Notes under the pieces: generated by a model
Told to the model about the DNA's origin: nothing
The model's database searches: none
Seen by the model: only the letters and a program-made list of their open reading frames with translations
Part shown: positions 1 to 64,000 of the stretch, in pieces
Layout of the letters: the number at the start of each line of letters is the position of its first letter
Position numbering within the stretch: position 1 is the first letter of the stretch
Assembly (NCBI GenBank): GCA_001899635.1
Contig: MKVQ01000030.1
Coordinates: 147,875 to 211,874 of the forward strand
Direction: 5' to 3'
Length of the DNA: 64,000 bases
Source of the DNA: Myxococcales bacterium 68-20
GTDB lineage: Bacteria > Myxococcota_A > Polyangia > Polyangiales > Polyangiaceae
Translations under genes and position numbers: made by a program

Positions 1-739
1 TCCTCGCGCCATCCCCGATGCTCAGGTGATCGGCGATGCCGACCTGCCCGCCGATGAGGACGCCCTTGCCGATCATGACCGAGCCCGCGAGGCCAGTCTG
101 TGCGGCGATGATCGTCCCCTCGCCGATCTCGCAGTTGTGACCGACGTGGACCTGCGCGTCGAGCTTTGCCCCGCGCCGGATGATCGTCGGACCGATGGTC
201 CCCGCGGCGATCGTGCAAAGCGCACCGATGTGCACGTCGTCCTCGATGACGACGCCACCGAGCTGCGGGATCTCGCGCGTCTTGCCGTCCGGGCCGGTGA
301 CGAAGCCGAAGCCCGCGGCGCCGATCACGGCGCCGGGCGCGATCGTCACGCGTGCCCCGATCTGCACGCGGGGAAGTAGGTGGACGCCCGGCCCGATACG
401 ACAGTCCGAGCCGATCACCGGCTCGTCCGGCGGAGCATCGCCGGACTCGAGGAGCTCGGCCATCGCCCACGCCGCGTGCGGGTGGAACCAGCCCGGCAGC
501 GCGGCCACGTCCGCGCGCCCGGCGAGGGCCTCGTCGACGAGCAACATGGCCCCGCGCCCGAGCGCCACGACTGCATCCTCGACGTAGCGCGCGGCGAGCA
601 AGACGGTGAGATCGCCGGCGCCCGCGCGACGGATCGGGACGAGCCGACGGACCGTCCCCTTGACGCCGTTGCGAAGCGTCCCGCCGTGACGCGCGGCGAA
701 GTCCCCGATCGCCCGCGGGGCGAGCGGAACGCCGATCAC
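1..739 (-). CDS. lpxD: LpxD, UDP-3-O-acylglucosamine N-acyltransferase (partial, runs off the left edge)
   Basis: LpxD adds the second hydroxy-acyl chain to UDP-3-O-acylglucosamine in lipid A synthesis, in the cytoplasm. Reading the minus strand from a GTG at 739 gives about 246 residues. The N-terminal domain is followed by hexapeptide (left-handed beta-helix) repeats such as VTIAPGAVIGAAGFGF, IEDDVHIGA and VHVGHNCEIGEGTIIAA. The HVGHNC segment carries the expected catalytic His, and GFGF is an LpxD signature. The GTG start overlaps the skp stop as GTGA, so the two genes are translationally coupled. The C-terminal helix lies outside the window. The frame has no separate long open frame called because its start is GTG and its end is off the edge, but the product is clear. 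Confidence 0.9.
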   Translation of the reverse strand, partial: MIGVPLAPRAIGDFAARHGGTLRNGVKGTVRRLVPIRRAGAGDLTVLLAARYVEDAVVALGRGAMLLVDEALAGRADVAALPGWFHPHAAWAMAELLESGDAPPDEPVIGSDCRIGPGVHLLPRVQIGARVTIAPGAVIGAAGFGFVTGPDGKTREIPQLGGVVIEDDVHIGALCTIAAGTIGPTIIRRGAKLDAQVHVGHNCEIGEGTIIAAQTGLAGSVMIGKGVLIGGQVGIADHLSIGDGAR

Positions 740-1305
740 TTCTTCTGCGGAGCCGGCGCCGACGGAGCGGCCGCGCCACCACCCGAGCCGCTGTTGTACA
801 TCTGGATGCAGCGATCGGTGAGATCGAGATCGCCACGCACGTACGCGACGGTGGCCTTGTCGACGACGAGGTCGATGTTCTCGCTGGTCGCGAGGCGCTT
901 GATGATCGACATCACCTTCTCGAAGACGGGATCGGTGAGCTCCTTCTGCTTCTTCTCGAGCTCCTTGTTGTACTCGACGAAGATCTGCTGGAGATCCATC
1001 ATCTGCTTCTGCCACTCGCCGACGCGCTTCTCGAGCGCGTCCTTCGGGAGCACCTTCGCCTGCTTGTCGATCTCCTCGCGCTGGCGCTGGAGGTCGTTCT
1101 GCTTCTTGTTCAGCTCCTGCTGCTTGCTGTCGAACAGCTTCTTCAGCGTGGCCTGAGCGCGGAGGCCATCCTCGGTGCTGGCGACGGCGCGCTGCACGTC
1201 GATCACGGCAACCTTCTGCTGAGCGCTGGCAACGCCCGCGAAGAGGAAGAGCGCGAGGGCGAGCGCGGAAGAGACGAGAGCCGTGACGATGCGGTGACCT
1301 GTCAT
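736..1305 (-). CDS. skp: Skp/OmpH periplasmic chaperone
   Basis: This 189-residue protein matches the OmpH/Skp family, a trimeric periplasmic chaperone that holds unfolded outer-membrane proteins for the Bam machine. An N-terminal signal peptide ends near SAQQ (residues 1-27). It is followed by VAVIDVQRAV, the usual family start of the mature protein, and a long charged coiled coil (about residues 45-135). The tail ends in a short Gly/Ala/Pro-rich stretch. I chose the ATG at 1305 because the signal peptide begins there; an upstream extension reads as noncoding. It lies directly upstream of lpxD with a 4-base overlap. In many proteobacteria bamA precedes skp; here the next gene upstream is on the other strand. 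Confidence 0.9.
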   Translation of the reverse strand: MTGHRIVTALVSSALALALFLFAGVASAQQKVAVIDVQRAVASTEDGLRAQATLKKLFDSKQQELNKKQNDLQRQREEIDKQAKVLPKDALEKRVGEWQKQMMDLQQIFVEYNKELEKKQKELTDPVFEKVMSIIKRLATSENIDLVVDKATVAYVRGDLDLTDRCIQMYNSGSGGGAAAPSAPAPQKK

Positions 1306-1728
1306 ATCGGCGGGGGTAGCGAATGCAGCTTCCCAGGTCAAGCAAGCTCCTCGACACGGTTGCGAGTAATTTCGGGCGCTCCTCCGGGTCGTCAGGGGCG
1401 CGCCTCCCGTCAGTCGCCCTCCCCCGTCGGGAGGGCTGGCCGAGTCTGCGCCATCAAGCCCTGCCATAAGGGCCTGGACGGCGCCGGCGCTGGGTCCGCG
1501 CGTGGGTTGCCCCCCGCGCTCCCCCCGATCGACGTGGCGTACGACGAGAACCACGGTTTACACCCGGCCCGGCAATCCGGTCCTACGGTTCACGTCTGGC
1601 CTCACGCCCTGCCCTCATTTTGCCGATGGAAGTGGGTGGCTCGCGCCCGTGGACCGAATGGCACGGCACGTGGATACTTGCCAGGCGGCACCCGCGCCCG
1701 ACGGCAGCGGCCCCGGAGGAACTCGCCC
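1306..1728. other. Divergent intergenic region with a perfect hairpin
   Basis: This gap separates skp-lpxD (minus) from a Cys-rich lipoprotein gene (plus), so it should hold both promoters. I see no convincing gene. The clearest structure is a perfect inverted repeat at 1416-1436, GCCCTCCC and GGGAGGGC with a 5-nt loop. No T-run follows, so it is not an obvious intrinsic terminator. A GGAGGA ribosome-binding site lies just before the ATG at 1729. Confidence 0.5.
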
Positions 1729-2742
1729 ATGACGTCTCGCTTCTCTTCGGCCCTCGTGATCGGCGTGCTCGGCACGCTGGGCGTCGTCGCGTGGAGCGGC
1801 TGCGGTCCGGGCGACGAGAGCCGCTACTACTGCGACGCCACCAACTGCTTCACGTGCGACGCCTACGGCTGCTCGCCCGTCGACGCGCCGGCTCACCCGA
1901 CATGCACGGGCAACGCGAGCTGCAAGCCGGGACAGGTCTGCACCGCCACGGGCTGCACCTCGCGATGCGAGACGGACGCGAGCTGTCCGAAGGGCGAGAC
2001 CTGCCAGGCCGGCCTCTGCTCCCCGCCGGGTACGGACCCGGGGCCGACGAAGGAGTGCACGACCAAGGCGGACTGCGCCGACGGAGCGACCTGCAACGCC
2101 GGCAAGTGCGAGACGTGCGGCGGCACCGCGGGCCCCTGCTCGTGTGAGAAGAGCACCGACTGCTCCGGCGGTCTCACGTGCGTCGCGGGCGCGTGCACCG
2201 CACCGGAGAACACCTGCAAGTACTCGAGCGATTGCGGCGACGCCAAGGTCTGCGCCGAGGGCCAGTGCCTCGCGAGCTGCGAGACGACCGCCTGCGCCGA
2301 CGGCTTCACCTGCGAGAAGGGCGTCTGCAAGCCGTCGATCGGACCGGGCACCCCGGCGTGCACCGGCGACGCGCAGTGCACCGACCCGTCCGCGCCGAAG
2401 TGCGTGAGCGGCTCGTGCGTCAAGTCGTGCACCGGCGACGCGGAGTGCGGTGACCGCAAGTACTGCAACCAGGGCGCGTGTGTGATCGACACCCGGCCGC
2501 CGCCGCCAAAGTGCACCGCCGACGACCAGTGTGGTGGAACGGCAGCGATGCCGAAGAAGTGCCTCGCCGGTTTCTGCAAGTACACGTGCACGTCGGACCA
2601 GCACTGCCGCACGATCGACAATCGCATCGGCTACTGCGCGAAGGACGGCGTCTGCCGCACCTCGTCCGAGGCGAACGCCGACTGCACCGGGCCTGGCCAG
2701 TGCACCGGCGGCAAGGCCTGCATCGACAACCAGTGCCGGTGA
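1729..2742 (+). CDS. Cys-rich lipoprotein with Dickkopf/EB-like repeats
   Basis: This is a 337-residue exported protein. The N-terminus is a hydrophobic signal that ends in a Cys (VAWSGCG, near residue 24), consistent with lipidation. The rest is a run of Cys-rich modules of the type C-x5-C-x6-C-x5-C with short acidic/Gly turns (CKPGQVC, CPKGETC, CADGATC, CSGGLTC, CTGGKAC). They resemble the Dickkopf N-terminal/EB-module repeats often seen in myxobacterial surface lipoproteins. The many paired Cys should form disulfides outside the cytoplasm. I chose the ATG at 1729 because it has GGAGGA upstream and starts the signal peptide. No enzymatic motif is visible; a surface adhesive or structural role is a guess. 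Confidence 0.75.
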   Translation: MTSRFSSALVIGVLGTLGVVAWSGCGPGDESRYYCDATNCFTCDAYGCSPVDAPAHPTCTGNASCKPGQVCTATGCTSRCETDASCPKGETCQAGLCSPPGTDPGPTKECTTKADCADGATCNAGKCETCGGTAGPCSCEKSTDCSGGLTCVAGACTAPENTCKYSSDCGDAKVCAEGQCLASCETTACADGFTCEKGVCKPSIGPGTPACTGDAQCTDPSAPKCVSGSCVKSCTGDAECGDRKYCNQGACVIDTRPPPPKCTADDQCGGTAAMPKKCLAGFCKYTCTSDQHCRTIDNRIGYCAKDGVCRTSSEANADCTGPGQCTGGKACIDNQCR

Positions 2743-2789
2743 TCTGATCCGCACACGGTGTGAGGGCGGGCTCGTTCCCTCTCGCGCCG

Positions 2790-3806
2790 TCAGTCGGGCT
2801 CGACCTGCACCGTCACGTACTCGACGGTGAAGCGCTGCCTCAGGAGCGCGGCCGCCTTCGAGCCGAGCTCCGGATCCTTCGACGAGGCACGCACGTGCGC
2901 GGTGATCGCGTCGTGGCCGGTGCCGAGCGACCAGACGTGGAGCGCACTGACCCGGGTGACGCCGTCGATCGACGCGAGGGCCGCTTCGATCTTGGCGACC
3001 GAGAGGTGCTTCGGCGCCGCCTCGAGCAAGACGAGGCCGGCGTCGCGAAGGAGCCGGAGCGCGCCGACGACGAGGATCGCGACGACGACGAAGCTCGCGA
3101 GCGGATCGACGATCGGCGGCGCGCCGAGCCGGATCGCGAGACCTGCCACGAACGCCGCGAACGATCCGAGCGCGTCGCCGAGCAGGTGGAGCCACGCGCC
3201 CCTCAGATTGAGCTGATGCCCACGGGCAGCGCTGCCCTCGCGCTCGTGGGCATGGTCGTGATCGTGGTCGTGACCGTGCCCCTCGTGCGCGTGCCCCTCG
3301 TGCTCGTGGTGGTGGTCATGGGCGTGCGCATGACCGTGGCCGAGCACACCGTGGAGCAGCCAGGCGTTGATCCCGTTCATCACGAGCGCCGCGCTGGCGA
3401 CGATGAGCATCACCCCCGATCGAGGCTCCGACGTCTGCGAGAGGTGCTCGATCCCGTCCCGGACGAGCTCCAGCGCCACGCCGAGCACGAGCACGCCGTT
3501 GGCGAGCGCCGCGAGCGGCTCCGCGCGACGAAGCCCGAAGGTGAAGCGCGCATTCGGCTTGCGCGACGCCACACGCATCGCCACGAGGCTGATCGCGATG
3601 GCGAACACGTCCATGAGGAGGTGGAACGCGTCCGCCTCGAGAACGTCGCTCCGCGCGATCCTCGCGCCCGCGAGCTCGACGAAGAAGAACGCGCCCACGA
3701 GCACGAGGACGATCACGAGGCGCGTCGACTGCCTACGCTCCGTCGTCGCCGAGGTCTCCACCGCGGCCGCTTTCTCCCCGTGTGCCCCGTGCTCCTCGCC
3801 AGCCAT
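2790..3806 (-). CDS. Cation diffusion facilitator (CzcD/ZitB type) with His-rich loop
   Basis: This 338-residue inner-membrane metal/proton antiporter probably exports Zn2+ (or Co2+/Cd2+). Six membrane segments are readable. The transport-site pairs are intact: H62-x3-D66 in TM2 (FHLLMD) and H207-x3-D211 in TM5 (HLLGD). Between TM4 and TM5 is a long His/Asp loop, about residues 157-187, typical of zinc CDF proteins. The cytoplasmic C-terminal domain (VEAALASIDGV-like, LHVWSLGTGHDAITAHV) is complete. Its ATG overlaps the stop of the upstream cyclic-nucleotide-binding gene by one base (TGATG), so the two are coupled. No metal-responsive regulator is adjacent. Confidence 0.9.
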   Translation of the reverse strand: MAGEEHGAHGEKAAAVETSATTERRQSTRLVIVLVLVGAFFFVELAGARIARSDVLEADAFHLLMDVFAIAISLVAMRVASRKPNARFTFGLRRAEPLAALANGVLVLGVALELVRDGIEHLSQTSEPRSGVMLIVASAALVMNGINAWLLHGVLGHGHAHAHDHHHEHEGHAHEGHGHDHDHDHAHEREGSAARGHQLNLRGAWLHLLGDALGSFAAFVAGLAIRLGAPPIVDPLASFVVVAILVVGALRLLRDAGLVLLEAAPKHLSVAKIEAALASIDGVTRVSALHVWSLGTGHDAITAHVRASSKDPELGSKAAALLRQRFTVEYVTVQVEPD

Positions 3807-5167
3807 CAGACCAGGTCGTAGTCCTCGGCCAGCGCCACGGTCGATCCCGCGAGGACGCTGGCCGTCTCGTCGTCACGCTCGACGGCACACAGGTACAGGC
3901 CCGCGAGGATCGCAGGATGATCCCGAATCAGGCCGAGGAAGTCCTCCCGCGGGAGGTGGAGAGTCACGGTCGGATGCACCGCGACGACGTCTGCGTTCGC
4001 CTTGCGGCGGAGGACCAGCGCGACCTCGCCGACGGTCTCTCCGACCCCGAGCGTCGCGATCACGAAGTTCTCGCCGCTGTCCTCGCGGCCGATGACGGCG
4101 ACTTCACCGGAGGCGATCAGGTGGAGCCCGCTCGTGTCCTTGCCGTCGACGATGAGCTTGTCGCCCTTCTCGAAGACCTTCGTCTCGAAGCGCTCGACGA
4201 GCGCCGGCCGCACCTTCGCGGCGACCGAAAGGAGCAGCTTCGACGTGCGCACGAGGTTGGCGACCATGCGCCGGCGGCAATGTGCGGCGAGCTCCACGCC
4301 GACGTCGGGGCGTTTCTCGGCGACGGCCTCGAGCGCGTCGCGACGCGCCACGAGGAGGATCGACGGACGGTTCGCGACGACGCTCGCCGCGCGGGGCGCG
4401 CGCGAGAGGAGCGCCATCTCGCCGAAGAGCGCGCCGTTCGTGAGGCGGGCGAGCGTGATCGTCCGGTCGTCTCCCTCGTCCTTGCGACGGACCTCGAGCT
4501 CGCCGCGCGCGACGATGTACGCCTCCGCGCCTTCTTCTCCCTCCGAGATGACCGCCTTCCCGGCCGGTACCGTGATCATCTCGAAGCATCCGATCAGCGC
4601 GCGCAGCCCTTCCTTCTCGAGCGCGCTGAAGAGCGACAGCCGCGAGACCAGCGGCGCCGCCGAGCCTTCGCGAGACTCGTACTCCGTCGAGGCGTCGTGG
4701 ATGATCTCGGTCGCCTTCGACAGCAACGCAGGCCCGCTCAAGAAGGAGCTGAGCGGCTCGAAGCTCGCGTCGTTCGGGAGCGGCGGCGGAGGCGGCGTGG
4801 CGTCGTCCGAGAGGCGGGGCGATCCCAGGCAGAAGGCGCCCGCGATCTCGTCGAGATGGCGCTCGACGTCCCGGCCGAGCGCCGAGAGATCCCCGACGGC
4901 GGCGACGGCGAGCGGCAGGTTCCCCGTATCGATCGCGCGCTTCACACCGAGCTCGAAGCCCTCGACCGCGGCCTCGGTGCGCCCTGCATCGGCGAGCAGG
5001 CGGCACGTGAGGATCAACGCGCTCGGGACCGACGCGTCCTGCTGGACGACCGCCGCGCTCCAACGCAGCGCTGCTTCGCGCTCTCCAGCAAGAAGGAGGG
5101 CGAGCGCGCGGTCGAGCGGTGAATCGACCGTCCGCACTCCGGGCAAAACCGGCGGGGCCATGCGCAT
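3806..5167 (-). CDS. Protein with two cyclic-nucleotide-binding domains
   Basis: This soluble 453-residue protein starts with a helical/TPR-like region (residues 15-115), then a Pro-rich linker (about 124-131). Two cNMP-binding beta-barrels follow. The first (about 172-290) has a good phosphate-binding cassette, FGEMALLSRAPRAASV at 248-263, with the Arg that contacts cyclic phosphate. The second cassette (GEVALVLRRKANADV) lacks the canonical R-A pair, so it may not bind ligand. There is no HTH, kinase or GGDEF domain, so the output is unclear; similar myxobacterial proteins are thought to be adaptor or sensor proteins. A second ATG six bases in (5161) is equally possible. It is the promoter-proximal partner of the CDF gene. 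Confidence 0.8.
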   Translation of the reverse strand: MRMAPPVLPGVRTVDSPLDRALALLLAGEREAALRWSAAVVQQDASVPSALILTCRLLADAGRTEAAVEGFELGVKRAIDTGNLPLAVAAVGDLSALGRDVERHLDEIAGAFCLGSPRLSDDATPPPPPLPNDASFEPLSSFLSGPALLSKATEIIHDASTEYESREGSAAPLVSRLSLFSALEKEGLRALIGCFEMITVPAGKAVISEGEEGAEAYIVARGELEVRRKDEGDDRTITLARLTNGALFGEMALLSRAPRAASVVANRPSILLVARRDALEAVAEKRPDVGVELAAHCRRRMVANLVRTSKLLLSVAAKVRPALVERFETKVFEKGDKLIVDGKDTSGLHLIASGEVAVIGREDSGENFVIATLGVGETVGEVALVLRRKANADVVAVHPTVTLHLPREDFLGLIRDHPAILAGLYLCAVERDDETASVLAGSTVALAEDYDLV

Positions 5168-5189
5168 GGGCCCCGTATACTACACGGGG

Positions 5190-5228
5190 TTTGCGGAGGA
5201 GCCCGCCCCTTCGTGGGGCCCCCGCAAA
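5190..5228 (-). terminator. Hairpin downstream of hrcA
   Basis: An outer stem (TTTGCGG at 5190-5196 with CCGCAAA at 5222-5228) encloses an inner stem, GCCCC/GGGGC. It sits immediately after the hrcA stop on the minus strand. The 3' side on the minus strand ends in AAA rather than a clean U-run, so intrinsic termination is plausible but not certain. A second small hairpin (CCCCGT/ACGGGG at 5171-5188) lies next to it. Confidence 0.4.
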
Positions 5229-5230
5229 GC

Positions 5231-6289
5231 TCAATCGTCGTCGTCGTTGTGGCGGGTATGGGGCTCGGAGCGCCGCTCGATGAACGAGCTCATCGCGTTG
5301 GCCGTAGCGGTCACGAGAGGGACCACCTTCGGATAGTTCATCCGCGTCGGCCCGATGACGCCGACCGAGCCCGCCGTCCGGCCCTGGTTGCGATAGGACG
5401 CGCCGACGATGGCGAGCAGACCGCCCGCGAGATCCCCGGCTTCGCGTCCGACCACGACGGTCGTACCGCCGGCCTCCAACGTCGCGTCGAGAAGGCGGAC
5501 GATCGCCTCCGCCTCGTCGAGCGCGCTCACGAGGTCCTTGAAGCCCGCCGCGGCCGAGAACTCCGGGAGCCCGAGCAGCTTCGCCCGCCCTTCGATCACG
5601 ACGTCGGCGCCCTTGTCCGCCGCGGACACCGCCGCTTCGCCGAGCTCGAAGGCGCGCTTCTTCACGTCGTCGGCCTGGACGCGCTCGCTCTGGAGCCGCC
5701 GCACGAAGAGCTCACGCAGCTCGCCGAGCGAACGCCCCTCGATCACGTCGTCCAGCAGGTTGTGGACCTTCTGGAGCTCGTCCTCGTTCACCTCGGCCTT
5801 CAGGAACCGGTTCTGGACGGTGCCATTCGTCATGACGACGACGGCGAGGACCTCACCCGGCAGCGTGCGGATGAACCGGAGATGCTTGAGCGTCATCGTC
5901 TCGGCCTTGGGCGACACGACGACCGCGGCGGTCCCGGTGAGCTCCGAGAGCAGCTTCCCCGTCTCGCGGAGGAAGTTCGGTCCCGGCTCGATCTCCGCGA
6001 ACCGATGCATGATGTGCGCGTTCTCCGCGTCGGTCAGCTGCCGCACCTCCATCATCGCGTCGATGAAGAGGCGGAACGCCTTGTCGGTCGGGACGCGACC
6101 TGCGCTCGTGTGCGGCTGATGGAGATAGCCGAGCTCCTCGAGATCGGAGAGCACGTTACGGATGCTCGCGGGAGACAGCTCGATCCCTCGCTTCGAGAGC
6201 GTGCGCGATCCGACGGGCTCGCCGGTCGCGACGAACTCGGTGATGCATGCGTAGAGGATCTGCTTTCCGCGCGGCGACAGCTCCGCCAT
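5231..6289 (-). CDS. hrcA: HrcA, heat-inducible transcription repressor
   Basis: HrcA represses class I heat-shock genes by binding CIRCE elements and is activated by GroEL. The 352-residue product has the N-terminal winged helix (residues 1-75, with SPRGKQILYACITEF, EPVGSRTLSKR and SPASIRNVLSDLEELGYL), the dimerisation core and the C-terminal domain ending with VGVIGPTRMNY and a phosphate-rich acidic tail. Length and domain order are normal. I saw no CIRCE-type 9-N9-9 repeat in the upstream gap (6290-6420), so the autoregulation seen in many bacteria is not evident here. The gene is monocistronic in this view, followed by a hairpin. Confidence 0.93.
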   Translation of the reverse strand: MAELSPRGKQILYACITEFVATGEPVGSRTLSKRGIELSPASIRNVLSDLEELGYLHQPHTSAGRVPTDKAFRLFIDAMMEVRQLTDAENAHIMHRFAEIEPGPNFLRETGKLLSELTGTAAVVVSPKAETMTLKHLRFIRTLPGEVLAVVVMTNGTVQNRFLKAEVNEDELQKVHNLLDDVIEGRSLGELRELFVRRLQSERVQADDVKKRAFELGEAAVSAADKGADVVIEGRAKLLGLPEFSAAAGFKDLVSALDEAEAIVRLLDATLEAGGTTVVVGREAGDLAGGLLAIVGASYRNQGRTAGSVGVIGPTRMNYPKVVPLVTATANAMSSFIERRSEPHTRHNDDDD

Positions 6290-6345
6290 GGCACCATGGA
6301 TTCTAGCAGCTTCTCGGCATGGACCGCCTGCTCGACCGTAGGCCG

Positions 6346-6367
6346 GCGCGATCCGAGCGCGATCCGA
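6346..6367. repeat. Tandem 11-bp repeat in the hrcA/extensin-like divergent gap
   Basis: GCGCGATCCGA occurs twice back to back at 6346-6356 and 6357-6367, between the divergent starts of hrcA and the extensin-like gene. Tandem half-sites at this position could be a regulator-binding site or a slippage product. Confidence 0.5.
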
Positions 6368-6420
6368 GCCAGTCGGTCGCCGGGGAGCCCATCCGAGGCT
6401 ATGCTCTGCGCCTTCGGATC

Positions 6421-7344
6421 ATGGGCTGGCCTCGTTCTCTGCTCGCGCTTCTCGCGCTTGTCGCGTTTGCGGCGCCGCTCCTCTGCGGCTGCCAGCAGGT
6501 TGGGAAGCCGCGCGCGCCCTCCACCGACGCGACCTCGGCGCCGTCGAACGAGACTGCAGAGCACGAGCCGGGCGGGAGCGGAGGAGCGCTCGTCACCGCG
6601 ACCGACGATACCGCCGACACGGACGACGAGCCCGACCTCATCCCGTCGCCGTCGCCGTCGCCGTCGGCGTCCGACGACGACGACCACGACGACGACACTC
6701 CCGGCGAGGGACCTCCGGACCCGCCGTCGCTCGATCGGCGAGGCATGCCCGTCGCGTCCCGCTATGCCCGTCTCGACCGCGTGAGCTGCGAGGCCGAGCT
6801 CGTTCGCCGGCGCATCGCGTTCACCCGCGTGAGCGAGGCCCGTGGCGTCGTTGCTCCGCTGCGGCTGGCCGGTCCGCTCTCCGGCGTCACCTTCCGCTCG
6901 AACCTGCCCGCGTCGAAGAGCCGGACGTCGCCTTACGACATCTACGACTGCAGGCTCGTCCTCGCGCTCGACGACTTCGCGCGCATCCTCGCGAAGCACG
7001 ACATCGTCGAGGTCGTTCACCTCTCGGTCTATCGCCCCGTCTCGAAGAAGGTCGCGCTCCAGGGCGCGGGACGAAGGCACGGTGGGGCGCTCGCGATCGA
7101 CGCGGCGATCTTCAAGACGAAGGACGGGCGGACGCTCTCGGTCGAGAAGGACTTCGGCCCCCGACGCATCGGCGTGCGGCCCTGCCCCGCGCCGAAGGGT
7201 GCGTCCGTGCTCCGCCAGATTGCGTGCGAGGCGAGCGACGCGCAGCTCTTCAACGTGCTCCTGACGCCCCACTTCAACCGGGCGCATCGCAACCACTTCC
7301 ACCTGGAAGTCACCGCCGGCGTCCGCTGGACGCTCGTGCGCTGA
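6421..7344 (+). CDS. Extensin-like C-terminal domain lipoprotein (LAS-type zinc site)
   Basis: The N-terminus is a hydrophobic signal with a Cys after LLCG (residues 20-23), consistent with a lipoprotein. A long acidic/Ser-Pro linker follows (about residues 30-100, including PSPSPSPSAS and DDDDHDDD). The C-terminal domain (about 115-307) resembles the extensin-like family PF06904. It contains H-x6-D (HGGALAID) and a later HFH, the zinc-ligand pattern of LAS peptidases such as VanY and MepA. A peptidoglycan-cleaving role in the periplasm is therefore plausible but not shown. I chose the ATG at 6421 over one at 6319 because it begins the signal peptide. Confidence 0.75.
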   Translation: MGWPRSLLALLALVAFAAPLLCGCQQVGKPRAPSTDATSAPSNETAEHEPGGSGGALVTATDDTADTDDEPDLIPSPSPSPSASDDDDHDDDTPGEGPPDPPSLDRRGMPVASRYARLDRVSCEAELVRRRIAFTRVSEARGVVAPLRLAGPLSGVTFRSNLPASKSRTSPYDIYDCRLVLALDDFARILAKHDIVEVVHLSVYRPVSKKVALQGAGRRHGGALAIDAAIFKTKDGRTLSVEKDFGPRRIGVRPCPAPKGASVLRQIACEASDAQLFNVLLTPHFNRAHRNHFHLEVTAGVRWTLVR

Positions 7345-7486
7345 AGGCACGACCGACGCGGCCAGAGAGTGAAGCGCGAGCGTCGGCATCGACGCGGGTA
7401 ACGGCCGCGCTCGCGCAGGTCGCGTGCGGGTGCGGGCGTGGTGCCCCGGCGCCGCGCTTGCAAGACTGGCGACCGGAGGCAGTGTC

Positions 7487-7669
7487 ATGCCCCCCAGCGG
7501 AACCCCGGATCCCGTCGGCGACGCCCTCGCGTGGCTCTTCATCGCCCTCGCGATCTTCGCGGCGCTCATAGCGATCGTCCCGTCGCTGATCGTGCTCGCG
7601 CTCGAAGGCCTCGCGAAGGTGAAGCATCGCCCCAGCCCTCCGCTGGAGCCTCGGCCGAGCGCCGCGTAG
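7487..7669 (+). CDS. Small single-span membrane protein, function unknown
   Basis: A 60-residue product starts at an ATG with GGAGG eight bases upstream. One strong hydrophobic stretch (DALAWLFIALAIFAALIAIV) is followed by a second short hydrophobic run and a basic, Pro-rich tail. I do not recognise the family. The hydrophobicity and the ribosome-binding site favour a real gene, but a spurious ORF cannot be excluded. Confidence 0.5.
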   Translation: MPPSGTPDPVGDALAWLFIALAIFAALIAIVPSLIVLALEGLAKVKHRPSPPLEPRPSAA

Positions 7670-7697
7670 CCGGCACGGTCTCCATCGTAGCGTAGCG

Positions 7698-9173
7698 TCA
7701 TCGCATGGCTGAGGTCCGAGCGACCCGCGCCATCAGCGCTGCCCGCTCCTTCGCTTCCACTCGAACGCGGAGCTCACGGAACCGCGCTCCGCTCAGAGCG
7801 AGCGCTGTGCTGCTCGTTGGGGCGCCCTCCTTCCCGACCTCGCTGTCTCGCTCGAAGGTCGTGTCGTCCGGGCTCTTCTCGGAGGTGAGCTTGCCGTAAT
7901 GGATGTAGCCATCGTAGGTCTCGGCGCGGGTGCCTCTGGAGCTTCGCAGCTCGGGCTCCAGACCAAACGCGTTCTCCTCGCACTTCGTGCTCGGGCGCGT
8001 CGTCGAGACGAAGAGCGGGTCCGGCGGTGCGTGGCTCAACGCGGACGTGAGCGTCGTCGGTTCTCCTGGCAGTGCCTGCGGTTCGCCATACCAGATCACG
8101 CTGCCGTTCCCGAACGCCGGCGCCACCGAGAACACTTTGTCTTTCGTCAGCTCGTACTCGTGCGTCATGCGGCTGCCGGCCGAAAACTCGTGCTTGTTCG
8201 TATGCGCCGCGCCCATGTGGAGGAACATGCGATCCGTCGGAGAGCGCATCGCCGACTTCATGTTGTAGTAGATGACCTCTTCGCGGCGCGCGAACCAGAG
8301 CTCGTCTTGAAGGCCGGCTTCGAGGAACGTGCTGACCCACAGTGCGTGGGTCATCGCGTTGAGCCGGTCGCAGTCCGCAGACGTGAGCTCGGCGCAGATG
8401 GCGCTTTTCGAAGTCATGATGTGGTCGAAATAGGCGTTCGCCTCCGACGTGGTCGGCGGTCCGCTCGGCAGCGTCGCGAGCACGGTGTCGGCCTGGGTCG
8501 TGAGCTTGGTCGCGACCTCCCTGATCGCGGCGATCGGCGTCTGAGGCATGTACGCGTAGTCGACCGCCACCACTCGGATCGGGATCCCCTTCTTCGCGAG
8601 CTCCCGGGCGGTGACCGTCAGGATGCGCCCGAACATGTTCGGCGCGAGCTGCTGGAGCCATTGGTCGACGGCCTCGTCCTCTCCGGTCGCCACCCAACTC
8701 GTCAAGCGCTCGCCCATTTCCATCGGGAGCTCGAAGGCGAGGACGTTCACCTGATTCCTCGTTGCGAGCTCCTCGAGGAGGATCGAGCTCATGATCCCGA
8801 TCTCGTTCGTCCCGTGGACCTCACCCATCATGAAGATCTTCTGCGAGCCATAGAGCTCGACGAGCGGCCGGACGTCCCACACCGCGTCTGCGCCTTCCCC
8901 ACAGCGCAGAGGGATGGCGCTCTCCTTCACGAAGCTCGCGATCGCCGTCTTGGTCGTCGGAGCGGGCTCGAGGTTCGGGCACGAGACCGGTTCGATGGGC
9001 TCCGAACACGTTCGAGCGCCCCTTCCGGCGTCGGGCGTGCTCGGGTCGGGCGCCGCATCCTCTTCGGGCACCGTGACAGGTAGATCGTCGTCCGGCACAA
9101 GCCGGCTCTCGCCGCAAGCTAGGACAGCCCCGGCAACGGCAGCCAGAAGACACGCAATCGCGCTCACTTTCAT
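7698..9173 (-). CDS. EreA/ChaN/Tiki-like superfamily lipoprotein
   Basis: This 491-residue exported protein has a signal ending in a lipobox-like AVLAC (Cys about residue 20). The core resembles the erythromycin-esterase/ChaN/Tiki superfamily: IFMMGEVHGTNE matches the GE-x-x-HG-T motif with the paired Glu and His, and FELPMEMG matches the second conserved Glu strand. A C-terminal HMGAAHTNKHEF supplies further His residues. The fold family includes hydrolases and haem-binding proteins, so the activity is not predictable. I placed the start at 9173 because of GGGAGGT seven bases upstream and the signal peptide; the frame is open further upstream but reads as noncoding there. Confidence 0.65.
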   Translation of the reverse strand: MKVSAIACLLAAVAGAVLACGESRLVPDDDLPVTVPEEDAAPDPSTPDAGRGARTCSEPIEPVSCPNLEPAPTTKTAIASFVKESAIPLRCGEGADAVWDVRPLVELYGSQKIFMMGEVHGTNEIGIMSSILLEELATRNQVNVLAFELPMEMGERLTSWVATGEDEAVDQWLQQLAPNMFGRILTVTARELAKKGIPIRVVAVDYAYMPQTPIAAIREVATKLTTQADTVLATLPSGPPTTSEANAYFDHIMTSKSAICAELTSADCDRLNAMTHALWVSTFLEAGLQDELWFARREEVIYYNMKSAMRSPTDRMFLHMGAAHTNKHEFSAGSRMTHEYELTKDKVFSVAPAFGNGSVIWYGEPQALPGEPTTLTSALSHAPPDPLFVSTTRPSTKCEENAFGLEPELRSSRGTRAETYDGYIHYGKLTSEKSPDDTTFERDSEVGKEGAPTSSTALALSGARFRELRVRVEAKERAALMARVARTSAMR

Positions 9174-9969
9174 CAAGGACCTCCCTCCCTCGAATGGGTC
9201 GGGTGGCACAACTTCACCACCGAAGAACAAGAGGGCCGGCCGTGAGAGCAATCCGCGTTCCGGCGGACGTCCCTGAACGCATCGCAGCGAAACAGGCGGA
9301 AGGCTCGGAGCGTGTCGACGGTCCGCCGGTTCCGGACCTCGACGCGAGGGTTCCCACGCCGAGGAGCGGAACGAGAGACGGTTGGAGACTGAAGCGCACG
9401 CGCATGTCTCCGTGCGCGACGTTGGTGTTCGGGCACACGAGGGCACGCGAGCTCATCAGTGCCGCGGCGGCGCGCGCGGTCATCCCGGCGAGGGAGGCGC
9501 GATGAGGAGCTCCCGGAAGTCCCGCCCCCGCCCCTTCCCGCTGTCGGCCCCGCCCCGTCTGCTCGCCTCGCCCCCGAAGTGCGAGGGCGGAGCAAGCATC
9601 TCAGCGGTCGAGCCGGGTGAGGAGCCCAACGAGCCCGCCCGACCTACCGCGTTGGGCGGCCTCAGCCGTGCCGTCGCCGCGTGAGCGAGATCTCGACGGC
9701 CGTGGCGACGTCGTCCACCGCCGTGCGCGGAGGCAACGCCTCTGGCGTTGTCGGCCCGGGGTGACTCGGGCGCGGGACGAGCGGGACGAGCGGGACGAGC
9801 GGGACGTAACCGTCCCGCCACACTTTGAACCGGCCCGTCTTTGTGGTTGGATGCCCCGCTTTTCGAGGCTGACTCGGAGGGCCCCGAGGCCAAGATGGGG
9901 ACACACGAAGAGGTCCGACGTGAAGGTATCGATGGCGGAGATGCAGGCGACGACGGGTCGGGTGGCAGC
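9174..9969. other. Long intergenic region, no convincing gene
   Basis: About 800 bases lie between the divergent EreA-like and POT genes. Open frames here lack recognisable domains, ribosome-binding sites and continuity. It contains a small hairpin (CAACGCC/GGCGTTG at 9734-9750) and a tandem repeat listed separately. Confidence 0.5.
9772..9807. repeat. Tandem 9-bp repeat, four copies
   Basis: GCGGGACGA is repeated four times without gaps at 9772-9807; the last copy ends in T instead of A. It is followed closely by GTCCCGCC, the complement of the unit, so it could fold back. The function is unknown; replication slippage is the simplest origin. Confidence 0.8.
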
Positions 9970-11643
9970 GTGAGCGACACTCCGAAGGCGGGCCACCCGC
10001 GCGGTCTCTACACACTCTTCGGCGCCGAGGCGTGGGAGCGCTTCTCCTACTACGGGATGAGGGCACTCCTCGTCCTCTATCTCACCAAGAAGATCGGCCT
10101 CGATCGGGCGCAGGCGCTCGAGATCTACGGCATGTACACGGGCCTCGTGTACCTCACGCCGCTCCTCGGCGGCTACCTCGCCGACAAGATCCTCGGCCGC
10201 CGGAAGGCGGTGCTGATCGGCGGCATCGTGATGGCGCTCGGCCAGGTCGCGCTCATGTTCGAGCCGACGCTGTTCCTCGCGCTCGGCCTCCTCATCGCGG
10301 GCAACGGCTTCTTCAAGCCGAACATCTCGACGATGGTCGGCGGCCTCTATCGCGAAGGCGACACCCGACGCGACGGCGCATTCACGATCTTCTACATGGG
10401 GATCAACCTCGGCGCCCTGTGGTCGCCGATCATCTGCGGCAACCTCGGCGAGAAGGTGTCGTTCGCGCTCGGCTTCGGCTCGGCGGCGCTCGGCATGACG
10501 TTCGGGCTCGTGCAGTTCCTCGCAGGGCAAAAGCACCTCGGCGACGGCGGCCTCCCGCCGGGACGCGAGGCGGCCCTCGCGAAGAGCGATGGCGGTCCGT
10601 ACCGCGAGCAGAACATCAACGCCGGCAAGAGCTCGCTGCTCATCGCGCGCGACTACATCGACGTCGTCATCTGGACGGTCGGCACCTGCGCGCTCGTCTG
10701 GGGCGTCCTCTTCGCGTGGCAGTTCGTCGGTCCCGTCTGGACGGCCGCGCCGGGCATCGTGAAGGGCCTCTTCGGCCTCGCCGCGATCGGCGCTGTGTTC
10801 TTCCAGCTCTTCAAGGGCTCGAGCGGCCAGGAAGTCCAGCAGATCCTCGTCATCATCATCCTCTGCGCGTTCAACATCTTCTTCTGGATGGGGTTCGAGC
10901 AGGCGGGCGGGACGATGACCCTCTTCGCCGACGAGCAGACCGACCGCAACGTGGGTGGGCTCGGGATGCTCGCCATCGCGGCCTTCGTCTTCGCGTGCGC
11001 GTACAACTTCCGCCGCTCGACGAAGGATCAGGCGAGCGGGAAGGCGCTGTGGCTCGGGCTCACCGGCATGTTCGGCCTGGCCGGCCTCGCCGCCGTCGGC
11101 TTGGCCATCTACAACTTCGCGACCGGCTCGACGACGAACATCCCGGCCTCGCAGTTCCAGGCGATCAACCCGCTCCTGATCGTCGCGCTCGCGCCGACGT
11201 TCTCGAACCTCTGGGATCGCCTCGACAACAGCAAGTACCGCACGTCGACCCCGACGAAGATGGCCATCGGCATGGTGATCCTCGGGCTCGGCTTCGTGGT
11301 CCTCTTCGCCGGCCAGAAGATCGCGATGGCGACCGGGACGAAGGCGAGCGCCGCGTGGCTCGTCGCCGTCTACACCATCCACACGATCGGCGAGCTGTGC
11401 CTCTCCCCGATCGGCCTCTCGATGGTGACGAAGCTCGCTCCGCCGCGCGTCTCGTCGCTCGCGATGGGCCTCTGGCTCTTCTCGTCCGCGGTCGCGAACT
11501 ACCTCGCGGGCATCCTCGAGTCGCTCCTCGCGCACACGAGCGTGCCGATCTACGCCTTCCTCGCCGGCAGCTCGATCGGCCCGGCGATCCTGCTCCTCGC
11601 GCTGACGCCGCTCCTCAAGAAGTGGATGCACGGCAAGGCGTGA
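9970..11643 (+). CDS. POT/PTR2-family proton-coupled oligopeptide transporter
   Basis: This inner-membrane MFS transporter imports di- and tripeptides with protons. The POT signature ExxERFxYY is present (AEAWERFSYY), followed by GMRALLVLYL. Motifs typical of PTR2 follow: GGYLADKILGRR, GNGFFKPNISTMVG, and FYMGINLGALWSP. About 14 membrane segments are readable, and the C-terminal half ends in a short basic tail. I favour the GTG at 9970, which gives a short cytoplasmic N-terminus before HPRGLYTLF. ATGs at 9841 and 9895 add low-complexity residues. No nearby peptidase or regulator suggests a special role. Confidence 0.88.
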   Translation: MSDTPKAGHPRGLYTLFGAEAWERFSYYGMRALLVLYLTKKIGLDRAQALEIYGMYTGLVYLTPLLGGYLADKILGRRKAVLIGGIVMALGQVALMFEPTLFLALGLLIAGNGFFKPNISTMVGGLYREGDTRRDGAFTIFYMGINLGALWSPIICGNLGEKVSFALGFGSAALGMTFGLVQFLAGQKHLGDGGLPPGREAALAKSDGGPYREQNINAGKSSLLIARDYIDVVIWTVGTCALVWGVLFAWQFVGPVWTAAPGIVKGLFGLAAIGAVFFQLFKGSSGQEVQQILVIIILCAFNIFFWMGFEQAGGTMTLFADEQTDRNVGGLGMLAIAAFVFACAYNFRRSTKDQASGKALWLGLTGMFGLAGLAAVGLAIYNFATGSTTNIPASQFQAINPLLIVALAPTFSNLWDRLDNSKYRTSTPTKMAIGMVILGLGFVVLFAGQKIAMATGTKASAAWLVAVYTIHTIGELCLSPIGLSMVTKLAPPRVSSLAMGLWLFSSAVANYLAGILESLLAHTSVPIYAFLAGSSIGPAILLLALTPLLKKWMHGKA

Positions 11644-11658
11644 CCCGCGGCCCGGCCT

Positions 11659-11700
11659 CCGTTCGGGCATCGCTCCGCCGACGAACGATGCCCGCAACGG
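11659..11700 (+). terminator. Stem-loop after the POT transporter gene
   Basis: A 14-bp stem, CCGTTCGGGCATCG at 11659-11672 with CGATGCCCG plus AACGG at 11686-11700, has one bulged C and a 13-nt loop. It starts 16 bases after the stop codon. There is no U-tract, which is common for terminator-like hairpins in very GC-rich genomes. The rest of the gap to 11942 holds nothing I recognise. Confidence 0.5.
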
Positions 11701-11942
11701 TAGGTCGATAGGCCGATAGGCCGCTGCACGGCGAGCCTTCATCCGCGTGGAGCGCGCACGCTCCACGCCAAGGCCTCCCCGCGGCCGGGGCGCCACCGGC
11801 ACCTGCAGCCGGCACCACACGCCCACTTCCCGCCGCGTTTCTCGTGAGCGTTCACGGACGAGGCCCTGCTACCTTGGCCGGTTCGCTGTGTCCCGTGACC
11901 TGAAGGGCAGGTGCGGAGATGCGGGCGTGAACTGGATGGTGA

Positions 11943-14900
11943 ATGTTCGCGAGTCGGTGGTTTCGTGGTTCGCTCGTGGTGCTCGGCCTCGGCGGGATTT
12001 TCGTCGCCGGGACACGATGCGATGAGGAGGCAAAGGACTCGCAAGCCGGCGTAGACAGCGCGACGGGCGCAGACGGCGCGCCCGTCTCGTGGTTCCCGAC
12101 TTCGCGCCCTTCTCCGCTGCAATGGATCTCCGCGTGGCTCGCCCCCGATGCCCCCGATGCCCCCGCGACGGATCGAGCCGACGCGCCCACGACCGAGCAC
12201 GAGCGTGTGCTCGGCGCAGCGCGCGCTCACCTCGCTTCGGTCGCGGCGTCGTACGAGCTCGACGAAGCCGATCTCGCGACGATCGTGCATCGCGACACGC
12301 ACATCGCTCCGGACCGCACATCGATCGTCCGCTTCGCACAATCGATCGACGGTCGGCCGATCATCGGTCGCGCAGTGAACGTCGTGATGACGTGGGACGA
12401 CGAGGTCGTCGGAGCGACCGGCCGCCTCGCGTCGTCCTCCGCGATCCGCCGCGCACGCGCGCTCCTCCCGCGCGCGCAACGCACGGATGCGAGCGCGGTC
12501 TCGACTGCGCTCGCGCAGGTCTCCGTCGGGACGAGAGGCGCGCTCGAGCGCCACCCGTCGACGAACGGCGACTTCACGCGCTTCGCGCCGAAGGCGAAGG
12601 AAGGGCCGTTCGTCGGCGCGCGGGTGCGCGACGTGTTCGTCGAGCACGAGGGGCGCCTCGTGCCTGCGCACCACGTCGAGCTCGAGACGAACGCCCGTCC
12701 CGAAGATGCGTTCGTGAGCTCCTTCGTCTCGTCGATCGACGGCGCATCGTTGCGTGTCGTTCGCCATGCCCACGCCGATACGTTCCGCGTTCATGCCGAC
12801 TCGTGGCCGCCGTACGCTCCGTACGACTCGCCGGGCGGCACCAGCGCGACGCCGCATCCGACCGGAACCCCGAGCGGGTATACCCCCGCGTTCGTCGCCC
12901 CTCAGCTCGTCACCCTCTCGAGCTCTCCGTTCTCGCGAAACGATCGCTGGCTTCCGCCGAACGCGACCGAGCTCTCGGGCAACACCGTGCTCGCGTACGT
13001 CGACCGCGCGGCCCCCGACGGCTTCACTCCCGGGACCGACCTCGCGGTGCCTCCGACGACGCCGGGCACGTTCGACCGCGTGTTCGATCCGAGCCTGTCA
13101 CCGACGGCCTCCGACGAGCAGTCATGCGCCTCCGCCACGCAGGCGTTCTTCGTCGCCGCCTTCCTCCACGACTTCTTCTACGACGCCGGCTTCGACGAGC
13201 GCGCGGGCAACGCCCAGGCGAGCAACTTCGGACGCGGGGGCCTCGAGGGCGACCGCATTCACCTCGAGGTGCAGGACTACGCCCTCCCCGGCCGCTCGCT
13301 TGCGATCATCCCGCCCGACGGAAGCACGCCGCGTCTCTCGTTCGGCATCTATCCGGGGGCAGGCGGTGCCGTCGCGCGCGACGCCGCGATGGACGCCACC
13401 CTCGTCGCCCACGAGTGGGGTCACCTGCTCTCGGAGCGGCTCGTCGGCAACGCGCTCGGTCTCGGGAATGGACAAGGGCGCGCGATCGGCGAGGGCACGA
13501 GCGACTTCCTCGCGCTGCTCCTCGTGACGCGCCCCGAAGACGTGAACGTGCCGGGGAACTACATGTTCCAGGGCGTCTATCCGATCGGCGGCTACGCGGC
13601 TTCGGGCGCGGACTCGAACGCCCACTACTTCGGCCTCCGGCGCGCCCCCTACTCGACCGACTTCGCGCGCAACGCACTCTCGTTCCGCCACGTCGCGCGC
13701 GGCGTGGCCCTTCCCTCCACCCATCCGATTCGTGAAGGGCGCGGCGCGGTCGACAATCCGGTGGCTCATGCCGCCGGCGAGATCTGGGCGCTCGCCCTCT
13801 GGGAGTCCTACGTGTCGCTCCTGCGTGCGCACCCGTTCATGGAAGCGCAGGATCGGATGAAGCAGTACCTCGTACGCGGGCTGCTCGCGACGCCGGTATC
13901 GCCGACCTTCGTAGAGGCGCGTGATGCGCTGCTCGCCGTCACGAGCGCGAGCGATCCCGCGGACGCATCACGTTTCCGGGCGGCGTTCGCCCGGCGCGGC
14001 CTCGGAAGCGATGCGATTGCCCCGGCGCGCTCGTCGGTCGATCTCGTCGGCGCGGTCGAGGACACGACCGCGGGCGCCGTGGTGCGGGTCGCCTCGATCG
14101 AGCTCGACGACTCGCAATCGCCCTGTGATGCGGACGGCGTGCTCGACGTCGGAGAGACCGGCCTCCTGCGCGTCACCGTCGTCAATCCCGGCCTCGACCC
14201 ATTGCCGCCGTTCAACGCGACGGTCACGGCGAGCGGCGCCTCGTCGACGCTGAGCTTCCCCGCCGGGAACAGCCGCTTCGTCGGAGCGCTGCCTGCGACC
14301 AAAACCGCGACGTTCACGCTTCCCGTCGCGCTCACGGCGGTCAGCACCGCAGAGCCCAACGCCAGCCTCACGATCTCCTTCGACCTTCCGTCGGTGCCGG
14401 CGGCGCAGCGAACTCACACCTACCACGCTCGCGTCCACCACGACGTGAAGCTCGCGGCGTCGACGATCGACACCATGTCGACGCGCACGCGCAGCTGGAC
14501 GCTCGCGCGCAACGGGGCGGCTCAGACGCTCGCCCCGACGTTCGAAGGCGGGAATGACCACGCCCACCTCGAGGACGGACCGACCCGCGGCACGGTCGCG
14601 TTGGTCTCGCCGCCCCTGCGCGTGACCGCAGCGCTGTCGCTCTCGTTCCGCATGCGGCATTCGCTTGCGGTCGCAGACGACGGCACCACCGCGACCGACG
14701 GGGCCGTGATCGAGCTCAGCGAGGACGGCGTCCACTTCGTCGACGTCACCACGCTCGGTGCCGCTCCCGGTTACACGGGGATGCTCGCGAACGACGTGGG
14801 CAACCCGCTCGGCGCGCGCGCGGCCTTCACCGGCATGAGCGAGGGCTTCCCGAGCTTCGTCACGCGCACCCTCGACTTCGGCAACGCGCTCGTCGGCAAG

Positions 14901-15908
14901 ATCGTCTTCGTGCGGTTCGTCGTCGGCGCGAACGGTGATGGGCGCTCCGCGCACGGCCTCGACATCGACGACGTCGCGGTCGTGGGTGTCGACGGCACGC
15001 CGTTCGCCGCGCGCGTCGCGGAGACGTCGAACGGCACCACGTGCAATCGCCCGCCCGCCGTCAACGCCGGCAGCGACATGCTCGTCTCCGAGCTCGACGG
15101 CGATCCGGCGCTCGGCGTGCGACGCACGGTGGCTCTCTCCGGAGCGAGCGCCTTCGACCCCGATGGGGACGCGCTCACGTTCGCGTGGACGCAGCTCGCG
15201 GGACCGCCCGTCATGCTCTCCGCGAACGACGTGCTTCATCCGACGTTCGTCACGCCCGCCATCGGCGCGGACGTCGTCCTCGTCTTCCGCCTCGACGTCG
15301 GGGACGGAACGAACACGTCGAGCGACGTCGTGCGCGTCACGATCCGCAACGACAACCGTGCGCCGACGGCGATCCTGACCGGCCCGTCGAGCGTCACCGC
15401 CGACACGGCTGGCGTGACGCTCGACGGCTCCGGCTCGTCCGATCCCGACGGGGACGCGCTCACGTACACGTGGACGCAAACGTCCGGGCCGTCGGTCGCG
15501 CTCGTCGCGAAGCAAGACGTCGCCACGTTCGATGCTCCCAGCGTCTCCGCGCCCGTGACGCTCGGCTTCGCCCTCGTCGTCTCCGACGGGATCGCTTCGA
15601 GCGCCCCCGCCACGTTGTCCGTCGACCTCGTCCCCGCACCGATCCCCGACGCGGGCGCACCGCCCGCAGACGGCGGCGCGCCCGCCACGCCCGGCGGGGG
15701 CTCGCCCTCGGACGGCGGCGCGCCCGGCGAGGACTCTCCCTCGGGCCACGGCGCAACGACTCCTGCAGCGGAGGATGGCGGCTGCGCCATGGTGGCGACG
15801 ACGAACGCTCGCGGCCTCTCGTCGAGCGTGGCGCTCGGGCTCGGGCTCGGGCTCGTCACACTCGCGCGGCGGCGGCTCCTTCGCCGGCGTCTCGTCGATC
15901 GAGGGTAG
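11943..15908 (+). CDS. M36 fungalysin-type metalloprotease with PKD-like repeats and MYXO-CTERM-like tail
   Basis: This secreted zinc protease has 1321 residues. It has a signal peptide (residues 1-24) and an FTP-type propeptide (about 85-170). The catalytic domain carries HEWGH beginning at H490 and a downstream EGTSDF, with E517 as likely third zinc ligand, as in M36. A region with Ig-like/CARDB-type and laminin-G-like features follows. Two PKD/K-type modules (about 1030-1230) share FDPDGDAL-F-WTQ and SDPDGDALTYTWTQ. A Pro/Gly/Asp spacer leads to a Cys, a hydrophobic helix and an Arg-rich end (TLARRRLLRRR), resembling MYXO-CTERM sorting tails. The protein is probably anchored at the surface and then released. 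Confidence 0.85.
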   Translation: MFASRWFRGSLVVLGLGGIFVAGTRCDEEAKDSQAGVDSATGADGAPVSWFPTSRPSPLQWISAWLAPDAPDAPATDRADAPTTEHERVLGAARAHLASVAASYELDEADLATIVHRDTHIAPDRTSIVRFAQSIDGRPIIGRAVNVVMTWDDEVVGATGRLASSSAIRRARALLPRAQRTDASAVSTALAQVSVGTRGALERHPSTNGDFTRFAPKAKEGPFVGARVRDVFVEHEGRLVPAHHVELETNARPEDAFVSSFVSSIDGASLRVVRHAHADTFRVHADSWPPYAPYDSPGGTSATPHPTGTPSGYTPAFVAPQLVTLSSSPFSRNDRWLPPNATELSGNTVLAYVDRAAPDGFTPGTDLAVPPTTPGTFDRVFDPSLSPTASDEQSCASATQAFFVAAFLHDFFYDAGFDERAGNAQASNFGRGGLEGDRIHLEVQDYALPGRSLAIIPPDGSTPRLSFGIYPGAGGAVARDAAMDATLVAHEWGHLLSERLVGNALGLGNGQGRAIGEGTSDFLALLLVTRPEDVNVPGNYMFQGVYPIGGYAASGADSNAHYFGLRRAPYSTDFARNALSFRHVARGVALPSTHPIREGRGAVDNPVAHAAGEIWALALWESYVSLLRAHPFMEAQDRMKQYLVRGLLATPVSPTFVEARDALLAVTSASDPADASRFRAAFARRGLGSDAIAPARSSVDLVGAVEDTTAGAVVRVASIELDDSQSPCDADGVLDVGETGLLRVTVVNPGLDPLPPFNATVTASGASSTLSFPAGNSRFVGALPATKTATFTLPVALTAVSTAEPNASLTISFDLPSVPAAQRTHTYHARVHHDVKLAASTIDTMSTRTRSWTLARNGAAQTLAPTFEGGNDHAHLEDGPTRGTVALVSPPLRVTAALSLSFRMRHSLAVADDGTTATDGAVIELSEDGVHFVDVTTLGAAPGYTGMLANDVGNPLGARAAFTGMSEGFPSFVTRTLDFGNALVGKIVFVRFVVGANGDGRSAHGLDIDDVAVVGVDGTPFAARVAETSNGTTCNRPPAVNAGSDMLVSELDGDPALGVRRTVALSGASAFDPDGDALTFAWTQLAGPPVMLSANDVLHPTFVTPAIGADVVLVFRLDVGDGTNTSSDVVRVTIRNDNRAPTAILTGPSSVTADTAGVTLDGSGSSDPDGDALTYTWTQTSGPSVALVAKQDVATFDAPSVSAPVTLGFALVVSDGIASSAPATLSVDLVPAPIPDAGAPPADGGAPATPGGGSPSDGGAPGEDSPSGHGATTPAAEDGGCAMVATTNARGLSSSVALGLGLGLVTLARRRLLRRRLVDRG

Positions 15909-15917
15909 TCCATCGAA

Positions 15918-15945
15918 GGCTCCCCGCCCCCGACGGTGGGGAGCC
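15918..15945 (+). terminator. Stem-loop after the M36 protease gene
   Basis: GGCTCCCC (15918-15925) pairs with GGGGAGCC (15938-15945) across a 12-nt loop, ten bases after the stop codon. A second possible pairing of CGAAGG with CCTTCG extends the structure. No U-run follows. Confidence 0.5.
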
Positions 15946-16086
15946 GCAGCCCTTCGAGATCTCGATTCGTGAGCGGTTTCGCGCCGGACGACTTGGCGCG
16001 CCGATCTCCCACACGGCGGCGTGCCTCGAACGTCACCAAACGGGGCGACGACGGTGCATTGGTAGCTGCGCTACCTTCCGAGCAGC

Positions 16087-18828
16087 ATGCATTCCGCACG
16101 TCGCTTCGGCCTCGTCGCTCCACTGCTCGCCATCATCGCCGCGTGCGGGTCCTCCGACGAGAGCACCCCCATGCGGGGCCCCGGCCGTCTCGAGCCCGAG
16201 CTCCACTACGAGCTCCTTCCCTGGACGAAGGAGCTCACGGCCGAGACGCTCGCGCGCACGAAGGTCGGCGACGACGATGGCAGCGTGCGATTCCAGGGAG
16301 CGCCGAGCCAGCTCGTCGGCCTGAAGAAAGGTGACGTCTTGCTCGCTGGACAGAGCGCGACGACGCCTCGCGGGTTGCTGCGCCTCGTCCTCGAAGTGCG
16401 CGACGAAGGCGGCGAGATGATCGTCACGACCGCGCCCGCCCCCATCCAGGCGGCGTTCCGCACCCTGCACGCACGCCTCCCGGCCGGCACCGTCGCACTC
16501 GACGGCGCCCCCGCCGACCCGTTCGGAACGAAGCCTCAGACGAAGTACGCCGTGGGCAAGAGCGTCGGCGGAGGCAAGAGCCTCGACTGGCGCGTGTTCG
16601 ATCAGGACGGCGACAGGAGCACCAAAGACGATCAGCTCTACGTAACCGGCCAGATCACGGGCAAGGTGGCGCTGACCGCCTACGTCGACCTCGACTGGCT
16701 CGACGAGCCTGCGCGGATCGCCGAGGAGATCGCGTGCCTGAGCACGGTCGGCGTCGTCTGCAAGCCGAGCCTGCCCGACGTGATGCTCGGCGTTCGTGCC
16801 GAGGCGCTCGCGGAGGTGTCGATCGACGCCGAGGGCGCCGCGTCGAAGCGCTTCGAGAGCGACGAGATCCCGATCGACGGCACGAACGTCGACTTGCCGC
16901 CGCTCGTCGCGGGACCGGTCGTCATCTACCCGTCGATCGACTTCGTCGCGCAGGTCTCGGGCAGCGCCACGAGTCGTTTCCATGCGGCCGCCGGGATCAA
17001 GTACTCGGCCGTGGCCGAGGCTTCCGTGGGGCTGACGAGCGGCGGCGCCTTCACTCCGCCGACGTTCACCCGCGAGATCGTGCCCCCCACGGTCGAGGCG
17101 ACGCTCTCGTCCGAGGTGAAGGCGTCGGTCGGACCACGCATCAAGCTGATGTTCTGGGACACGTTCGGCCCGTCCGTCTCGGCGCTCGGCTACGCAAAGC
17201 TCCGCGCCGATCGCGAGAAGCAGCCGTGCTTCGCGGTCGACGCGGGCGCGGAGCTCGGCGTGAGCCTCTCGCTCAAGGTCCCGTGGAAGCTCTTCGGCGG
17301 CGGCGCCGAGGCGCTCGGCGACGCGCTCGGTCTCTCCGGCGACATCTACAAGAAGCGCTTCGGCCCCTATGAGCTGTTCAGCGTACCGGACGTCTTGACC
17401 GGCGCGTGCAGCGCTCTCCCCTCGAACGTGTATCCGCCGGGCGAAGGACCGTCCGAGGAGGCGTACAAAGCGCCCACGTTCGCGCCCTGGTCACGCCGCT
17501 TCGCGGACGACTCGACCCGGCTCTATCAGTACCCGTACAGCTTCGAAGCACCTCAGACGGTCATCCACGCCGAGAAGAGCATCGACGGCGGCTGGTTCGC
17601 GAGCGGGCGCGGCATCTACGGCCTCTTCAAGATCGGCGAGGGAGGCGATCTCCGCTGGTCGAAGAACGTCAAGATCGCGCCGCTCGACGACCGCGAGTAC
17701 GAGACCGAACGGCCTTCGACGTTCGCGACCCAGGCGCGAAACACCTCCGTGTGGGTGGCCTCGTCGCGCTTCTCGCTGATGCAGCTCGACCAGGACGGCG
17801 ATCTCCTCTGGGCGCGGCGCTTCGTCCCGAGGGCCCCCGCGGGCGATCCGGCGGGTGATGCGCTCTTCTCGCTCGGCAGCGCGCTCGACGCCGTCTCCGT
17901 CGTCGAGACGATCGACGGCGGCCTCTTCGTCCTCTACTCGCTGCAGAAGACGTCGAGCGACGGCCCGGCGATCCTCGTCCGCGTCGACGCGCGAGGCGAC
18001 CTCCTCTGGGCCAAGCAGATCGCGTTCGAGACCAAGAAGACGATGCTCGGCGTGATGGCACTCGACGGCGACGACGTCCTGCTCGCCGGGCAGTCGTGGG
18101 TCGCGGGAGCCGAGGTCGCGCGCGTCCTCCGCGTGCGCGGCGACGGGACGCTGGCGTTCGCGAAGCGGCTCGGCGTCTGCGGGAGCGAGCGCGTTCGTCC
18201 CGTTCAGCTCGTCCGCCTTGCTTCGGGTGCGTATGCGCTGCTCGGCGGCTATGGCCTCGCGCCCGAGCGCTCGTTCATCCTCCAGATGCCCGCCGACGCT
18301 TCGGCGGCCTCGCTGTTCGCCTGGGACACGAACGACGCGCTGTCCGATCTGCGCGCGAGCCAGATCGCGCAGCTGCCGACGACGGGGTTCGTCACCGCCT
18401 CGCAGATCGTCCCCACCGTCGGCACGTCGATCCGCCTCGCTGCGCACGATGCGCAGGGCACCCTCGTCCGCGAGCGCGAGCTCACACTGACGACCGGCGG
18501 CACGCGCCGCGAGACGTTCCCCGGCGCGATCCGGCTCACGAACGACGGCGGTCTGCTCATGTTCGCGCACAGCGAGGAGTCGACGTTCGCGCCGCCCGCG
18601 CTCTGGGTCAGCAAGATCCCCGCCCGCACGCTGGAGGCCGACTTCTCCGGCACGTCGGTGACCGTCGGCACACCGGTCTCCTCTCCGAGACCTTCGTGTC
18701 AGGCGACGTTCTCGCCCGAGGAGGGCTTCGCGCTCACCGCTCTCTCGCTCGAGACCATCGACATCACGGACAAGGTCACCGTCACCTCGGTTGCGGCTCG
18801 CCCCGAAGTCCTCTTGCCGAAGCCCTGA
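16087..18828 (+). CDS. Large lipoprotein, unknown function, beta-propeller-like C-terminal half
   Basis: This 913-residue protein begins with a signal ending in IIAAC (Cys about residue 19), a clear lipobox. The N-terminal half (about 40-440) is not recognised. It contains a Gly-rich stretch and an acidic DQDGD site that could bind calcium. The C-terminal half (about 490-840) has repeated blades with aromatic-Ser-Lys/Arg-W motifs (GLFKIGEGGDLRWSK, LMQLDQDGDLLWARRF, LVRVDARGDLLWAKQI), as in PQQ-like/delta-60 propellers of myxobacterial lipoproteins. A cell-surface binding role is an inference. It stands alone between the protease and the RluA gene. Confidence 0.7.
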   Translation: MHSARRFGLVAPLLAIIAACGSSDESTPMRGPGRLEPELHYELLPWTKELTAETLARTKVGDDDGSVRFQGAPSQLVGLKKGDVLLAGQSATTPRGLLRLVLEVRDEGGEMIVTTAPAPIQAAFRTLHARLPAGTVALDGAPADPFGTKPQTKYAVGKSVGGGKSLDWRVFDQDGDRSTKDDQLYVTGQITGKVALTAYVDLDWLDEPARIAEEIACLSTVGVVCKPSLPDVMLGVRAEALAEVSIDAEGAASKRFESDEIPIDGTNVDLPPLVAGPVVIYPSIDFVAQVSGSATSRFHAAAGIKYSAVAEASVGLTSGGAFTPPTFTREIVPPTVEATLSSEVKASVGPRIKLMFWDTFGPSVSALGYAKLRADREKQPCFAVDAGAELGVSLSLKVPWKLFGGGAEALGDALGLSGDIYKKRFGPYELFSVPDVLTGACSALPSNVYPPGEGPSEEAYKAPTFAPWSRRFADDSTRLYQYPYSFEAPQTVIHAEKSIDGGWFASGRGIYGLFKIGEGGDLRWSKNVKIAPLDDREYETERPSTFATQARNTSVWVASSRFSLMQLDQDGDLLWARRFVPRAPAGDPAGDALFSLGSALDAVSVVETIDGGLFVLYSLQKTSSDGPAILVRVDARGDLLWAKQIAFETKKTMLGVMALDGDDVLLAGQSWVAGAEVARVLRVRGDGTLAFAKRLGVCGSERVRPVQLVRLASGAYALLGGYGLAPERSFILQMPADASAASLFAWDTNDALSDLRASQIAQLPTTGFVTASQIVPTVGTSIRLAAHDAQGTLVRERELTLTTGGTRRETFPGAIRLTNDGGLLMFAHSEESTFAPPALWVSKIPARTLEADFSGTSVTVGTPVSSPRPSCQATFSPEEGFALTALSLETIDITDKVTVTSVAARPEVLLPKP

Positions 18829-18888
18829 GGGCGCCGTCGCCCCGCTCGTGAGAGGCGGCGGCTCGGAGGGCCGGCCGCTCGCCCGACG

Positions 18889-19965
18889 TCACGCTCCGCG
18901 GAGGAACGCGAGCATCTCCTGCATGTCGGCAGGCGGCTCCGAAGTCCAGCGCATCTCCTTGCCCGTCGCGGGGTGCTCGAAGCCGAGCTCCGCGGCGTGC
19001 AGCATCACGCGCGGCGCGGGGACGAGCGGGCGATCGAAGCCGCGGATGTAGACCCGCTCGCCGAGCACCGGATGTCCGGCCTCGGAGAGGTGGATGCGGA
19101 TCTGATGCGTTCGTCCGGTCTCGAGCCGGCACGCGACGAGCGCGCATGGCTCTCCCGCTCCGCTCGTGGGGAAGCGCTCCAGCACCTCGACGTGCGTCAC
19201 CGCGCGCTGCGTCTTCTCGCTGCCGACGGCGTAGCTCCGTCCCTTGCGGCGCTCCACCGAACCACGGAGGCCGTCGCCACGGTCCTCGACGAAATGCGAG
19301 ACGATCGTCTGATCCTTCGGGATGCCGTGGACGATCGCGAGGTAGCGGCGATGCACGTGATGGAAGCGGAACGCTTGGAGGAGCGCCTTCTTCGCCGTCC
19401 ACGAGCGCGTGAAGACGAGGAGGCCGCTCGTCTCCTTGTCGAGGCGATGGACGACGCCGATGTCCGGCGGCGGTCCGCTCCGTCCACGCGCGCGCTCACG
19501 TTTGGCGAGAGCCGTGCGGACGCGCTGGTCGAGCGTGACCTCTTCGTCGGGCGTGCGAGCGCGGACGGCGATCGATGCGCCCATCCCCTCCGGATCGAAC
19601 GGCACGGTGGAGATGCCCGAGGGCTTGTCCACGACGACGATGTGAGGGTCCACGTGGACGATCGCATCGGGCTCGAGCGACTCCTTGACCGTACGCGGAT
19701 CCCGAGCCGCGAGGTCGAGGGCGACGACGGCGCCGGCGCGCACGTGCGTCGTCGGCGTGGTGACGACCCGTCCGTCCACGGTGATCTTCCCCCTCCCGAC
19801 GAGATCCCGCGCGCGGTTCCAGGAGAGCTCGAAGAGCGCGCGCACGACCGCGTCGACCGAGGAACCGCTCAGCTCCGGGCTGACCGTGCCTGACCTGCCT
19901 GACGTGCCTGCGGCCGCGGGCTTGGGACGCGGGCCTCCTCCTGAGCCAGTTTTGGGACGAGACAT
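18889..19965 (-). CDS. RluA-family pseudouridine synthase
   Basis: This 358-residue enzyme converts uridine to pseudouridine in rRNA or tRNA. It has an N-terminal low-complexity Gly/Pro/Lys stretch (residues 1-30), then an S4-like RNA-binding domain (about 35-95). The catalytic domain carries HRLDKETSGLLVF with the nucleophilic Asp, then RRYLAIVHG and GRTHQIRIHL, the RluA landmarks. The end is TSEPPADMQEML, typical of the family. I chose the ATG at 19965 because it fits the RluA domain start; the upstream extension (to 20079) is charged and not family-like. Which RNA site it modifies cannot be told from sequence. Confidence 0.9.
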   Translation of the reverse strand: MSRPKTGSGGGPRPKPAAAGTSGRSGTVSPELSGSSVDAVVRALFELSWNRARDLVGRGKITVDGRVVTTPTTHVRAGAVVALDLAARDPRTVKESLEPDAIVHVDPHIVVVDKPSGISTVPFDPEGMGASIAVRARTPDEEVTLDQRVRTALAKRERARGRSGPPPDIGVVHRLDKETSGLLVFTRSWTAKKALLQAFRFHHVHRRYLAIVHGIPKDQTIVSHFVEDRGDGLRGSVERRKGRSYAVGSEKTQRAVTHVEVLERFPTSGAGEPCALVACRLETGRTHQIRIHLSEAGHPVLGERVYIRGFDRPLVPAPRVMLHAAELGFEHPATGKEMRWTSEPPADMQEMLAFLRGA

Positions 19966-20153
19966 CGACGAGGGGCGACGATTTAGCAGGCGCGCGCGTT
20001 TCGGGTCTCGCTTTCGCTCTCGCTCGCGTTCGGGCAAAGGAGCAGGTAGCTTGACACGACCTGTCGCACCTCCGCACAATCGGGGGCTGCACCAGGCGTA
20101 CGTAAGCCTAGCGCCGGCATTTTCCTCTCTCGCGACTCAATCGGAGACGCCCC

Positions 20154-20996
20154 GTGGCCAAGACACTGCTCGCTGTCGACGACAGCGTCACGATGCGAAA
20201 GGTCCTCGAGATCACCTTCAGCGGTGAGGACTTCCGAGTCGTCACCGCCGAATCGGCGCAGGGGGCGATCGGCAAGATGACCGAGAACCCGCAGGTCTGC
20301 GTCATCGACACCGCGCTCGGTGGAGAGGACGGGTACACGCTCGCGAAGGAGCTTCGTCAGCGCCACCCGGGAACGTCGATCATCATGCTCGCCAGCCGCT
20401 ACGCGCCCTACGATCAGGCGCGCGGTCGCGACGCCGGCGCGGACGACTGGGCCGACAAGCCCTTCGATACGCAGCAGCTCATCGACAAGGTCCGCAAGAT
20501 CATGCTCGCGAAGGAAGCGGGCGGCGCCGCAGTGAGCACGGTCGCGCGGGCGCCGGCTCCCGCTCCGACGGCGCCCGCGCCTTCGCCCCAGCCGCCGCCC
20601 GTCGCGAGCGGAGGCTTCCGGCCCGTGGCCCCCGCCGTGGCGGCCTCCCCCGGCATCGGCCGCGGAACGCAGCCGTCGCTCGGCGGCGCCGCCGCCCGAA
20701 CGGGCACGCTCGTCTTCGGAGACAGCGCTCCGCCTCCCATCGCGGCGCCGCCGCGCCCCGCAGCTCCGACGGCCGCGCCTGCGCCGACTCCGACACCGGC
20801 AGCGACGGCCGCCGTGTCCGGCGCCGTGAACGGAGCCCTCGCCGGCAAGCTCGGCGAGCTCGGCCTCTCCCCGCAGCAGGCCGAGGCCGTGCTCGCGCTC
20901 TCGCGTGAGGTCGTCGAGCGCGTGGTCTGGGAGGTCGTCCCGCAGCTCGCCGAGACGATCATCAAGGAAGAGATCGCGCGCCTGACGAAGGACTGA
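20154..20996 (+). CDS. CheY-like response regulator with Ala/Pro linker and C-terminal helix
   Basis: The receiver domain spans residues 1-120. It has the acidic pair D9-D10, the phospho-acceptor D52 (VIDTAL), S81 and the conserved K102 (DKPF). An Ala/Pro-rich linker (about 125-230) follows, then a conserved amphipathic helix near the C-terminus containing LSREVVERVVWEVVPQLAE. That helix recurs in deltaproteobacterial single-domain regulators with unknown outputs. There is no DNA-binding or enzymatic output, so it probably acts by protein contacts. It starts at GTG with GGAG seven bases upstream. No sensor kinase gene is adjacent. Confidence 0.8.
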   Translation: MAKTLLAVDDSVTMRKVLEITFSGEDFRVVTAESAQGAIGKMTENPQVCVIDTALGGEDGYTLAKELRQRHPGTSIIMLASRYAPYDQARGRDAGADDWADKPFDTQQLIDKVRKIMLAKEAGGAAVSTVARAPAPAPTAPAPSPQPPPVASGGFRPVAPAVAASPGIGRGTQPSLGGAAARTGTLVFGDSAPPPIAAPPRPAAPTAAPAPTPTPAATAAVSGAVNGALAGKLGELGLSPQQAEAVLALSREVVERVVWEVVPQLAETIIKEEIARLTKD

Positions 20997-21228
20997 GCCT
21001 CACGCTCGAGACCGGACGTCGCGCTCGAGGTCCGGTCGTCCACGTCGCGCACTCCATCGTATCGCCTCAAGGCCATCGACCGTCCGCACGTGCGCGGCCG
21101 GCTCGGCGACGTGCGTCCGCCTCGCGCGCCGGGCTCGTGGTCGAACGTCGCGCCGCAGCGGAGGATCCGTCGCCATCCGCCGCGCCACGAAAAGCAGATC
21201 GGGGCGCGGTGTGGTAAGCGAGGGCATC

Positions 21229-24087
21229 ATGAGCGATGCCAAGGCGGACCTGGAGAAGCCGTACGACCCGCGCGAGGTAGAGGAGCGCTGGTACGCGTTC
21301 TGGGAGAAGGAAGGCGTCTTCGACGCGACCGACGACCCGAACGACACGCGGCCGCCGTACGTCATCCCGATGCCGCCCCCGAACGTCACGGGCTCGCTCC
21401 ACATGGGGCACGCCCTGATGACGACGCTCGAGGACGTCCTCACGCGGTGGGAGCGCATGCGCGGAAAGAACGCGCTCTACCTCCCCGGCATCGACCACGC
21501 CGGCATCGCGACCCAGACCGTCGTCGAGCGGCAGCTCGCGCGTGAGGGCAAGACGCGCCACGACCTCGGACGCGAGGCGTTCGTCGAGCGCATCTGGAAG
21601 TGGAAGGCCGAGAGCGGCGGCACGATCACGAAGCAGCAGCGCGTGCTCGGCGCCTCCCCCGACTGGAAGCGCACCAAGTTCACGATGGACCCCGACCTGT
21701 CCGTCGCGGTCACCGAGGCGTTCGTGCGCCTCTACGAGGCCGGCCTCATCTACCGAGCGACGCGCCTCATCAACTGGTGCCCCGAGTGCCGCACGGCGCT
21801 CTCCGATCTCGAGGTCGAGAACGAGGAAGGCGCCAACGGCGAACTCTTCCAGTTCGCCTACGAGGTCGACGGCTCGCCCGGCGAATTCCTCGTGGTCGCG
21901 ACCACGCGTCCCGAGACGATGCTCGGCGATACGGCCGTCGCGGTGCACCCCGACGACGAGCGCTACAAGCACCTCCACGGCAAGAAGCTCGTTCACCCGT
22001 TCGTCGATCGAAAGGTCCCGATCATCACCGACGCGATCCTCGTCGACCCCAAGTTCGGCACCGGCGCGGTGAAGGTCACGCCGGCGCACGACTTCAACGA
22101 CTTCGCGACCGGCAAGCGGCACAACCTCGAGGAGATCAACATCCTCAACCTCGACGGCACCCTCAACGAGCAGGGCGGACCGTTCGCGGGCCTCGACCGC
22201 AAGCGCGCGCGCACCGCGGTGAAGAAGGCGCTCGACGAGAAGGGCCTCGCGCGTGGAGCGAAGCCGCACGTGCTCACGCTCCCGAAGTGCCAGCGCTCCG
22301 GCGGCGTGGTCGAGCCGATGATCTCGACGCAGTGGTTCTGCGCGATGAAGGACATGGCCGCCGAAGCCCTGAAGGCAGTCGAAGACGGCCGCACGAAGAT
22401 CATCCCGGAGGAGTGGACGAAGACGTACAACCACTTCCTCTCGAACATCCAGGAGTGGTGCATCTCGCGCCAGCTCTGGTGGGGCCATGCGATCCCCGCG
22501 TGGCACGGGCCGAACGGCGAGATCGTCGTCGCGCGCACGAAGCCGGAGAACCTCGGCCCCGAGTGGGTGCAGGATCCCGACGTCCTCGACACCTGGTTCT
22601 CGAGCGGTCTCTGGCCGTTCTCGACCGTCGGCTGGCCGAACGACACCCCTGCGCTGAGGAAGTTCTACCCCGCGAGCGATCTCGAAACCGGCTACGACAT
22701 CCTCTTCTTCTGGGTCGCTCGAATGATGATGTTCGGGCTCTACTTCATGAAGGAAGTGCCCTTCCGACGCGTGCTCCTCCACGGTCTCATCGTCGACGAG
22801 ACGGGCGACAAGATGAGCAAGGTGAAGGGGAACGTGATCGATCCGCTCGATCTCGTCTACGGCACCACGTTCACGGACATGGTGAAGAAGACGTTGCCCG
22901 GCGCTCCCGAGGCCGAGGCGATGCAGAAGTTCAAGAAGGCGTACCCGTCCGCAGCAGCGATGGGCAGCGGCTTCCCGGCCTTCGGCGCCGACGCGCTTCG
23001 CTTCACGCTCTCGACGTTCCCGCCGTCGAACAAGCGCATCGCGCTCGCTCCGAAGCGCATCGAGGGCTACCGCCACTTCGCGAACAAGATCTGGAACGCG
23101 ACGCGCCTCTCGCTGAGCCACCTCGAGGGCTTCGACGGCAAGCAGCTCACGGGTGAGCCGCCCGCCGCGAAGGCCTGGTTCAACCGGTGGATCCTCGCCC
23201 AGCTCGGGAAGTCCATCGCGGCCGCGAACGCGGGGCTCGGGGAGTTCCGCATCGACGAGGCGGCGAACGAGTCGTACCGGTTCTTCTGGAACGACTTCTG
23301 CGACTGGTACCTCGAGATCACGAAGCCCGTGCTCCGCGGCGAGGCGGAGTGGATCACTCCGCACGAGCTCCCGAAGGTCGCTCAGACCGGTCCGGAGGAG
23401 GCCGCGGAGACGCGCGCCGTCCTCGCGCACGTGCTCGAGACGTCGCTCCGGCTGATTCACCCGATCATGCCGTACATCACCGAGGAGCTCTGGCAGCGCA
23501 CGCCCCGCCCGGCGTCGCGCAGGAGCTCGGTCGCATTCGGACCGTACCCGCAGAGCACCGACGGCATCGAGGACGCCGGCGCGCTCCGCGACATGGACAT
23601 CTTCAAGGCCGTCGTCTCGGCTGCACGCACGATCCGCAGCGAGCACGAGATCGAGCCGAAGGCCGACGTCCCGCTCTCGCTCCGCGCCGACGGTGACGAG
23701 GCGCGCGCGCTCCTCGAGGCGCGCCTCGGGACGATCTCGATCCTGGTGAAGAGCAAGGCCCCCGTCGTCGAGAAGATCGGCGGCCCGCGCGCCGCTGGCA
23801 CGACCACGAGCATCGTCCCGACGCCCTACGGCCCGATCGAGGTGCACGTCGGCCTGAAGGGCCTCGTCACCAAGGACAAAGAGCTCGTCCGCATCGACCG
23901 CGAGGTGAAGCGCATCGACAAGGACCTCGCCGCGATCGAGAAGAAGATGTCCTCGAAGGGCTTCCTCGAGCGCGCCCCGAAGGAGGTCATCGACGACACC
24001 AACGCGCTCAAGAAGCAGCTCGAGGAGGCCCGCGCCCGTCTCGAGGAGTCGCGCACGCTCGCCGCGGAGCTCGACAACGACGGCTGA
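21229..24087 (+). CDS. valS: ValS, valyl-tRNA synthetase
   Basis: This class I aminoacyl-tRNA synthetase charges tRNA-Val in the cytoplasm. The 952-residue product has the HIGH-type motif NVTGSLHMGHAL and the KMSKS-type DKMSKVKGN. The editing domain carries FATRRPETMLGD-like TTRPETMLGDTAV. The anticodon-binding and C-terminal coiled-coil arm (about 880-952) is rich in Lys/Glu/Arg. I chose the ATG at 21229, with GAGGG close upstream; a GTG at 21211 is less likely. No T-box-like leader is visible upstream, as expected outside Firmicutes. Confidence 0.95.
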   Translation: MSDAKADLEKPYDPREVEERWYAFWEKEGVFDATDDPNDTRPPYVIPMPPPNVTGSLHMGHALMTTLEDVLTRWERMRGKNALYLPGIDHAGIATQTVVERQLAREGKTRHDLGREAFVERIWKWKAESGGTITKQQRVLGASPDWKRTKFTMDPDLSVAVTEAFVRLYEAGLIYRATRLINWCPECRTALSDLEVENEEGANGELFQFAYEVDGSPGEFLVVATTRPETMLGDTAVAVHPDDERYKHLHGKKLVHPFVDRKVPIITDAILVDPKFGTGAVKVTPAHDFNDFATGKRHNLEEINILNLDGTLNEQGGPFAGLDRKRARTAVKKALDEKGLARGAKPHVLTLPKCQRSGGVVEPMISTQWFCAMKDMAAEALKAVEDGRTKIIPEEWTKTYNHFLSNIQEWCISRQLWWGHAIPAWHGPNGEIVVARTKPENLGPEWVQDPDVLDTWFSSGLWPFSTVGWPNDTPALRKFYPASDLETGYDILFFWVARMMMFGLYFMKEVPFRRVLLHGLIVDETGDKMSKVKGNVIDPLDLVYGTTFTDMVKKTLPGAPEAEAMQKFKKAYPSAAAMGSGFPAFGADALRFTLSTFPPSNKRIALAPKRIEGYRHFANKIWNATRLSLSHLEGFDGKQLTGEPPAAKAWFNRWILAQLGKSIAAANAGLGEFRIDEAANESYRFFWNDFCDWYLEITKPVLRGEAEWITPHELPKVAQTGPEEAAETRAVLAHVLETSLRLIHPIMPYITEELWQRTPRPASRRSSVAFGPYPQSTDGIEDAGALRDMDIFKAVVSAARTIRSEHEIEPKADVPLSLRADGDEARALLEARLGTISILVKSKAPVVEKIGGPRAAGTTTSIVPTPYGPIEVHVGLKGLVTKDKELVRIDREVKRIDKDLAAIEKKMSSKGFLERAPKEVIDDTNALKKQLEEARARLEESRTLAAELDNDG

Positions 24088-24105
24088 ACCGAGCCCCGAG
24101 CCCCC

Positions 24106-24163
24106 ACGCCGGTCGGTGCTGAGCCGCTCGCCCTCGGGCAAGGCCAGCAGCGCCGATCGGCGT
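24106..24163 (+). terminator. Long stem-loop between valS and the ArnT-like gene
   Basis: ACGCCGGTCGGTGCTG at 24106-24121 pairs over 16 bp with CAGCAGCGCCGATCGGCGT-type sequence at 24148-24163, using two G-U wobbles. The loop of 26 nt contains a small inner stem, GCCC/GGGC. It begins 18 bases after the valS stop. It has no U-run, so it may terminate weakly or act as an RNA processing site for the downstream gene. Confidence 0.45.
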
Positions 24164-24268
24164 GTGTGGGACGGCTCTCTGGTCTCCGGCCGTAGAAGTT
24201 GGTAAAGCACGATCGCCCGGGGGCTGTCGCCCCCTCCCTGCCCGGACGCTTGCCTTGGCCGCCCCCGC

Positions 24269-27200
24269 ATGAGCGCGACGAAGACCGACGACGATCTCGC
24301 CGAGAAGGCGCCCCCTGAAAGCTCCGACGTCGTGACCACCGAGAAAACGACCGAGGGCGAGGATCACGCCGCGTCGAACGGCACGTCTGCGCGTGAAGCG
24401 CCGGCGGACGCCGAGTCGACGACGGACGCGAAGAACGCGTCCGACGGCGGCGAGACCGCGAAGAAGGACGACGACGAGGAGCGAGACAACCTCCTCGAAC
24501 GTGGAAACCCGCTCCGCTGGAAGCGCGGCCTCATCGCGATCCTCGGCGGCGCGATCCCCGCCTTCCTGCTGATGGCCAAGAATGGCCAGAACGCCTGGGG
24601 GATCCCCGTCGGTTTCCTCTTCATCTGCATCGCCGCCTTCGGCGTGATGGACCTGCTCGGCACGTTCGACGACGACGCCTCGGAGAACGTCGAGACGTCG
24701 ACGCCCCTGAACGCGCTCCTGCCGTCGCTCGGAGCGGTCGCGTTGCTCGCGGTCGCGTTCGGCACGATCCTCTCGCTCGCCCAGTCGGCCGTCCTCTCGC
24801 CCTGGCTCGCAGCAGGCCTCGTCCCCGGCTCGTTCATCGGGCTCGTCGCCGCCGTATTCAACCTGGGCAAGAAGCTCGGGCCCTGGAAGACCGACGAGCT
24901 CGGGCTCGAGCGGCCGCTCACGTCACGTCACGGCTTCTGGGTGATCGTGCTCGGAGCGCTCCTCTACATGCCGGCGCTCGGCATCTTCAGCCTCTGGGAT
25001 CCCTGGGAGACGCACTACGGCGAGGTCGCGCGCGAGATCCTCGCTCGCGATGACTGGGTCTCCCTCTGGTGGGCCCAGGACGGCTGGTTCTGGTCGAAGC
25101 CGATCCTGAACTTCTGGATCCAATCGCTCGCGATGGGATCGCTCGGGACGCACTACCAGCCCGATCAGATGATGATCGCGGCGAACGGCACGGCTGCGGC
25201 CCATGCCGAGTGGGTCGTGCGCACGCCGAACGTCCTCATGACGATCGGTGCGATGTACCTCCTCTACAAGGGAGTCGCGAAGGTCTTCGGCCGGCGCGCG
25301 GGGCTCCTCGGAGCGATCGTCCTCGCGACGATGCCCGACTGGTACTTCCTCGCCCATCAGACGATGACCGACATGCCGTTCGTCTCCGCGATGACGGCGG
25401 CGATGGGCCTGCTCCTCTTCGGTCTCAACACCGACGAGGAGGCGCGCGTGCGCCTCTACGAGGTCGACGCGTTCGGCCGGAAGCTCCGCTTCTCGCTCTG
25501 GCACCTCGTCTTCGGCGCGGTGCTCCTCTGCGCGCTGCCGCAGATCCTCTACCTGCTCTCGCGCAACGTGGAGCTCGTGGTCTTCGGCGACGGGCCGAAG
25601 GGCTTCCGCTTCCACTGGGACGAGTTCAAGGCCGGCTCGGCGGGCAACTGCGATCTGCCCGGCAACGACAAGTGCGCCTCCCACGTCGCCGCGAGCCTGC
25701 CGAAGGGCGACACCTGGTGGCACGGCTCGAAGGCGTCCGGCGCCCTCTCCTTCGTCCGCTTCTTCGCGGCGTTCGAGCCGGGCTTCCAGGCGATCGTGTG
25801 GTCGTGCGTCCTCGGCGGCGCGCTCTACCTGAACTGGGGGGAGAGGCGCGTCCGCCGGCTGGTCTACGCCGCAGCGTGGCTCTGCGCGGCGCTCGCGACG
25901 ATGGCGAAGGGCCCGGCCGGCTTCGGTCTGCCGATCATCTGCGCGGTCGCCTACGTGGCGACGAAGAAGCGCTGGAACGAGCTGCTTCGGTTCGAGCTGG
26001 TCAGCGGCCTGCTGATCATCCTCGCCGTCGCGATCCCCTGGTACGTGGCGATGTACGTCCGCCACGGCTCACCGTTCACGGATCGCCTCATCTTCCACGA
26101 CATGTTCAACCGCGCCTTCAGTCACGTGCACGACACGAACGAAGGCGACGACACCGGCATCCGCTACTACGTCTGGCAGCTCGGCTACGCGGCGTTCCCA
26201 TGGACCGGGCTCGTCCCGATCGGTCTCCTGTGGGGCTTCCGGCGGAGCGACTCCGCGCTCGCACGCATCTTCGCGCCGCGCGCAGGAGCGACGGCCGGCG
26301 GAGCGGCAGGAGCGAGCCCGGGCGGCGCCGCCGTCGGCGACGCCTCCGTCATGCTCGTGATGTGGTTCCTCTTCGCGTTCGCCCTGTTCACGTTCATGGG
26401 CACGAAGTTCCACCACTACATCTTCCCCGCCGTCCCGCCGGCGGCGATGCTCGTGGGCGTCGTCCTCGACGACATGCTCGGGCGCGCGAGCCGCTGGGCG
26501 AAGCCGGGACAGCTCATCGCCTACCTCGGCGGCGTCACGCTCGCGGCGGGGATCGCCACCATCGGCGCATCGAAGCTCTGGCCGGGCTCGGTCTTCGGCG
26601 CGAAGCCGGATGCGGACGCCACCGGCAACCTTCCCATCGCGATCGTCATGATCGTGATCGGCATCGCGGTCTTCGCGGCCGTGGCCCTGATGTTCAAGAG
26701 CGCGCCGGCGGACGAGCCCGCGAGCGTGGTTCAGGATCCGGCCAAGTCACCCTTCCGTGGTGGTCTCGTCAGCGTCGGCGGTGAGGCAGAGAGCGTCGGC
26801 GATACGCGCCGTCGCCTCCACGAGCAGGTCATGTTCGGGGCGGCCGCGCTCTGCGCGACGCTCGGGACACTCCTCGTCGGACGGGATCTCGCGATGAAGG
26901 CGGAGGGCTCGGACGCGACCGGCAGCATCCGGCTCCTCCAGCTCTTCACGTACAACTACCGGCGCCCGTGGCCGGACGCGCTCGACTTCAGCGCGATCCT
27001 CGGCGGCTTCACGCTCGTCGCGGGTCTCCTCGGTCTCGCGCTCGCCGTCCGCTCGCTTCGCCGTCACGCCGTCGCGGCCGTCTGCGCCTTCGGCATCCTG
27101 TGGGCCGTGTGGGGCCTCGACGTCTACATGACGGCGGTCTCTCCGCACTGGGGACAGCACGAGGTGATCGAGGCCTACTACCGCGATCGCAAGGGCCCCG

Positions 27201-27463
27201 AAGAGATGCTCGTCGCCTACCAGATGAACTGGAAGGGCGAGAACTTCTACACGGGCAATCGCATCCCCGCGTTCGTCTCGACCGGCGCCACGTTCCAGAC
27301 GTGGCTCAAGAAGGAGCGCGAGAAGGGCACGAAGGTGATGTACTTCGTGACGGAGCACAGTCGGACGAGCGGCCTGCGAAGCGAGGTCGCGGGCAAGAGC
27401 TACAAGGAGCTCACCGACAAGGCGCTCTGCAACAAGTTCATCCTCGTTCGCGCCGAGCTCTGA
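24269..27463 (+). CDS. ArnT/GT39-like membrane glycosyltransferase
   Basis: This 1064-residue inner-membrane protein of the PMT/ArnT fold has a long charged cytoplasmic N-terminus (about residues 1-80), then about 13 membrane segments. The catalytic loop after TM1 of the core (WDPWETHYGEVAREILARDD) contains the acidic residue and the EVARE helix seen in lipid-linked-sugar transferases. WSKPILNFWIQ and LLGAIVLATMPDWYF are further landmarks. A large periplasmic segment contains several Trp and Cys. It likely transfers a sugar from a polyprenyl carrier to a lipid or protein acceptor. The substrate is unknown. It is the second gene after valS with a hairpin between. Confidence 0.75.
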   Translation: MSATKTDDDLAEKAPPESSDVVTTEKTTEGEDHAASNGTSAREAPADAESTTDAKNASDGGETAKKDDDEERDNLLERGNPLRWKRGLIAILGGAIPAFLLMAKNGQNAWGIPVGFLFICIAAFGVMDLLGTFDDDASENVETSTPLNALLPSLGAVALLAVAFGTILSLAQSAVLSPWLAAGLVPGSFIGLVAAVFNLGKKLGPWKTDELGLERPLTSRHGFWVIVLGALLYMPALGIFSLWDPWETHYGEVAREILARDDWVSLWWAQDGWFWSKPILNFWIQSLAMGSLGTHYQPDQMMIAANGTAAAHAEWVVRTPNVLMTIGAMYLLYKGVAKVFGRRAGLLGAIVLATMPDWYFLAHQTMTDMPFVSAMTAAMGLLLFGLNTDEEARVRLYEVDAFGRKLRFSLWHLVFGAVLLCALPQILYLLSRNVELVVFGDGPKGFRFHWDEFKAGSAGNCDLPGNDKCASHVAASLPKGDTWWHGSKASGALSFVRFFAAFEPGFQAIVWSCVLGGALYLNWGERRVRRLVYAAAWLCAALATMAKGPAGFGLPIICAVAYVATKKRWNELLRFELVSGLLIILAVAIPWYVAMYVRHGSPFTDRLIFHDMFNRAFSHVHDTNEGDDTGIRYYVWQLGYAAFPWTGLVPIGLLWGFRRSDSALARIFAPRAGATAGGAAGASPGGAAVGDASVMLVMWFLFAFALFTFMGTKFHHYIFPAVPPAAMLVGVVLDDMLGRASRWAKPGQLIAYLGGVTLAAGIATIGASKLWPGSVFGAKPDADATGNLPIAIVMIVIGIAVFAAVALMFKSAPADEPASVVQDPAKSPFRGGLVSVGGEAESVGDTRRRLHEQVMFGAAALCATLGTLLVGRDLAMKAEGSDATGSIRLLQLFTYNYRRPWPDALDFSAILGGFTLVAGLLGLALAVRSLRRHAVAAVCAFGILWAVWGLDVYMTAVSPHWGQHEVIEAYYRDRKGPEEMLVAYQMNWKGENFYTGNRIPAFVSTGATFQTWLKKEREKGTKVMYFVTEHSRTSGLRSEVAGKSYKELTDKALCNKFILVRAEL

Positions 27464-27691
27464 GCTCACTCGTCGATCGTCGCTAGCGCGTCAGGCTCTC
27501 GGCGCGCGCGCTTTCGCCGTGCGCGCGTGGGACTTCATCGCGTAGAGCAGCACGACGCTCGACGTGCCTCGGGACCGGCTCCGCCGAGCGCATGAGCAAG
27601 CGCGACCGAACGCGACCGCCGACAACGACCCTGCGTATCCGACCCACGCGAGCGGTAGGAGCACGCGCTGGTTGCCTGTACATTGGGGGGC

Positions 27692-29419
27692 ATGACCGCC
27701 CCGTCGGCTGTCGGCACCCTGGCTGATACGCCGCTCGCGCACGGCCTGATCTACGCGCGCAACCGGCGCCTCAGCGGACGCCTCGAGCTCACCGCGACGG
27801 ACGGGCGGCGTGCCGTGATCGCGCTCTGGCGCGGGCGAATCACGGCCGTCGAGACGGAGCCGCTCGGGATGTGCCCCGGAGGCTTCTTCGGAGCCGTCGT
27901 GTACGAGCTCGGCTTGATCGACGCGACCACGCTCGATGCGACGCTCCTCGACATCGCGAAGACGAGGCGCCTCCACGGCGAGGTGCTCATCGAGCGGAAG
28001 GCGATCACGCCTGCGCAGCGCGACGAAGCCCTCGTGGAGCAGGTGCATCGCAAGGTCCATCACCTCTTCTCGCTCCCCGAGACGACGGCGTATGCGTTCT
28101 ACGACGCGAAGACGGTCGCAGGCGAGCCGCCCATCGCCGTCGATCCCGTCGGCCCCGTCTGGCGCGGCATCCGGGACTATCCGCCGACGAAGTTCGTCCA
28201 GGAGACGGTCCGGCGCATCGGTGACAACGCGCTGCGTGTCACGGCGGGAGGCTCGGCACGCCTGCCGCCGGCGGAGACGGCGCTCGCCGCAGCGCTCACT
28301 GCCCGGCCGATGACGCTCGCCGAGATGAATGGCGCGACCGAGCTGCCACCGTCGCGCGTCGAGCTGCTCGTCTACCTCCTCGTCATCGCCAAGTGCGTCG
28401 AGGCCGTCTCCGGAGCGCGAACGCATCCGTCGACGGGCGCGTTGCCGGTCAACATGCCGAGCGGTCCGGTGCACGGCATCTCGGGCGAGACACGTCGCGC
28501 ATCGGGTCCGACGATCCGAGCGATCACGACCCCGCTGGGCACTCCTGCTCCGCCGCCGTCGTCGCCGAGGATCCCCGCGACGCCGGGATCGTCGCCCCGG
28601 ATCCCGAAGCCGCTCTCGTCGACGAAGATCCCTGCGGTGTCGATCGCCTCGCCTACCCCGCCGCCGGCCGGCACGCTCGCCGCGCTGCGGAGCCCCGCGG
28701 ACCTCGGGATCGAAGGCATCATCGCGCGCGCGGCTGCGATCGAGGATGAAGACTACTTCCAGGTGCTCGGCGTCGCGAACGGCGCGTCGAGCGAGGCCGT
28801 GCGGGCCGCGTACATGCGTCTCGCGAAGGCCTGGCATCCCGATCGCCTCCACGTCGACTTCATCCCCATCCGCGGCGAGGTGGCGACCGTCTTCGCGCAC
28901 ATGACGCGTGCGCACCAGACGCTCTGCGACGCCGACTCGCGCAAGGCATACGAGGCCTCACGGAAGGCGATGGCCCAAGCCACGGCGCGACCGCGTGCCG
29001 AGGTCATTCGTGCGATCCAGCACGAGATGGGGAGGCGCAACTTCGACGTCGTCGTCCAGCTCTGTCAGGAGCTGATCGACATCGACGCCGAGGACATCGA
29101 GGCGCTCGCGATCCAGGCGTGGGCCTCGGTGCGCGGCGGCGAGGCCACCGAAGACGAGCTGCGCGCCGCGCTCGCCAGGCTCGACAAGATCGTCAACATG
29201 GATCGCACCGACGATCAGGCCGTCTATCACCGCGGTCTGGTCCACAAGCGCCTCGGCAACGTGCCAGCGGCGTTCCGCGACTTCGCGCGCGCACTGCAGC
29301 TGAATCCGAAACACCTCGAGGCCGAGCGCGAAGTCCGCATCTTCGCGATGCGCGCGCGCAAGGGCTCGGGGGAGCACAAGCTCGTCGCGCCGCTCATCGA
29401 GAAGCTGGGCAAGAAGTAG
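27692..29419 (+). CDS. DUF4388 (PATAN)-DnaJ-TPR fusion protein
   Basis: The N-terminus (residues 1-130) matches DUF4388/PATAN, a domain of myxobacterial signalling proteins. It has a predicted regulatory role. A linker rich in Ser/Pro (about 270-335) leads to a J-domain (about 350-420) with the intact HPD motif (AWHPDRLH), which would stimulate DnaK ATPase. The C-terminus (about 430-570) has two to three TPR-like repeats, for example YHRGLVHKRLGNVPAAFRDF. I start at the ATG at 27692, directly after GGGGGG. A TTG at 27683 is also in frame. The combination suggests a chaperone-recruiting adaptor. Confidence 0.8.
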   Translation: MTAPSAVGTLADTPLAHGLIYARNRRLSGRLELTATDGRRAVIALWRGRITAVETEPLGMCPGGFFGAVVYELGLIDATTLDATLLDIAKTRRLHGEVLIERKAITPAQRDEALVEQVHRKVHHLFSLPETTAYAFYDAKTVAGEPPIAVDPVGPVWRGIRDYPPTKFVQETVRRIGDNALRVTAGGSARLPPAETALAAALTARPMTLAEMNGATELPPSRVELLVYLLVIAKCVEAVSGARTHPSTGALPVNMPSGPVHGISGETRRASGPTIRAITTPLGTPAPPPSSPRIPATPGSSPRIPKPLSSTKIPAVSIASPTPPPAGTLAALRSPADLGIEGIIARAAAIEDEDYFQVLGVANGASSEAVRAAYMRLAKAWHPDRLHVDFIPIRGEVATVFAHMTRAHQTLCDADSRKAYEASRKAMAQATARPRAEVIRAIQHEMGRRNFDVVVQLCQELIDIDAEDIEALAIQAWASVRGGEATEDELRAALARLDKIVNMDRTDDQAVYHRGLVHKRLGNVPAAFRDFARALQLNPKHLEAEREVRIFAMRARKGSGEHKLVAPLIEKLGKK

Positions 29420-29519
29420 CGCGGGCCGGCCCGACCTCGCCCGCCTGCTCACCTGCCCGCCTGCCCCGGGAATGCGTCGAGGAGCCACGGTTCGGCTTCG
29501 ATCTCCCTCCCGGGCGAAC

Positions 29520-29537
29520 ACTGAATCGCCATTCAGT
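29520..29537. promoter_or_regulatory. Inverted repeat, likely operator for the acyl-CoA dehydrogenase
   Basis: ACTGAAT and ATTCAGT are separated by CGCC, a perfect 7-4-7 inverted repeat about 90 bases before the GTG start. A TTGACG follows at 29543, compatible with a -35 element. The half-site TGAAT resembles those of TetR-type fatty-acid regulators, but no such regulator gene is in the window. Confidence 0.55.
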
Positions 29538-29627
29538 TTCGCCTTGACGCGTCGCACCACGGGCCCCACCATGACCTCTGGGGGTGGCTGAAGATCCGAT
29601 CCCTTCACGGCAGCAAGGAGCGCACTC

Positions 29628-31484
<1,857 letters not shown>

Positions 31485-31517
31485 TCCCTCGCCACACCGT
31501 CCCTTTCGTCCCCGCCA

Positions 31518-31560
31518 GCGCGCGCGTCGTCCATTCCAGGCGGCGCGCGCGTTTGCGTTT
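31518..31560 (+). terminator. Terminator after the acyl-CoA dehydrogenase
   Basis: A 12-bp GC-rich stem with two G-U wobbles joins 31518-31529 to 31541-31552 across an 11-nt loop. It is followed by TTTGCGTTT, a broken U-run. It lies 33 bases after the stop codon and isolates the kinase-like gene that follows. Confidence 0.65.
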
Positions 31561-31602
31561 CGCGCATCGACGCGAGCCCCTGGGCTATCATCCGCCGCCG
31601 CC

Positions 31603-32784
31603 GTGAGCACGACGCCCCGCGAAGACAACGACCACGCCAACGCTCGGGTGGGGACGACCGTCGATCGGAAGTGGCGGCTCGATGCGCTCGTTGCGATCAG
31701 CTCGGTGGCAGCGACCTACAAGGCGACGCATCGCAACGGCGTCGAGACCGCGCTGAAGATCCTCCACCGGTCGCAGTCGACCTATGCGCCGGTCGTCGAG
31801 CGCTTTCTCCAGGAAGCGCATCTCGCCAATCGAATCGATCACCCGGGCGTCGAACGCGTCCTCGACGACGGAAAGACGGAGGACGGCTCCGTCTTCCTCG
31901 TGATGGAGCTCCTCGCAGGCGACACGCTCGAGGACCGACGCTCGGCGGCCGGAGGCAAGCTCGCGCTCGACGACGCCCTCCCCGCGTTCGACGGCTTCCT
32001 CGACGCGCTGATCGCGATCCACACGGCAGGCGTCTTCCATCGCAACCTGAAGCCGGCCAACGTGTTCCTCGCGACGGACGGCCGGGTCGTGCTCACCGAC
32101 TTCGGGCGCGCCCGTCTCGCCGAGCGCGACGCCAAGGCGGCGCTCTCGGTCGAAGGCCTCGTGCTCGGGACGCCGGCGTACATGTCCCCGGAGCAAGCGC
32201 AGGGGAAGCGCAGCCAGATCGACGCGAGCTCGGACATCTGGTCGGCCGGCGCGATCCTGTTCACCGCCCTGACGGGGCGCCGGGTGCACGAGGGCAACAG
32301 CAACCACGAGCGGCTGCTCCACGCGCAGACGAAGCCCGCGCCGAAGATCGCCTCGCTGCTCCCGGAGCTCGCCCCGGCGGTGGCGGACGTCATCGACCGC
32401 GCGCTCGCGTTCGAGAAGAAGGACCGCTGGCCCAGCGCGTCCGAGATGCGCCGTGCGTTCTGGCTCGCGACCGGCCGTGACGAGTCGACGCTCCCGGCGG
32501 AGACGAAGCCGGCCACCGCAAAGCCCGACCAGGGCTCACCGGCGGCGCCGGCCCGTAGCGAGGCCTCGCAGTGGCTGGAGAGCGCCACCAAGAAGTCGGA
32601 CGATGCGGACCTCTTGCCCCCGCCGGTCGCCGCGTTCGTGAGGACCGACCCTTCGGTGGTGCTCCACGGGGCCTCGCCCGCACGACGGAAAAAGCTCTCG
32701 AAGACGACGATCCTCGCCACCGTCGCGATGGTGCTCCTCGTCGGCTGCGTCGCGGGCATCATCGTCCTCACGTTCACCGACTGA
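31603..32784 (+). CDS. Serine/threonine kinase-like protein, probable pseudokinase, with C-terminal TM segment
   Basis: The Hanks-type kinase fold (residues 15-285) is followed by a linker and one membrane helix near the C-terminus (about 365-390) preceded by RRKKLSK. The ATP lysine K52 (ALKIL) and DFG Asp D166 (LTDFGRA) are present, as is the APE-like SPEQ. In the catalytic loop the HRD Asp is Asn: HRNLKPANV with N148. The glycine loop (AISSVAATYKA) has lost its glycines. Phosphotransfer is therefore doubtful and a scaffold role is likely, though residual activity cannot be excluded. It starts at GTG. Confidence 0.85.
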   Translation: MSTTPREDNDHANARVGTTVDRKWRLDALVAISSVAATYKATHRNGVETALKILHRSQSTYAPVVERFLQEAHLANRIDHPGVERVLDDGKTEDGSVFLVMELLAGDTLEDRRSAAGGKLALDDALPAFDGFLDALIAIHTAGVFHRNLKPANVFLATDGRVVLTDFGRARLAERDAKAALSVEGLVLGTPAYMSPEQAQGKRSQIDASSDIWSAGAILFTALTGRRVHEGNSNHERLLHAQTKPAPKIASLLPELAPAVADVIDRALAFEKKDRWPSASEMRRAFWLATGRDESTLPAETKPATAKPDQGSPAAPARSEASQWLESATKKSDDADLLPPPVAAFVRTDPSVVLHGASPARRKKLSKTTILATVAMVLLVGCVAGIIVLTFTD

Positions 32785-32906
32785 CCCGCTCCGCTGCGAG
32801 CCAGGGTTCAACCTCGAGGGCCCGGTCGCCTGAAGCCACGTCGCGATGCGATCGTGCTCGAGCCTCCGTCGCTCCCGACCGCGACCGCCGGCCCACTCGT
32901 GCATCG

Positions 32907-33290
32907 CTAGCAGGTCACCTCCCAGAGGTGCCCGTTGTCATCGTGGAAGTAGACGCGCCCGGCACCACCGAGGACGTCCTCCGTCTTTCTGTTGTTCGTA
33001 TCGTGGGGCTCATTCCCGAAAGCAACGCGCTTGGAGCGCAGGCGCGCGACGATCTCGCCGAAACGGCTCTCGTCGACCCGGAAGGCAACGTGCGAGAAGC
33101 GCGGCTCGTTCGAGGGGGAGAACAGAATGAAGGCATCGTGATCGAGGTCGATACGAAGCATGTCGTCGTCCTCGCCCTCCGGAACCGGGAGCCCGGCGCC
33201 AAGGAGCTCGGCAATGAAGTACGCCGACGCCCTCAGATCGCGAGCATCCACGGCCATGTGGTCAAACTGCAAACTCGATTTGTTCGTCAT
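32907..33290 (-). CDS. VOC (glyoxalase/bleomycin-resistance) family protein
   Basis: A 127-residue protein with two beta-alpha-beta-beta-beta modules. Metal-ligand-type residues are visible: His in FDHMAV (residue 11), His in SHVAF and Glu in LWEV near the end. The substrate is not predictable. It is the last gene of a minus-strand unit with a marR-type regulator and a truncated VOC fragment, so its product is probably induced by the ligand of that regulator. Confidence 0.8.
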   Translation of the reverse strand: MTNKSSLQFDHMAVDARDLRASAYFIAELLGAGLPVPEGEDDDMLRIDLDHDAFILFSPSNEPRFSHVAFRVDESRFGEIVARLRSKRVAFGNEPHDTNNRKTEDVLGGAGRVYFHDDNGHLWEVTC

Positions 33291-33302
33291 GCTCTTTCGT
33301 CC

Positions 33303-33434
33303 TCAGATTGTTCGGTACAAGTCGCCGTCGTCTCCCTCGACGGCGGGCTCACCGACGCCGAGGATGCCGGCCGAGAAACGGGCAGAGGACGCAGCGTCGA
33401 TGGCGCCTACTTGGACGTGGTCATTGTGAATCAT
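33303..33434 (-). pseudogene. Truncated VOC N-terminal module between marR and VOC genes
   Basis: A 43-codon frame starts at an ATG overlapping the marR stop as ATGA and ends at 33303. Its residues from DHVQVGAID to DDGDLYR align without gaps to residues DHMAV... to ...DDDMLR of the following VOC protein, with 18 of 37 identical by direct count. It covers only about one beta-alpha-beta-beta unit, so a stand-alone enzyme is unlikely. The likely origin is an ancient tandem duplication followed by a deletion. It might still serve as a leader peptide coupling marR and VOC translation. Confidence 0.7.
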
Positions 33435-33901
33435 GATTTGCTTTCTTGGTGATTGGACTGCCTGACTGCTTCTTCATCGAGCTCGCGCAGGGCTTCCGTG
33501 ATCGCCGTCACGAGCTTGCGGCGAGTCCCCTCGGACACGTGTTCGATGGCTGACTCGAACTCTTCGATGCGGACCGACCTGAACCGGGCGAGGAACGTCT
33601 TCGCCTTCGGAGTCGGTTCGATCGTCCGCTTGCGGCGGTCGTGCTGGTCCTCGACACGGCGCGCGAGTCCTTGGCTGACCAGACGCTCGATCATCTGACT
33701 CACCGATGGCAGGGTGAGGTTCATCTTCCCCGCCAGCGTCGTTGGCGTGCTGCCGGGCTCGGTCAGTGCGTGGTTCAGCAGGATGGCCTGGTCCACGGTG
33801 ACCTGCGACTTCGCGAGGAATGACAACGCCCGCCCGCGCGGGTGGGAGACCTCGTTCACGAACGCCTCCAGTAGGGCGCCCAACCTGTCGTCAGCTTTCA
33901 T
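33431..33901 (-). CDS. MarR-family transcription regulator
   Basis: A 156-residue winged-helix regulator. The recognition region is readable (TPTTLAGKMNLTLPSVSQMIERLVSQGLARRVED) followed by the wing (DRRKRTIEPT). MarR proteins dimerise and usually repress a neighbouring operon until a phenolic or oxidant ligand binds. The downstream overlap with the VOC fragment and the VOC gene suggests one transcript. A palindrome upstream (34039-34056) is a candidate operator for autoregulation. Confidence 0.88.
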   Translation of the reverse strand: MKADDRLGALLEAFVNEVSHPRGRALSFLAKSQVTVDQAILLNHALTEPGSTPTTLAGKMNLTLPSVSQMIERLVSQGLARRVEDQHDRRKRTIEPTPKAKTFLARFRSVRIEEFESAIEHVSEGTRRKLVTAITEALRELDEEAVRQSNHQESKS

Positions 33902-34038
33902 CGCCCCTCACTTCCGGAAAGACACGTGACCCGCTCCAGGTAGGACTCCACGACTCAGCGCTTCCGTCCGGCCGGCTGAGTCATGCGTCGGGCTCGGCAA
34001 GATCGACCTGGCGGCACATAGTTCACGCGCACACATAG

Positions 34039-34056
34039 TTAATTCGCATGAACTAA
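34039..34056. promoter_or_regulatory. Pseudo-palindrome upstream of marR, candidate operator
   Basis: TTAATTC and GAACTAA flank GCAT, an imperfect 7-4-7 inverted repeat with one mismatch per arm. An additional half-site, TAGTTC, occurs at 34019-34024. AT-rich palindromes of this size are typical MarR sites. The rest of the 351-base gap (33902-34252) shows no other gene. Confidence 0.55.
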
Positions 34057-34252
34057 TCGTCAAGGCGCGCGATGGCGCCACCGACGCGACTCCACGGGTC
34101 GCCGCGTCGTCCATCGTCGCGTTGCTCGCGATGCGCCGCGTTGGCGGCCTCGACCGTGCCGCTCTCGCAGAACGAGCACGTGACTCGGAGTGATACAGGG
34201 CGGCAGCAGGAACCGCGCCTTCGCAGCCGCGAAGGTGGGGTATGTTGCAGTG

Positions 34253-35203
34253 ATGCGAAAGCTCGACGGAGCGCTCCGGACGGCAGCGCCTGGCTTCGTC
34301 CTCCTCGCGGCGCTCTCCATCGGGTGCAAGGGCCCGATGGCCAAGATCGAGCGGCTCCGCGATGCGCTCGTCAGCGACGACGCCACACCCGTCCGGGAAG
34401 CGACCGCGGGCTTCCCGACGTGCGCCGACGAGCTGCCGGTCGCCGTCGCCCCGGGCAAGCCGGGTCCGCGCGACGCCGGCTGCCTGAGCGACATCGCGAA
34501 CGCTCTCGGGTCGAAGCAGGGCTTCGTACCGAACCCGCCGGATCACGCCGCCGCGGCGACCGCCGCGCTCGTAGTCACGCGCGACGGTCGCGGCGACTGG
34601 CTCGCACACTCGAACGAGTGGCTCGTCGATCTGAAGAGCGGCAAGGGCATCGGTCACGACGCGCTTCGTCTCGCGGTCGCCCGGAAGATGGCGGAAGGCG
34701 CCCCGGCGATCGGCCGGAAAATCGACGACGAGGCCACCGCGCGCGCCGCGATGAAGGCCGTCGTGGCGGCCATCCCGGGCGCGTGCCCGACGTACTGGCT
34801 CCTCGGCTCGGGCGCCGATCCGAAGACGATCCCGGTCGACCTGTCGGCGGATCACTCGGCGTGCGTCCACAAGGACCTCAAGCGCCGTGAGGGCCCAGGC
34901 GCGAGCTACGGCACGGGCCACTTCCGCGCCGTCGAGGGCGCGCTCGCGCTATGGCGCGAGACCGAGCGCGCGCTTCGCCTCGGCCTCCCACTCGCCGACC
35001 CTGGCCCCAAGGCGGTTCTAGAGAAGAAGCTCGCCGTGATCGAAGCGGCGACGCGAAAGATCGAGACCACGAAGCTCCCGCCGACGCCGGTCTCCGTCCT
35101 CGAGATGATGGGCGACCTCCACGCCGAGGCGGGCGTCGAGATCCTCAAGCCGAAGGACGCGGGCGTGGACGGCGCAGCATCCCCCGACGCCGGCGCGCCG
35201 TAG
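34253..35203 (+). CDS. Lipoprotein of unknown function
   Basis: This 316-residue protein has a signal ending in ALSIGCKG (Cys about residue 25), a good lipobox. The mature part is mostly helical and contains no motif I recognise. A predicted Ala/Gly-Asp-rich tail ends in SPDAGAP, common in myxobacterial lipoproteins. I chose the ATG at 34253 because it starts the signal peptide; the frame opens earlier at 34190. It is convergent with lspA, whose product would cleave its signal. Confidence 0.65.
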   Translation: MRKLDGALRTAAPGFVLLAALSIGCKGPMAKIERLRDALVSDDATPVREATAGFPTCADELPVAVAPGKPGPRDAGCLSDIANALGSKQGFVPNPPDHAAAATAALVVTRDGRGDWLAHSNEWLVDLKSGKGIGHDALRLAVARKMAEGAPAIGRKIDDEATARAAMKAVVAAIPGACPTYWLLGSGADPKTIPVDLSADHSACVHKDLKRREGPGASYGTGHFRAVEGALALWRETERALRLGLPLADPGPKAVLEKKLAVIEAATRKIETTKLPPTPVSVLEMMGDLHAEAGVEILKPKDAGVDGAASPDAGAP

Positions 35204-35241
35204 CGCGTCCCTCGCCGCTTCGCTCGATCGCGACGCGCGCG

Positions 35242-35895
35242 TCAGCGGTTCGCGGTCGCCGCGCTTGGCGGTCCGACGAGCGCCGCCAGCGCGATGAGCC
35301 CCATTCCGACCACGACGGCGATGTCCGCGACGTTGAAGACGGGCCAGCCCCGCACGTGGATGAAGTCGACGACGTAGCCGCGCGCGATCCGATCGACGAT
35401 GTTGCCGAGGGCCCCGCTGAAGACGAGCGCGAAGCCCACCTGCGTCATCCGAGCGGCGCGCACGACACGCTGCCTGCCATCGGCCCCACCGCCGACGAGC
35501 CCCGCGCCGACGGCACCGACGCTCTCGACGGACCCGCCACCCGCGATGCGATCACCAAGCGCGACCGGAGGCGTCGCGCCGCCGTCGGCCGAGACGCGCA
35601 GCCGGCGCCACGCCATCACCGCCAGGACGACGAGGCCGGCAACGGCCAGCGAGGCGAGCCCGACCAACAGCTCGGGCGAGCGCGGTACCCCGAACACGCG
35701 GAGAGCGTTGAAGGCGACGTCGTCGTTCTCGACATAGCGAAGCTCGACCGCACCGCGGAGAACCGCCGGCGCGACCGCAATGGCCTCGGCGCCTTCGAGC
35801 GTCGCTTTCGCAGCAAATTTGGAGGCGTAGTCGCAACCAAACAGGCTGAGCGTGAGTAGAATGAGTGCGAGGAGGCGGACGGTAGGGGCGCGCAA
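35242..35895 (-). CDS. lspA: LspA, lipoprotein signal peptidase II
   Basis: This inner-membrane aspartic peptidase removes the signal peptide of prolipoproteins after Lgt acts. Family motifs are intact: D-x3-K early (CDYASKF), [26 protein letters not shown] with the first catalytic Asp, and FNVADIAV with the second. The 217 residues exceed the usual 160 or so. The excess is a Gly/Val-rich insert between the second and third membrane segments (about residues 98-150). The start is TTG with GGAG upstream. It is convergent with a lipoprotein gene. Confidence 0.9.
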
Positions 35896-35991
35896 GAGCT
35901 TCTCCGTCGGGTGAACAAGGAAGAATCGTTACTTCTTCCGAGTCACTGCTTGACTCTCCTCGTTCTGGTGGGTATCAGTGGCAGTCCGTTT

Positions 35992-36064
35992 TCCAGCTTA
36001 GCTCAGTCGGTAGAGCAGGCGGCTGTTAACCGCCGGGTCGCTGGTTCGAGTCCAGCAGCTGGAG
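35992..36064 (+). tRNA. tRNA-Asn (anticodon GTT)
   Basis: All four arms fold. The acceptor stem is TCCAGCT (35992-35998) with AGCTGGA (36057-36063) and discriminator G at 36064. The D-arm contains GCTCAGTCGGTAGAGC. The anticodon stem is GGCGG/CCGCC with anticodon GTT at 36025-36027. The T-arm is GCTGG-TTCGAGT-CCAGC. CCA is not encoded. It is transcribed alone and ends at the terminator that follows. Confidence 0.96.
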
Positions 36065-36078
36065 CAAAAGGAAAACGA

Positions 36079-36115
36079 ACGACAGGGCCGCGGTCTCCGC
36101 GGCCCTCGTCGTTTT
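36079..36115 (+). terminator. Rho-independent terminator after tRNA-Asn
   Basis: The stem ACGAC-A-GGGCCGCGG (36079-36093) pairs with CCGCGGCCC-TC-GTCGT, closing on a 3-nt TCT loop and followed by TTT. It lies 15 bases after the tRNA and is the cleanest terminator in the window. Confidence 0.85.
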
Positions 36116-36168
36116 GTGGCCGAGCGACGTGCGACGGTTCGGGATGGCTGAGGCAAGCTGTTGCGGGC

Positions 36169-36447
36169 ATGTTCGCCGAACCTTGCTTACGCGCCGCCGA
36201 ACCGAAGACCGCGAGGGCGACCGAGCGCGTAGGGCCCGGCACGATCACCCCTGCCCTCGCGGCATTCGTCCGAGCCGCGAACGACTTCTGCGCGTTCGTG
36301 GATGCTGCCGACAAGCTCAACCTGCCCGACCGGCTGACGAGCGCACGCGAGCTACTGCTCACCCTCTACGCGTCCGGCGCGAAGCTCCCGGAAGTCGAAA
36401 GGGTCACCGACCGACAAGCTCCGACCTACCCGGACCCGGAACGGTAA
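36169..36447 (+). CDS. Truncated DUF5063-family gene
   Basis: The 92-residue product contains a helical segment with AFVRAANDFCAFVD and SARELLLTLYASGAKLPEVE, matching the N-terminal part of DUF5063 proteins as I recall them. Family members run to about 170 residues. Here the frame stops after TYPDPER, where the family normally continues, so the gene appears cut at its 3' end. No ribosome-binding site stands out and the start is uncertain. It lies next to tRNA-Asn and 11 bases before the ATP-grasp gene. The function of the family is unknown. Confidence 0.45.
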   Translation: MFAEPCLRAAEPKTARATERVGPGTITPALAAFVRAANDFCAFVDAADKLNLPDRLTSARELLLTLYASGAKLPEVERVTDRQAPTYPDPER

Positions 36448-36458
36448 GCTTCCCTCCT

Positions 36459-37163
36459 GTGACCCCTCTGGTCTTGCTCATCCCCGATAAGCCGGACGCG
36501 GAGCGCGACGCCGTCGCGACAGCGTGGGAGAGCGCGGGCGGTTCGGTCTCGCGGATCGGCAGATTCTGGGAACCGCCCGAAGTGGATCGAGCCCACGCGC
36601 GGGTCTACGGAAACGACACGTTCTGCCTCGTTCTGGCGGAGAAGCTGGCCTTGCACCTGGTGTCTCCTCACGATCGCATCTTGGAGAGCGCCCCCGAGGC
36701 ACTGCTCCATCGTCGTCTGCGAATCACTTCCCTCGGGAAGTTGGGGGGCGAGCCGTTTCCGGTCTTTGTGAAGCCGGTCACGCCCAAGCAATTCAAGAGC
36801 GGTGTCTACGCTTCAAGAGAGGCGCTTGCAGCCGAGACGCACGGCCTCGGACCAGAAGTCGAAGTCATCGTTTCGGAGGTGGTCACTTTCGTCGCCGAAG
36901 CCCGCGCGTTCGTGCTCGATGCATCCGTCAAGACTTGCGCGATCTACGAAGGCAGCGCGGACGCCGAAGACGCCGCGCAGTTCGCGGCGCAGGTCATCCA
37001 CGCGATCGAGCTTCCCCGAACCTGCGTCGTGGACGTCGGACTGCTTCCCGATGGGCGCTGGGCCCTCGTCGAATGCAACGCGACATGGGGAGCCGGGCTC
37101 AACGGTTGTAGCGCCTCGTCCGTAGTGGACTGCATCGCTTCAGCATCGAGTGCAGCCCCCTAG
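36459..37163 (+). CDS. ATP-grasp domain protein (R2K-like)
   Basis: This 234-residue protein appears to have an ATP-grasp fold. The phosphate-binding strand is readable as VFVKPVTPKQFKSGVY, and later acidic metal-ligand segments are EVIVSEVVTFVAEARAFV and VVDVGLLPDGRWALVECNATWGAG. ATP-grasp enzymes ligate a carboxylate to an amine or thiol, or modify a protein. The substrate is not evident. The GTG start at 36459 gives the family-like N-terminus TPLVLLIPDKPD. It lies just after the DUF5063 fragment. Confidence 0.65.
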   Translation: MTPLVLLIPDKPDAERDAVATAWESAGGSVSRIGRFWEPPEVDRAHARVYGNDTFCLVLAEKLALHLVSPHDRILESAPEALLHRRLRITSLGKLGGEPFPVFVKPVTPKQFKSGVYASREALAAETHGLGPEVEVIVSEVVTFVAEARAFVLDASVKTCAIYEGSADAEDAAQFAAQVIHAIELPRTCVVDVGLLPDGRWALVECNATWGAGLNGCSASSVVDCIASASSAAP

Positions 37164-37272
37164 CCCTCCGCCGTCGCCGACTGGCGACGCGATTGGGCCA
37201 AAGCACGGCGCTCCCGGGCGCTCGCCTCGAACGGATAGCCGGTGTGCCCCGTCGCCCGATGGACGTCAGCGC

Positions 37273-38109
37273 TCACAGCGTCGGCAGGATCACGACGAAC
37301 CCCGGCTGGCCGGCCACGGGGCCACCGCCGGAGAAACCGCCACCCTTGCCGCCACTCCCGGCGCCGCCGTCGCCGCCACCGGCACCTCCGGGAGCATTGC
37401 TCACGCCGTTGCTGCCAGGTTTGCCATCGGCGATGTCGAGTCGAACGAGCGCGTTCGTGATCGTCGCGGCGCCTCCGGCGCCGCCGGTTCCCGGCTGGCT
37501 CGGGGTTCCGCTGATCATGCTCCCGCCGGCAGCGCCCCCCTCCGCCGACGCGAGCATGGCCCCGCCCTGGATCTTGACCGAGCTCGTGCCGCCCCCCGTT
37601 GCGTCGACGCGGGGCGGAGGCGCTCCCGAACAGCTCTGGGACGCAGCCCTCCCCGCGGTGCCGGCGGTGACCTCGAGAACCTCACCTGGTGTGACCGCGA
37701 ATATCCCGCGGAGAAGAGCGCCCTCGCCGCCGCCGCCGCCGGACAGACATCCGCCGCTCGCGCCTTGCGCGGAGCCACCGCCGCCTCCGCCGCCGCGCGC
37801 TTCGATGACCAGCTTCGTCACGCCGTCCGGAACCGTGTATGTACCCGAGCTCGCAACGAAGGAGCTGGCGCCCGGCCCCGCAGGTCCTTGCTCTCCGGCG
37901 TCGCCGCGATCCCCGTTCACGCCGGCGGGGCCTCTCGCACCGGGAGCGCCCCCTGCACCAATCTCGCCGGCTGCCCCCGCAGGCCCCTCGGCTCCGACTG
38001 CGCCGGCCGCACCGGCTGGACCGGGCGGTCCTGCCTCGCCGGAACAGGCGCCGACGAGAACGGCAACAACGACGAACCGCAAGCAGCGAACACTCTCGAC
38101 TACGCGCAT
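37273..38109 (-). CDS. Collagen-like Gly-X-Y lipoprotein
   Basis: A signal ends in VLVGACSG (Cys about residue 22), consistent with lipidation. From about residue 26 to 80 runs a collagen-type repeat (GPPGPAGAAGAVGAEGPAG, then G-X-Y to GEQGPAGPG). The remainder is Gly-rich, with GGGGGGG stretches and two regions of beta-type sequence such as SSGTYTVPDGVTKLVIEA. The protein is probably exposed on the surface. I chose the ATG at 38109 because AGAGG lies about 8 bases upstream. Low complexity makes any homology claim weak. Confidence 0.75.
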   Translation of the reverse strand: MRVVESVRCLRFVVVAVLVGACSGEAGPPGPAGAAGAVGAEGPAGAAGEIGAGGAPGARGPAGVNGDRGDAGEQGPAGPGASSFVASSGTYTVPDGVTKLVIEARGGGGGGGSAQGASGGCLSGGGGGEGALLRGIFAVTPGEVLEVTAGTAGRAASQSCSGAPPPRVDATGGGTSSVKIQGGAMLASAEGGAAGGSMISGTPSQPGTGGAGGAATITNALVRLDIADGKPGSNGVSNAPGGAGGGDGGAGSGGKGGGFSGGGPVAGQPGFVVILPTL

Positions 38110-38336
38110 CAGCACCTCTGTTCACTCACTCGCGAGGCGAGCGAAGGCACGAACGCTCTGTGAAACGAGCGCACGACTTCATACTCCACCGTCACGCGAG
38201 GTCTCCACCGATCTTCTTCGTGCGATGGCACGAGATCCGTGCGTGCTCGCCCCCCGCGTGCGGCCTCCGCGAGCGCCTTCTCTTTCCGACGAAGCTCGCG
38301 TTCAAGCTCCCTCGACCGTGTTGCCCGAGACTGCAA

Positions 38337-38557
38337 TGCGGTCGATCAGGATCCGCACGTAGGACGGCGAGCTTGGCTTCCTGCGATCAGCCCATCGTGA
38401 CGACGACCTTGCCCTTCGCGCGGCCTTTCTCGAGGTAGGCGAACGCCTCGGCGATCTTGGCGAAGGAAAAGACTCGGTCGACGACGACCTCGAGCTTCTT
38501 CGCGTCGATGAGAGAGGCAAGCACTTCGAGGTCCTTCCCGCTCGGTCGCATGAACAG
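38337..38557. repeat. 221-bp repeat A (copy of 43421-43641)
   Basis: This block matches 43421-43641 over 221 bases with six mismatches by my count and no gaps. It covers the last part of an oxidoreductase gene and its 3' flank; weaker similarity continues back to about 38311. It shows that part of the 43.4-44.5 kb locus was copied here. Confidence 0.9.
38387..38557 (-). pseudogene. C-terminal fragment of a zinc-type/quinone oxidoreductase
   Basis: Reading from about 38557 to the stop at 38387 gives LFMRPSGKDLEVLASLIDAK and on to KGKVVVTMG, which differs at only two or three residues from the end of the intact enzyme encoded at 43471-44475. The first 280 residues are missing. Upstream in the same frame the sequence is not homologous. 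It is a duplicated gene fragment and is not expected to be functional. Confidence 0.85.
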
Positions 38558-39117
38558 GGTGTCGGAGCCACGACTTGCGCCTCCGCCCGCCGCGCGTGGC
38601 GCTTGCGTCCTCTTCCCGCCCCGGACGACGTGCGTGCCCGGCTCGAAGACAAGGAGCGCGGCGCGCGCTCCCACCTTGGCCACGTCGTTCGGCCGTGAGC
38701 TTGCTTCGGTCCTCCGCGAAGGCGCAACCCAGCTGCGCCGATCCTGGAAGGCCGAAGCGGTCGGCTCACACGAGCAGGCTTGGACCGGAGATTCACGCCC
38801 GCTCGCCCAACGGGCGGGCGTGAATCGGAGGACAATGCAAGTGAGCACCGCTAGAGCTCGTGTGCTCGAGCGAACGCGCGCAGGCCCCGCGGACGAGCAC
38901 GTCTTGAAGCGAACGGTAGCGCGTCGAAGTCGGCCCGCACTTTGGACACGGAAACAGCGCTCCGAACTCTGTGTAGACCACCTCCTTCGGAGCCCACTCC
39001 GGAAGCTCGACGTGTGCCAGCGGCCCCCCCGCTCGGCAATGGTTGGATGAACGGCGCTTGCCACCGCTCTGGGCTGGCAGCCAGAGGCTTCGCGCGGAGG
39101 GGACACGCGCTCGAACT
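38558..39117. pseudogene. Degenerate region with gene relics
   Basis: No intact gene fits here. On the minus strand the frame from about 39030 to 38793 reads ELPEWAPKEVVYT followed by a CPKCG motif and then stops. ELPEWAPKE is also found in the relic at 44549-44858. The nucleotides at 38971-39014 match 44574-44617 at 41 of 44 positions, so both ends of this segment are copied from the 43.4-44.6 kb locus. The 400 bases between carry no homology to it. Confidence 0.55.
38790..38826. repeat. Perfect inverted repeat in the degenerate region
   Basis: GATTCACGCCC at 38790-38800 is the reverse complement of GGGCGTGAATC at 38816-38826. Inside, GCCC-AAC-GGGC forms a second stem. It is too long to be chance in this length and has no T-run. 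It may be the trace of a terminator or a mobile element end. Confidence 0.7.
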
Positions 39118-40077
39118 TCACCGTTTCGGAGGTCGCCTCGTGTTCGAGCGCATGCTCGCTCCGCGAGCCGTCGCTCCGGACTTGATGGGGGGGCGGACCT
39201 CCTGCGCGCTTTCGATCAGTGCGCGTACGGCGGACGTACCCGAGTCTTTGGCGCGCCACGTGACGAACTCGCTCAGGTGGATGTGGAGGTCTTCGACAGG
39301 TCGCCAGGTCATCGAGGTCTGCGAGGCCAAGTCGGAAATGTTCTCGCCGACGAAGGTGATCGCGTCGCCGATCGCGACCAGCGCCATGAGCGCCTCGAGA
39401 TCGATCACCTCCGCCGTCACGTGCAGCGTCACGCCCTGCTCGTATGCCGCAGTGATGAGGTCCGCGTGCAGACGCGGATAGAGCTGACGTGGCTGAAGGA
39501 GCACGCGCTCGGTTTCCAGATCGCGCAGCCGAATCTTCTTGAGACCCGCCAGTCGGTGGTAGGGCGACAGGAGCAAACCCAATCGATCGCGGGTCATCTC
39601 CAGGTGGCCGAGGACGTCGTCGGTCGGCGCATAGGCGCCGTAGCCAAAGGCAATCGTGCCCTGCCGTAGCGCCGCCCACTGCTCGACGCTGCTCATCGGC
39701 AGGAGCTGCAAGCCGAGGCGTGGTGTGCGCCTCCTGAACGCGGCGACGAGGGAGAGGAGCGCCCCCATGAAGGTCGTCCCCGTCTCGAAGCCGATGACGA
39801 CAGTGCCGAGTCGCCCTTCGGCGATCCCTTTGGCCTCGTCGACGGCCGCATCGACACTCGCCAAGATGCTGCGGGCTCTCTCCGCGAAGGTCTTCCCAGC
39901 GGTGGTGAGCTTGATGCCTCGCCCCTCGGGCTCGAAGAGCGCCACTCCCATCTCCTCCTCGAGGTCCTTCATTTGACGGCTCAGCGGAGACTGGGAAACG
40001 TGGAGCCGATCGGCCGCGCGTCGAAAGCTCTGCTCCTCGGCGATGGTCACGAAGTAGCGCAGGTGTCGGAGTTCCAT
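39118..40077 (-). CDS. LysR-family transcription regulator
   Basis: A 319-residue LTTR. The N-terminal winged HTH spans residues 1-60 (LRHLRYFVTIAEEQSFRRAA, SQSPLSRQMKDLEEEMG). The ligand domain (90-300) is BenM/CatM-like in its flow but the inducer is unknown. It diverges from the FAD-monooxygenase/reductase pair, with an 84-base gap that contains a palindrome ATTGG-T-CCAAT. LysR proteins normally activate the divergent operon and repress themselves. The C-terminal tail is basic and low in structure. Confidence 0.88.
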   Translation of the reverse strand: MELRHLRYFVTIAEEQSFRRAADRLHVSQSPLSRQMKDLEEEMGVALFEPEGRGIKLTTAGKTFAERARSILASVDAAVDEAKGIAEGRLGTVVIGFETGTTFMGALLSLVAAFRRRTPRLGLQLLPMSSVEQWAALRQGTIAFGYGAYAPTDDVLGHLEMTRDRLGLLLSPYHRLAGLKKIRLRDLETERVLLQPRQLYPRLHADLITAAYEQGVTLHVTAEVIDLEALMALVAIGDAITFVGENISDLASQTSMTWRPVEDLHIHLSEFVTWRAKDSGTSAVRALIESAQEVRPPIKSGATARGASMRSNTRRPPKR

Positions 40078-40106
40078 GGGATCGATACTTGCTCAAAAGG
40101 CATCAT

Positions 40107-40117
40107 ATTGGTCCAAT
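40107..40117. promoter_or_regulatory. Palindrome in LysR/monooxygenase intergenic gap, candidate LTTR site
   Basis: ATTGG-T-CCAAT at 40107-40117 is a perfect 5-1-5 inverted repeat, 29 bases from the LysR start and 44 bases from the monooxygenase start. Its position suits an LTTR activation site. Confidence 0.45.
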
Positions 40118-40161
40118 CAATGTCTTGGACGGCTCGATGCCGGAGGCCTACTCAATGTCCC

Positions 40162-41337
40162 ATGAGCTCCTCGAGTCCAAAGTCCCCTCGCGTGCTGGTC
40201 TCAGGCGCCAGCATCGCCGGCCTCACCACCGCGTACTGGCTTACGCGTTACGGCTTCGACGTCACGGTCGTCGAACGTGCGTCCCACCTGCGGCCGGGTG
40301 GCCATGCGCTCGACGTGCGAGGCCCTGCCCTCGAGGTCGCGGAGCGAATGGGGATCCTCTCCACGATCCGTGATCGCAGCACGAAGCTGACGGGCATCGC
40401 CGTCGTGGACGCGAACGGTGACGAGCTCTTTCGCAGCACCGAGAGCACTTTGACGGGTGGCTGGCTCGACAGCCCCGATGTCGAGATCCTGCGCGACGAC
40501 CTCTGTCGGGTGCTTCATGAGACGGTCGGGGACCGCGTCGAATACCTCTTCGGCGACTTCATCACGTCGGTCGCCCAGGACGAGTCGGGCGTCGACGTCA
40601 CCTTCGCGGCCGAGCGGCCCCGTCGCTTCGAGCTCGTGATCGGCGCGGACGGCGTCGGCTCTGGCGTTCGGCGGATCGCCTTCGGACCCGACGACCAATT
40701 CCTTCGCGCCATCGGCGACCTTCACGTCGCGACCTTCGGCATGCCGAACTTCCTCGGCCTCGAGCGCTGGCAAGTGATGTATCAGCCCCCCGACTCCGTC
40801 GGCGCGCTCGTCATGGGATTGCGGAAGGACGCCGAGACGAGGACGTACCTCGGCTTCAACGCCCCCGGGGGGCTCGACTACGACTTTCGCGATATCGACG
40901 CGCAGAAGCGGCTCCTGGCCGATCGCGCGGCAGGCGCAGGTTGGGTGATCCCGCAGATCGTCGAGCACATGATGGGTGCGCGCGACTTCCACTTCTACTC
41001 CCTGAGCCAGGTCCGCATGAGCGGTTGGGCACGCGGGCGGATCGTGTTGACCGGCGACGCCGGCTACGCCGTCTCGCTGGGGACGGGTCAGGCCACCTCG
41101 GTCGCGATGGTCGGCGCCTACGTGCTGGCCGGTGAGCTCGCCGCGCACAGGGCTGATCTGGTCGCCGGCCTTGCCGCGTACGAAGACGGCCTGCGCGCCT
41201 ACGTGCTGCGCAATCAGGATGTCGCGCTCGAGCAGAACACGAAGCCTGACGAACCCGCGGGCGGCATCCCCGACTTCGGCGCGCTGACGCTGCCGTTCTC
41301 GTTCAAGAGCTATGACGAGCTCGCGGGGCGTCGATGA
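40162..41337 (+). CDS. FAD-dependent monooxygenase (PHBH/TetX type)
   Basis: A 391-residue flavoprotein hydroxylase. The N-terminal GxGxxG-like dinucleotide motif reads VSGASIAGLTTAYWL. The DG motif is GADGVGSGVRR, and the GD motif near the C-terminus is VLTGDAGYAVS. These are the group A monooxygenase landmarks. Such enzymes use NAD(P)H directly and hydroxylate an aromatic or polyketide-like substrate. The substrate here is unknown. The ATG at 40162 is internal to a longer open frame. It overlaps the next gene by four bases (ATGA), giving a coupled pair with a SIP-type reductase and divergent LysR control. Confidence 0.85.
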   Translation: MSSSSPKSPRVLVSGASIAGLTTAYWLTRYGFDVTVVERASHLRPGGHALDVRGPALEVAERMGILSTIRDRSTKLTGIAVVDANGDELFRSTESTLTGGWLDSPDVEILRDDLCRVLHETVGDRVEYLFGDFITSVAQDESGVDVTFAAERPRRFELVIGADGVGSGVRRIAFGPDDQFLRAIGDLHVATFGMPNFLGLERWQVMYQPPDSVGALVMGLRKDAETRTYLGFNAPGGLDYDFRDIDAQKRLLADRAAGAGWVIPQIVEHMMGARDFHFYSLSQVRMSGWARGRIVLTGDAGYAVSLGTGQATSVAMVGAYVLAGELAAHRADLVAGLAAYEDGLRAYVLRNQDVALEQNTKPDEPAGGIPDFGALTLPFSFKSYDELAGRR

Positions 41338-42098
41338 GCTCCACGACCGGTCCGTCGCGTCCGCAGAGACCCGGTCGCTTGGTGTCGCTGCTCCTGGACC
41401 TCTCCACGCGGCAAGCCGAGGTCCGGCACGTCGAAGCGATCGGTGCCCACTTCCGCTTGATCACCCTCGAGGGAGAGCAACTCCGGGGGCAGCGGTGGAC
41501 GCCCGGCGACATGGTGCAGATCATCCTCTCGGGCGCGACGTTGTTGGGGCCCTGGGAGCTTCGATCGTACACGCCGCTCGCGTTCGATGCCGAGACGGGG
41601 GCTGCCAAGGTACTCGGCTATGTCCACGGGCAAGGCCCTGGGGCTGACTGGTTTGCGTCGGTGGGCGCGGGAACACGCTGTCGCATCGTGGGGCCCCGCT
41701 ACGCGCTCTCGCTGCCGAAGGCGGCGCGGCAGGCTGTCTTCTTCGGAGACGAAACCTCGTTCAGCACTGCCATCGCGATGCGTGAGACACCCGCCGGCTA
41801 TCGCGATGTGCGCTTCATCTTCGAGGTGAACTCCATCGAAGACGCGCGGGTGGTTGTCGAGCGATTTGGCATGGAGGACGCCGCCAAGCTCGTCGTCCGA
41901 GAAGAGGGTGACCGCCATCTCGCGGCCGTCGAGCGCGAGATGCTGGACGCGTACCGCACTGCTGAAGCGTCGCACGGGGTGCTGACAGGCAAGGCATCGT
42001 CGATTCAGCGCCTGTACAAAGCGCTCAAGGAGGCCGGAGTACAGGGGCGCCAATTGACCAACGTCGCCTACTGGGCGCCGGGAAAGAAGGGACTCTAG
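41334..42098 (+). CDS. Siderophore-interacting-protein-like (FNR-fold) FAD/NAD(P)H reductase
   Basis: A 254-residue protein similar to SIP/ViuB flavin reductases. The FAD-binding motif is LRSYTPLAF and the NAD(P)H part contains FFGDETSFSTAIA. An Arg-rich segment and acidic strands follow as in ferric-siderophore reductases, but no siderophore genes are near. Its ATG overlaps the stop of the FAD-monooxygenase (ATGA). It may supply reduced flavin or electrons to that enzyme; the pairing is unusual because group A monooxygenases do not need it. Confidence 0.75.
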   Translation: MSSTTGPSRPQRPGRLVSLLLDLSTRQAEVRHVEAIGAHFRLITLEGEQLRGQRWTPGDMVQIILSGATLLGPWELRSYTPLAFDAETGAAKVLGYVHGQGPGADWFASVGAGTRCRIVGPRYALSLPKAARQAVFFGDETSFSTAIAMRETPAGYRDVRFIFEVNSIEDARVVVERFGMEDAAKLVVREEGDRHLAAVEREMLDAYRTAEASHGVLTGKASSIQRLYKALKEAGVQGRQLTNVAYWAPGKKGL

Positions 42099-42113
42099 TT
42101 AGCCTCCACCCAT

Positions 42114-42870
42114 TCACACAACTGCGAGCGTCGTGGACCGGCAGAGCCCGTGGTACGGCGGGAAGCCGATCTCGACCTCGTTCAGCGCGGTGTCGCTGGC
42201 GAGCGAGCGGAAGTCGCCGAGATCGTCACGGGTGCCCCTCGCGGAGCATATGACCTCGGCGAGTTCGGTGCGACCGCCACCGCCGTCCACGTAGAGCCGA
42301 GTGCGGCCCGTCTCGGGATTGGTGGACTCGCGGCCCCAGGGCATCGCCTGCTTGATGGCCTCGGGGTCTTCGAGCGCCTCGATGCTGACGAAGCGCCGGA
42401 GGGCGTCGGCCACCGAGAACGTCTTGCCGTGCAAGTAGCGGCAGATGTTCTTGGTCTGCTCGTCGAGCACGGCCTCGATGCGGTGCTGCCGGATGCCCGC
42501 CTCCGCGTAGCTGCTCATCTGCGCGTGCTAACGCCCCTGCGCGATGAACGACGCGGCCACGGTCTCCCAGTAGAACGGCGCCCGCTCGACCAGCGCCGCG
42601 CGGGCGGCCCGCTCGAGGCTCTCGGCGATGTCGTCACGCCCGAGGCCTTCCTCGAGCCGCGGCGAAGGTCGACGAAGCTGTATCGAAGCAGGCAAAGCGA
42701 AGAAGGCGTCAAGCTTCGCGCGTTCGAGGAGCGCGTCCCGACGAAGCACCGCGAGGCGTTCGGAGACCTGTTCGGCGGTCGGCGGCTCCTTCACACCGAC
42801 GGCGAGCCGCTCGAGCGCGATCGCGTCCCGGACCTTCTCCCGCGCGTCCTCAGCCTCGAAGTCGGTGACA
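42114..42870 (-). pseudogene. Phage Mu-F/SPP1-gp7-like minor head protein, interrupted by an in-frame TAG
   Basis: On the minus strand one continuous frame runs from about 42870 to the stop at 42114, broken only by a TAG at 42528-42530. The part after the TAG has the C-terminal signature of Phage_Mu_F domains: AEAGIRQHRIEAVLDEQTKN followed by ICRYLHGKTFSV, and near the end PPYHGLCRSTT. Expected positions of the Asp-Glu-x-T, CRYLHGK and PPYHxxCR motifs match minor head proteins. Only one half of the gene is recognisable and no other phage gene is near. The 5' end is cut by the lipoprotein copy at 42875. Suppression or readthrough of the TAG is possible but unlikely. Confidence 0.65.
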
Positions 42871-42874
42871 CCCC

Positions 42875-43356
42875 ATGCTCTACTCCACGTTCCGATCCAT
42901 CGCGAAGCCCATCTCGCTCTCGCTTGGCTGCGCTCTCCTCGCTGCTTGTGTCAGCGACGAGTCCGCCGCGAAGCCGCTCGCCGATGGGCCTGACGCTGCG
43001 TCGACGGCCGATGCGGCGAGCCAGCCGGGATCCGACGCGGGGCCAGGCGTGGACGCGAGCACCGGGAGCACCATCGCCGGCAAGGTCGTGTGGCAGTACG
43101 CGAACGTCGCCGGAGCGAAGATCGTCATCGGCAACAAGAGCGCGACGACCGACGACAAAGGCGCCTTCGCAATTGCCGATGTGGCGGTGCCGTACGATCT
43201 CCACGTGATCCTCCCGTCCGAAATTCGTGGAGCTCCGCCGGAGACGACTGCGTGTACACGGCATACGTCTCGTCGGACGGCGACGGCAGCACGCAATTCC
43301 GGCTCATCACCACCGGCACGACGTTCTCCTTCTCCGTCCGCGTCCGCGTCGAGTGA
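42875..43356 (+). pseudogene. Internally deleted copy of the lipoprotein gene at 44902
   Basis: It starts like the intact gene (MLYSTFRSIAKP, lipobox LAAC) and matches it to base 43224. There the sequence jumps to the equivalent of 46015 in the intact copy, a 757-base deletion, and continues to about 43320 before diverging. The deletion is not a multiple of three, so the downstream part (AGDDCVYTAYVSSDGDG...) is out of frame. The product would be a truncated lipoprotein of at best about 117 correct residues. Confidence 0.85.
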
Positions 43357-43420
43357 CCGAACCGCCGCGGAGCCTCACGAAGGCCGGGCCACGATCTCGA
43401 CCGTCTTGCCCCAGACTAGC

Positions 43421-43641
43421 TGCGGTCGATCAGGATCCGCACGTAGGACGGCGAGCTTGGCTTCCTGCCATCAGCCCATCGTGACGACGACCTTGCCCTT
43501 CGCGCGGCCTTTCTCGAGGTAGGCGAACGCCTCAGCGATCTTGGCGAAGGAGAAGACTTGGTCGACGACGACCTCGAGCTTCTTCGCGTCGACGAGCGAG
43601 GCAAGCACTTCGAGGTCCTTCCCGCTCGGTCGCATGAACAG
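43421..43641. repeat. 221-bp repeat B (copy of 38337-38557)
   Basis: Matches repeat A at 38337-38557 with six mismatches. This copy contains the 3' end of the intact oxidoreductase gene, so it is the likely source. Confidence 0.9.
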
Positions 43642-44475
43642 ATAGCGGTAGGCGACGCCGGCGCGCCACGCGCGGAAGCGGAGGCCTGCGCTCACGATCC
43701 AGAACAGGGTCGCGAGGCCAGCGCCGCGATGGAGATCTTTCGTGGCCGTTGTCGGCTCGGGAAGACCGGCGATACTCACGACCTTGCCGCCGCGCCGGAC
43801 CACCGAGAAAGCGCCCTCGAGCGTGTCGCCTCCGACGAGGTCGAACGCCGCGTCGTAGTCGCGGAGCTCCTTCGTGAAGTCCTGCGTGGTGTAGTCGACG
43901 ACGACATCCGCGCCGAGACGTTCGACGAGGGCCCGGCCACGGGGCGACGCCGTCGTCGCGACGGTCGCTCCGAGGTGCTTCGCGATCTGGAGCGCGAACG
44001 TCCCGACTCCGCCCGCGGCGCCTGGAATGAACACGCGCATGCCTTCCTCGACCGCGAGCTCGTCGCGAAGCGCCTGAAGCGCCGTGAGCGAGGCGAGCGG
44101 CATCGCCGCAGCGTGGACGAAGTCGAGCGAGGCCGGCTTCTTGGCAACGAGATCTTCGTGGACGCACGCGGTCTCGGCGAAAGCACCGAGGCGTTCCTTC
44201 GCGACGCGGGCGAAGACCTCGTCGCCAGGGCGAAACCGCGTCACTCCCTCCCCCACCGACACGACCACGCCCGAGAGCTCGCAGCCGAGGACGACAGGAA
44301 GCGCGTACCGATTGATGAGACGGAGCTTGCCCTCGCGCGTCTTGAAGTCGACGGGGTTCAAACCAGCCGCCTTCACGTCGATCCGGACCTCGCCACGTCC
44401 CGGCTCGGGGACAGGCACCTCGCGGAGCGAGGCGACGTCGGGGCCGCCGTACCCGGTGAGAACGAACGCGCGCAT
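43471..44475 (-). CDS. NADP-dependent quinone/zinc-type oxidoreductase (MDR family)
   Basis: A 334-residue medium-chain dehydrogenase/reductase. The N-terminal catalytic fold includes GLNPVDFKTREG and the proline-rich VLGCELSGVVVSVG. The Rossmann part contains GAAGGVGTFALQIAKHLGA, and VVDYTTQDF follows. I see no clear structural zinc Cys cluster, so it is probably a quinone oxidoreductase type. The start is one of two ATGs at 44475 and 44478. No operon partner is apparent; it sits between the deleted and intact lipoprotein copies. Confidence 0.87.
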   Translation of the reverse strand: MRAFVLTGYGGPDVASLREVPVPEPGRGEVRIDVKAAGLNPVDFKTREGKLRLINRYALPVVLGCELSGVVVSVGEGVTRFRPGDEVFARVAKERLGAFAETACVHEDLVAKKPASLDFVHAAAMPLASLTALQALRDELAVEEGMRVFIPGAAGGVGTFALQIAKHLGATVATTASPRGRALVERLGADVVVDYTTQDFTKELRDYDAAFDLVGGDTLEGAFSVVRRGGKVVSIAGLPEPTTATKDLHRGAGLATLFWIVSAGLRFRAWRAGVAYRYLFMRPSGKDLEVLASLVDAKKLEVVVDQVFSFAKIAEAFAYLEKGRAKGKVVVTMG

Positions 44476-44548
44476 CATAGGACTGGCCGCACGATAGCAC
44501 CGGTCCCATACGCTCGACTCGCGGCGGCCCCCGGCATCGCGTGGCACT

Positions 44549-44858
44549 TCACTGAACCGGCGCGGCGAGCGCCGTGTAGACCGCCTCCTTCGGAGCCCAC
44601 TCGGGAAGCTCGCCGTGCTCGATCCCCTGAGGAACTGAAGAATGCGTGGCTCGTCGAGGACTCCCGGTTGGATTTCGATCACCTCGTGCGTGAAGCGGTC
44701 GCGCTGAGGCAAGCGCTCAACCGGCGTCGAGCTGGGCCGTGTTGGACGTGGTGCCAGCGCGTCGCGTTGTGCGCGCCGTAGAGATCGAGGTGCGCGGCCA
44801 TCGTGTCTCGGGCCGGCAGGCCGTCGACGAGGAGGAGAATTTGGACGGCATCGACCAT
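44549..44858 (-). pseudogene. Decayed gene, reading frame split over three phases
   Basis: From an ATG at 44858 the minus strand reads MVDAVQILLLVDGLPARDTM and on to RWHHVQHGP, then stops. A second phase reads RFTHEVIEIQPGVLDEPRIL, and a third reads GIEHGELPEWAPKEAVYTAL and stops at 44549. All three look like real protein and follow in order, so one gene with at least two frameshifts is the simplest reading. I do not recognise the family. The third part also occurs in the relic at 38971-39014. Confidence 0.5.
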
Positions 44859-44901
44859 CTGGACGATGCCATGGGTGTCGCACCCGCGGGAAACTCATCG
44901 C

Positions 44902-46293
44902 ATGCCCTACTCCTCGTTCCGATCCATCGCGAAGCCCGTCTCGCTCTCGCTCTCGCTTGGCTGCGCTCTCCTCGCTGCTTGTGGCGGCGACGAGTCCGCC
45001 GCGGAGCCGCTCGCCGATGGGCCTGACGCTGCGTCGACGGCCGATGCGGCGAGCCAGCCGGAATCCGACGCGGGGCCAGGCGCGGACGCGAGCACCGGGA
45101 GCACCATCGCCGGCAAGGTCGTGTGGCAGTACGCGAACGTCGCCGGAGCGAAGATCGTCATCGGCAACAAGAGCGCGACGACCGACGACAAGGGCGCCTT
45201 CGCAATTGCCGATGTGGCGCTGCCGTACGATCTCCACGTGATCCTCCCGTCCGAAATCGCGCTCACGGGGCCCAAGGGATCGCCCACGGCCTACACCTAC
45301 GCCGGACTCTCGACGACCGCCCCCGTGCTCTCGCCAGCCGCCAAGGTCACGTACTCGACGGCCACCTTCACGGGGAGCGTCGCCAAAGGAAGCTCGGCAA
45401 CGAACAGCCGATATCGCGTCATCGCGTCGAGCCCGATGTCGCCGCCGGGTGGCGGTTATGGCGGAGCCTCCAATTCCCCGCCCAAGGAATACGATCTGAC
45501 GCACAGGTGGCCTCTCGGTCAGAGCGCGCAGTCAGTGACCCTCATCGGCATCGAATACACGCTCGCTCCGAACCACACCGCTTTGAGCGATGGAATCCCG
45601 GTCGGCTACGACTTCGGCGCGGCAACGCTCGTGCCCGCGGAGGCCGGACAGACGTACACCAATCAGTTGTCGGATTTCGCACCGATATCCAACAAAGTCA
45701 TTCAGGGAACGATCGAGCTCCCGGCCGGATATACACTGAGCCGCCATCTATTGCATCTCGTGAGCACCAACGGCACCCCAATCGAGTTCACGGAAAGCAC
45801 TACAGCTTCGTCATTTTCATACAACGTCCCCGATTTCGCTTATCTGAAGACCGTGCACATCGGCGCAGTCGCCGGCTCGGGGAACGGCGACTACGTCATG
45901 GGCGTCGCCAAGGTGACAGGGGGTACCAGCGGGATCGAGGTGACCTTGAACAAGGCGCCGGACCTCCTCACGCCCGCCGTCGACGCCGCAGGCGTCAAGC
46001 CCGGGGACGTGCTCTCGTGGAGCTCCGCCGGAGACGCCTGCGTCTACACGGCATACGTCTCGTCGGACGGCGACGGCAGCACGCAATTCCGGCTCATCAC
46101 CACCGGCACGAAGATCGCGCTGCCCGATCTCAGCGCGCATGGCGCGGGCCTCGCGGCCTCCGCATCCTACAAGTGGAGCGTGACCTGCAACCATCAAGAG
46201 ACGGCGAAGGCGAGCATCAACGAGGCAGTAAAGCTCGGCGTCTCCTACCTCAGCTCGTCGAGCACACCACAGCGCTCGTTCCTCTCGCAATGA
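44902..46293 (+). CDS. Lipoprotein of unknown function (intact copy)
   Basis: A 463-residue protein with a signal ending in ALLAACGG (lipobox, Cys about residue 27). An Asp/Ala-rich spacer follows. The region about residues 70-115 (VVWQYANVAGAKIVIGNKSA) resembles a carboxypeptidase-regulatory/Ig-like beta fold. The rest is beta-rich, ending with a TYKWSVTCN-type strand. No catalytic motif is visible. A deleted copy lies at 42875. I start at the ATG at 44902. Confidence 0.75.
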   Translation: MPYSSFRSIAKPVSLSLSLGCALLAACGGDESAAEPLADGPDAASTADAASQPESDAGPGADASTGSTIAGKVVWQYANVAGAKIVIGNKSATTDDKGAFAIADVALPYDLHVILPSEIALTGPKGSPTAYTYAGLSTTAPVLSPAAKVTYSTATFTGSVAKGSSATNSRYRVIASSPMSPPGGGYGGASNSPPKEYDLTHRWPLGQSAQSVTLIGIEYTLAPNHTALSDGIPVGYDFGAATLVPAEAGQTYTNQLSDFAPISNKVIQGTIELPAGYTLSRHLLHLVSTNGTPIEFTESTTASSFSYNVPDFAYLKTVHIGAVAGSGNGDYVMGVAKVTGGTSGIEVTLNKAPDLLTPAVDAAGVKPGDVLSWSSAGDACVYTAYVSSDGDGSTQFRLITTGTKIALPDLSAHGAGLAASASYKWSVTCNHQETAKASINEAVKLGVSYLSSSSTPQRSFLSQ

Positions 46294-46340
46294 TGGGGAT
46301 GCGGCGCTGGGATGTCGGGTGTTCGCGCCGCCCCCACCGC

Positions 46341-46652
46341 TCAGCGCTGATCCGAGACTCTGAACAGGCGCACCGGTCGATCCGGCCCTCGCCCGATCGT
46401 GCCCTTCGCCTCGAGGTCGAGCTGGACGGCTTTGAGCCACCATCCAGCCTTGTCGCCGCCCGGGAATAGGTCGTCGGGCAGGGCCGGCAGGAGCGCGGCC
46501 TTGGCTTCGGCGACCGTGATCCCCGGCGGGGCTGTGAGCAGGACGGCGATCAGCGCCTTGCGCATCGCCATGTACTTGGCGCGGTCGACGCGCTGCGTAT
46601 GGCCCGGAGAGGTCGCGCTCTCGATCGTGATCTTGCTATCGGCGTCAGACAT
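46341..46652 (-). CDS. DUF6958-like small protein
   Basis: A 103-residue soluble protein. It contains the conserved-looking segment VDRAKYMAMRKALIAVL followed by LPDDLFPGGDKAGWWLKAVQ and RLFRVSD. I associate this with DUF6958, whose function is unknown. The segment resembles a small winged helix. Its ATG lies 8 bases inside the end of the GFA-like gene, so it is coupled to it. It is the third gene of the tetR-GFA-DUF6958 unit. Confidence 0.65.
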   Translation of the reverse strand: MSDADSKITIESATSPGHTQRVDRAKYMAMRKALIAVLLTAPPGITVAEAKAALLPALPDDLFPGGDKAGWWLKAVQLDLEAKGTIGRGPDRPVRLFRVSDQR

Positions 46653-47184
46653 GGATCTCTCCGTTGCCAACGGTGACCTTCGGGACCTTGAACCCCATCG
46701 CGATCCACGCGCCGAGCAGCTTGACGAAGAACGAGACCGATTGGCGCTTGCCGTTCGGGACATCATCCGGAAGCGCCGCGTCGGCCGGAAGGTCACTCGT
46801 CATCGTTCGCAGCTCGAGCCTGGGCAGGGTTCCTGCGGGCCAGAGGCAGCCATAGACGCTGAGCCAGTGGCCATTCTGGAACTCGAGGAAGACTGGCGTG
46901 TTGCAGCAGGAGGCGACGACCCGACGTGTCTTGGCTCCGGCCGCAAGGCGAAACTCCTTGAGAACGTCGGCGCCCTGGACGAAGCGGACGCGATCCTTGC
47001 GGTAGAGAACGAAGCGGGTCCCGCCGTGCGGCTCCAAGAACTGGGGAGCCGAGGGCAGTGTCTGCAGCCTGGTGCCGGCCGTACGGCAACTGTTGCAATG
47101 GCATTCGGCGCTGACGATGGGCGCTCCCTGCACCTCGAGATGCACCTGTCCGCAAGCACAGTGGAGTCGAGTGGTCTGCTTCAT
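46645..47184 (-). CDS. GFA/CENP-V-like zinc-binding protein
   Basis: A 179-residue protein. Its N-terminal part carries the Cys cluster of the GFA fold: C9-A-C11 (LHCACGQV) and C28-H-C30-x2-C33 (ECHCNSC), with a further CC at VASCCNTPVF. GFA was named for glutathione-dependent formaldehyde activation, but many members have other or unknown roles. The C-terminal part is unlike Gfa and may form a separate helical region. The gene overlaps tetR by four bases (ATGA). Confidence 0.75.
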   Translation of the reverse strand: MKQTTRLHCACGQVHLEVQGAPIVSAECHCNSCRTAGTRLQTLPSAPQFLEPHGGTRFVLYRKDRVRFVQGADVLKEFRLAAGAKTRRVVASCCNTPVFLEFQNGHWLSVYGCLWPAGTLPRLELRTMTSDLPADAALPDDVPNGKRQSVSFFVKLLGAWIAMGFKVPKVTVGNGEIHV

Positions 47185-47822
47185 CGCGAGCGTTTCTCCT
47201 GGTTGGAACAGCCGAAGAGGAGGCGGATGTATCGGTCGAGGTGATCGAGGCTCTCGCGCGCCAGCGCCGGATCGTTCCCAGCCTTGGCAAGGACGAATGC
47301 GCCCTGGATCACCGTCTGCGTGTGCCGCGCCAAGCTCTCGGCCGTCCAGTCGCCGGAGATCCCCCGATCCTGCATGGCCGCGCCGATATCCGCTTCGAGA
47401 GTCGCGGCGTGGCCGAAGATGCTCTCGCCGCAGGCGTCGCGGATGGCCGGCGAGGTCGCGAAGACTTCCTGCACCATCGTGCCCACCAGACAGGTGACCT
47501 CGGCCAACTCGCCTGTGATGATCGACTTGCGGAACGCGACGTAGGCCAAGACGCGCTCGAGCGGTTCTTCCGCAGCGTGGTACGGCGCTGCCGCGAAGAA
47601 GGCGGCCGTCGTCTCCGCCCAGTGCTGTGCAGCCGCCACGCCGAGCGCTTCCTTGCTCTTGAAGTGATGGAAGAACGAGCCCTTCGTCACGCCGGCGACC
47701 AGGCAAAGCTCGTCGACCGAGGTGGCGGCGAACCCCTTCTCGCGAATCGCATCGCGAGCGGCCTCGAGGAGGCGTGTTCTGGCGTCGCCTCGCTCGGGAT
47801 TGCGCTTCGTCGGCCGCGGCAT
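47181..47822 (-). CDS. TetR/AcrR-family regulator
   Basis: A 213-residue regulator. The HTH is readable near residues 15-60 (RTRLLEAARDAIREKGFAAT, VAGVTKGSFFHHFKSKEAL). The C-terminal ligand domain has CLVGTMVQEVF, similar to TetR-C-type efflux or thiol-responsive regulators. A palindrome overlaps the promoter region 9 bases upstream. It probably represses its own operon and perhaps the divergent Tat-type reductase gene. Confidence 0.88.
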   Translation of the reverse strand: MPRPTKRNPERGDARTRLLEAARDAIREKGFAATSVDELCLVAGVTKGSFFHHFKSKEALGVAAAQHWAETTAAFFAAAPYHAAEEPLERVLAYVAFRKSIITGELAEVTCLVGTMVQEVFATSPAIRDACGESIFGHAATLEADIGAAMQDRGISGDWTAESLARHTQTVIQGAFVLAKAGNDPALARESLDHLDRYIRLLFGCSNQEKRSR

Positions 47823-47830
47823 GAACCAAC

Positions 47831-47850
47831 CATACCGTACAGTCGGTATG
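47831..47850. promoter_or_regulatory. TetR-type operator, CATACCG-N6-CGGTATG
   Basis: CATACCGTACAGTCGGTATG is a 7-6-7 inverted repeat located between the divergent TetR and reductase genes, 9 bases before the TetR start. It has the form of a classic TetR-family operator (dyad with ACCGTACAGTCGGT core). Confidence 0.7.
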
Positions 47851-48027
47851 CAAGCAACCAGGCGAACGCTCGAGAGATCTTCGACCCGATCTGCAGGCAG
47901 CCTGCGTGTTGCCGCGGCGGGTCGACAGACCGGCGCCGCGACCTTCGCACGCCCGATCGAAGACCTCGCCGATCGGAGCGAAGGCCGCGCCCTACAGCCG
48001 CGCGACGCCGGGCGTTACGACGATGAC

Positions 48028-49092
48028 ATGGCGAACGAGACCGATGGTCCGCGCTTCACTCGACGCGAGTGGCTGCAGGCAAGCGCGAGTCTCGGCGCCG
48101 CGATCGTCGTCTCGGGCTGCGCGGCGGTCCGTGGAGCACCGGGACGACAGGTGGAACCCATGAGGAGATCGAACATGCCGTACGACGTCGTCATCATCGG
48201 AGGCGGCCCCGCCGGCCTGTCCGCAGCGCTGGCGCTCGGTCGCGCGCGCAAGCGCGTCCTGCTCTGCGATTCAGGACCGCGACGAAACGCAGCCGCGGAG
48301 CAGATCCACAACTTCGTCACTCGAGACGGAACGCCGCCGAACGAGTTTCGGCACGTCGGCCGTCAGCAGCTCTCCCGCTACCCGAAGGTGGAGGTACGGG
48401 ACGTACGCGTCGAATCCATTTCGGGATCGCGTGGTGCGTTTCGCGTGAGCCTGACGTCGGAGGTCGTCGAAGCTCGTCGCATCCTTCTCTGCACCGGGAT
48501 GATCGACGAGACGCTCCCGATCCCCGGCTTCCGCGAGCTCTGGGGACAGTCCATCTTCCAGTGCCCCTATTGCCACGGCTGGGAGGTGCAGGATCGCCGG
48601 TGGGGCTATCTCGCTCTCCCATCGAGTGCGTCGCATCTGCTCCCTTTCGCGCTCCAGGCGCGAGGATGGTCGCGCGACGTCGTCGTCTTCACCGGCGGCG
48701 CCTTCGAGGTCCCCGAAGAGACGCGCGGCCAGCTCGAGGCCGCGCGCATCCGGCTCGAGACGACCCCGATCGCGCGGCTCGTCGCGCGAGAGCAGCGGCT
48801 CGAAGCCATCGAGCTCTCGAATGGCAGCAGCGTGCCTTGCGAGGCGCTCTTCACGCATCCCCCGCAGAAGCAGGTCGAGCTGGTCCGCGCGCTCGGCGTC
48901 GACCTCGACGACGACGGCTATGTTCGGATCGATCCGATGAAGCGCGAGACCTCGGTTCCAGGCATCTACGCGTCGGGCGACCTGACCACGCGCATGCAGG
49001 GCGCCGTGCTCGGGGCGGCCTCCGGCACGCAAGCCGCGGCGATGCTCAACGTCGAGCTGACGATGGAGCTCGCATCGACCGGAGCGTTGTGA
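48028..49092 (+). CDS. Thioredoxin-reductase-like FAD oxidoreductase with Tat/lipoprotein signal
   Basis: The core (about residues 50-354) matches TrxB-like NAD(P)H/FAD oxidoreductases: VVIIGGGPAGLSAALALG, the redox pair CPYCHG, and TSVPGIYASGDLTT. The first 35 residues carry a twin-arginine motif (TRREWLQ), a hydrophobic stretch and VVSGC with a lipobox-like Cys. This suggests export as a lipoprotein. An internal ATG at 48175 has GAGGAG upstream and would give the normal cytoplasmic form, so both starts are possible. The gene diverges from the TetR operon. Confidence 0.8.
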   Translation: MANETDGPRFTRREWLQASASLGAAIVVSGCAAVRGAPGRQVEPMRRSNMPYDVVIIGGGPAGLSAALALGRARKRVLLCDSGPRRNAAAEQIHNFVTRDGTPPNEFRHVGRQQLSRYPKVEVRDVRVESISGSRGAFRVSLTSEVVEARRILLCTGMIDETLPIPGFRELWGQSIFQCPYCHGWEVQDRRWGYLALPSSASHLLPFALQARGWSRDVVVFTGGAFEVPEETRGQLEAARIRLETTPIARLVAREQRLEAIELSNGSSVPCEALFTHPPQKQVELVRALGVDLDDDGYVRIDPMKRETSVPGIYASGDLTTRMQGAVLGAASGTQAAAMLNVELTMELASTGAL

Positions 49093-49139
49093 TCAGCGCA
49101 GGCTGCTGAAGGCGCGACGGACCGGGTGACCGGGCGCGT

Positions 49140-50030
49140 TCAGAGCCGGCGTCGAGGAGCGTCGTCCGTGTGCGGACGGCGCGTCTGGGCCGCTCGCCAC
49201 GCAGCCGGCGTCGCGCCGTGCTCGCGCCGAAACATCCGGATGAAGTGCGTCGCGTCCGCGTAGCCAACGCGTTCGGCGATGACGTCGACCATTTCGTCGG
49301 AGTGAAGGAGGAGTCGCCGAGCCTCGGCCATCCGTCCGCTCACGATCCACTGCACCGCGCTACGTCCGGTCGCCTGCGTCAACGCGGTGGTCACGTAGGT
49401 CGGACTGCGCCCAACCGCGGCGGCGACGTCGTTGAGCGAGAGGGGGCCGAGACAGTTGCGCTCGATGAAGCGAAGGGCTCCGGTGACGACGCTGCCCCGG
49501 GTGGCCTGACGAGCCCCGCTCGCGCTCGAGGCGCGGTCGACCTCGGCCAAGATCAGCGTGAGCAAGCTCCTCTGAACGGCATCGAGAGATTCCGTCGGCC
49601 CTGGTCGCTCGCGGCCGGTGCTCTCGAGCTCTCGGAAGAGCCCTTCGAGATAGGGGTGGCGAGCACCGGGGATCTGGACGACCGCCGAAGCCCCTTCGCG
49701 GACTCGCTCGAACGGCTCGAGAAGCGAGGCGGTGCGATCCGCAGCAAAACATGGCACGCAGAAGGCCAGCCCCCACGACTCCATGCCCCGCGCCTCCAGC
49801 ATGCGGTGCGGGGCGCCGGCTGGGACGAGCAGGACGTCGCCTTCGCGGAGAGTCCATTCCCCATTCAGTTCCATGCGCGAGCGCCCGCCCGTGCAGAACT
49901 CGAGGACCGCATAGGGGTGCGTGGCAGGCGGGTGCACCACCGGTGGGCCGTCGCACGATCGCCTGGCGGACACCACCGTCGAGCCATCGCTGGTCAGACT
50001 GTCTCGGAGAATCGGGCGAACCTGCGACAC
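49140..50030 (-). CDS. AraC-family transcription regulator
   Basis: A 296-residue regulator. The N-terminal cupin-like ligand domain has LVPAGAPHRM. The C-terminal double HTH includes LSLNDVAAAVGRSPTYVTTA and AERVGYADATHFIRMFRREHG, the AraC landmark. It is convergent with the preceding reductase gene, so its target is not obvious. Confidence 0.85.
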   Translation of the reverse strand: MSQVRPILRDSLTSDGSTVVSARRSCDGPPVVHPPATHPYAVLEFCTGGRSRMELNGEWTLREGDVLLVPAGAPHRMLEARGMESWGLAFCVPCFAADRTASLLEPFERVREGASAVVQIPGARHPYLEGLFRELESTGRERPGPTESLDAVQRSLLTLILAEVDRASSASGARQATRGSVVTGALRFIERNCLGPLSLNDVAAAVGRSPTYVTTALTQATGRSAVQWIVSGRMAEARRLLLHSDEMVDVIAERVGYADATHFIRMFRREHGATPAAWRAAQTRRPHTDDAPRRRL

Positions 50031-50208
50031 TCCAAGGAACTACCATGCGCGACACGATCGCGCGACGCCCGGCTCCTCACAACGAGGGTCCGCGCCAGCG
50101 AACGCGACCATATGCTCACCATCCCACCGTTGCCCTTGCCGCTCGTGCTCGGAATCATCGCGAGATCGCCGCGTCCACCGCGGTAGCGCCGCTGGCCCGT
50201 GATGACGC

Positions 50209-50652
50209 TCCTATCTCTCGAGCGCCTGGCCCAGATCGGCCCAGAGGTCCTCTGGTGTCTTCGAGGCCGACGGACACCCGCATCCTACCGCCGCTGATTC
50301 CACGGCGGCTCCGCTCCTCCGGAGTCAGGCCGTGATGCGTCGTCGTCACGGGCTGTGTGACGAGGCTCTCGACACCGCCGAGACGCGGCGCGATCGAGAA
50401 CAGCTTCAGACGATCGACGAAGGCCGCCGCGGTCTTGGCATCTCCGGCCAGGACGAAGCTCAACATCCCGCCGCCCCCACGCATCCGGCGACCGTACCGC
50501 GTGTAGAGAGTCCCGGTCGCGCGGCCCTCCACGACGTCCAGGACGCTCTGCGTATTCGGAAATGCGAAGGTCGAGTGGCTGTACAGAGGCGTGTGGATGG
50601 CGCCGCGAGGGTCGAACGCGCGTCCCGTTTTAGGCAGCGGCTCGTCGATCAC
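50209..50652 (-). pseudogene. Deleted Cys/Met-metabolism PLP enzyme (cystathionine-synthase-like)
   Basis: It begins with the N-terminal part of the family (HTPLYSHSTFAFPNTQSV, TGTLYTRYGR), then jumps to the C-terminal part (MLSFVLAGDAKTAAAFVDRL, GGVESLVTQP, MRVSVGLEDT). The middle, including the PLP lysine region, is missing, about 180-200 residues by family length. After VGLEDT a one-base insertion shifts the frame; without it the sequence would read EDLWADLGQALER and stop at 50209. Its GTG start overlaps the DUF924 stop (GTGA). Confidence 0.85.
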
Positions 50653-51206
50653 CCCGCGAAGCCGCCGGCGTCGAGGAACGCCTGCTCCTCGGAGGTCATC
50701 GTCCTCCCGAGGATCGGGTTGCGATGCGGGAACCTGCCGAAGCGGCGGATGATGTCACGGTGTCGGCGAGCGTTCGAGGCGTATCCGAAGCGCTCGTGCA
50801 GCGCGACGGAGCGGTCCTGATCGTCGAGCTGCTCGGAGTGCGCGAACGGAAGGTAGAAGAAGATCTGCAGGGACTCGTCGACCTGCACGTCGAAGCCGGC
50901 CCGCACGGCGCGATCGGCGAAGTACCTGGCGAGCGCGTCGGTCGCGTACATCCGTGGCGTGCCTCGAAACGCGTTCCGAGGGAACTGGTCGAGCAGGATC
51001 ATCAAGGCCAACGCGCCGGTGGCTTCGTGCCCCCACGACTCGAGGCGCCCGGCGGACGCGTCCTCGTGCAAATGGAGGAATCGGCGACGGAGCTCGGCGT
51101 CGAAGGCGCGACGCTTCCCGAACCACTCGTGAGCGCCCGCCTCGTGCCAGAAGTCGACGACGGCGTGAGGTCCCGGTCGGGCGTCGGTGGATAGCTCGTT
51201 GTTCAT
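50649..51206 (-). CDS. DUF924-family protein
   Basis: A 185-residue helical protein similar to DUF924. The landmarks are VVDFWHEAGAHEWFGKRRAFD, LILLDQFPRNAFRGTPRMYATD, FFYLPFAHSEQLDDQDRS and RFGRFPHRNPILGR. The fold is TPR-like but no activity is established. The ATG at 51206 matches the family start. It was followed by the deleted PLP gene, whose start overlaps. Confidence 0.85.
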   Translation of the reverse strand: MNNELSTDARPGPHAVVDFWHEAGAHEWFGKRRAFDAELRRRFLHLHEDASAGRLESWGHEATGALALMILLDQFPRNAFRGTPRMYATDALARYFADRAVRAGFDVQVDESLQIFFYLPFAHSEQLDDQDRSVALHERFGYASNARRHRDIIRRFGRFPHRNPILGRTMTSEEQAFLDAGGFAG

Positions 51207-51301
51207 GTGCAGAAGATGGGCCTCGCCGCCCCGTCCGCGAAGAGCGGTGGCACTCGACGCAGTGTTTGGCATGGCCGAACAATCAGCTACGTTCCGCAGC
51301 G

Positions 51302-52276
51302 ATGGATCGCTTCGCCGTGATGAGCGTGTTCGTACGTGTCGTGGAGACCGGCAGCTTCACGAAGGCAGCGGTGTCGCTCGGTGTATCGAGAGCGACCGTC
51401 TCGGTGTCGATCCAGCAGCTCGAAGATCGGCTTGGCGTGCGGCTGCTCCACCGCACGACTCGTCGCGTGAGCCTCACGAGCGAGGGCCTGCTCTACCACG
51501 AGAAGGCGCGCGACGTGCTCGCGAAGCTGGACGCGACGGAGCAGCTCTTCCGCGAGGCGCAGCCTCGCGTGTCCGGGCGTCTCTCGATCGACGCTCCGAC
51601 GAGGATCGCTCGACGCGTGCTCATCCCCGCGCTCCCCGAGCTCCTGGCACGGCACCCCGATCTCGAGATCCACCTCGGTGCCTCCGACCGAACGATCAAC
51701 CTCGTCGAGAAGGGTGTCGACGCGGTGCTTCGCGTCGGGCCGCTCCGCGATTCGAGCCACATCGCTCGGCCTCTCGGGCTTCTGGCGCAGAGCAACTGTG
51801 CCAGCCCTCGCTATCTGGCTCGCTACGGCCAGCCGACCACGCTCGAGGAGCTCGACGATCACCTCGTGGTCACCTACGCACCGAATCTCTCGGGTTCGGG
51901 AACCTGGGACTACGTCGTGGACGGCGAGGCGCGGTCTCGGCCGATGCGCAGCGCCGTCGCCGTGGACAACGCCGAGACGTACGTCGCCGCCGGCCTGTCC
52001 GGGCTCGGGCTCATCCAGATCCCGGCGTACGACGTGAGGCATCACTTCGAGTCCGGCGCGCTCGTCTCCGTGATGCCCCAACACCAGGCCCCAGCGCTTC
52101 CCATCTCCCTCGTGTATCCGAGCCGAAAGCAGGTCCCGCAACGGCTGCAGCTCTTCGCGACCTGGGCGGCCGCGCTCTTCGAGCGCCATGGAATGCTCGC
52201 GAGCGGCCCGGGCATCGAGCGACTTTCGCCGCGCCGCCGCGAGCCGGCCCGCCAGCAGGGTCGCGCGTCCCGTTGA
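51302..52276 (+). CDS. LysR-family regulator of the SDR gene
   Basis: A 324-residue LTTR with HTH residues 1-60 (MDRFAVMSVFVRVVETGSFT, SRATVSVSIQQLEDRLG). It is of the subgroup that usually regulates short-chain dehydrogenases or oxidoreductases in the same orientation. The SDR gene follows 122 bases downstream. It is divergent from the DUF924 gene with a 95-base gap. The C-terminus has an Arg-rich extension. Confidence 0.85.
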   Translation: MDRFAVMSVFVRVVETGSFTKAAVSLGVSRATVSVSIQQLEDRLGVRLLHRTTRRVSLTSEGLLYHEKARDVLAKLDATEQLFREAQPRVSGRLSIDAPTRIARRVLIPALPELLARHPDLEIHLGASDRTINLVEKGVDAVLRVGPLRDSSHIARPLGLLAQSNCASPRYLARYGQPTTLEELDDHLVVTYAPNLSGSGTWDYVVDGEARSRPMRSAVAVDNAETYVAAGLSGLGLIQIPAYDVRHHFESGALVSVMPQHQAPALPISLVYPSRKQVPQRLQLFATWAAALFERHGMLASGPGIERLSPRRREPARQQGRASR

Positions 52277-52398
52277 TTGTTCAGAATCCGTAACCACTCT
52301 GTCGGGGGTTGGTGGCCTTCTGGAAGGCTCTCGCGGCCGGTAGAGGTGTGCTGCGCATCGGTACCGCGCAGCAATCTCGACTCGCAAGGAGAGCATCC

Positions 52399-53154
52399 AT
52401 GACGAATCGCTCACTCAAGGGCAAGGTCGCGCTCATCGGGGGCGGCGCGAAGAACCTCGGCGGGCTCATCTCCCGGACGTTCGCGGCGGACGGCGCGAAG
52501 ATCGTCGTCCACTACAACAGCGACGCGACGAAGGCGGCCGCTGACGAGACGGTCGCCGCGATCACGAAGGCCGGCGGAGAAGCCTGCGCCATCCAGGGCG
52601 ACCTCACCGAGGCCACGAACGTCACGCGCCTCTTCGACGAAGGGAAGAAGCGGTTCGGTGGCATCGACATCGCGGTGAACACCGTCGGCAAGGTGCTCCG
52701 GAAGCCGATCGTCGAGACGACCGAGGCCGAGTACGACGAGATGGCGGCGGTCAACGGGAAGGCGGCCTTCTTCTTCATCAAGGAAGCGGGGCGCACGCTG
52801 AACGAGGACGGGAAGATCCTCACGATCGTGACCTCGCTGCTCGCAGCCTTCACTGACGGCTACTCGACCTACGCGGGCGGCAAGGCTCCCGTGGAGCACT
52901 TCACGCGTGCGGCCGCGAAGGAATTCGCGCCCCGCCGCATCTCGGTCACGGCACTCGGTCCGGGGCCGATGGACACGCCCTTCTTCTACGGCGAGGAGAC
53001 TCCTGAGCGTGTCGCTTTCCACAAGTCGCAGGCCATCGGCGGCCAGCTGACGAAGATCGAGGACATCGTTCCGATCGTGAAGCACCTCGTCACCGACGGC
53101 TGGTGGGTCACCGGTCAGACGATCTTCGCGAACGGCGGGTACACGACGCGCTGA
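52399..53154 (+). CDS. Short-chain dehydrogenase/reductase
   Basis: A 251-residue SDR. The dinucleotide motif is GGGAKNLGG (TGxxxGxG variant). Catalytic residues are Ser (IVTSLLAAF) and YxxxK (YSTYAGGK). The C-terminus (GWWVTGQTIFANGGYTT) is typical. AAGGAG lies nine bases before the ATG. It reduces or oxidises an alcohol/carbonyl; substrate unknown. Confidence 0.9.
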   Translation: MTNRSLKGKVALIGGGAKNLGGLISRTFAADGAKIVVHYNSDATKAAADETVAAITKAGGEACAIQGDLTEATNVTRLFDEGKKRFGGIDIAVNTVGKVLRKPIVETTEAEYDEMAAVNGKAAFFFIKEAGRTLNEDGKILTIVTSLLAAFTDGYSTYAGGKAPVEHFTRAAAKEFAPRRISVTALGPGPMDTPFFYGEETPERVAFHKSQAIGGQLTKIEDIVPIVKHLVTDGWWVTGQTIFANGGYTTR

Positions 53155-53309
53155 AGCCGCTCGCGTCGGGAGCAACGGCTCCGAGATGAGTCGTTGCTCC
53201 GCCGCGCGACGCCAAACGCTACTGCCGAGGTCATGTGCCCGAGCGAGCGCTTCCAAAATTGTCGAAGAAGCCCCTTGCCGGCATGTTCGAGAATGTTAGA
53301 AATAGGGTC

Positions 53310-53618
53310 GTGACGTCGAAGCTCGAACGCCATGCGGAACAGCTCAGCGCATTGGGGCATCCCGTGCGGCTGAAGATTCTGCGGCACGTCGTTCAGGCGG
53401 GTCTGGATGGTGCCGCGGCGGGCGACATCCAGGCCCACGTGGACCTTCCGGCATCGACGCTGAGCCATCACCTCAAGCGACTGGTGGACGCGCGCCTGCT
53501 GACGACCAGAGGCGAGGGCACGTTCCACTACTACTCGGCGGACTACACCGCGCTTCGAGCCCTCACGGACTACGTCTGGGAAGACTGCTGCAAGCGCGGC
53601 AACTCCGGTTGCTGCTGA
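53310..53618 (+). CDS. arsR: ArsR-family arsenite-responsive repressor
   Basis: A 102-residue winged-helix regulator of the arsenic operon. The HTH is LSALGHPVRLKILRH ... LPASTLSHHLKRLVDARLL. The C-terminus ends in EDCCKRGNSGCC; the paired Cys are likely As(III) ligands of the C-terminal type. I prefer the GTG at 53310; ATG at 53283 and GTG at 53235 are in frame. It is the first gene of arsR-arsI-acr3-arsC. Confidence 0.85.
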   Translation: MTSKLERHAEQLSALGHPVRLKILRHVVQAGLDGAAAGDIQAHVDLPASTLSHHLKRLVDARLLTTRGEGTFHYYSADYTALRALTDYVWEDCCKRGNSGCC

Positions 53619-53682
53619 CGCTCGACCCCCGCCTCCCCCTTTTTTTGCTCTCTATTTCGACTTTTTTGGAAGGAACACGCGA

Positions 53683-54165
53683 ATGAATACCCTGAAGCCC
53701 CACGTATCGTTGAACGTCTCGAACATCGACGCCTCGGTTGCCTTCTACGAGAAGGCGTTCGGGGTCCACGCCACGAAGCGTCGACCCGGCTACGCCAAGT
53801 TCGACCTCGTCTCTCCGTCGCTGAACCTGACGATGCAGGAGGCTCCGCGCACGGGCGTGAACGCGAGCCACTTCGGCGTTCAGGTCGCCAGCACCGAGGA
53901 CGTTGCCGCCGCCTGGACCCGCTTCAAGGAGGCCGGGCTCGTCACGAAGACGGAGAACGACACGTCGTGCTGTTTCGCGCTCCAGGACAAGGTCTGGGTG
54001 GAGGACCCGGACGGCAACGCCTGGGAGGTCTTCGTCGTGAAGGGCGACACCGACGAGATGGGCACGGGGGTCGCGGAAGTCGGCACGTCCAGCGCCTGCT
54101 GCGTCCCCGAGATCAAGGAGTCCGTAGCAAAGGCGCCCGCGGCGAAGAAGTCCTGCTGCGGCTGA
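53683..54165 (+). CDS. arsI: ArsI/CadI-family VOC metalloenzyme (C-As lyase type)
   Basis: A 160-residue VOC protein. It has the metal-ligand set H7, H63 and E115 and the vicinal C96-C97 (TSCCFALQDKVW), the pattern of ArsI, which cleaves the C-As bond of trivalent organoarsenicals. The C-terminus has two more Cys pairs (SACC and SCCG). CadI-type proteins share the fold. A ribosome-binding site GGAAGGA precedes the ATG. Confidence 0.87.
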   Translation: MNTLKPHVSLNVSNIDASVAFYEKAFGVHATKRRPGYAKFDLVSPSLNLTMQEAPRTGVNASHFGVQVASTEDVAAAWTRFKEAGLVTKTENDTSCCFALQDKVWVEDPDGNAWEVFVVKGDTDEMGTGVAEVGTSSACCVPEIKESVAKAPAAKKSCCG

Positions 54166-54185
54166 CCGCGCCTCACGTGAATCCG

Positions 54186-55295
54186 ATGCATCCCTCGCCC
54201 AAGCCAACCCCGCGGCTCTCTGCTCTCGATCGCTTCCTCCCCGCCTGGATTCTCCTCGCGATGGGCGTCGGCGTCGGTCTGGGGCGAGCCTTCCCCGCAC
54301 TCGGTCCCGCCCTCGACACGGTGAAGGTCGGCGGTGTGTCGCTTCCTATCGCCGTCGGCCTCTTCTGGATGATGTATCCGGTGCTGGCGAAGGTCCGCTA
54401 CGGCAAGCTCGGCTCGGTCGGAGCGAACGGCAAGCTCTTCGCGACCTCGCTGGTTCTCAACTGGGTCCTGGGCCCGGTCGTCATGTTTGCGCTGGCGTGG
54501 CTCCTCCTCCCGGATCTGCCCCACTACCGTACGGGCCTCGTCTTGATCGGCCTCGCACGCTGCATCGCGATGGTCTTGATCTGGAACATGCTGGCGAAGG
54601 GGAACAGCGAGATCGCCGCGCTGCTCGTTGCACTGAACTCCGTGTTCCAGATCCTCTTCTATTCGGTGCTCGGCTGGTTCTTCCTCAGCGTCGTTCCGAC
54701 GTGGCTCGGCGCCGAAGGAACCGCCTTCCACATCTCGATGTGGGAGATCGCGAAGAGCGTGCTGCTCTTCTTGGGCCTTCCGCTCGTTGCCGGCGCCGTG
54801 ACGCGGTTGGCCCTCGTACGACGGCGCGGCGAGGCTTGGTACGAACGCCGGTTCCTGCCGAAGGTCGGGCCGATGGCGCTGCTCGGGCTCCTCTACACGA
54901 TCGTCCTGATGTTCGCGATGCAGGGCGACAAGATCGTCGGCCTTCCGATGGACGTCCTGCGGATCTCCGTGCCGCTCATCCTCTACTTCGTCATCATGTT
55001 CACGGCGTCGTTCCTCATTTCGAAGAAGCTGGGGTTCTCTTACGAGGAGACCGCCTCGCTCTCTTTCACGGCGGCGGGTAACAACTTCGAGCTGGCCATC
55101 GCCGTTGCGGTCGGCCTCTTTGGGATCGCCTCGGGAGAGGCGCTCGCCGGGGTCGTAGGGCCTCTCATCGAGGTGCCTGCGCTGCTGGCGCTCGTCTACC
55201 TATCGCTCTGGCTGAAGCAGAGGCTTTACGGACAGCCGATCGAGAACGAGCCGCTGACCACTCCAACCGACGTCGCCGAAGGAGAGCTGCGATGA
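54186..55295 (+). CDS. ACR3-family arsenite efflux permease
   Basis: This 369-residue inner-membrane exporter of As(III) belongs to the ACR3 (BART) family. About ten membrane segments are readable. The conserved Cys lies in IGLARCIAMVLIWNMLAKG and family motifs include NFELAIAVAVG and ALLVALNSVFQ. The ATG at 54186 is chosen; GTG at 54177 is possible. It overlaps arsC by four bases. Confidence 0.93.
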   Translation: MHPSPKPTPRLSALDRFLPAWILLAMGVGVGLGRAFPALGPALDTVKVGGVSLPIAVGLFWMMYPVLAKVRYGKLGSVGANGKLFATSLVLNWVLGPVVMFALAWLLLPDLPHYRTGLVLIGLARCIAMVLIWNMLAKGNSEIAALLVALNSVFQILFYSVLGWFFLSVVPTWLGAEGTAFHISMWEIAKSVLLFLGLPLVAGAVTRLALVRRRGEAWYERRFLPKVGPMALLGLLYTIVLMFAMQGDKIVGLPMDVLRISVPLILYFVIMFTASFLISKKLGFSYEETASLSFTAAGNNFELAIAVAVGLFGIASGEALAGVVGPLIEVPALLALVYLSLWLKQRLYGQPIENEPLTTPTDVAEGELR

Positions 55296-55699
55296 AGACG
55301 ATCCTCTTTGCGTGCGTTCACAACGCCGGCCGTTCGCAGATGGCGGCGGCGTGGTTCAACGCGCTGGCCGAGCCGTCGAAGGCAACGGCCATCTCCGCCG
55401 GTACGGCCCCAGGGAGCGGGGTTCACCCCGAGGTCGTGCTCGTGATGCAGGAGGCCGGGATCGATCTCTCCGTAGAACGCCCGCGCCTGCTCGACGCCCC
55501 TCTCGCCCAGACGGCGTCGCTGCTGATCACGATGGGCTGCGGGGAGCAGTGTCCGATCGTGCCCGGCGTCGAACGTGACGACTGGCCGCTGCCGGATCCG
55601 AAGGGACTGCCCATCGAACACGTCCGTGACATCCGCGAAGACATTCGACAGCGCGTCGAGCGGCTCCTCGTCGAACGTGGGTGGGCCCGGTCCCATTGA
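55292..55699 (+). CDS. arsC: ArsC, arsenate reductase (LMW-phosphatase, thioredoxin type)
   Basis: A 135-residue protein of the low-molecular-weight phosphatase fold. The P-loop is FACVHNAGRSQM (C-x5-R), and ITMGCGEQCP supplies the further redox Cys. It reduces As(V) to As(III) for export by ACR3. It starts with ATGA overlap after acr3. Confidence 0.93.
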   Translation: MKTILFACVHNAGRSQMAAAWFNALAEPSKATAISAGTAPGSGVHPEVVLVMQEAGIDLSVERPRLLDAPLAQTASLLITMGCGEQCPIVPGVERDDWPLPDPKGLPIEHVRDIREDIRQRVERLLVERGWARSH

Positions 55700-56006
55700 A
55701 CGTCGCCGTATTGGCTAGAGCCTCGCCCACGGTGCTCCGCGTCGAGGCCGAGAGCACCTCCGTGCGGGCGACCGCGTGTCAGAGCCCTCGCTTTCCATCA
55801 GCCCAATACGGCTTCGTGCGAATGCTCCGCCGCGGCCACCCAGCCTGCCACCTCCAGAGTCACGGCCGGTCGGAGCGCACGCGTCGCCGGCTGAACCCGC
55901 CGCCTGCCGAGGTCGAGCGCGGGATGACGATGTTCCGGAATCTGTTGCGTAGATGCCCCGCCGATGACCCGGTGCTCATTACGAACATCGTCTACGATGG
56001 CCGTAA
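55700..56006. other. Gap after arsC, with PadR operator at its end
   Basis: No gene is visible. GCCGTATTGG at 55705-55714 is repeated inverted as CCAATACGGC at 55803-55812, about 90 bases apart, a possible trace of a small mobile element. Confidence 0.4.
55986..55999. promoter_or_regulatory. CATCGT-CT-ACGATG palindrome, candidate PadR operator
   Basis: A perfect 6-2-6 inverted repeat lies 7 bases before the padR-type start codon, where a repressor would block transcription or translation initiation. Confidence 0.55.
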
Positions 56007-56342
56007 ATGCTCTCCGCCGCCGACCGCGAGATCCGACTCGGGATCTGGAAGCTCCACATCCTGCATCACGCTGCGGCTCGTGAGGTCTGGGGGACGTGGC
56101 TTCTCGAAGAGCTGGCCGAGCACGGGCACACGTTGAGCCCCGGGACGCTGTACCCGGCGCTTGCGCGCATGGAGCGCAACGGCTGGCTGCGACGAACGGG
56201 AAGCGCTCCGCACGCGCGGGCGCGGCAGACGTTCCGCATCACGCCCGCGGGGAAGCGCCTACTCGAAGAGCTGCGACGGGAGGTGACGGAGCTCTACGAG
56301 GAGGTCGTCCTCGAGCGCGTGTCGCGGAAAGGAGGACGGTAG
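56007..56342 (+). CDS. PadR-family regulator of the chromate transporter
   Basis: A 111-residue winged-helix protein. Readable core: LEELAEHGHTLSPGTLYPAL, LARMERNGWLRRTG and RQTFRITPAGKRLLEELRRE. It lies 58 bases before chrA in the same direction, and PadR-ChrA pairs are known in other bacteria. The palindrome upstream suggests autoregulation. Confidence 0.85.
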   Translation: MLSAADREIRLGIWKLHILHHAAAREVWGTWLLEELAEHGHTLSPGTLYPALARMERNGWLRRTGSAPHARARQTFRITPAGKRLLEELRREVTELYEEVVLERVSRKGGR

Positions 56343-56400
56343 TGAACCTCGCTCGCTTCCATCGAGCAGGTGGCACGCGCGCGGCCGCCGCCGGCGTCCG

Positions 56401-57666
56401 ATGAGCACGCCCCCCCGGACTCCCGACGCGACGGACACGCCGCCGGTCGAGCCTCACCCCGCGACTGCCCGCGGCCTCGCCGAGGTCGCCGGGACGTTCC
56501 TGCGTCTCGGGTGCCTCTCGTTCGGCGGACCGATCGCGCACCTCGGCTACCTACGCGCGGAGATCGTCGAGAAGCGCAGGTGGCTCGACGACGCTCACTA
56601 CGGCGACCTCGTCGCGCTCTGTCAATTCTTGCCGGGCCCCGCGAGCAGCCAGGTCGTGTTCGCGCTCGGCATGCACCGGGCCGGCATCCTCGGCGCGCTG
56701 GTCGCGTCGGCGTGCTTCACGCTGCCCTCGGCGCTGCTCATGATCGGCTTCGCCTACGGCGCGGCGCGCGTCGGCGACCCCGGCGGCGCGGGGTGGCTGC
56801 ACGGGCTCAAGCTCGCCGCGGTCGCCGTCGTCGCGCAAGCCGTCTGGGGCATGGGCAAGAAGCTCTGCCCCGACCGCGCTCGCGTATCGGTATGCATCCT
56901 CTCGGCCGCCGTCTTGCTCGCGATGCCGGGAGCAGTCGCGCAGCTTGGCGTCATCGCCCTCGGCGGCGTCATCGGTTGGTGGCTGTACCGCGACACCATC
57001 TCCGTCGGCGCCGCACCGTCCACGTCGGGCGGCAGCGCATCGTGGCTCTCAGCGCACCTGTTCGCCGCGGCGGCGCTCGTGACGTTCGCGGCCCTGCTCG
57101 TCGTCCTTCCGGCGCTCGCGTCCGCGACCGGCTCACGATCCGCTGCCGTGTTCGACAGCTTCTATCGTTCAGGCTCGCTCGTCTTCGGTGGTGGTCATGT
57201 CGTCCTTCCGCTGCTGCGCGCCGAGATCGTGCCAAGAGGCTGGCTCAGCGATGATCGGTTCCTGGCCGGCTATGCCGCCGCGCAGGCGCTGCCGGGACCG
57301 ATGTTCGCGTTCTCGGCATACCTCGGAGCGGCGATGGGGCCCGGACCCGCGAGCTGGGCGAACGGCTTCTGGTGCCTGCTCGCGCTCTTCCTCCCCGCAT
57401 GGCTTCTCATCGGAGGCGCGCTCCCGTTCTGGCACCGGCTCCGCACGAAGCGCTGGGCCCAGGCCGCGCTCGCTGGAGCGAACGCGGCCGTCGTCGGGGT
57501 ATTGCTCGCTGCACTCTACGACCCGGTGTTCGCGGAGAGCGTGCACGGGACACGCGACGTCGTGGCCGCCCTCATTGCCTTCGGGCTCCTCGAGCATTGG
57601 AAAGCGCCGCCGTGGCTGGTGGTCGCCGGTATGGCGGCAACGGGCCAGTGGTTGCTCGGAGCGTAG
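56401..57666 (+). CDS. chrA: ChrA, chromate efflux transporter (long form)
   Basis: This 421-residue membrane protein has two CHR domains. The first includes FLRLGCLSFGGPIAHLGYLR and LCQFLPGPASSQVV; the second includes FYRSGSLVFGGGHVVLPLL and QALPGPMFAFSAYLGA. It exports chromate from the cytoplasm. The ATG at 56401 follows padR by 58 bases. Confidence 0.93.
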   Translation: MSTPPRTPDATDTPPVEPHPATARGLAEVAGTFLRLGCLSFGGPIAHLGYLRAEIVEKRRWLDDAHYGDLVALCQFLPGPASSQVVFALGMHRAGILGALVASACFTLPSALLMIGFAYGAARVGDPGGAGWLHGLKLAAVAVVAQAVWGMGKKLCPDRARVSVCILSAAVLLAMPGAVAQLGVIALGGVIGWWLYRDTISVGAAPSTSGGSASWLSAHLFAAAALVTFAALLVVLPALASATGSRSAAVFDSFYRSGSLVFGGGHVVLPLLRAEIVPRGWLSDDRFLAGYAAAQALPGPMFAFSAYLGAAMGPGPASWANGFWCLLALFLPAWLLIGGALPFWHRLRTKRWAQAALAGANAAVVGVLLAALYDPVFAESVHGTRDVVAALIAFGLLEHWKAPPWLVVAGMAATGQWLLGA

Positions 57667-57805
57667 GCCGAGCGCATGGATGTCGCCCGCCGGAGTGGGC
57701 CCATCGATCGCCTCGCGGGACGCAGTCTTCCCTCACCGCCCGAGCTCGTCTCCCGCACGCCACGATGCGCGCAGCAGGCCCGCGTCTTGCTCGTTCGAAG
57801 TTGTC

Positions 57806-58219
57806 ATGAACGCGAGCAAAGTGGCGTTGATCGCGGGCGCTCTTTTCGTCGTGATGATCGGCTGCGAGCGGGCCCCCGGCAGTCGTGTGGGCACGACCGT
57901 GACCACGGCCGCACACGGCCCACGCATGATCATGAACGACGACGCCGCGATGATCCTGGCGAAGGCGCGCTGTCTGCGCGAGAACGCGTGCGACGAGGTG
58001 GGCCCCACCCGTCGCTTCGCCGATCGCGACGAGTGCAAGCGCAACTTCTTCGACGCGTCCCTCGCCACCGTCGAGCCGGAGGCGTGTCCCGCCGGGGTCG
58101 ACGAGAGCAAGCTCTCGCTCTGCCTCGACGACCTGCGAAGCGAGCGATGCGAGGACATTCGTGCCTCGCTCGCCGAGCCGGCCTCCTGCCGACGCAGTGA
58201 GCTCTGCGCGTCGCGCTGA
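57806..58219 (+). CDS. DUF6184-like Cys-rich lipoprotein
   Basis: A 137-residue protein with a lipobox (VVMIGC). The mature part has Cys spaced as CLRENAC, DECKRNFF, EACPAGV, LSLCLDDL, ERCEDI and SCRRSELC, matching DUF6184, a lipoprotein family of Myxococcota. The function is unknown; the family has been linked by annotation to natural-product loci, which are not seen here. Confidence 0.7.
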   Translation: MNASKVALIAGALFVVMIGCERAPGSRVGTTVTTAAHGPRMIMNDDAAMILAKARCLRENACDEVGPTRRFADRDECKRNFFDASLATVEPEACPAGVDESKLSLCLDDLRSERCEDIRASLAEPASCRRSELCASR

Positions 58220-58287
58220 GGCACGACGCACCTCTTCGCTACAGCTCGTCGCGCCGCTCCGGGCACGACTCCCGGTCCGGCTTCACG

Positions 58288-58887
58288 CTAGCGACCGCCG
58301 TATTCTTCCCACGAGCCTTCGATCTGCGCAGCCGCGCTCGCGATCGAGGCCGCGAGGGACGGAAACACCGCGCGGGATGTCGCGCTCCAATCGAGCTCCT
58401 CGATGTACTCGTGGCTGTAGTCGCCGACCTTCATCTCACCGGAGGCATCGGCCGTATCGATCAGGAAGACGTAGCCTTCGCCGGCGTCGACACCGAACTG
58501 GAAGAAGATCGCGTTGTCGAGCTGCGCTCGGACGCGGTCGAACGACTCGGGCTCTTCGAGCATGTCGGGCTCGAGCGAGCTGCGCAGCTCCTCGGTCCAC
58601 TGCACGACCTCGCGCGGCAGCAGCACCGTGAAGTCGAGGTTCTCCGCGAGCTCCGGATCGGCGCCCGGAGGGAGGCGCGGCAACGCCGCCGGCGCTCCGA
58701 GCTGCGTCACGAGCTCGACGTACGAAGGCGGGAAGCGGACCGCGAGCTTTCGTTCCGCTTCCTCGATCTCCTCGCGGGTCACCGGCCGGTAGCGCACCCG
58801 CGCCCCCTTGGCTTCCAATCGCCGCCAGATCTCGATCGCCGATTCGGCTCCCGCGCCCTTGTCTGCCGCCGTCTCGTTCACTGCCAT
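58288..58887 (-). CDS. SMI1/KNR4-family protein
   Basis: A 199-residue protein with the SMI1/KNR4 pattern: PVTREEIEEAERKLAVRFPP, SYVELVTQLG, FFQFGVDAGEGYVFLIDT. The family includes immunity proteins of contact-dependent toxins and cell-wall regulators. No toxin gene is near. I start at the ATG at 58887; the open frame extends to 58947. Confidence 0.8.
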   Translation of the reverse strand: MAVNETAADKGAGAESAIEIWRRLEAKGARVRYRPVTREEIEEAERKLAVRFPPSYVELVTQLGAPAALPRLPPGADPELAENLDFTVLLPREVVQWTEELRSSLEPDMLEEPESFDRVRAQLDNAIFFQFGVDAGEGYVFLIDTADASGEMKVGDYSHEYIEELDWSATSRAVFPSLAASIASAAAQIEGSWEEYGGR

Positions 58888-58999
58888 GGCGCGCGAGCAT
58901 ATACGCAGGGGCTTCGATGCGTCGCGATCATACGCGCTCGTGCACACCGGCTACGCGAGCGGGTCGCCGCCGATCCGGATCGGCGACCTCGCGCCGACT

Positions 59000-59452
59000 T
59001 CAGTCGGCGCGGCGCTGCGAGCGATCGAGCGTGATGACGCCACGTGCGCAGAGCTCGCCCAGCGCTCGGAGGACGTCCGGGAACGCGAGCCCCGAGGTCT
59101 CGAGCAGCGTGCCGATCGTCGCGTAGCCGTCGAGGAGCGAGAGGATGCGTGCCTCGTTGGCGTCGACCACGGTCTCCACGTAGGCGTAGGCGACGACGTT
59201 CGGGACGTCGCTGTGCCAGAGGTCGACGAGCAGCTCCGCGCTCACGTCGTCGAGCGTGCTCGCCGTCGCGTCGTCACACGCGTCCTGCTCGACCGCCTCC
59301 GCGACCGCGAGGCCGTCGGACCAGCTCGGCGGGCCGGTGTGGATCCACGCGTACTCGGAGAGGTCCTCCGGAATCGTCGGCAATCGATCGCGCGTCGGCG
59401 GAGCTTCGCGGATATCGCCCGTGCGTACGACCTCGGTTTGGATGTGCAGCAT
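59000..59452 (-). CDS. Unknown protein with C-terminal winged-helix-like domain
   Basis: A 150-residue protein. The first 90 residues are not recognised. The last 45 (EARILSLLDGYATIGTLLE, FPDVLRALGELCARGVITL) look like the small winged helix often found at the C-terminus of myxobacterial DUF4388-type regulators. GAGGG precedes the ATG at 59452; TTG at 59494 is an alternative. Confidence 0.55.
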   Translation of the reverse strand: MLHIQTEVVRTGDIREAPPTRDRLPTIPEDLSEYAWIHTGPPSWSDGLAVAEAVEQDACDDATASTLDDVSAELLVDLWHSDVPNVVAYAYVETVVDANEARILSLLDGYATIGTLLETSGLAFPDVLRALGELCARGVITLDRSQRRAD

Positions 59453-59662
59453 GGCCACCCTCGTCTCGTAAACGACTCGAATGGGCGCGACCAACTAAGC
59501 GACGCGGATCGATACGTGGATGTGGGACGCGGGATCCGAAGCCCCGACGCCGTGCTCGTGCCGAGCTCGGCTGCATCACCGCCGTGCTTCGCGAAGATCG
59601 TTCGGCGAGCTGTAATGATCCCACCCCGCGGACCGTCTTCCCCATCGAAGGAGACAGAAACG

Positions 59663-59842
59663 ATGAGTGGATCTGGATCGTCGAATGGGTGTGCCTGCAA
59701 GTCGTGTGGGAACAGGAGCTGCCCTTGCGTGGGGACCAAAGCGCCCAAGGCGGGCGAGTGTTGCTGCGGTCCCACCTGCACCTGCGGCCCGCAGTGCGAG
59801 TGTGGCCCCGACTGCAACTGCCCTGCGGCGAAGAACGGCTGA
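59663..59842 (+). CDS. Metallothionein-like Cys-rich peptide
   Basis: A 59-residue peptide with 14 Cys, arranged as CAC, CPC, ECCC and a repeat CTCGPQCECGPDCNC. This pattern suits binding of several Cd/Zn/Cu ions. AAGGAG lies 12 bases upstream. It ends 7 bases before the CorE-like sigma factor, and cadD is close by, so the sigma factor probably controls it. Confidence 0.85.
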   Translation: MSGSGSSNGCACKSCGNRSCPCVGTKAPKAGECCCGPTCTCGPQCECGPDCNCPAAKNG

Positions 59843-59849
59843 GGTTCTC

Positions 59850-60482
59850 ATGATGGCTTCGGTCCGCTGCGCGAAAGCCGAGACGAGCGACGGCAAGCGC
59901 CCGTCGCTCGAGGCTCGGCTCGCTTCAGGCGATGACGCCTCGCATGCCCGCGTCGACGGTGCGCGGGAAGCCATCGCGCGCGAGCTCGCGGCGGACCGAG
60001 CTACCTACCTCGCCTTCATACGCAACCGCGTGCGCTCGGGAGCCGACGCCGAGGACATCCTCCAGCAGGCCCTCGTGAAGGCGACCGAGCGCGCGACGGA
60101 CCTACGCGCCCCGGAGCGCACACGTGCCTGGTTCTTCCAGATCCTCCGGCGCACCCTCGCGGATCACCTCGCGCGGTGGGCCGTTCGCGAGGCGAAGCTC
60201 GATGAGCTCTCGGTCGAGCTTGCCGAGGCGACGCCGGAGGAGGTCGCGACCTGCGCGTGCAGCCTCGGACTGCTCGCGCAACTCCGCCCGGAGTACGCGG
60301 AGATGCTCCGTCGCATCGACATCGACGACGAGCCGCTGCCCGCGGCCGCCGCCGCGATGGGGATCACCACGAACAACGCGACGGTTCGCCTGCATCGCGC
60401 GCGAAAGGCGCTCCGCGAGAAGCTCCAGGACCTGTGCGGGACACAGTCGCTGCGCGCTTGCCTCGACTGCAGCTGCGGCTGA
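59850..60482 (+). CDS. CorE-like ECF44 sigma factor with Cys-rich metal-sensing parts
   Basis: A 210-residue ECF sigma factor. Sigma2 includes DAEDILQQALVKATE and sigma4 includes GITTNNATVRLHRARKALRE. A CxC (C135, C137) lies between them and the C-terminus has C196, C204, C207 and C209 (CGTQSLRACLDCSC). This is the design of CorE (ECF44) of Myxococcus xanthus, where metal binding to the Cys switches DNA binding without an anti-sigma factor. Here one position of the tail, where I expect Cys in CGTC, is Gln. It follows the metallothionein gene directly. Confidence 0.82.
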   Translation: MMASVRCAKAETSDGKRPSLEARLASGDDASHARVDGAREAIARELAADRATYLAFIRNRVRSGADAEDILQQALVKATERATDLRAPERTRAWFFQILRRTLADHLARWAVREAKLDELSVELAEATPEEVATCACSLGLLAQLRPEYAEMLRRIDIDDEPLPAAAAAMGITTNNATVRLHRARKALREKLQDLCGTQSLRACLDCSCG

Positions 60483-60512
60483 TGGATTGTCCGAGCGTCG
60501 CGGAGCCGTCCG

Positions 60513-61286
60513 TCACCACAGCTCGTGGCTGACGACGCGTACGCCGCTCGAGAACCATACCGGCAGGATCGTGCCCCACAGCCCGCCACCGAAGGTGAAG
60601 TCGAGCTGGATGTGGTCGTTGAAAATCTGCCGGAAGCCGGTCTGATACGCGCCGCCCGCGCGCGCGGAGTAAGGGTCACCGGAGAAGATCTCTCCGATGA
60701 GATGGAAGTCGAAGAGCGTCTCGACCTGCGTTCCAATCCCCCACGTCGCCTTCGCGGGCGCGAGATCCGGGGCCGACACGGCCGAGAGCCCGACGTTCGC
60801 GTGGATGAGGAGGTCGTCCTCCTTGAAGAACGCCTGCGTGACCGCCAGGTACGTGAAACCGCTCCATCCCGGTGCCTCGAAGCCGCCGCGGCCCGTCGGA
60901 CCGACGCCGCCCACGACGACGCCGACACCCGGCAGCCCATTCGGGACGGCATCGTGGAGGAGGAACTTCCCCTGCAGGATCGGACCGCCGAAGGCGTACT
61001 TCGGCTTCTCGGGCCGCTGACCGAGGGGCGTGATGCCGTGCACGCCGCCGAGCGTCAGCTCCATCCAGCTCACCGGACCTACCGCCGGGAGCACCCAATG
61101 CTGGAAGCTCTGCCGATCGCGCCGCCAGTAGGTCTCGATCTGAACGTGCCCCTTCCCGACCGTGTGCGCGTCGTCAGTGACGAACGGCCGGATCGCGTGC
61201 GCCTGACCGGACCAGAACGTCGCGATCGTGACTGCAAAGACGAGGGCCGCGCGAAAGCCGACCCGTGTTCGGAAGCCCACGAGCAC
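60513..61286 (-). CDS. Outer-membrane beta-barrel-type protein
   Basis: A 257-residue exported protein. A signal ends near GQAHA (about residue 31). The remainder has alternating beta strands, such as GHVQIETYWRRDRQSF and PILQGKFLLHDAVPNGLPG, and ends in an aromatic residue (HELW), which suits an outer-membrane barrel. Similar proteins occur as putative transporters in metal loci. It follows cadD by 58 bases in the same direction. The start is GTG 61286 or 61280. Confidence 0.7.
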   Translation of the reverse strand: MLVGFRTRVGFRAALVFAVTIATFWSGQAHAIRPFVTDDAHTVGKGHVQIETYWRRDRQSFQHWVLPAVGPVSWMELTLGGVHGITPLGQRPEKPKYAFGGPILQGKFLLHDAVPNGLPGVGVVVGGVGPTGRGGFEAPGWSGFTYLAVTQAFFKEDDLLIHANVGLSAVSAPDLAPAKATWGIGTQVETLFDFHLIGEIFSGDPYSARAGGAYQTGFRQIFNDHIQLDFTFGGGLWGTILPVWFSSGVRVVSHELW

Positions 61287-61344
61287 CGGCGCGGAGGCTA
61301 CACGACATCACTTCGCGGTGCAGCGTCTCGAGGCACCTCCACAC

Positions 61345-61944
61345 TCAGTGTTTGCCGAGTCGTAACGCGCCGACGAGAGCGCCCGAGGACCAGAGGATGT
61401 GGAGACCGAGCCCGATCAGGACGAGCGGCGCGAGCACGTGCCCCCAGCGGTCGAGCACGCGAGCGATCCCCGGCGCCCGTGCGAGCACACGCGCCAGGAA
61501 GCACCACACGAAGACGAGCAGCGCGAACGTGACGATGACGATCGCGATCTCGAGCAAACCACGCCGCGCGAAGAGCGGGGCGTAGACGGCGAGGTTGTCT
61601 CCGCCGTTCGCGATCGTCACCGCGGCGATCGACAGAACGCCGATCGCGGGCGGATCGCGGGTTCCTTCGTCATCGCGCTGGCGTAGCGCTCGCAGCTGGA
61701 GCACGCCGATGGCGATCGGACCGAGCCCGAGCCACCCCACCCATTCAGCCGGGACGAGCGCCGCGGCGAACGCGAGCAGCAGCGCGACGGCAACGAGCGC
61801 GCCGATGCCGAGCAACTGCCCCGCAATCGTCGCCCGCAGCCGGCTCCCCGACGCGTAGAGGACCAGCAGGACGAACAGATCGTCGATGTTCGTGGCAGCG
61901 AACGCAGCAGTCGCCTGCACGAAGGTGGCCAGCGCCTCGAGCAT
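61345..61944 (-). CDS. CadD-family cadmium resistance transporter
   Basis: A 199-residue inner-membrane protein of the CadD/LysE superfamily. Motifs include FAATNIDDLFVLLVLYASG and TIANGGDNLAVYAPLFA, the two acidic repeats that mark this family. About five membrane segments are readable. It forms a probable operon with the following outer-membrane protein gene. Confidence 0.85.
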   Translation of the reverse strand: MLEALATFVQATAAFAATNIDDLFVLLVLYASGSRLRATIAGQLLGIGALVAVALLLAFAAALVPAEWVGWLGLGPIAIGVLQLRALRQRDDEGTRDPPAIGVLSIAAVTIANGGDNLAVYAPLFARRGLLEIAIVIVTFALLVFVWCFLARVLARAPGIARVLDRWGHVLAPLVLIGLGLHILWSSGALVGALRLGKH

Positions 61945-62021
61945 GAAGGCGCAGCATCGCCGTTCCGGAGTCCCTTGCCCAGGCCGAGCACGAACGGACG
62001 TGCGGTTGCGTCAGCCGCCCA

Positions 62022-62939
62022 TCAGTCAGCGGAGCAGCATGCAAGCTCCGCCGAGCGGGATCGACGGATTTCTCGAGCGCCTCGCGCCGTCGGCAGCAAT
62101 GGCAGCGCTCGGAACTCGAACGTGAGGCCCGCGCGGCGCCGGACGAGCCCGGTGGTCGACGTCGCGGGCGCGCTCGACACCGTCGGCCGGGTGATGAAGA
62201 TGGTCGCCGCAGCGAGCGCCGAGACGACGCCCGCGGAGAGCAGGATGTCGGCCACCGCATAGCTCGTGGAGGCGTCGTTCACCGCATCTGCCCCACACGA
62301 CGGCCTGCACTTGTCGAGATCGCTCTCCTTCGACGAGCCGGAGAGCGCGAACACGGTCCCCACGCCGAGCGAGGCGACCGCGGCCCCGCCGAAGACCCAG
62401 GCCGCGATCGGAACTGGACGGTCCGCCTTCGCCGCCGGGACGGACGCGACGGCTGCAGGCGCCGCGAGTGTGACCGAGATCCTCCGGTTCCTCTCGCCTT
62501 CGCGGATGACGGTCTGATGCTCTGCGGGGAGGCCCTTCTCGTCGGTCGACTCGAAGCGAAACGTGTGCGGCCCGACGTCGAGCGCGATGCTCGCGCCGTC
62601 GATCTTGTCGACCAGCGGCTTGCCGTCGATGAGCACGCGGACGCTCGTGAGCTCTTCTCCCGTTGCGCTCTTCACGTCGAAGACGACGGTGGGGATGCTC
62701 TGATCGAGGTCGACGAGCCACTTCGCACAGTCCCGCGCGAGCACTGCCGGGCAAGTCTCGCTCGAGCACTTCGCCGCCTCGGTGCGCGCCTCGCGAAGCT
62801 TGCCCGCGCGGCGCAGGGTCTGCGTCTGCTCGTAGGAGTGGATGCACGCCGTATCGTTCGCGAACGCGGGATTGGACGCGACGAGCGAGATACCCACAGC
62901 CGCCAGGGACACGAGGACCGCGCGAGCACGGGAGGCCAT
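62022..62939 (-). CDS. PEGA-like membrane protein linked to a Ser/Thr kinase gene
   Basis: A 305-residue protein with a signal ending near NPAFAND (about residue 25). The segment ACIHSYEQTQTLRRAGKL and DCAKWLVDLDQSIPTVVFDV matches a family common beside kinases in Polyangiales. A PEGA-type beta domain follows (ALDVGPHTFRFEST). Two membrane helices lie around residues 195-280. It starts 53 bases after the kinase stop and probably shares its transcript. Confidence 0.75.
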   Translation of the reverse strand: MASRARAVLVSLAAVGISLVASNPAFANDTACIHSYEQTQTLRRAGKLREARTEAAKCSSETCPAVLARDCAKWLVDLDQSIPTVVFDVKSATGEELTSVRVLIDGKPLVDKIDGASIALDVGPHTFRFESTDEKGLPAEHQTVIREGERNRRISVTLAAPAAVASVPAAKADRPVPIAAWVFGGAAVASLGVGTVFALSGSSKESDLDKCRPSCGADAVNDASTSYAVADILLSAGVVSALAAATIFITRPTVSSAPATSTTGLVRRRAGLTFEFRALPLLPTARGAREIRRSRSAELACCSAD

Positions 62940-62992
62940 CACAGCCAATATACGAGAACGCGCGACCCGATGGCCGAAAGTCGCCGCGCGCA

Positions 62993-64000
62993 TCAGTGCC
63001 CGAAGCACTGAGGCTTCGGCCGCTTCATCCCGTTTGCGTCGATCGTGAAGGGGTTCTCACAGTCGGCGGACGGCTTGGGGGCCTTCGTCGTGCCCGTCGC
63101 CGATCCCCGTGGCGGAGCCGCACTTCGTGCCGCCGTCGCGGTGCTCGACGGCATCGAGCTCGGCGCGGGCGCGCTCGCGGGCTCGGCGACCGGAGGAGCA
63201 GACGGCTCCGGCTCCGCGACCGGAGGCGGCTCGGAGGGTGCAGCAGGCTCGGGCGGTGCAGTGGTCGCAGACGGTGCCTCGGGCACATCGACAGGCGACG
63301 GCGGGGCCGTCGTCGCGAGCGCGGGCTCCGCGCTCCGCTTGTGGGTGAGCGCCTTGATCCCCGTGACGAGCCCGATCGCAAGCATGAGCGCGAGGACGGT
63401 GCAGATCCCGATGAGCGCGGGCAGCGGGATTCGCTTCTCGGGCTCGATCGGGTGCACGCGGGTAGCGAGCGAAGGATCGGCGTAGCCGCTGCCCGTCACG
63501 CCGCTCGTCCCCGCACCCGAGACGCCCGACAGGCTCGACACCGGCCCGGTGACCGACGAGCCCGAAATCGGAGCGGAGCCCGTGAAGTGTCGGCCCCCCG
63601 AGCCCGATCCCGACGAATGCGATGAGAGGTCCTCGGCGCCTTGATGCGAGAGCATCATCGCCGGGTTCGGCGGCGACGTCGCCTGCTCGACCGCTCGCAC
63701 GATGTCGGCGCGGATGCGAAGCGCCTCGGCGGCGAGCTTCTCGACCCACTCGCCCGTCTGACGCGGTGACGCCGGCGGGCATGCCATCTCGACCGCGAGC
63801 GCCATCTCGCGTGCCGTCGGAAAGCGCATCGAAGGATCGCGATGGAGCGCGCGGAGCACCACGCCGTCGAGCGCCAGCGGGAGGTCGGAACAGACCGAGC
63901 TCGGCGGCATGATCGGTTCGTTGAGGACGGAGTAGAGCGTGCTCGCGGCGTCCTCGCCGGCGAAGAGCCGTCGCCCCGTGAGCGCCTCCCACAGGACGGC
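62993..64000 (-). CDS. Ser/Thr protein kinase, C-terminal part (runs off the right edge)
   Basis: The frame enters at 64000 and ends at 62993. It shows the last part of a kinase C-lobe (VLWEALTGRRLFAGEDA, LHRDPSMRFPTAREMALAVE), then a Gly/Ser linker and one membrane helix (about 155-180 residues before the end: LPALIGICTVLALMLAIGLV). A long Ala/Pro/Glu-rich tail follows, ending in ANGMKRPKPQCFGH. The catalytic motifs lie outside the window. Confidence 0.85.
   Translation of the reverse strand, partial: AVLWEALTGRRLFAGEDAASTLYSVLNEPIMPPSSVCSDLPLALDGVVLRALHRDPSMRFPTAREMALAVEMACPPASPRQTGEWVEKLAAEALRIRADIVRAVEQATSPPNPAMMLSHQGAEDLSSHSSGSGSGGRHFTGSAPISGSSVTGPVSSLSGVSGAGTSGVTGSGYADPSLATRVHPIEPEKRIPLPALIGICTVLALMLAIGLVTGIKALTHKRSAEPALATTAPPSPVDVPEAPSATTAPPEPAAPSEPPPVAEPEPSAPPVAEPASAPAPSSMPSSTATAARSAAPPRGSATGTTKAPKPSADCENPFTIDANGMKRPKPQCFGH

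Follow-up and report, generated by a model that had tools for sequence, protein, structure and literature searches.

Whether a Hanks-type kinase fold with Asn at the place of the catalytic HRD Asp is a genuine pseudokinase, a weak enzyme, a decaying duplicate or a sequencing artefact is the question raised by a gene of Myxococcales bacterium 68-20, which was analysed within a window of 64,000 nt (the whole stretch of DNA under study; Table 1). The open reading frame has a third-position GC of 0.91, a coding signal, and encodes 393 residues arranged as a Hanks-type kinase domain (residues 36–283, Pfam Pkinase, 115.6 bits; cut-off 31.7) that is followed by a variable linker and a single predicted membrane helix at the C-terminus. 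The AlphaFold2 model, built on a 17-row alignment (mean pLDDT 77.2), predicts the kinase core, mostly at pLDDT above 90, and the C-terminal helix, with low confidence in the activation loop (177–187) and the linker (302–367). A 19-residue hydropathic maximum at residues 370–388 leaves five residues to the end of the protein, and the corresponding 19-mer lies 2–5 residues from the C-terminus in this protein and in both of its orthologues (handled here as G005 and G007), so that the membrane anchoring proposed in the initial annotation agrees with the prediction for all three members. Since merely 2–5 residues follow the helix, the protein would have no outside sensor or extracytoplasmic domain. 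The best fold matches in a Foldseek search of the PDB are Mycobacterium PknB and PknA (TM-score by target 0.90), and PknA is the closest solved structure by sequence (124 bits). PknB consists of a cytoplasmic kinase followed by one membrane helix, and the 393-residue protein follows a similar plan, but with HRN and without PASTA or any other outside domain. Membership of the PASTA-kinase family NF033483 was rejected on its score (189.6 bits against a cut-off of 450) and on the short end after the hydrophobic stretch, and no NCBIfam equivalog scored above its cut-off. Matches to PADLOC models of the PD-T4-6 type (up to 249 bits) and to MAD6 (144.9 bits against a cut-off of 460) are at levels that any Hanks kinase may give, and no defence genes were found among the Pfam-scanned neighbours.

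Table 1. Coordinates in the window of the kinase-like gene, its active-site residues and its upstream flank
Feature	Position	Strand	Remarks
Upstream acyl-CoA dehydrogenase gene	29628..31484	+	Synteny anchor common to G005
G+C-rich hairpin between acyl-CoA dehydrogenase gene and kinase gene	31513..31557	+	Possible terminator
CDS of 393-aa Hanks-type kinase-fold protein (pseudokinase candidate)	31603..32784	+	GTG start; stop included
Degenerate P-loop A31–Y39 (AISSVAATY)	31693..31719	+	Gly1/Gly2 positions are A31 and S33
K52, beta-3 lysine (ALK), kept	31756..31758	+	Invariant in 3/3 members and 17/17 rows of wider alignment
E71, putative alpha-C glutamate, kept	31813..31815	+	3/3 members and 17/17 rows of wider alignment
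HRN motif H146 R147 N148, Asn for catalytic Asp	32038..32046	+	N148 codon AAC
N153, catalytic-loop metal-binding Asn, kept	32059..32061	+	Alignments
DFG motif D166–G168, kept	32098..32106	+	Alignments; intact in 3/3 members
S182, activation-loop Ser, possible trans-phosphorylation site	32146..32148	+	Invariant in 3/3 members; PknA alignment
Predicted single C-terminal transmembrane helix, residues 367–390	32701..32772	+	Structure model and hydropathy

The active site departs from that of a canonical kinase at two places, N148 and the P-loop, and contains no inserted segment. The catalytic loop reads HRNLKPAN, as had been noticed initially, and K52 and D166 are indeed present in the alignments, together with R147, K150, the GTP...PEQ segment, D211 and R275. 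The absence of glycines from the P-loop, claimed at the same time, is correct for this protein and is shared by G005, so that two of the three members have lost them; it was rejected as a trait of the family, as G007 keeps GSGSLA. The activation-loop residue S182 corresponds, in the alignment to PknA, to the first Thr of VTQTG, a stretch whose Thr residues we take to be activation-loop phosphosites in PknA and PknB. E184 (LSxEG) was considered as a mark specific to the pseudokinase and discarded, since the HRD kinase L057 also has it. Bacterial Ser/Thr pseudokinases are defined by sequence, in the passages concerned of a review, as lacking at least one of the beta-3 Lys, the HRD Asp and the DFG Asp (PMC12599244). 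With a Pkinase fold in which the HRD Asp is replaced by Asn148 and K52 and D166 are kept, the 393-residue protein is a bacterial Ser/Thr pseudokinase by this sequence definition.

The substitution is also found outside the window. When 12 genomes of the genus were searched, the highest-scoring matches other than the protein itself were G005 (69% identity, 564 bits) and G007 (52% identity, 378 bits, full length with tail), ahead of a third match at 305 bits, and both orthologues carry HRN (HRNLKSAN and HRNLKPEN); their contigs are JAHBWA010000131.1 (Labilithrix sp. ACE_MYX5) and JAGQJA010000555.1 (Myxococcales bacterium HKST-UBA18), genus-mates that agree with the Polyangiales origin assumed in the initial annotation. 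The open reading frame is intact in all three assemblies. HRD was read in all 27 further loci of the genus search (L034–L060), and a scan of 22 loci in the named collection gave the two HRN orthologues, 17 HRD loci and one locus with HRS and GFC (L111), with two (L126 and L127) unreadable by the motif script. A profile of the three members run against 183 genomes of the order scored 716–757 bits on the members themselves, a match by construction, and 386 bits on the next protein, and the other loci of this search were likewise HRD (27/27). In the own genome, DNA patterns for HRNxKxxN and HRDxKxxN occur at 1 and 152 sites, respectively, which are motif counts and not a full kinome census; this ratio, together with HRN in both orthologues, makes the motif more than a chance occurrence. 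The singularity of the HRN site in its own genome is what an error of sequencing or assembly at codon 148 would also produce, but two other assemblies carry Asn at this codon within diverged surrounding sequence, which refutes this explanation and leaves it a vanishingly small probability. The pseudokinase interpretation thus outlived the search for orthologues with Asp at this position (Asn in 2/2) and is supported by the HRD motif of the other genus and order loci. HRN is retained across 52–69% identity, though one transition would restore Asp; with three members known, few sequences stand behind the word "conserved".

The three HRN proteins group together in a tree built from 45 kinase domains (support 100/99; 98 in another tree), and their clade is nested in one of 20 rows (100/99) that otherwise contains HRD kinases and L111. 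The nearest relatives are same-genus HRD kinases of the ATHRNG type, for example L050 and L057 of the own genome, which share ∼50% kinase-domain identity with the 393-residue protein and have both HRD and a glycine P-loop, neither of which it possesses. The HRD sisters L037, L044 and L047 have, by eye, long tails after the hydrophobic stretch, unlike the 393-residue protein. G007, with its GSGS loop, branches first in the HRN clade, and the simplest order of events would therefore be Asp-to-Asn followed by decay of the P-loop in the line of the 393-residue protein and G005. By simple Nei–Gojobori counts, the kinase-domain dN/dS between these two is 0.24, within the range of four neighbouring genes (0.13–0.30), and that of the linker and tail is 0.77, while kinase-domain comparisons against G007 gave 0.46 and 0.69. 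Constraint on the domain is thus evident for the recent pair and less clear over the longer span, and the higher values against G007 would leave room for partial relaxation. L111 (6001–6843, Polyangiaceae MAG Emb289P4bin34), which has HRS for HRD and GFC for DFG, was rejected as a fourth member; as it groups on a long branch with the HRD kinases L037, L044, L047 and L057, it looks like a separate decay, with an unsure placing.

The genomic setting of the gene differs among the members. In the window and in G005, the kinase gene is flanked on one side by the same acyl-CoA dehydrogenase gene (94% identity) and on the other by a gene of the type found at 34190 in the window (78%). These two flanking genes are 13 nt apart in G009, without a kinase, and are separated by other DNA in G003, G004, G008 and G010; the stretch examined beside the dehydrogenase in G001, G002 and G007 showed no 34190-type gene, and G006 and G011 gave no acyl-CoA dehydrogenase match at the threshold used. 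The kinase gene of G007 is at a different site and adjoins genes for a PEGA/TPR protein and a sulfatase. A search for a partner gene among the scanned neighbours of the window copy gave neither a kinase or phosphatase gene nor an FHA gene. Glyoxalase and MarR-type genes occupy the minus strand at 32907–33901, between the kinase gene and the 34190 gene; this stretch is probably a recent insertion, given the corresponding gap of 154 nt in G005 and a G+C content of 0.64 at 32801–34000 against 0.68 for the window. Further downstream, a simple caller requiring high third-position GC called no gene at 36000–39970. Upstream, the initial annotation had seen a strong terminator isolating the gene. The hairpin is strong, being an inverted repeat with 17-nt arms that folds to a long G+C stem with a loop of 7 (z −2.05), but the T tract directly after it is imperfect (tttgcgttt) and the terminator scan gave it no score; its action as a terminator is possible, and the proposed isolation of the gene is supported in part. 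The same gap in G005 contains a different G+C-rich hairpin, by eye without a T run.

Among described pseudokinases, the actinobacterial family ActPs2 shares with the 393-residue protein the Asn for HRD Asp and the C-terminal membrane region (PMC12599244). As given in parts of the same review, however, ActPs2 has Arg for the beta-3 Lys, a mostly deleted DFG and, in ∼90% of its members, a 32-residue insertion before alpha-C and an activation-loop extension of ∼250 residues (PMC12599244), whereas Lys and DFG are intact here in 3/3 members and long insertions are absent, which rules out membership of ActPs2. The lesion has a parallel in human PSKH2, whose motif HRNLKPEN contains an Asp-to-Asn change as the sole defect of the protein; Lys, Glu and DFG are retained there, PSKH1 stands beside it as an active paralogue, and HRN is likewise described for HER3/ErbB3 and the JH2 domain of JAK2 (PMC7586955, in part). 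The catalytic-loop change is the same in these and in the 393-residue protein, but they are eukaryotic, none is a tail-anchored bacterial protein, and PSKH2 keeps a GTGSFS loop; the likeness is one of working principle, reached independently. A C-terminal membrane helix is a described pattern in bacterial pseudokinases, and passages of the review name scaffolds (EssB/YukC) as well as new enzymes (SidJ and SelO) among them; words beginning with "myxo" are absent from its main text (PMC12599244). Searches of the open-access literature on bacterial and myxobacterial kinases and pseudokinases, Labilithrix included, listed no report of the 393-residue protein and gave nothing on PknB D138N.

The 393-residue protein is probably a tail-anchored pseudokinase whose function lies in binding, namely as a scaffold or allosteric partner of an active paralogue, with catalysis lost or very weak. 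What can be read directly from the sequences is Asn148, the kept Lys, Glu, Asn and DFG and HRN in 3/3 members, in a protein with a predicted kinase fold and a predicted single C-terminal helix. The gene would have arisen by duplication of an ATHRNG-type HRD kinase, phosphotransfer would have been lost through the one Asp-to-Asn change, and the gene would have been retained for a binding role of its kinase domain at the inner membrane, where an active Hanks kinase or the substrate of that kinase is the most likely target; the protein may itself be phosphorylated on the activation loop at S182. The G007 orthologue, which has the GSGS loop, K, E and DFG, probably still binds ATP; for the 393-residue protein and G005, in which the P-loop has decayed, ATP binding is uncertain.

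Other readings account for parts of the same evidence. Asn148 could tolerate slow phosphotransfer in a weak but real kinase, perhaps activated by a partner, as the protein has retained K52, E71, N153, D166, R147 and the GTP...PEQ segment, and the HRN domains of HER3 and JAK2 still have weak kinase activity (PMC7586955, PMC9988210, both in part). The P-loop glycines are nevertheless missing in two of the three members, and PSKH2 is described as inactive both as HRN and with Asp restored (PMC9988210, PMC7586955, both in part), so that a residual kinase is rather unlikely, although it retains some weight. Lower still is the chance that the gene is a duplicate in the course of decaying into a pseudogene. 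Such a course would fit a stepwise loss of the Asp at 148 and then of the P-loop glycines, a distribution limited to three genomes, the raised domain dN/dS with G007 and the deeper decay of the separate relative L111, but the frame is intact in 3/3 members, the domain dN/dS with G005 is similar to that of the neighbours, and the nucleotide-site K, E, N and D are invariant. It is very improbable that the fold now serves a different reaction, such as the AMPylation of SelO or the glutamylation of SidJ (precedents in passages of PMC12599244); the kept ATP- and metal-binding residues would allow this, yet the protein is close to canonical PknA/PknB-type kinases, has no insert and, apart from N148 and the P-loop, shows the usual active-site residues.

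The same change was followed through the taxonomic family. The pattern HRNxKxxN occurs at 25 places in 24 of 108 genomes, with a non-zero count also in the control with the pattern reversed. All 25 places were read: three are non-kinases by context (L062, L064 and L065), L084 is a kinase-like fragment with in-frame stops, and the other 21 lie in intact kinase-like open reading frames, two of them in a single frame (G077), which gives 20 HRN frames in 20 of 108 genomes. Computed without the HRD/HRN column, a 55-row tree (14 HRN and 41 HRD) requires at least six D/N changes, an unpolarised and rough figure given that several HRN rows are on long branches; it used 14 of the 30 own-genome kinases fetched and left out 12 of the 23 script HRN matches (member copies, non-kinases, near-copies and one partial frame). 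None of the 14 HRN rows has lost the beta-3 Lys or the catalytic-loop Asn, and 13 retain the DFG Asp; the alpha-C Glu column contains Glu in nine, Asp in four and Gly in one. A broader pattern, HR-x-KPxN, in which the x codon does not start with G (so that Ala, Gly, Val and Glu fall outside it) and which misses G005 (HRNLKS), was found at 37 places in 106 genomes. The kinase-like places comprise 21 with Asn (one being the broken L084), three with Cys and two with His; seven that were read or scanned gave no kinase, and the remaining four, without a locus, were left out of the reading. The three Cys cases (L160, L163 and L164, in G027, G062 and G063) have HRC for HRD and DFD or a DFM/DFx-type motif at the DFG position.

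Two of the proteins found in this way differ in architecture or distribution from the three-member family. L071 (G077:C7, minus strand) is an open frame of 731 residues with two tandem kinase-like domains, both HRN (HRNVKPGN and HRNLKPGN), with DFA and DFS at the DFG positions and a C-terminal hydrophobic stretch, and is a candidate double pseudokinase. L075–L080 (G084–G089) encode a kinase-like protein with HRNLKP(G/S)N and DLG for DFG in 6/6 genomes of the genus g43, with a hydrophobic stretch at the C-terminus as read in L075 and L080; on these counts, the g43 HRN family is more widely conserved than the three-member one. The recurrence of at least six D/N changes, the presence of the g43 family in all six genomes and the tandem double-HRN protein lead to the tentative suggestion, which we hold as possible rather than probable, that evolution across the family may repeatedly have favoured the Asp-to-Asn change as a way to signalling pseudokinases anchored in the membrane, with the ATP/metal site retained.

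Myxobacterial kinomes are among the largest in bacteria; 317 ELKs are given for Sorangium cellulosum So ce56 (as cited in part of PMC2887360), and in genomes of the family studied here the Hanks-kinase-like candidates can number in the hundreds. The question concerned is how kinases so numerous and so alike stay distinct. The bacterial pseudokinase families described in parts of the review are mostly damaged in several motifs (PMC12599244). The 393-residue protein is instructive as a minimal lesion, and an HRN pseudokinase beside ∼50%-identical HRD paralogues provides a clean pair for probing non-catalytic roles in bacteria. If the Asp-to-Asn change is indeed a favoured route, the family would offer a bacterial parallel to the evolution of pseudokinases of the HER3/PSKH2 type.

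Follow-up and report, generated by a model that had tools for sequence, protein, structure and literature searches.

A metallothionein-like gene ahead of a CorE-like ECF sigma factor that lacks Cys184: a probable autoregulated metal-buffer operon

Introduction

The ECF sigma factor CorE of M. xanthus drives copper oxidase and ATPase genes. In the 64-kb stretch of DNA analyzed here (the window), which belongs to a genome of 11.9 Mb, a gene for a sigma factor resembling CorE lies directly behind a short gene for a cysteine-rich, metallothionein-like (MT-like) protein. The question raised by this locus is whether the two genes form a unit in which a metal-sensing sigma factor controls the buffer for the metal that it senses and, if so, which metal this might be.

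Gene Organization of the Locus

The MT-like and sigma genes are both encoded on the forward strand, with 7 nt between the stop codon of the former and the start of the latter (Table 1). The MT-like protein, with 14 Cys in 59 residues, gave no family match in Pfam, NCBIfam or the PDB, and the position of its gene is kept across relatives. The sigma factor possesses Sigma70_r2 and Sigma70_r4_2 domains, both over the Pfam cut-offs, and its AlphaFold2 model (mean pLDDT 87) has ECF sigma factors as its best PDB matches in Foldseek. These were just the expected matches, with poor whole-chain superposition, and the last block of the model, corresponding to the tail, is of low confidence (mean pLDDT 54). 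No anti-sigma-like gene was noticed on inspection of the neighboring genes.

Table 1. Position, strand and supporting evidence of the features of the locus, in window coordinates.
Feature	Position	Strand	Evidence and remarks
CorE-type promoter, TGTAA-N18-CGTC (candidate)	59611-59637	+	Alignment of MT upstream regions; 25 nt before MT start
MT-like gene	59663-59842	+	ORF, 59 aa, 14 Cys; first gene of the putative operon
CorE-like ECF sigma gene	59850-60482	+	ORF, 210 aa; Pfam, alignments, AlphaFold2 model
Linker CxC, C135-A-C137, between sigma2 and sigma4	60252-60260	+	Kept in alignments A1 and A3
C-terminal Cys-rich tail, CGTQSLRACLDCSCG	60435-60479	+	Alignment with M. xanthus CorE (L128/L185) and CorE2 (L187)
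"Outer-membrane protein" (OMP) gene	60513-61286	-	ORF without family match
CadD-like gene	61345-61944	-	Pfam Cad, 100 bits; below NCBIfam cad cut-off

A sequence-only reading of this DNA had grouped the MT-like, sigma, cadD and OMP genes into one cluster. The sigma identity stands, the CadD-like one has its Pfam Cad match and the first gene is MT-like by its length and Cys content, but the OMP label is unproven, as the product of this gene matches no family. Further upstream (54180-57666) lies another metal-related cluster, which encodes an SBF transporter, probably of the ACR3 arsenite type, an ArsC-like protein of the LMW-phosphatase fold, a PadR regulator and ChrA. The best NCBIfam match of the PadR regulator is the Rv3488 family, below cut-off.

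A Candidate CorE-Type Promoter Before the MT-Like Gene

The aligned upstream regions of the MT-like genes have TGTAA-N17/18-CGTC in common. In the window the site reads TGTAATGATCCCACCCCGCGGACCGTC, with TGTAA at 59611-59615 and CGTC at 59634-59637. All of the 26 MT-sigma operons scored (26/26) have TGTAA-N17/18-YGTC 20–90 nt before the MT ATG, and the chance of such a site is ∼0.0015 per 200 nt of a composition like that of the window's upstream sequence. With spacings from 12 to 23 counted in the fetched loci, N17 was found 22 times, N18 14 times and all other spacings together six times, certain sites being counted twice because they occur in two overlapping loci. Across the 11.9 Mb genome the N17/18 sites are not enriched, numbering 20 vs. 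38 for a reversed control pattern, and the argument for the motif is therefore one of position and conservation. Four of these 20 sites belong to the MT operon and to three genes of a copper region that holds canonical CorE paralogues.

The paper on CorE gives its site in general terms, with AAC in the -35 element and G in the -10 element, 16–18 apart. The window motif agrees with this general kind of site (conserved -35, G in the -10, distance of 16–18), and it is not claimed as new. The feedback loop between metallothionein and sigma factor that the sequence-only reading had imagined is plausible, because the two genes adjoin on one strand behind a promoter of the CorE type.

The Cysteine Set of the Sigma Factor

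As had been proposed, the sigma factor is of the CorE type, sharing with CorE (M. xanthus MXAN_3426, former ECF44) an ECF sigma architecture with a linker CxC and a Cys-rich C-terminal tail, as evidenced through Pfam and alignments. The architecture of CorE2 (M. xanthus, Cd/Zn; former ECF44, now ECF238) is the same, and the CxC is called essential in CorE and CorE2 (PMC8999054). All 19 homologues of alignment A1 share C135, C137, C196, C204, C207, and C209, and the CxC and the four tail Cys are at least 90% conserved in alignment A3.

The tail of M. xanthus CorE (L128, L185) is CGTCASHGCLDCTC, then a final Cys at the C206 distance. Alignment with this tail places C196, Q199, C204, C207, and C209 of the window sigma at C181, C184, C189, C192, and C194 of CorE, and so the window sigma shares C181, C189, C192, and C194 with CorE but has neither C184 nor C206. 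The CGTQ in place of CGTC that had been pointed out in this tail is thus accurate, with the codon of Q199 at 60444-60446. In CorE, C184 is the inactivation (switch-off) residue and C189 is the main copper-activation residue, and a C184A variant is constitutive without copper and is raised further by copper (PMC3107203). C181, C184, C192, and C194 were conserved across all 21 family members of 2011 (PMC3107203); three of these four are present in the window sigma, the fourth being Q199, and it is therefore assigned to a variant clade of CorE-like sigmas rather than to the standard members.

The CorE2 tail is Cys173-Cys174-X3-Cys-X2-Cys-X-Cys, with metal specificity set by Cys174 (PMC9023288), and M. 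xanthus L187 (CGTTCCRKGCVDCPC) matches this pattern. Neither Cys173 nor Cys174 is present in the window sigma which, lacking both C184 and C174, therefore has a third tail arrangement. A changed choice of metal, raised earlier as a consequence of the glutamine, would fit, by analogy, the roles of C184 in CorE (PMC3107203) and of C174 in CorE2 (PMC9023288).

A Clade of Sigma Factors Without C184

The 124 distinct CorE-like sigmas compared here came from genome searches and a scan of named genomes, a sample seeded with the window protein and hence biased towards it. Cys is absent at position 184 in 26 of them, the position being occupied by Q, E, G, D, T, S, R, L or a gap. In a tree built without the tail, these 26 sigmas and L012, which does have the Cys, form a single clade, with SH-aLRT support of 94 in the 124-sigma tree and 100/97 in a careful 63-sigma tree. 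The replacement of C184, first seen in the window as a local change, is therefore real but is a trait of the clade as a whole and not a local substitution. Myxococcota contribute to the clade, as do records whose titles name Deltaproteobacteria, Gammaproteobacteria, Candidatus Binatia, and Candidatus Sericytochromatia; the non-Myxococcota records are for the most part MAGs, and their taxonomic assignment is the one that the records give. CorE-like sigmas are also carried by plasmids, at <60% identity.

MT-like genes were called by length and Cys content using our own cut-offs, with the MT of L178 (GTG start) entered by hand. Called in this way, an MT directly precedes the sigma gene in 27 of the 124 distinct CorE-like sigmas, from several genera and from named records assigned to several phyla. 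A cultured bacterium from the family of the window's genome, Minicystis rosea (L106), has the operon as well. Within the clade the order is found in 19 of 27 members, with no MT found in the remaining eight. Divided by tail type, the MT is present with 18/26 sigmas without C184 vs. 9/98 with it (Fisher p 1.8e-9), a value that overstates independence because the loss of C184 has essentially one origin. Phylogenetically independent pairs for MT and C184 loss were too few to be informative, and with an association of essentially single origin its independent replication is weak.

The spacing of the promoter also differs between these sigmas. N18 occurs in 14 of 20 loci of C184-less sigmas, the six other clade members with a site using N17, vs. 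N17 in 41/46 of other sigmas (Fisher p 3e-6, which again overstates independence, there being essentially one origin of C184 loss). The window sigma thereby differs from CorE in adjoining an MT and in having N18, in contrast to the N17 that most of the canonical CorE-like loci in this set have. Most CorE2-like loci have N18 sites (L159 has N17), and an N18 site is likewise found in the M. xanthus CorE2 locus, before a CDF-like gene (CDF by sequence only). No MT was found upstream of M. xanthus CorE2 in the stretch fetched.

Several further loci were observed. In the copper region of the window's own genome (L009, contig C36), two canonical CorE paralogues with the tail CGTC are encoded on the reverse strand at 8274-8921 and about 16069-16600, and N17 sites stand before CopA-like, HMA, and small lipoprotein-like genes. 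At L068 (contig C41:278472-278498, also of this genome) an N18 CorE-type site, a fifth of the 20 in the genome, lies 14 nt ahead of the gene for a P1B ATPase with a YHS domain, near which a Cys-rich Csp-like protein is encoded. In L212 a canonical sigma that has C184 follows two successive MT-like ORFs, and two N17 sites are found upstream. MT-like ORFs lie behind N17 sites in L084 and L095 as well, that of L084 directly after a canonical CorE-like sigma, and these two loci suggest that ordinary CorE factors may act on MT genes too.

Proposed Circuit and Candidate Metal

We regard it as probable that the MT-like and sigma genes constitute an autoregulated two-gene metal-buffer operon, with Zn or Cd as the most likely metal and Hg as a possible one. 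Excess metal would bind the Cys of the sigma factor (C135/C137 in the linker and C196/C204/C207/C209 in the tail), and the metal-loaded sigma would recognize TGTAA-N18-CGTC before its own operon, co-transcribing MT and more sigma in a fast positive feedback. The MT would then take the metal away, and the sigma factor would be shut off by this route in place of the C184 self-inactivation of CorE. Several observations count against this operon: C174, the Cd/Zn determinant of CorE2, is absent from the clade, six clade members use N17, and an MT was not found in 8/27.

The metal sensed leans towards Zn, Cd or Hg when gene neighborhoods are considered, these metals being favored by the MerC, ZnuA, FUR, and CDF neighbors in part of the clade. 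A MerC gene lies beside the MT-sigma pair in L023, L173, L178, and L215, four members of a single subclade, and L178 also has a FUR-family regulator as neighbor. ZnuA, a CobW C-terminal domain, NicO, and DksA are neighbors in L162, whereas L010 and L107 have ACR_tran efflux, L114 has cation efflux, and L109 has MerR. The neighbors in the window are mixed, comprising CadD and, in the upstream cluster, the SBF transporter of likely ACR3 type, the ArsC-like protein with its phosphatase fold, and the chromate transporter ChrA. The MerC protein encoded beside the pair is possibly a mercury or zinc transport partner.

Bacterial metallothioneins under a metal sensor are already represented by SmtA/SmtB and MymT/RicR, in which a repressor is released by metal (PMC10141476), whereas a metal-activated sigma factor is proposed here. 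OrbS of Burkholderia cenocepacia, an on-board iron sensor, is likewise an ECF sigma in which a C-terminal Cys cluster senses metal, but it is inhibited by the metal and has another Cys motif and target (PMC9023288). The open-access literature searched, which left the CorE2 paper, a 2019 review, and the 2021 ECF reclassification outside its bounds, held no description of a metallothionein under a CorE-like sigma; priority for such an operon is not proven.

Alternative Explanations

The same operon may instead serve a copper sensor like CorE, with the MT buffering Cu(I) and the sigma factor acting within a copper regulon together with the two CorE paralogues, an explanation that we consider unlikely, though the genome offers points in its favor. 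The canonical paralogues reside in a copper region where N17 promoters precede CopA-like and HMA genes, the N18 site at L068 precedes a YHS P1B ATPase that resembles a copper pump and adjoins the Csp-like protein, and C189, the residue chiefly responsible for copper activation of CorE, is retained in the window sigma. C184, however, is lost throughout the clade, the neighbors of some clade members suggest Zn, Cd or Hg, and the spacing of the MT promoter is unlike that of the copper sites in most genomes with both kinds.

The loss of C184 may alternatively have left the sigma factor constitutively active and deprived of proper metal regulation, with MT made at a standing level, as could be imagined from the constitutive activity of CorE C184A without copper (PMC3107203). 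Copper still raises the activity of that variant (PMC3107203), however, and the CxC and the other four tail Cys, preserved throughout A1 and to at least 90% in A3, argue for retained metal sensing, so that we hold this explanation to be quite improbable. We give even less credence to a single metal-resistance unit in which the sigma factor would drive cadD and the OMP gene as well. Its genes do all lie within 2.3 kb, but the reverse strand carries cadD and the OMP gene, which are convergent with the sigma gene. A promoter motif shared with cadD had been anticipated in the sequence-only reading; the site before the MT-like gene at 59663 was found, but TGTAA-N16-19-CGTC with at most one mismatch was found before neither cadD nor the OMP gene, and tblastn found neither gene beside the loci of any of the fetched relatives. 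For these reasons cadD and the OMP gene are rejected as operon partners and left out of the unit.

Implications

Returning to the autoregulated two-gene operon, the production of MT by a metal-activated sigma factor of the same operon would, if true, represent a compact activator-plus-buffer circuit. To our knowledge, bacterial metallothioneins are all under metal-released repressors. A cassette of two genes would also be small enough for a biosensor part. More tentatively, and with somewhat less than even confidence, the sigma factors of this clade may constitute a functional class of their own among metal-dependent sigma factors, the third after CorE and CorE2, having C-x7-C-x2-C-x-C without C184 or C174. 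With the MT, such a sigma would form a self-contained device whose response is ended by the buffer and not by a redox switch of the sensor itself, and N18 vs. N17 would help to separate it from the copper regulon that CorE controls in that cell. The clade varies naturally at the very Cys on which CorE and CorE2 depend for activation, inactivation, and choice of metal, and how the tails of these sigma factors read metals may therefore be directly testable.
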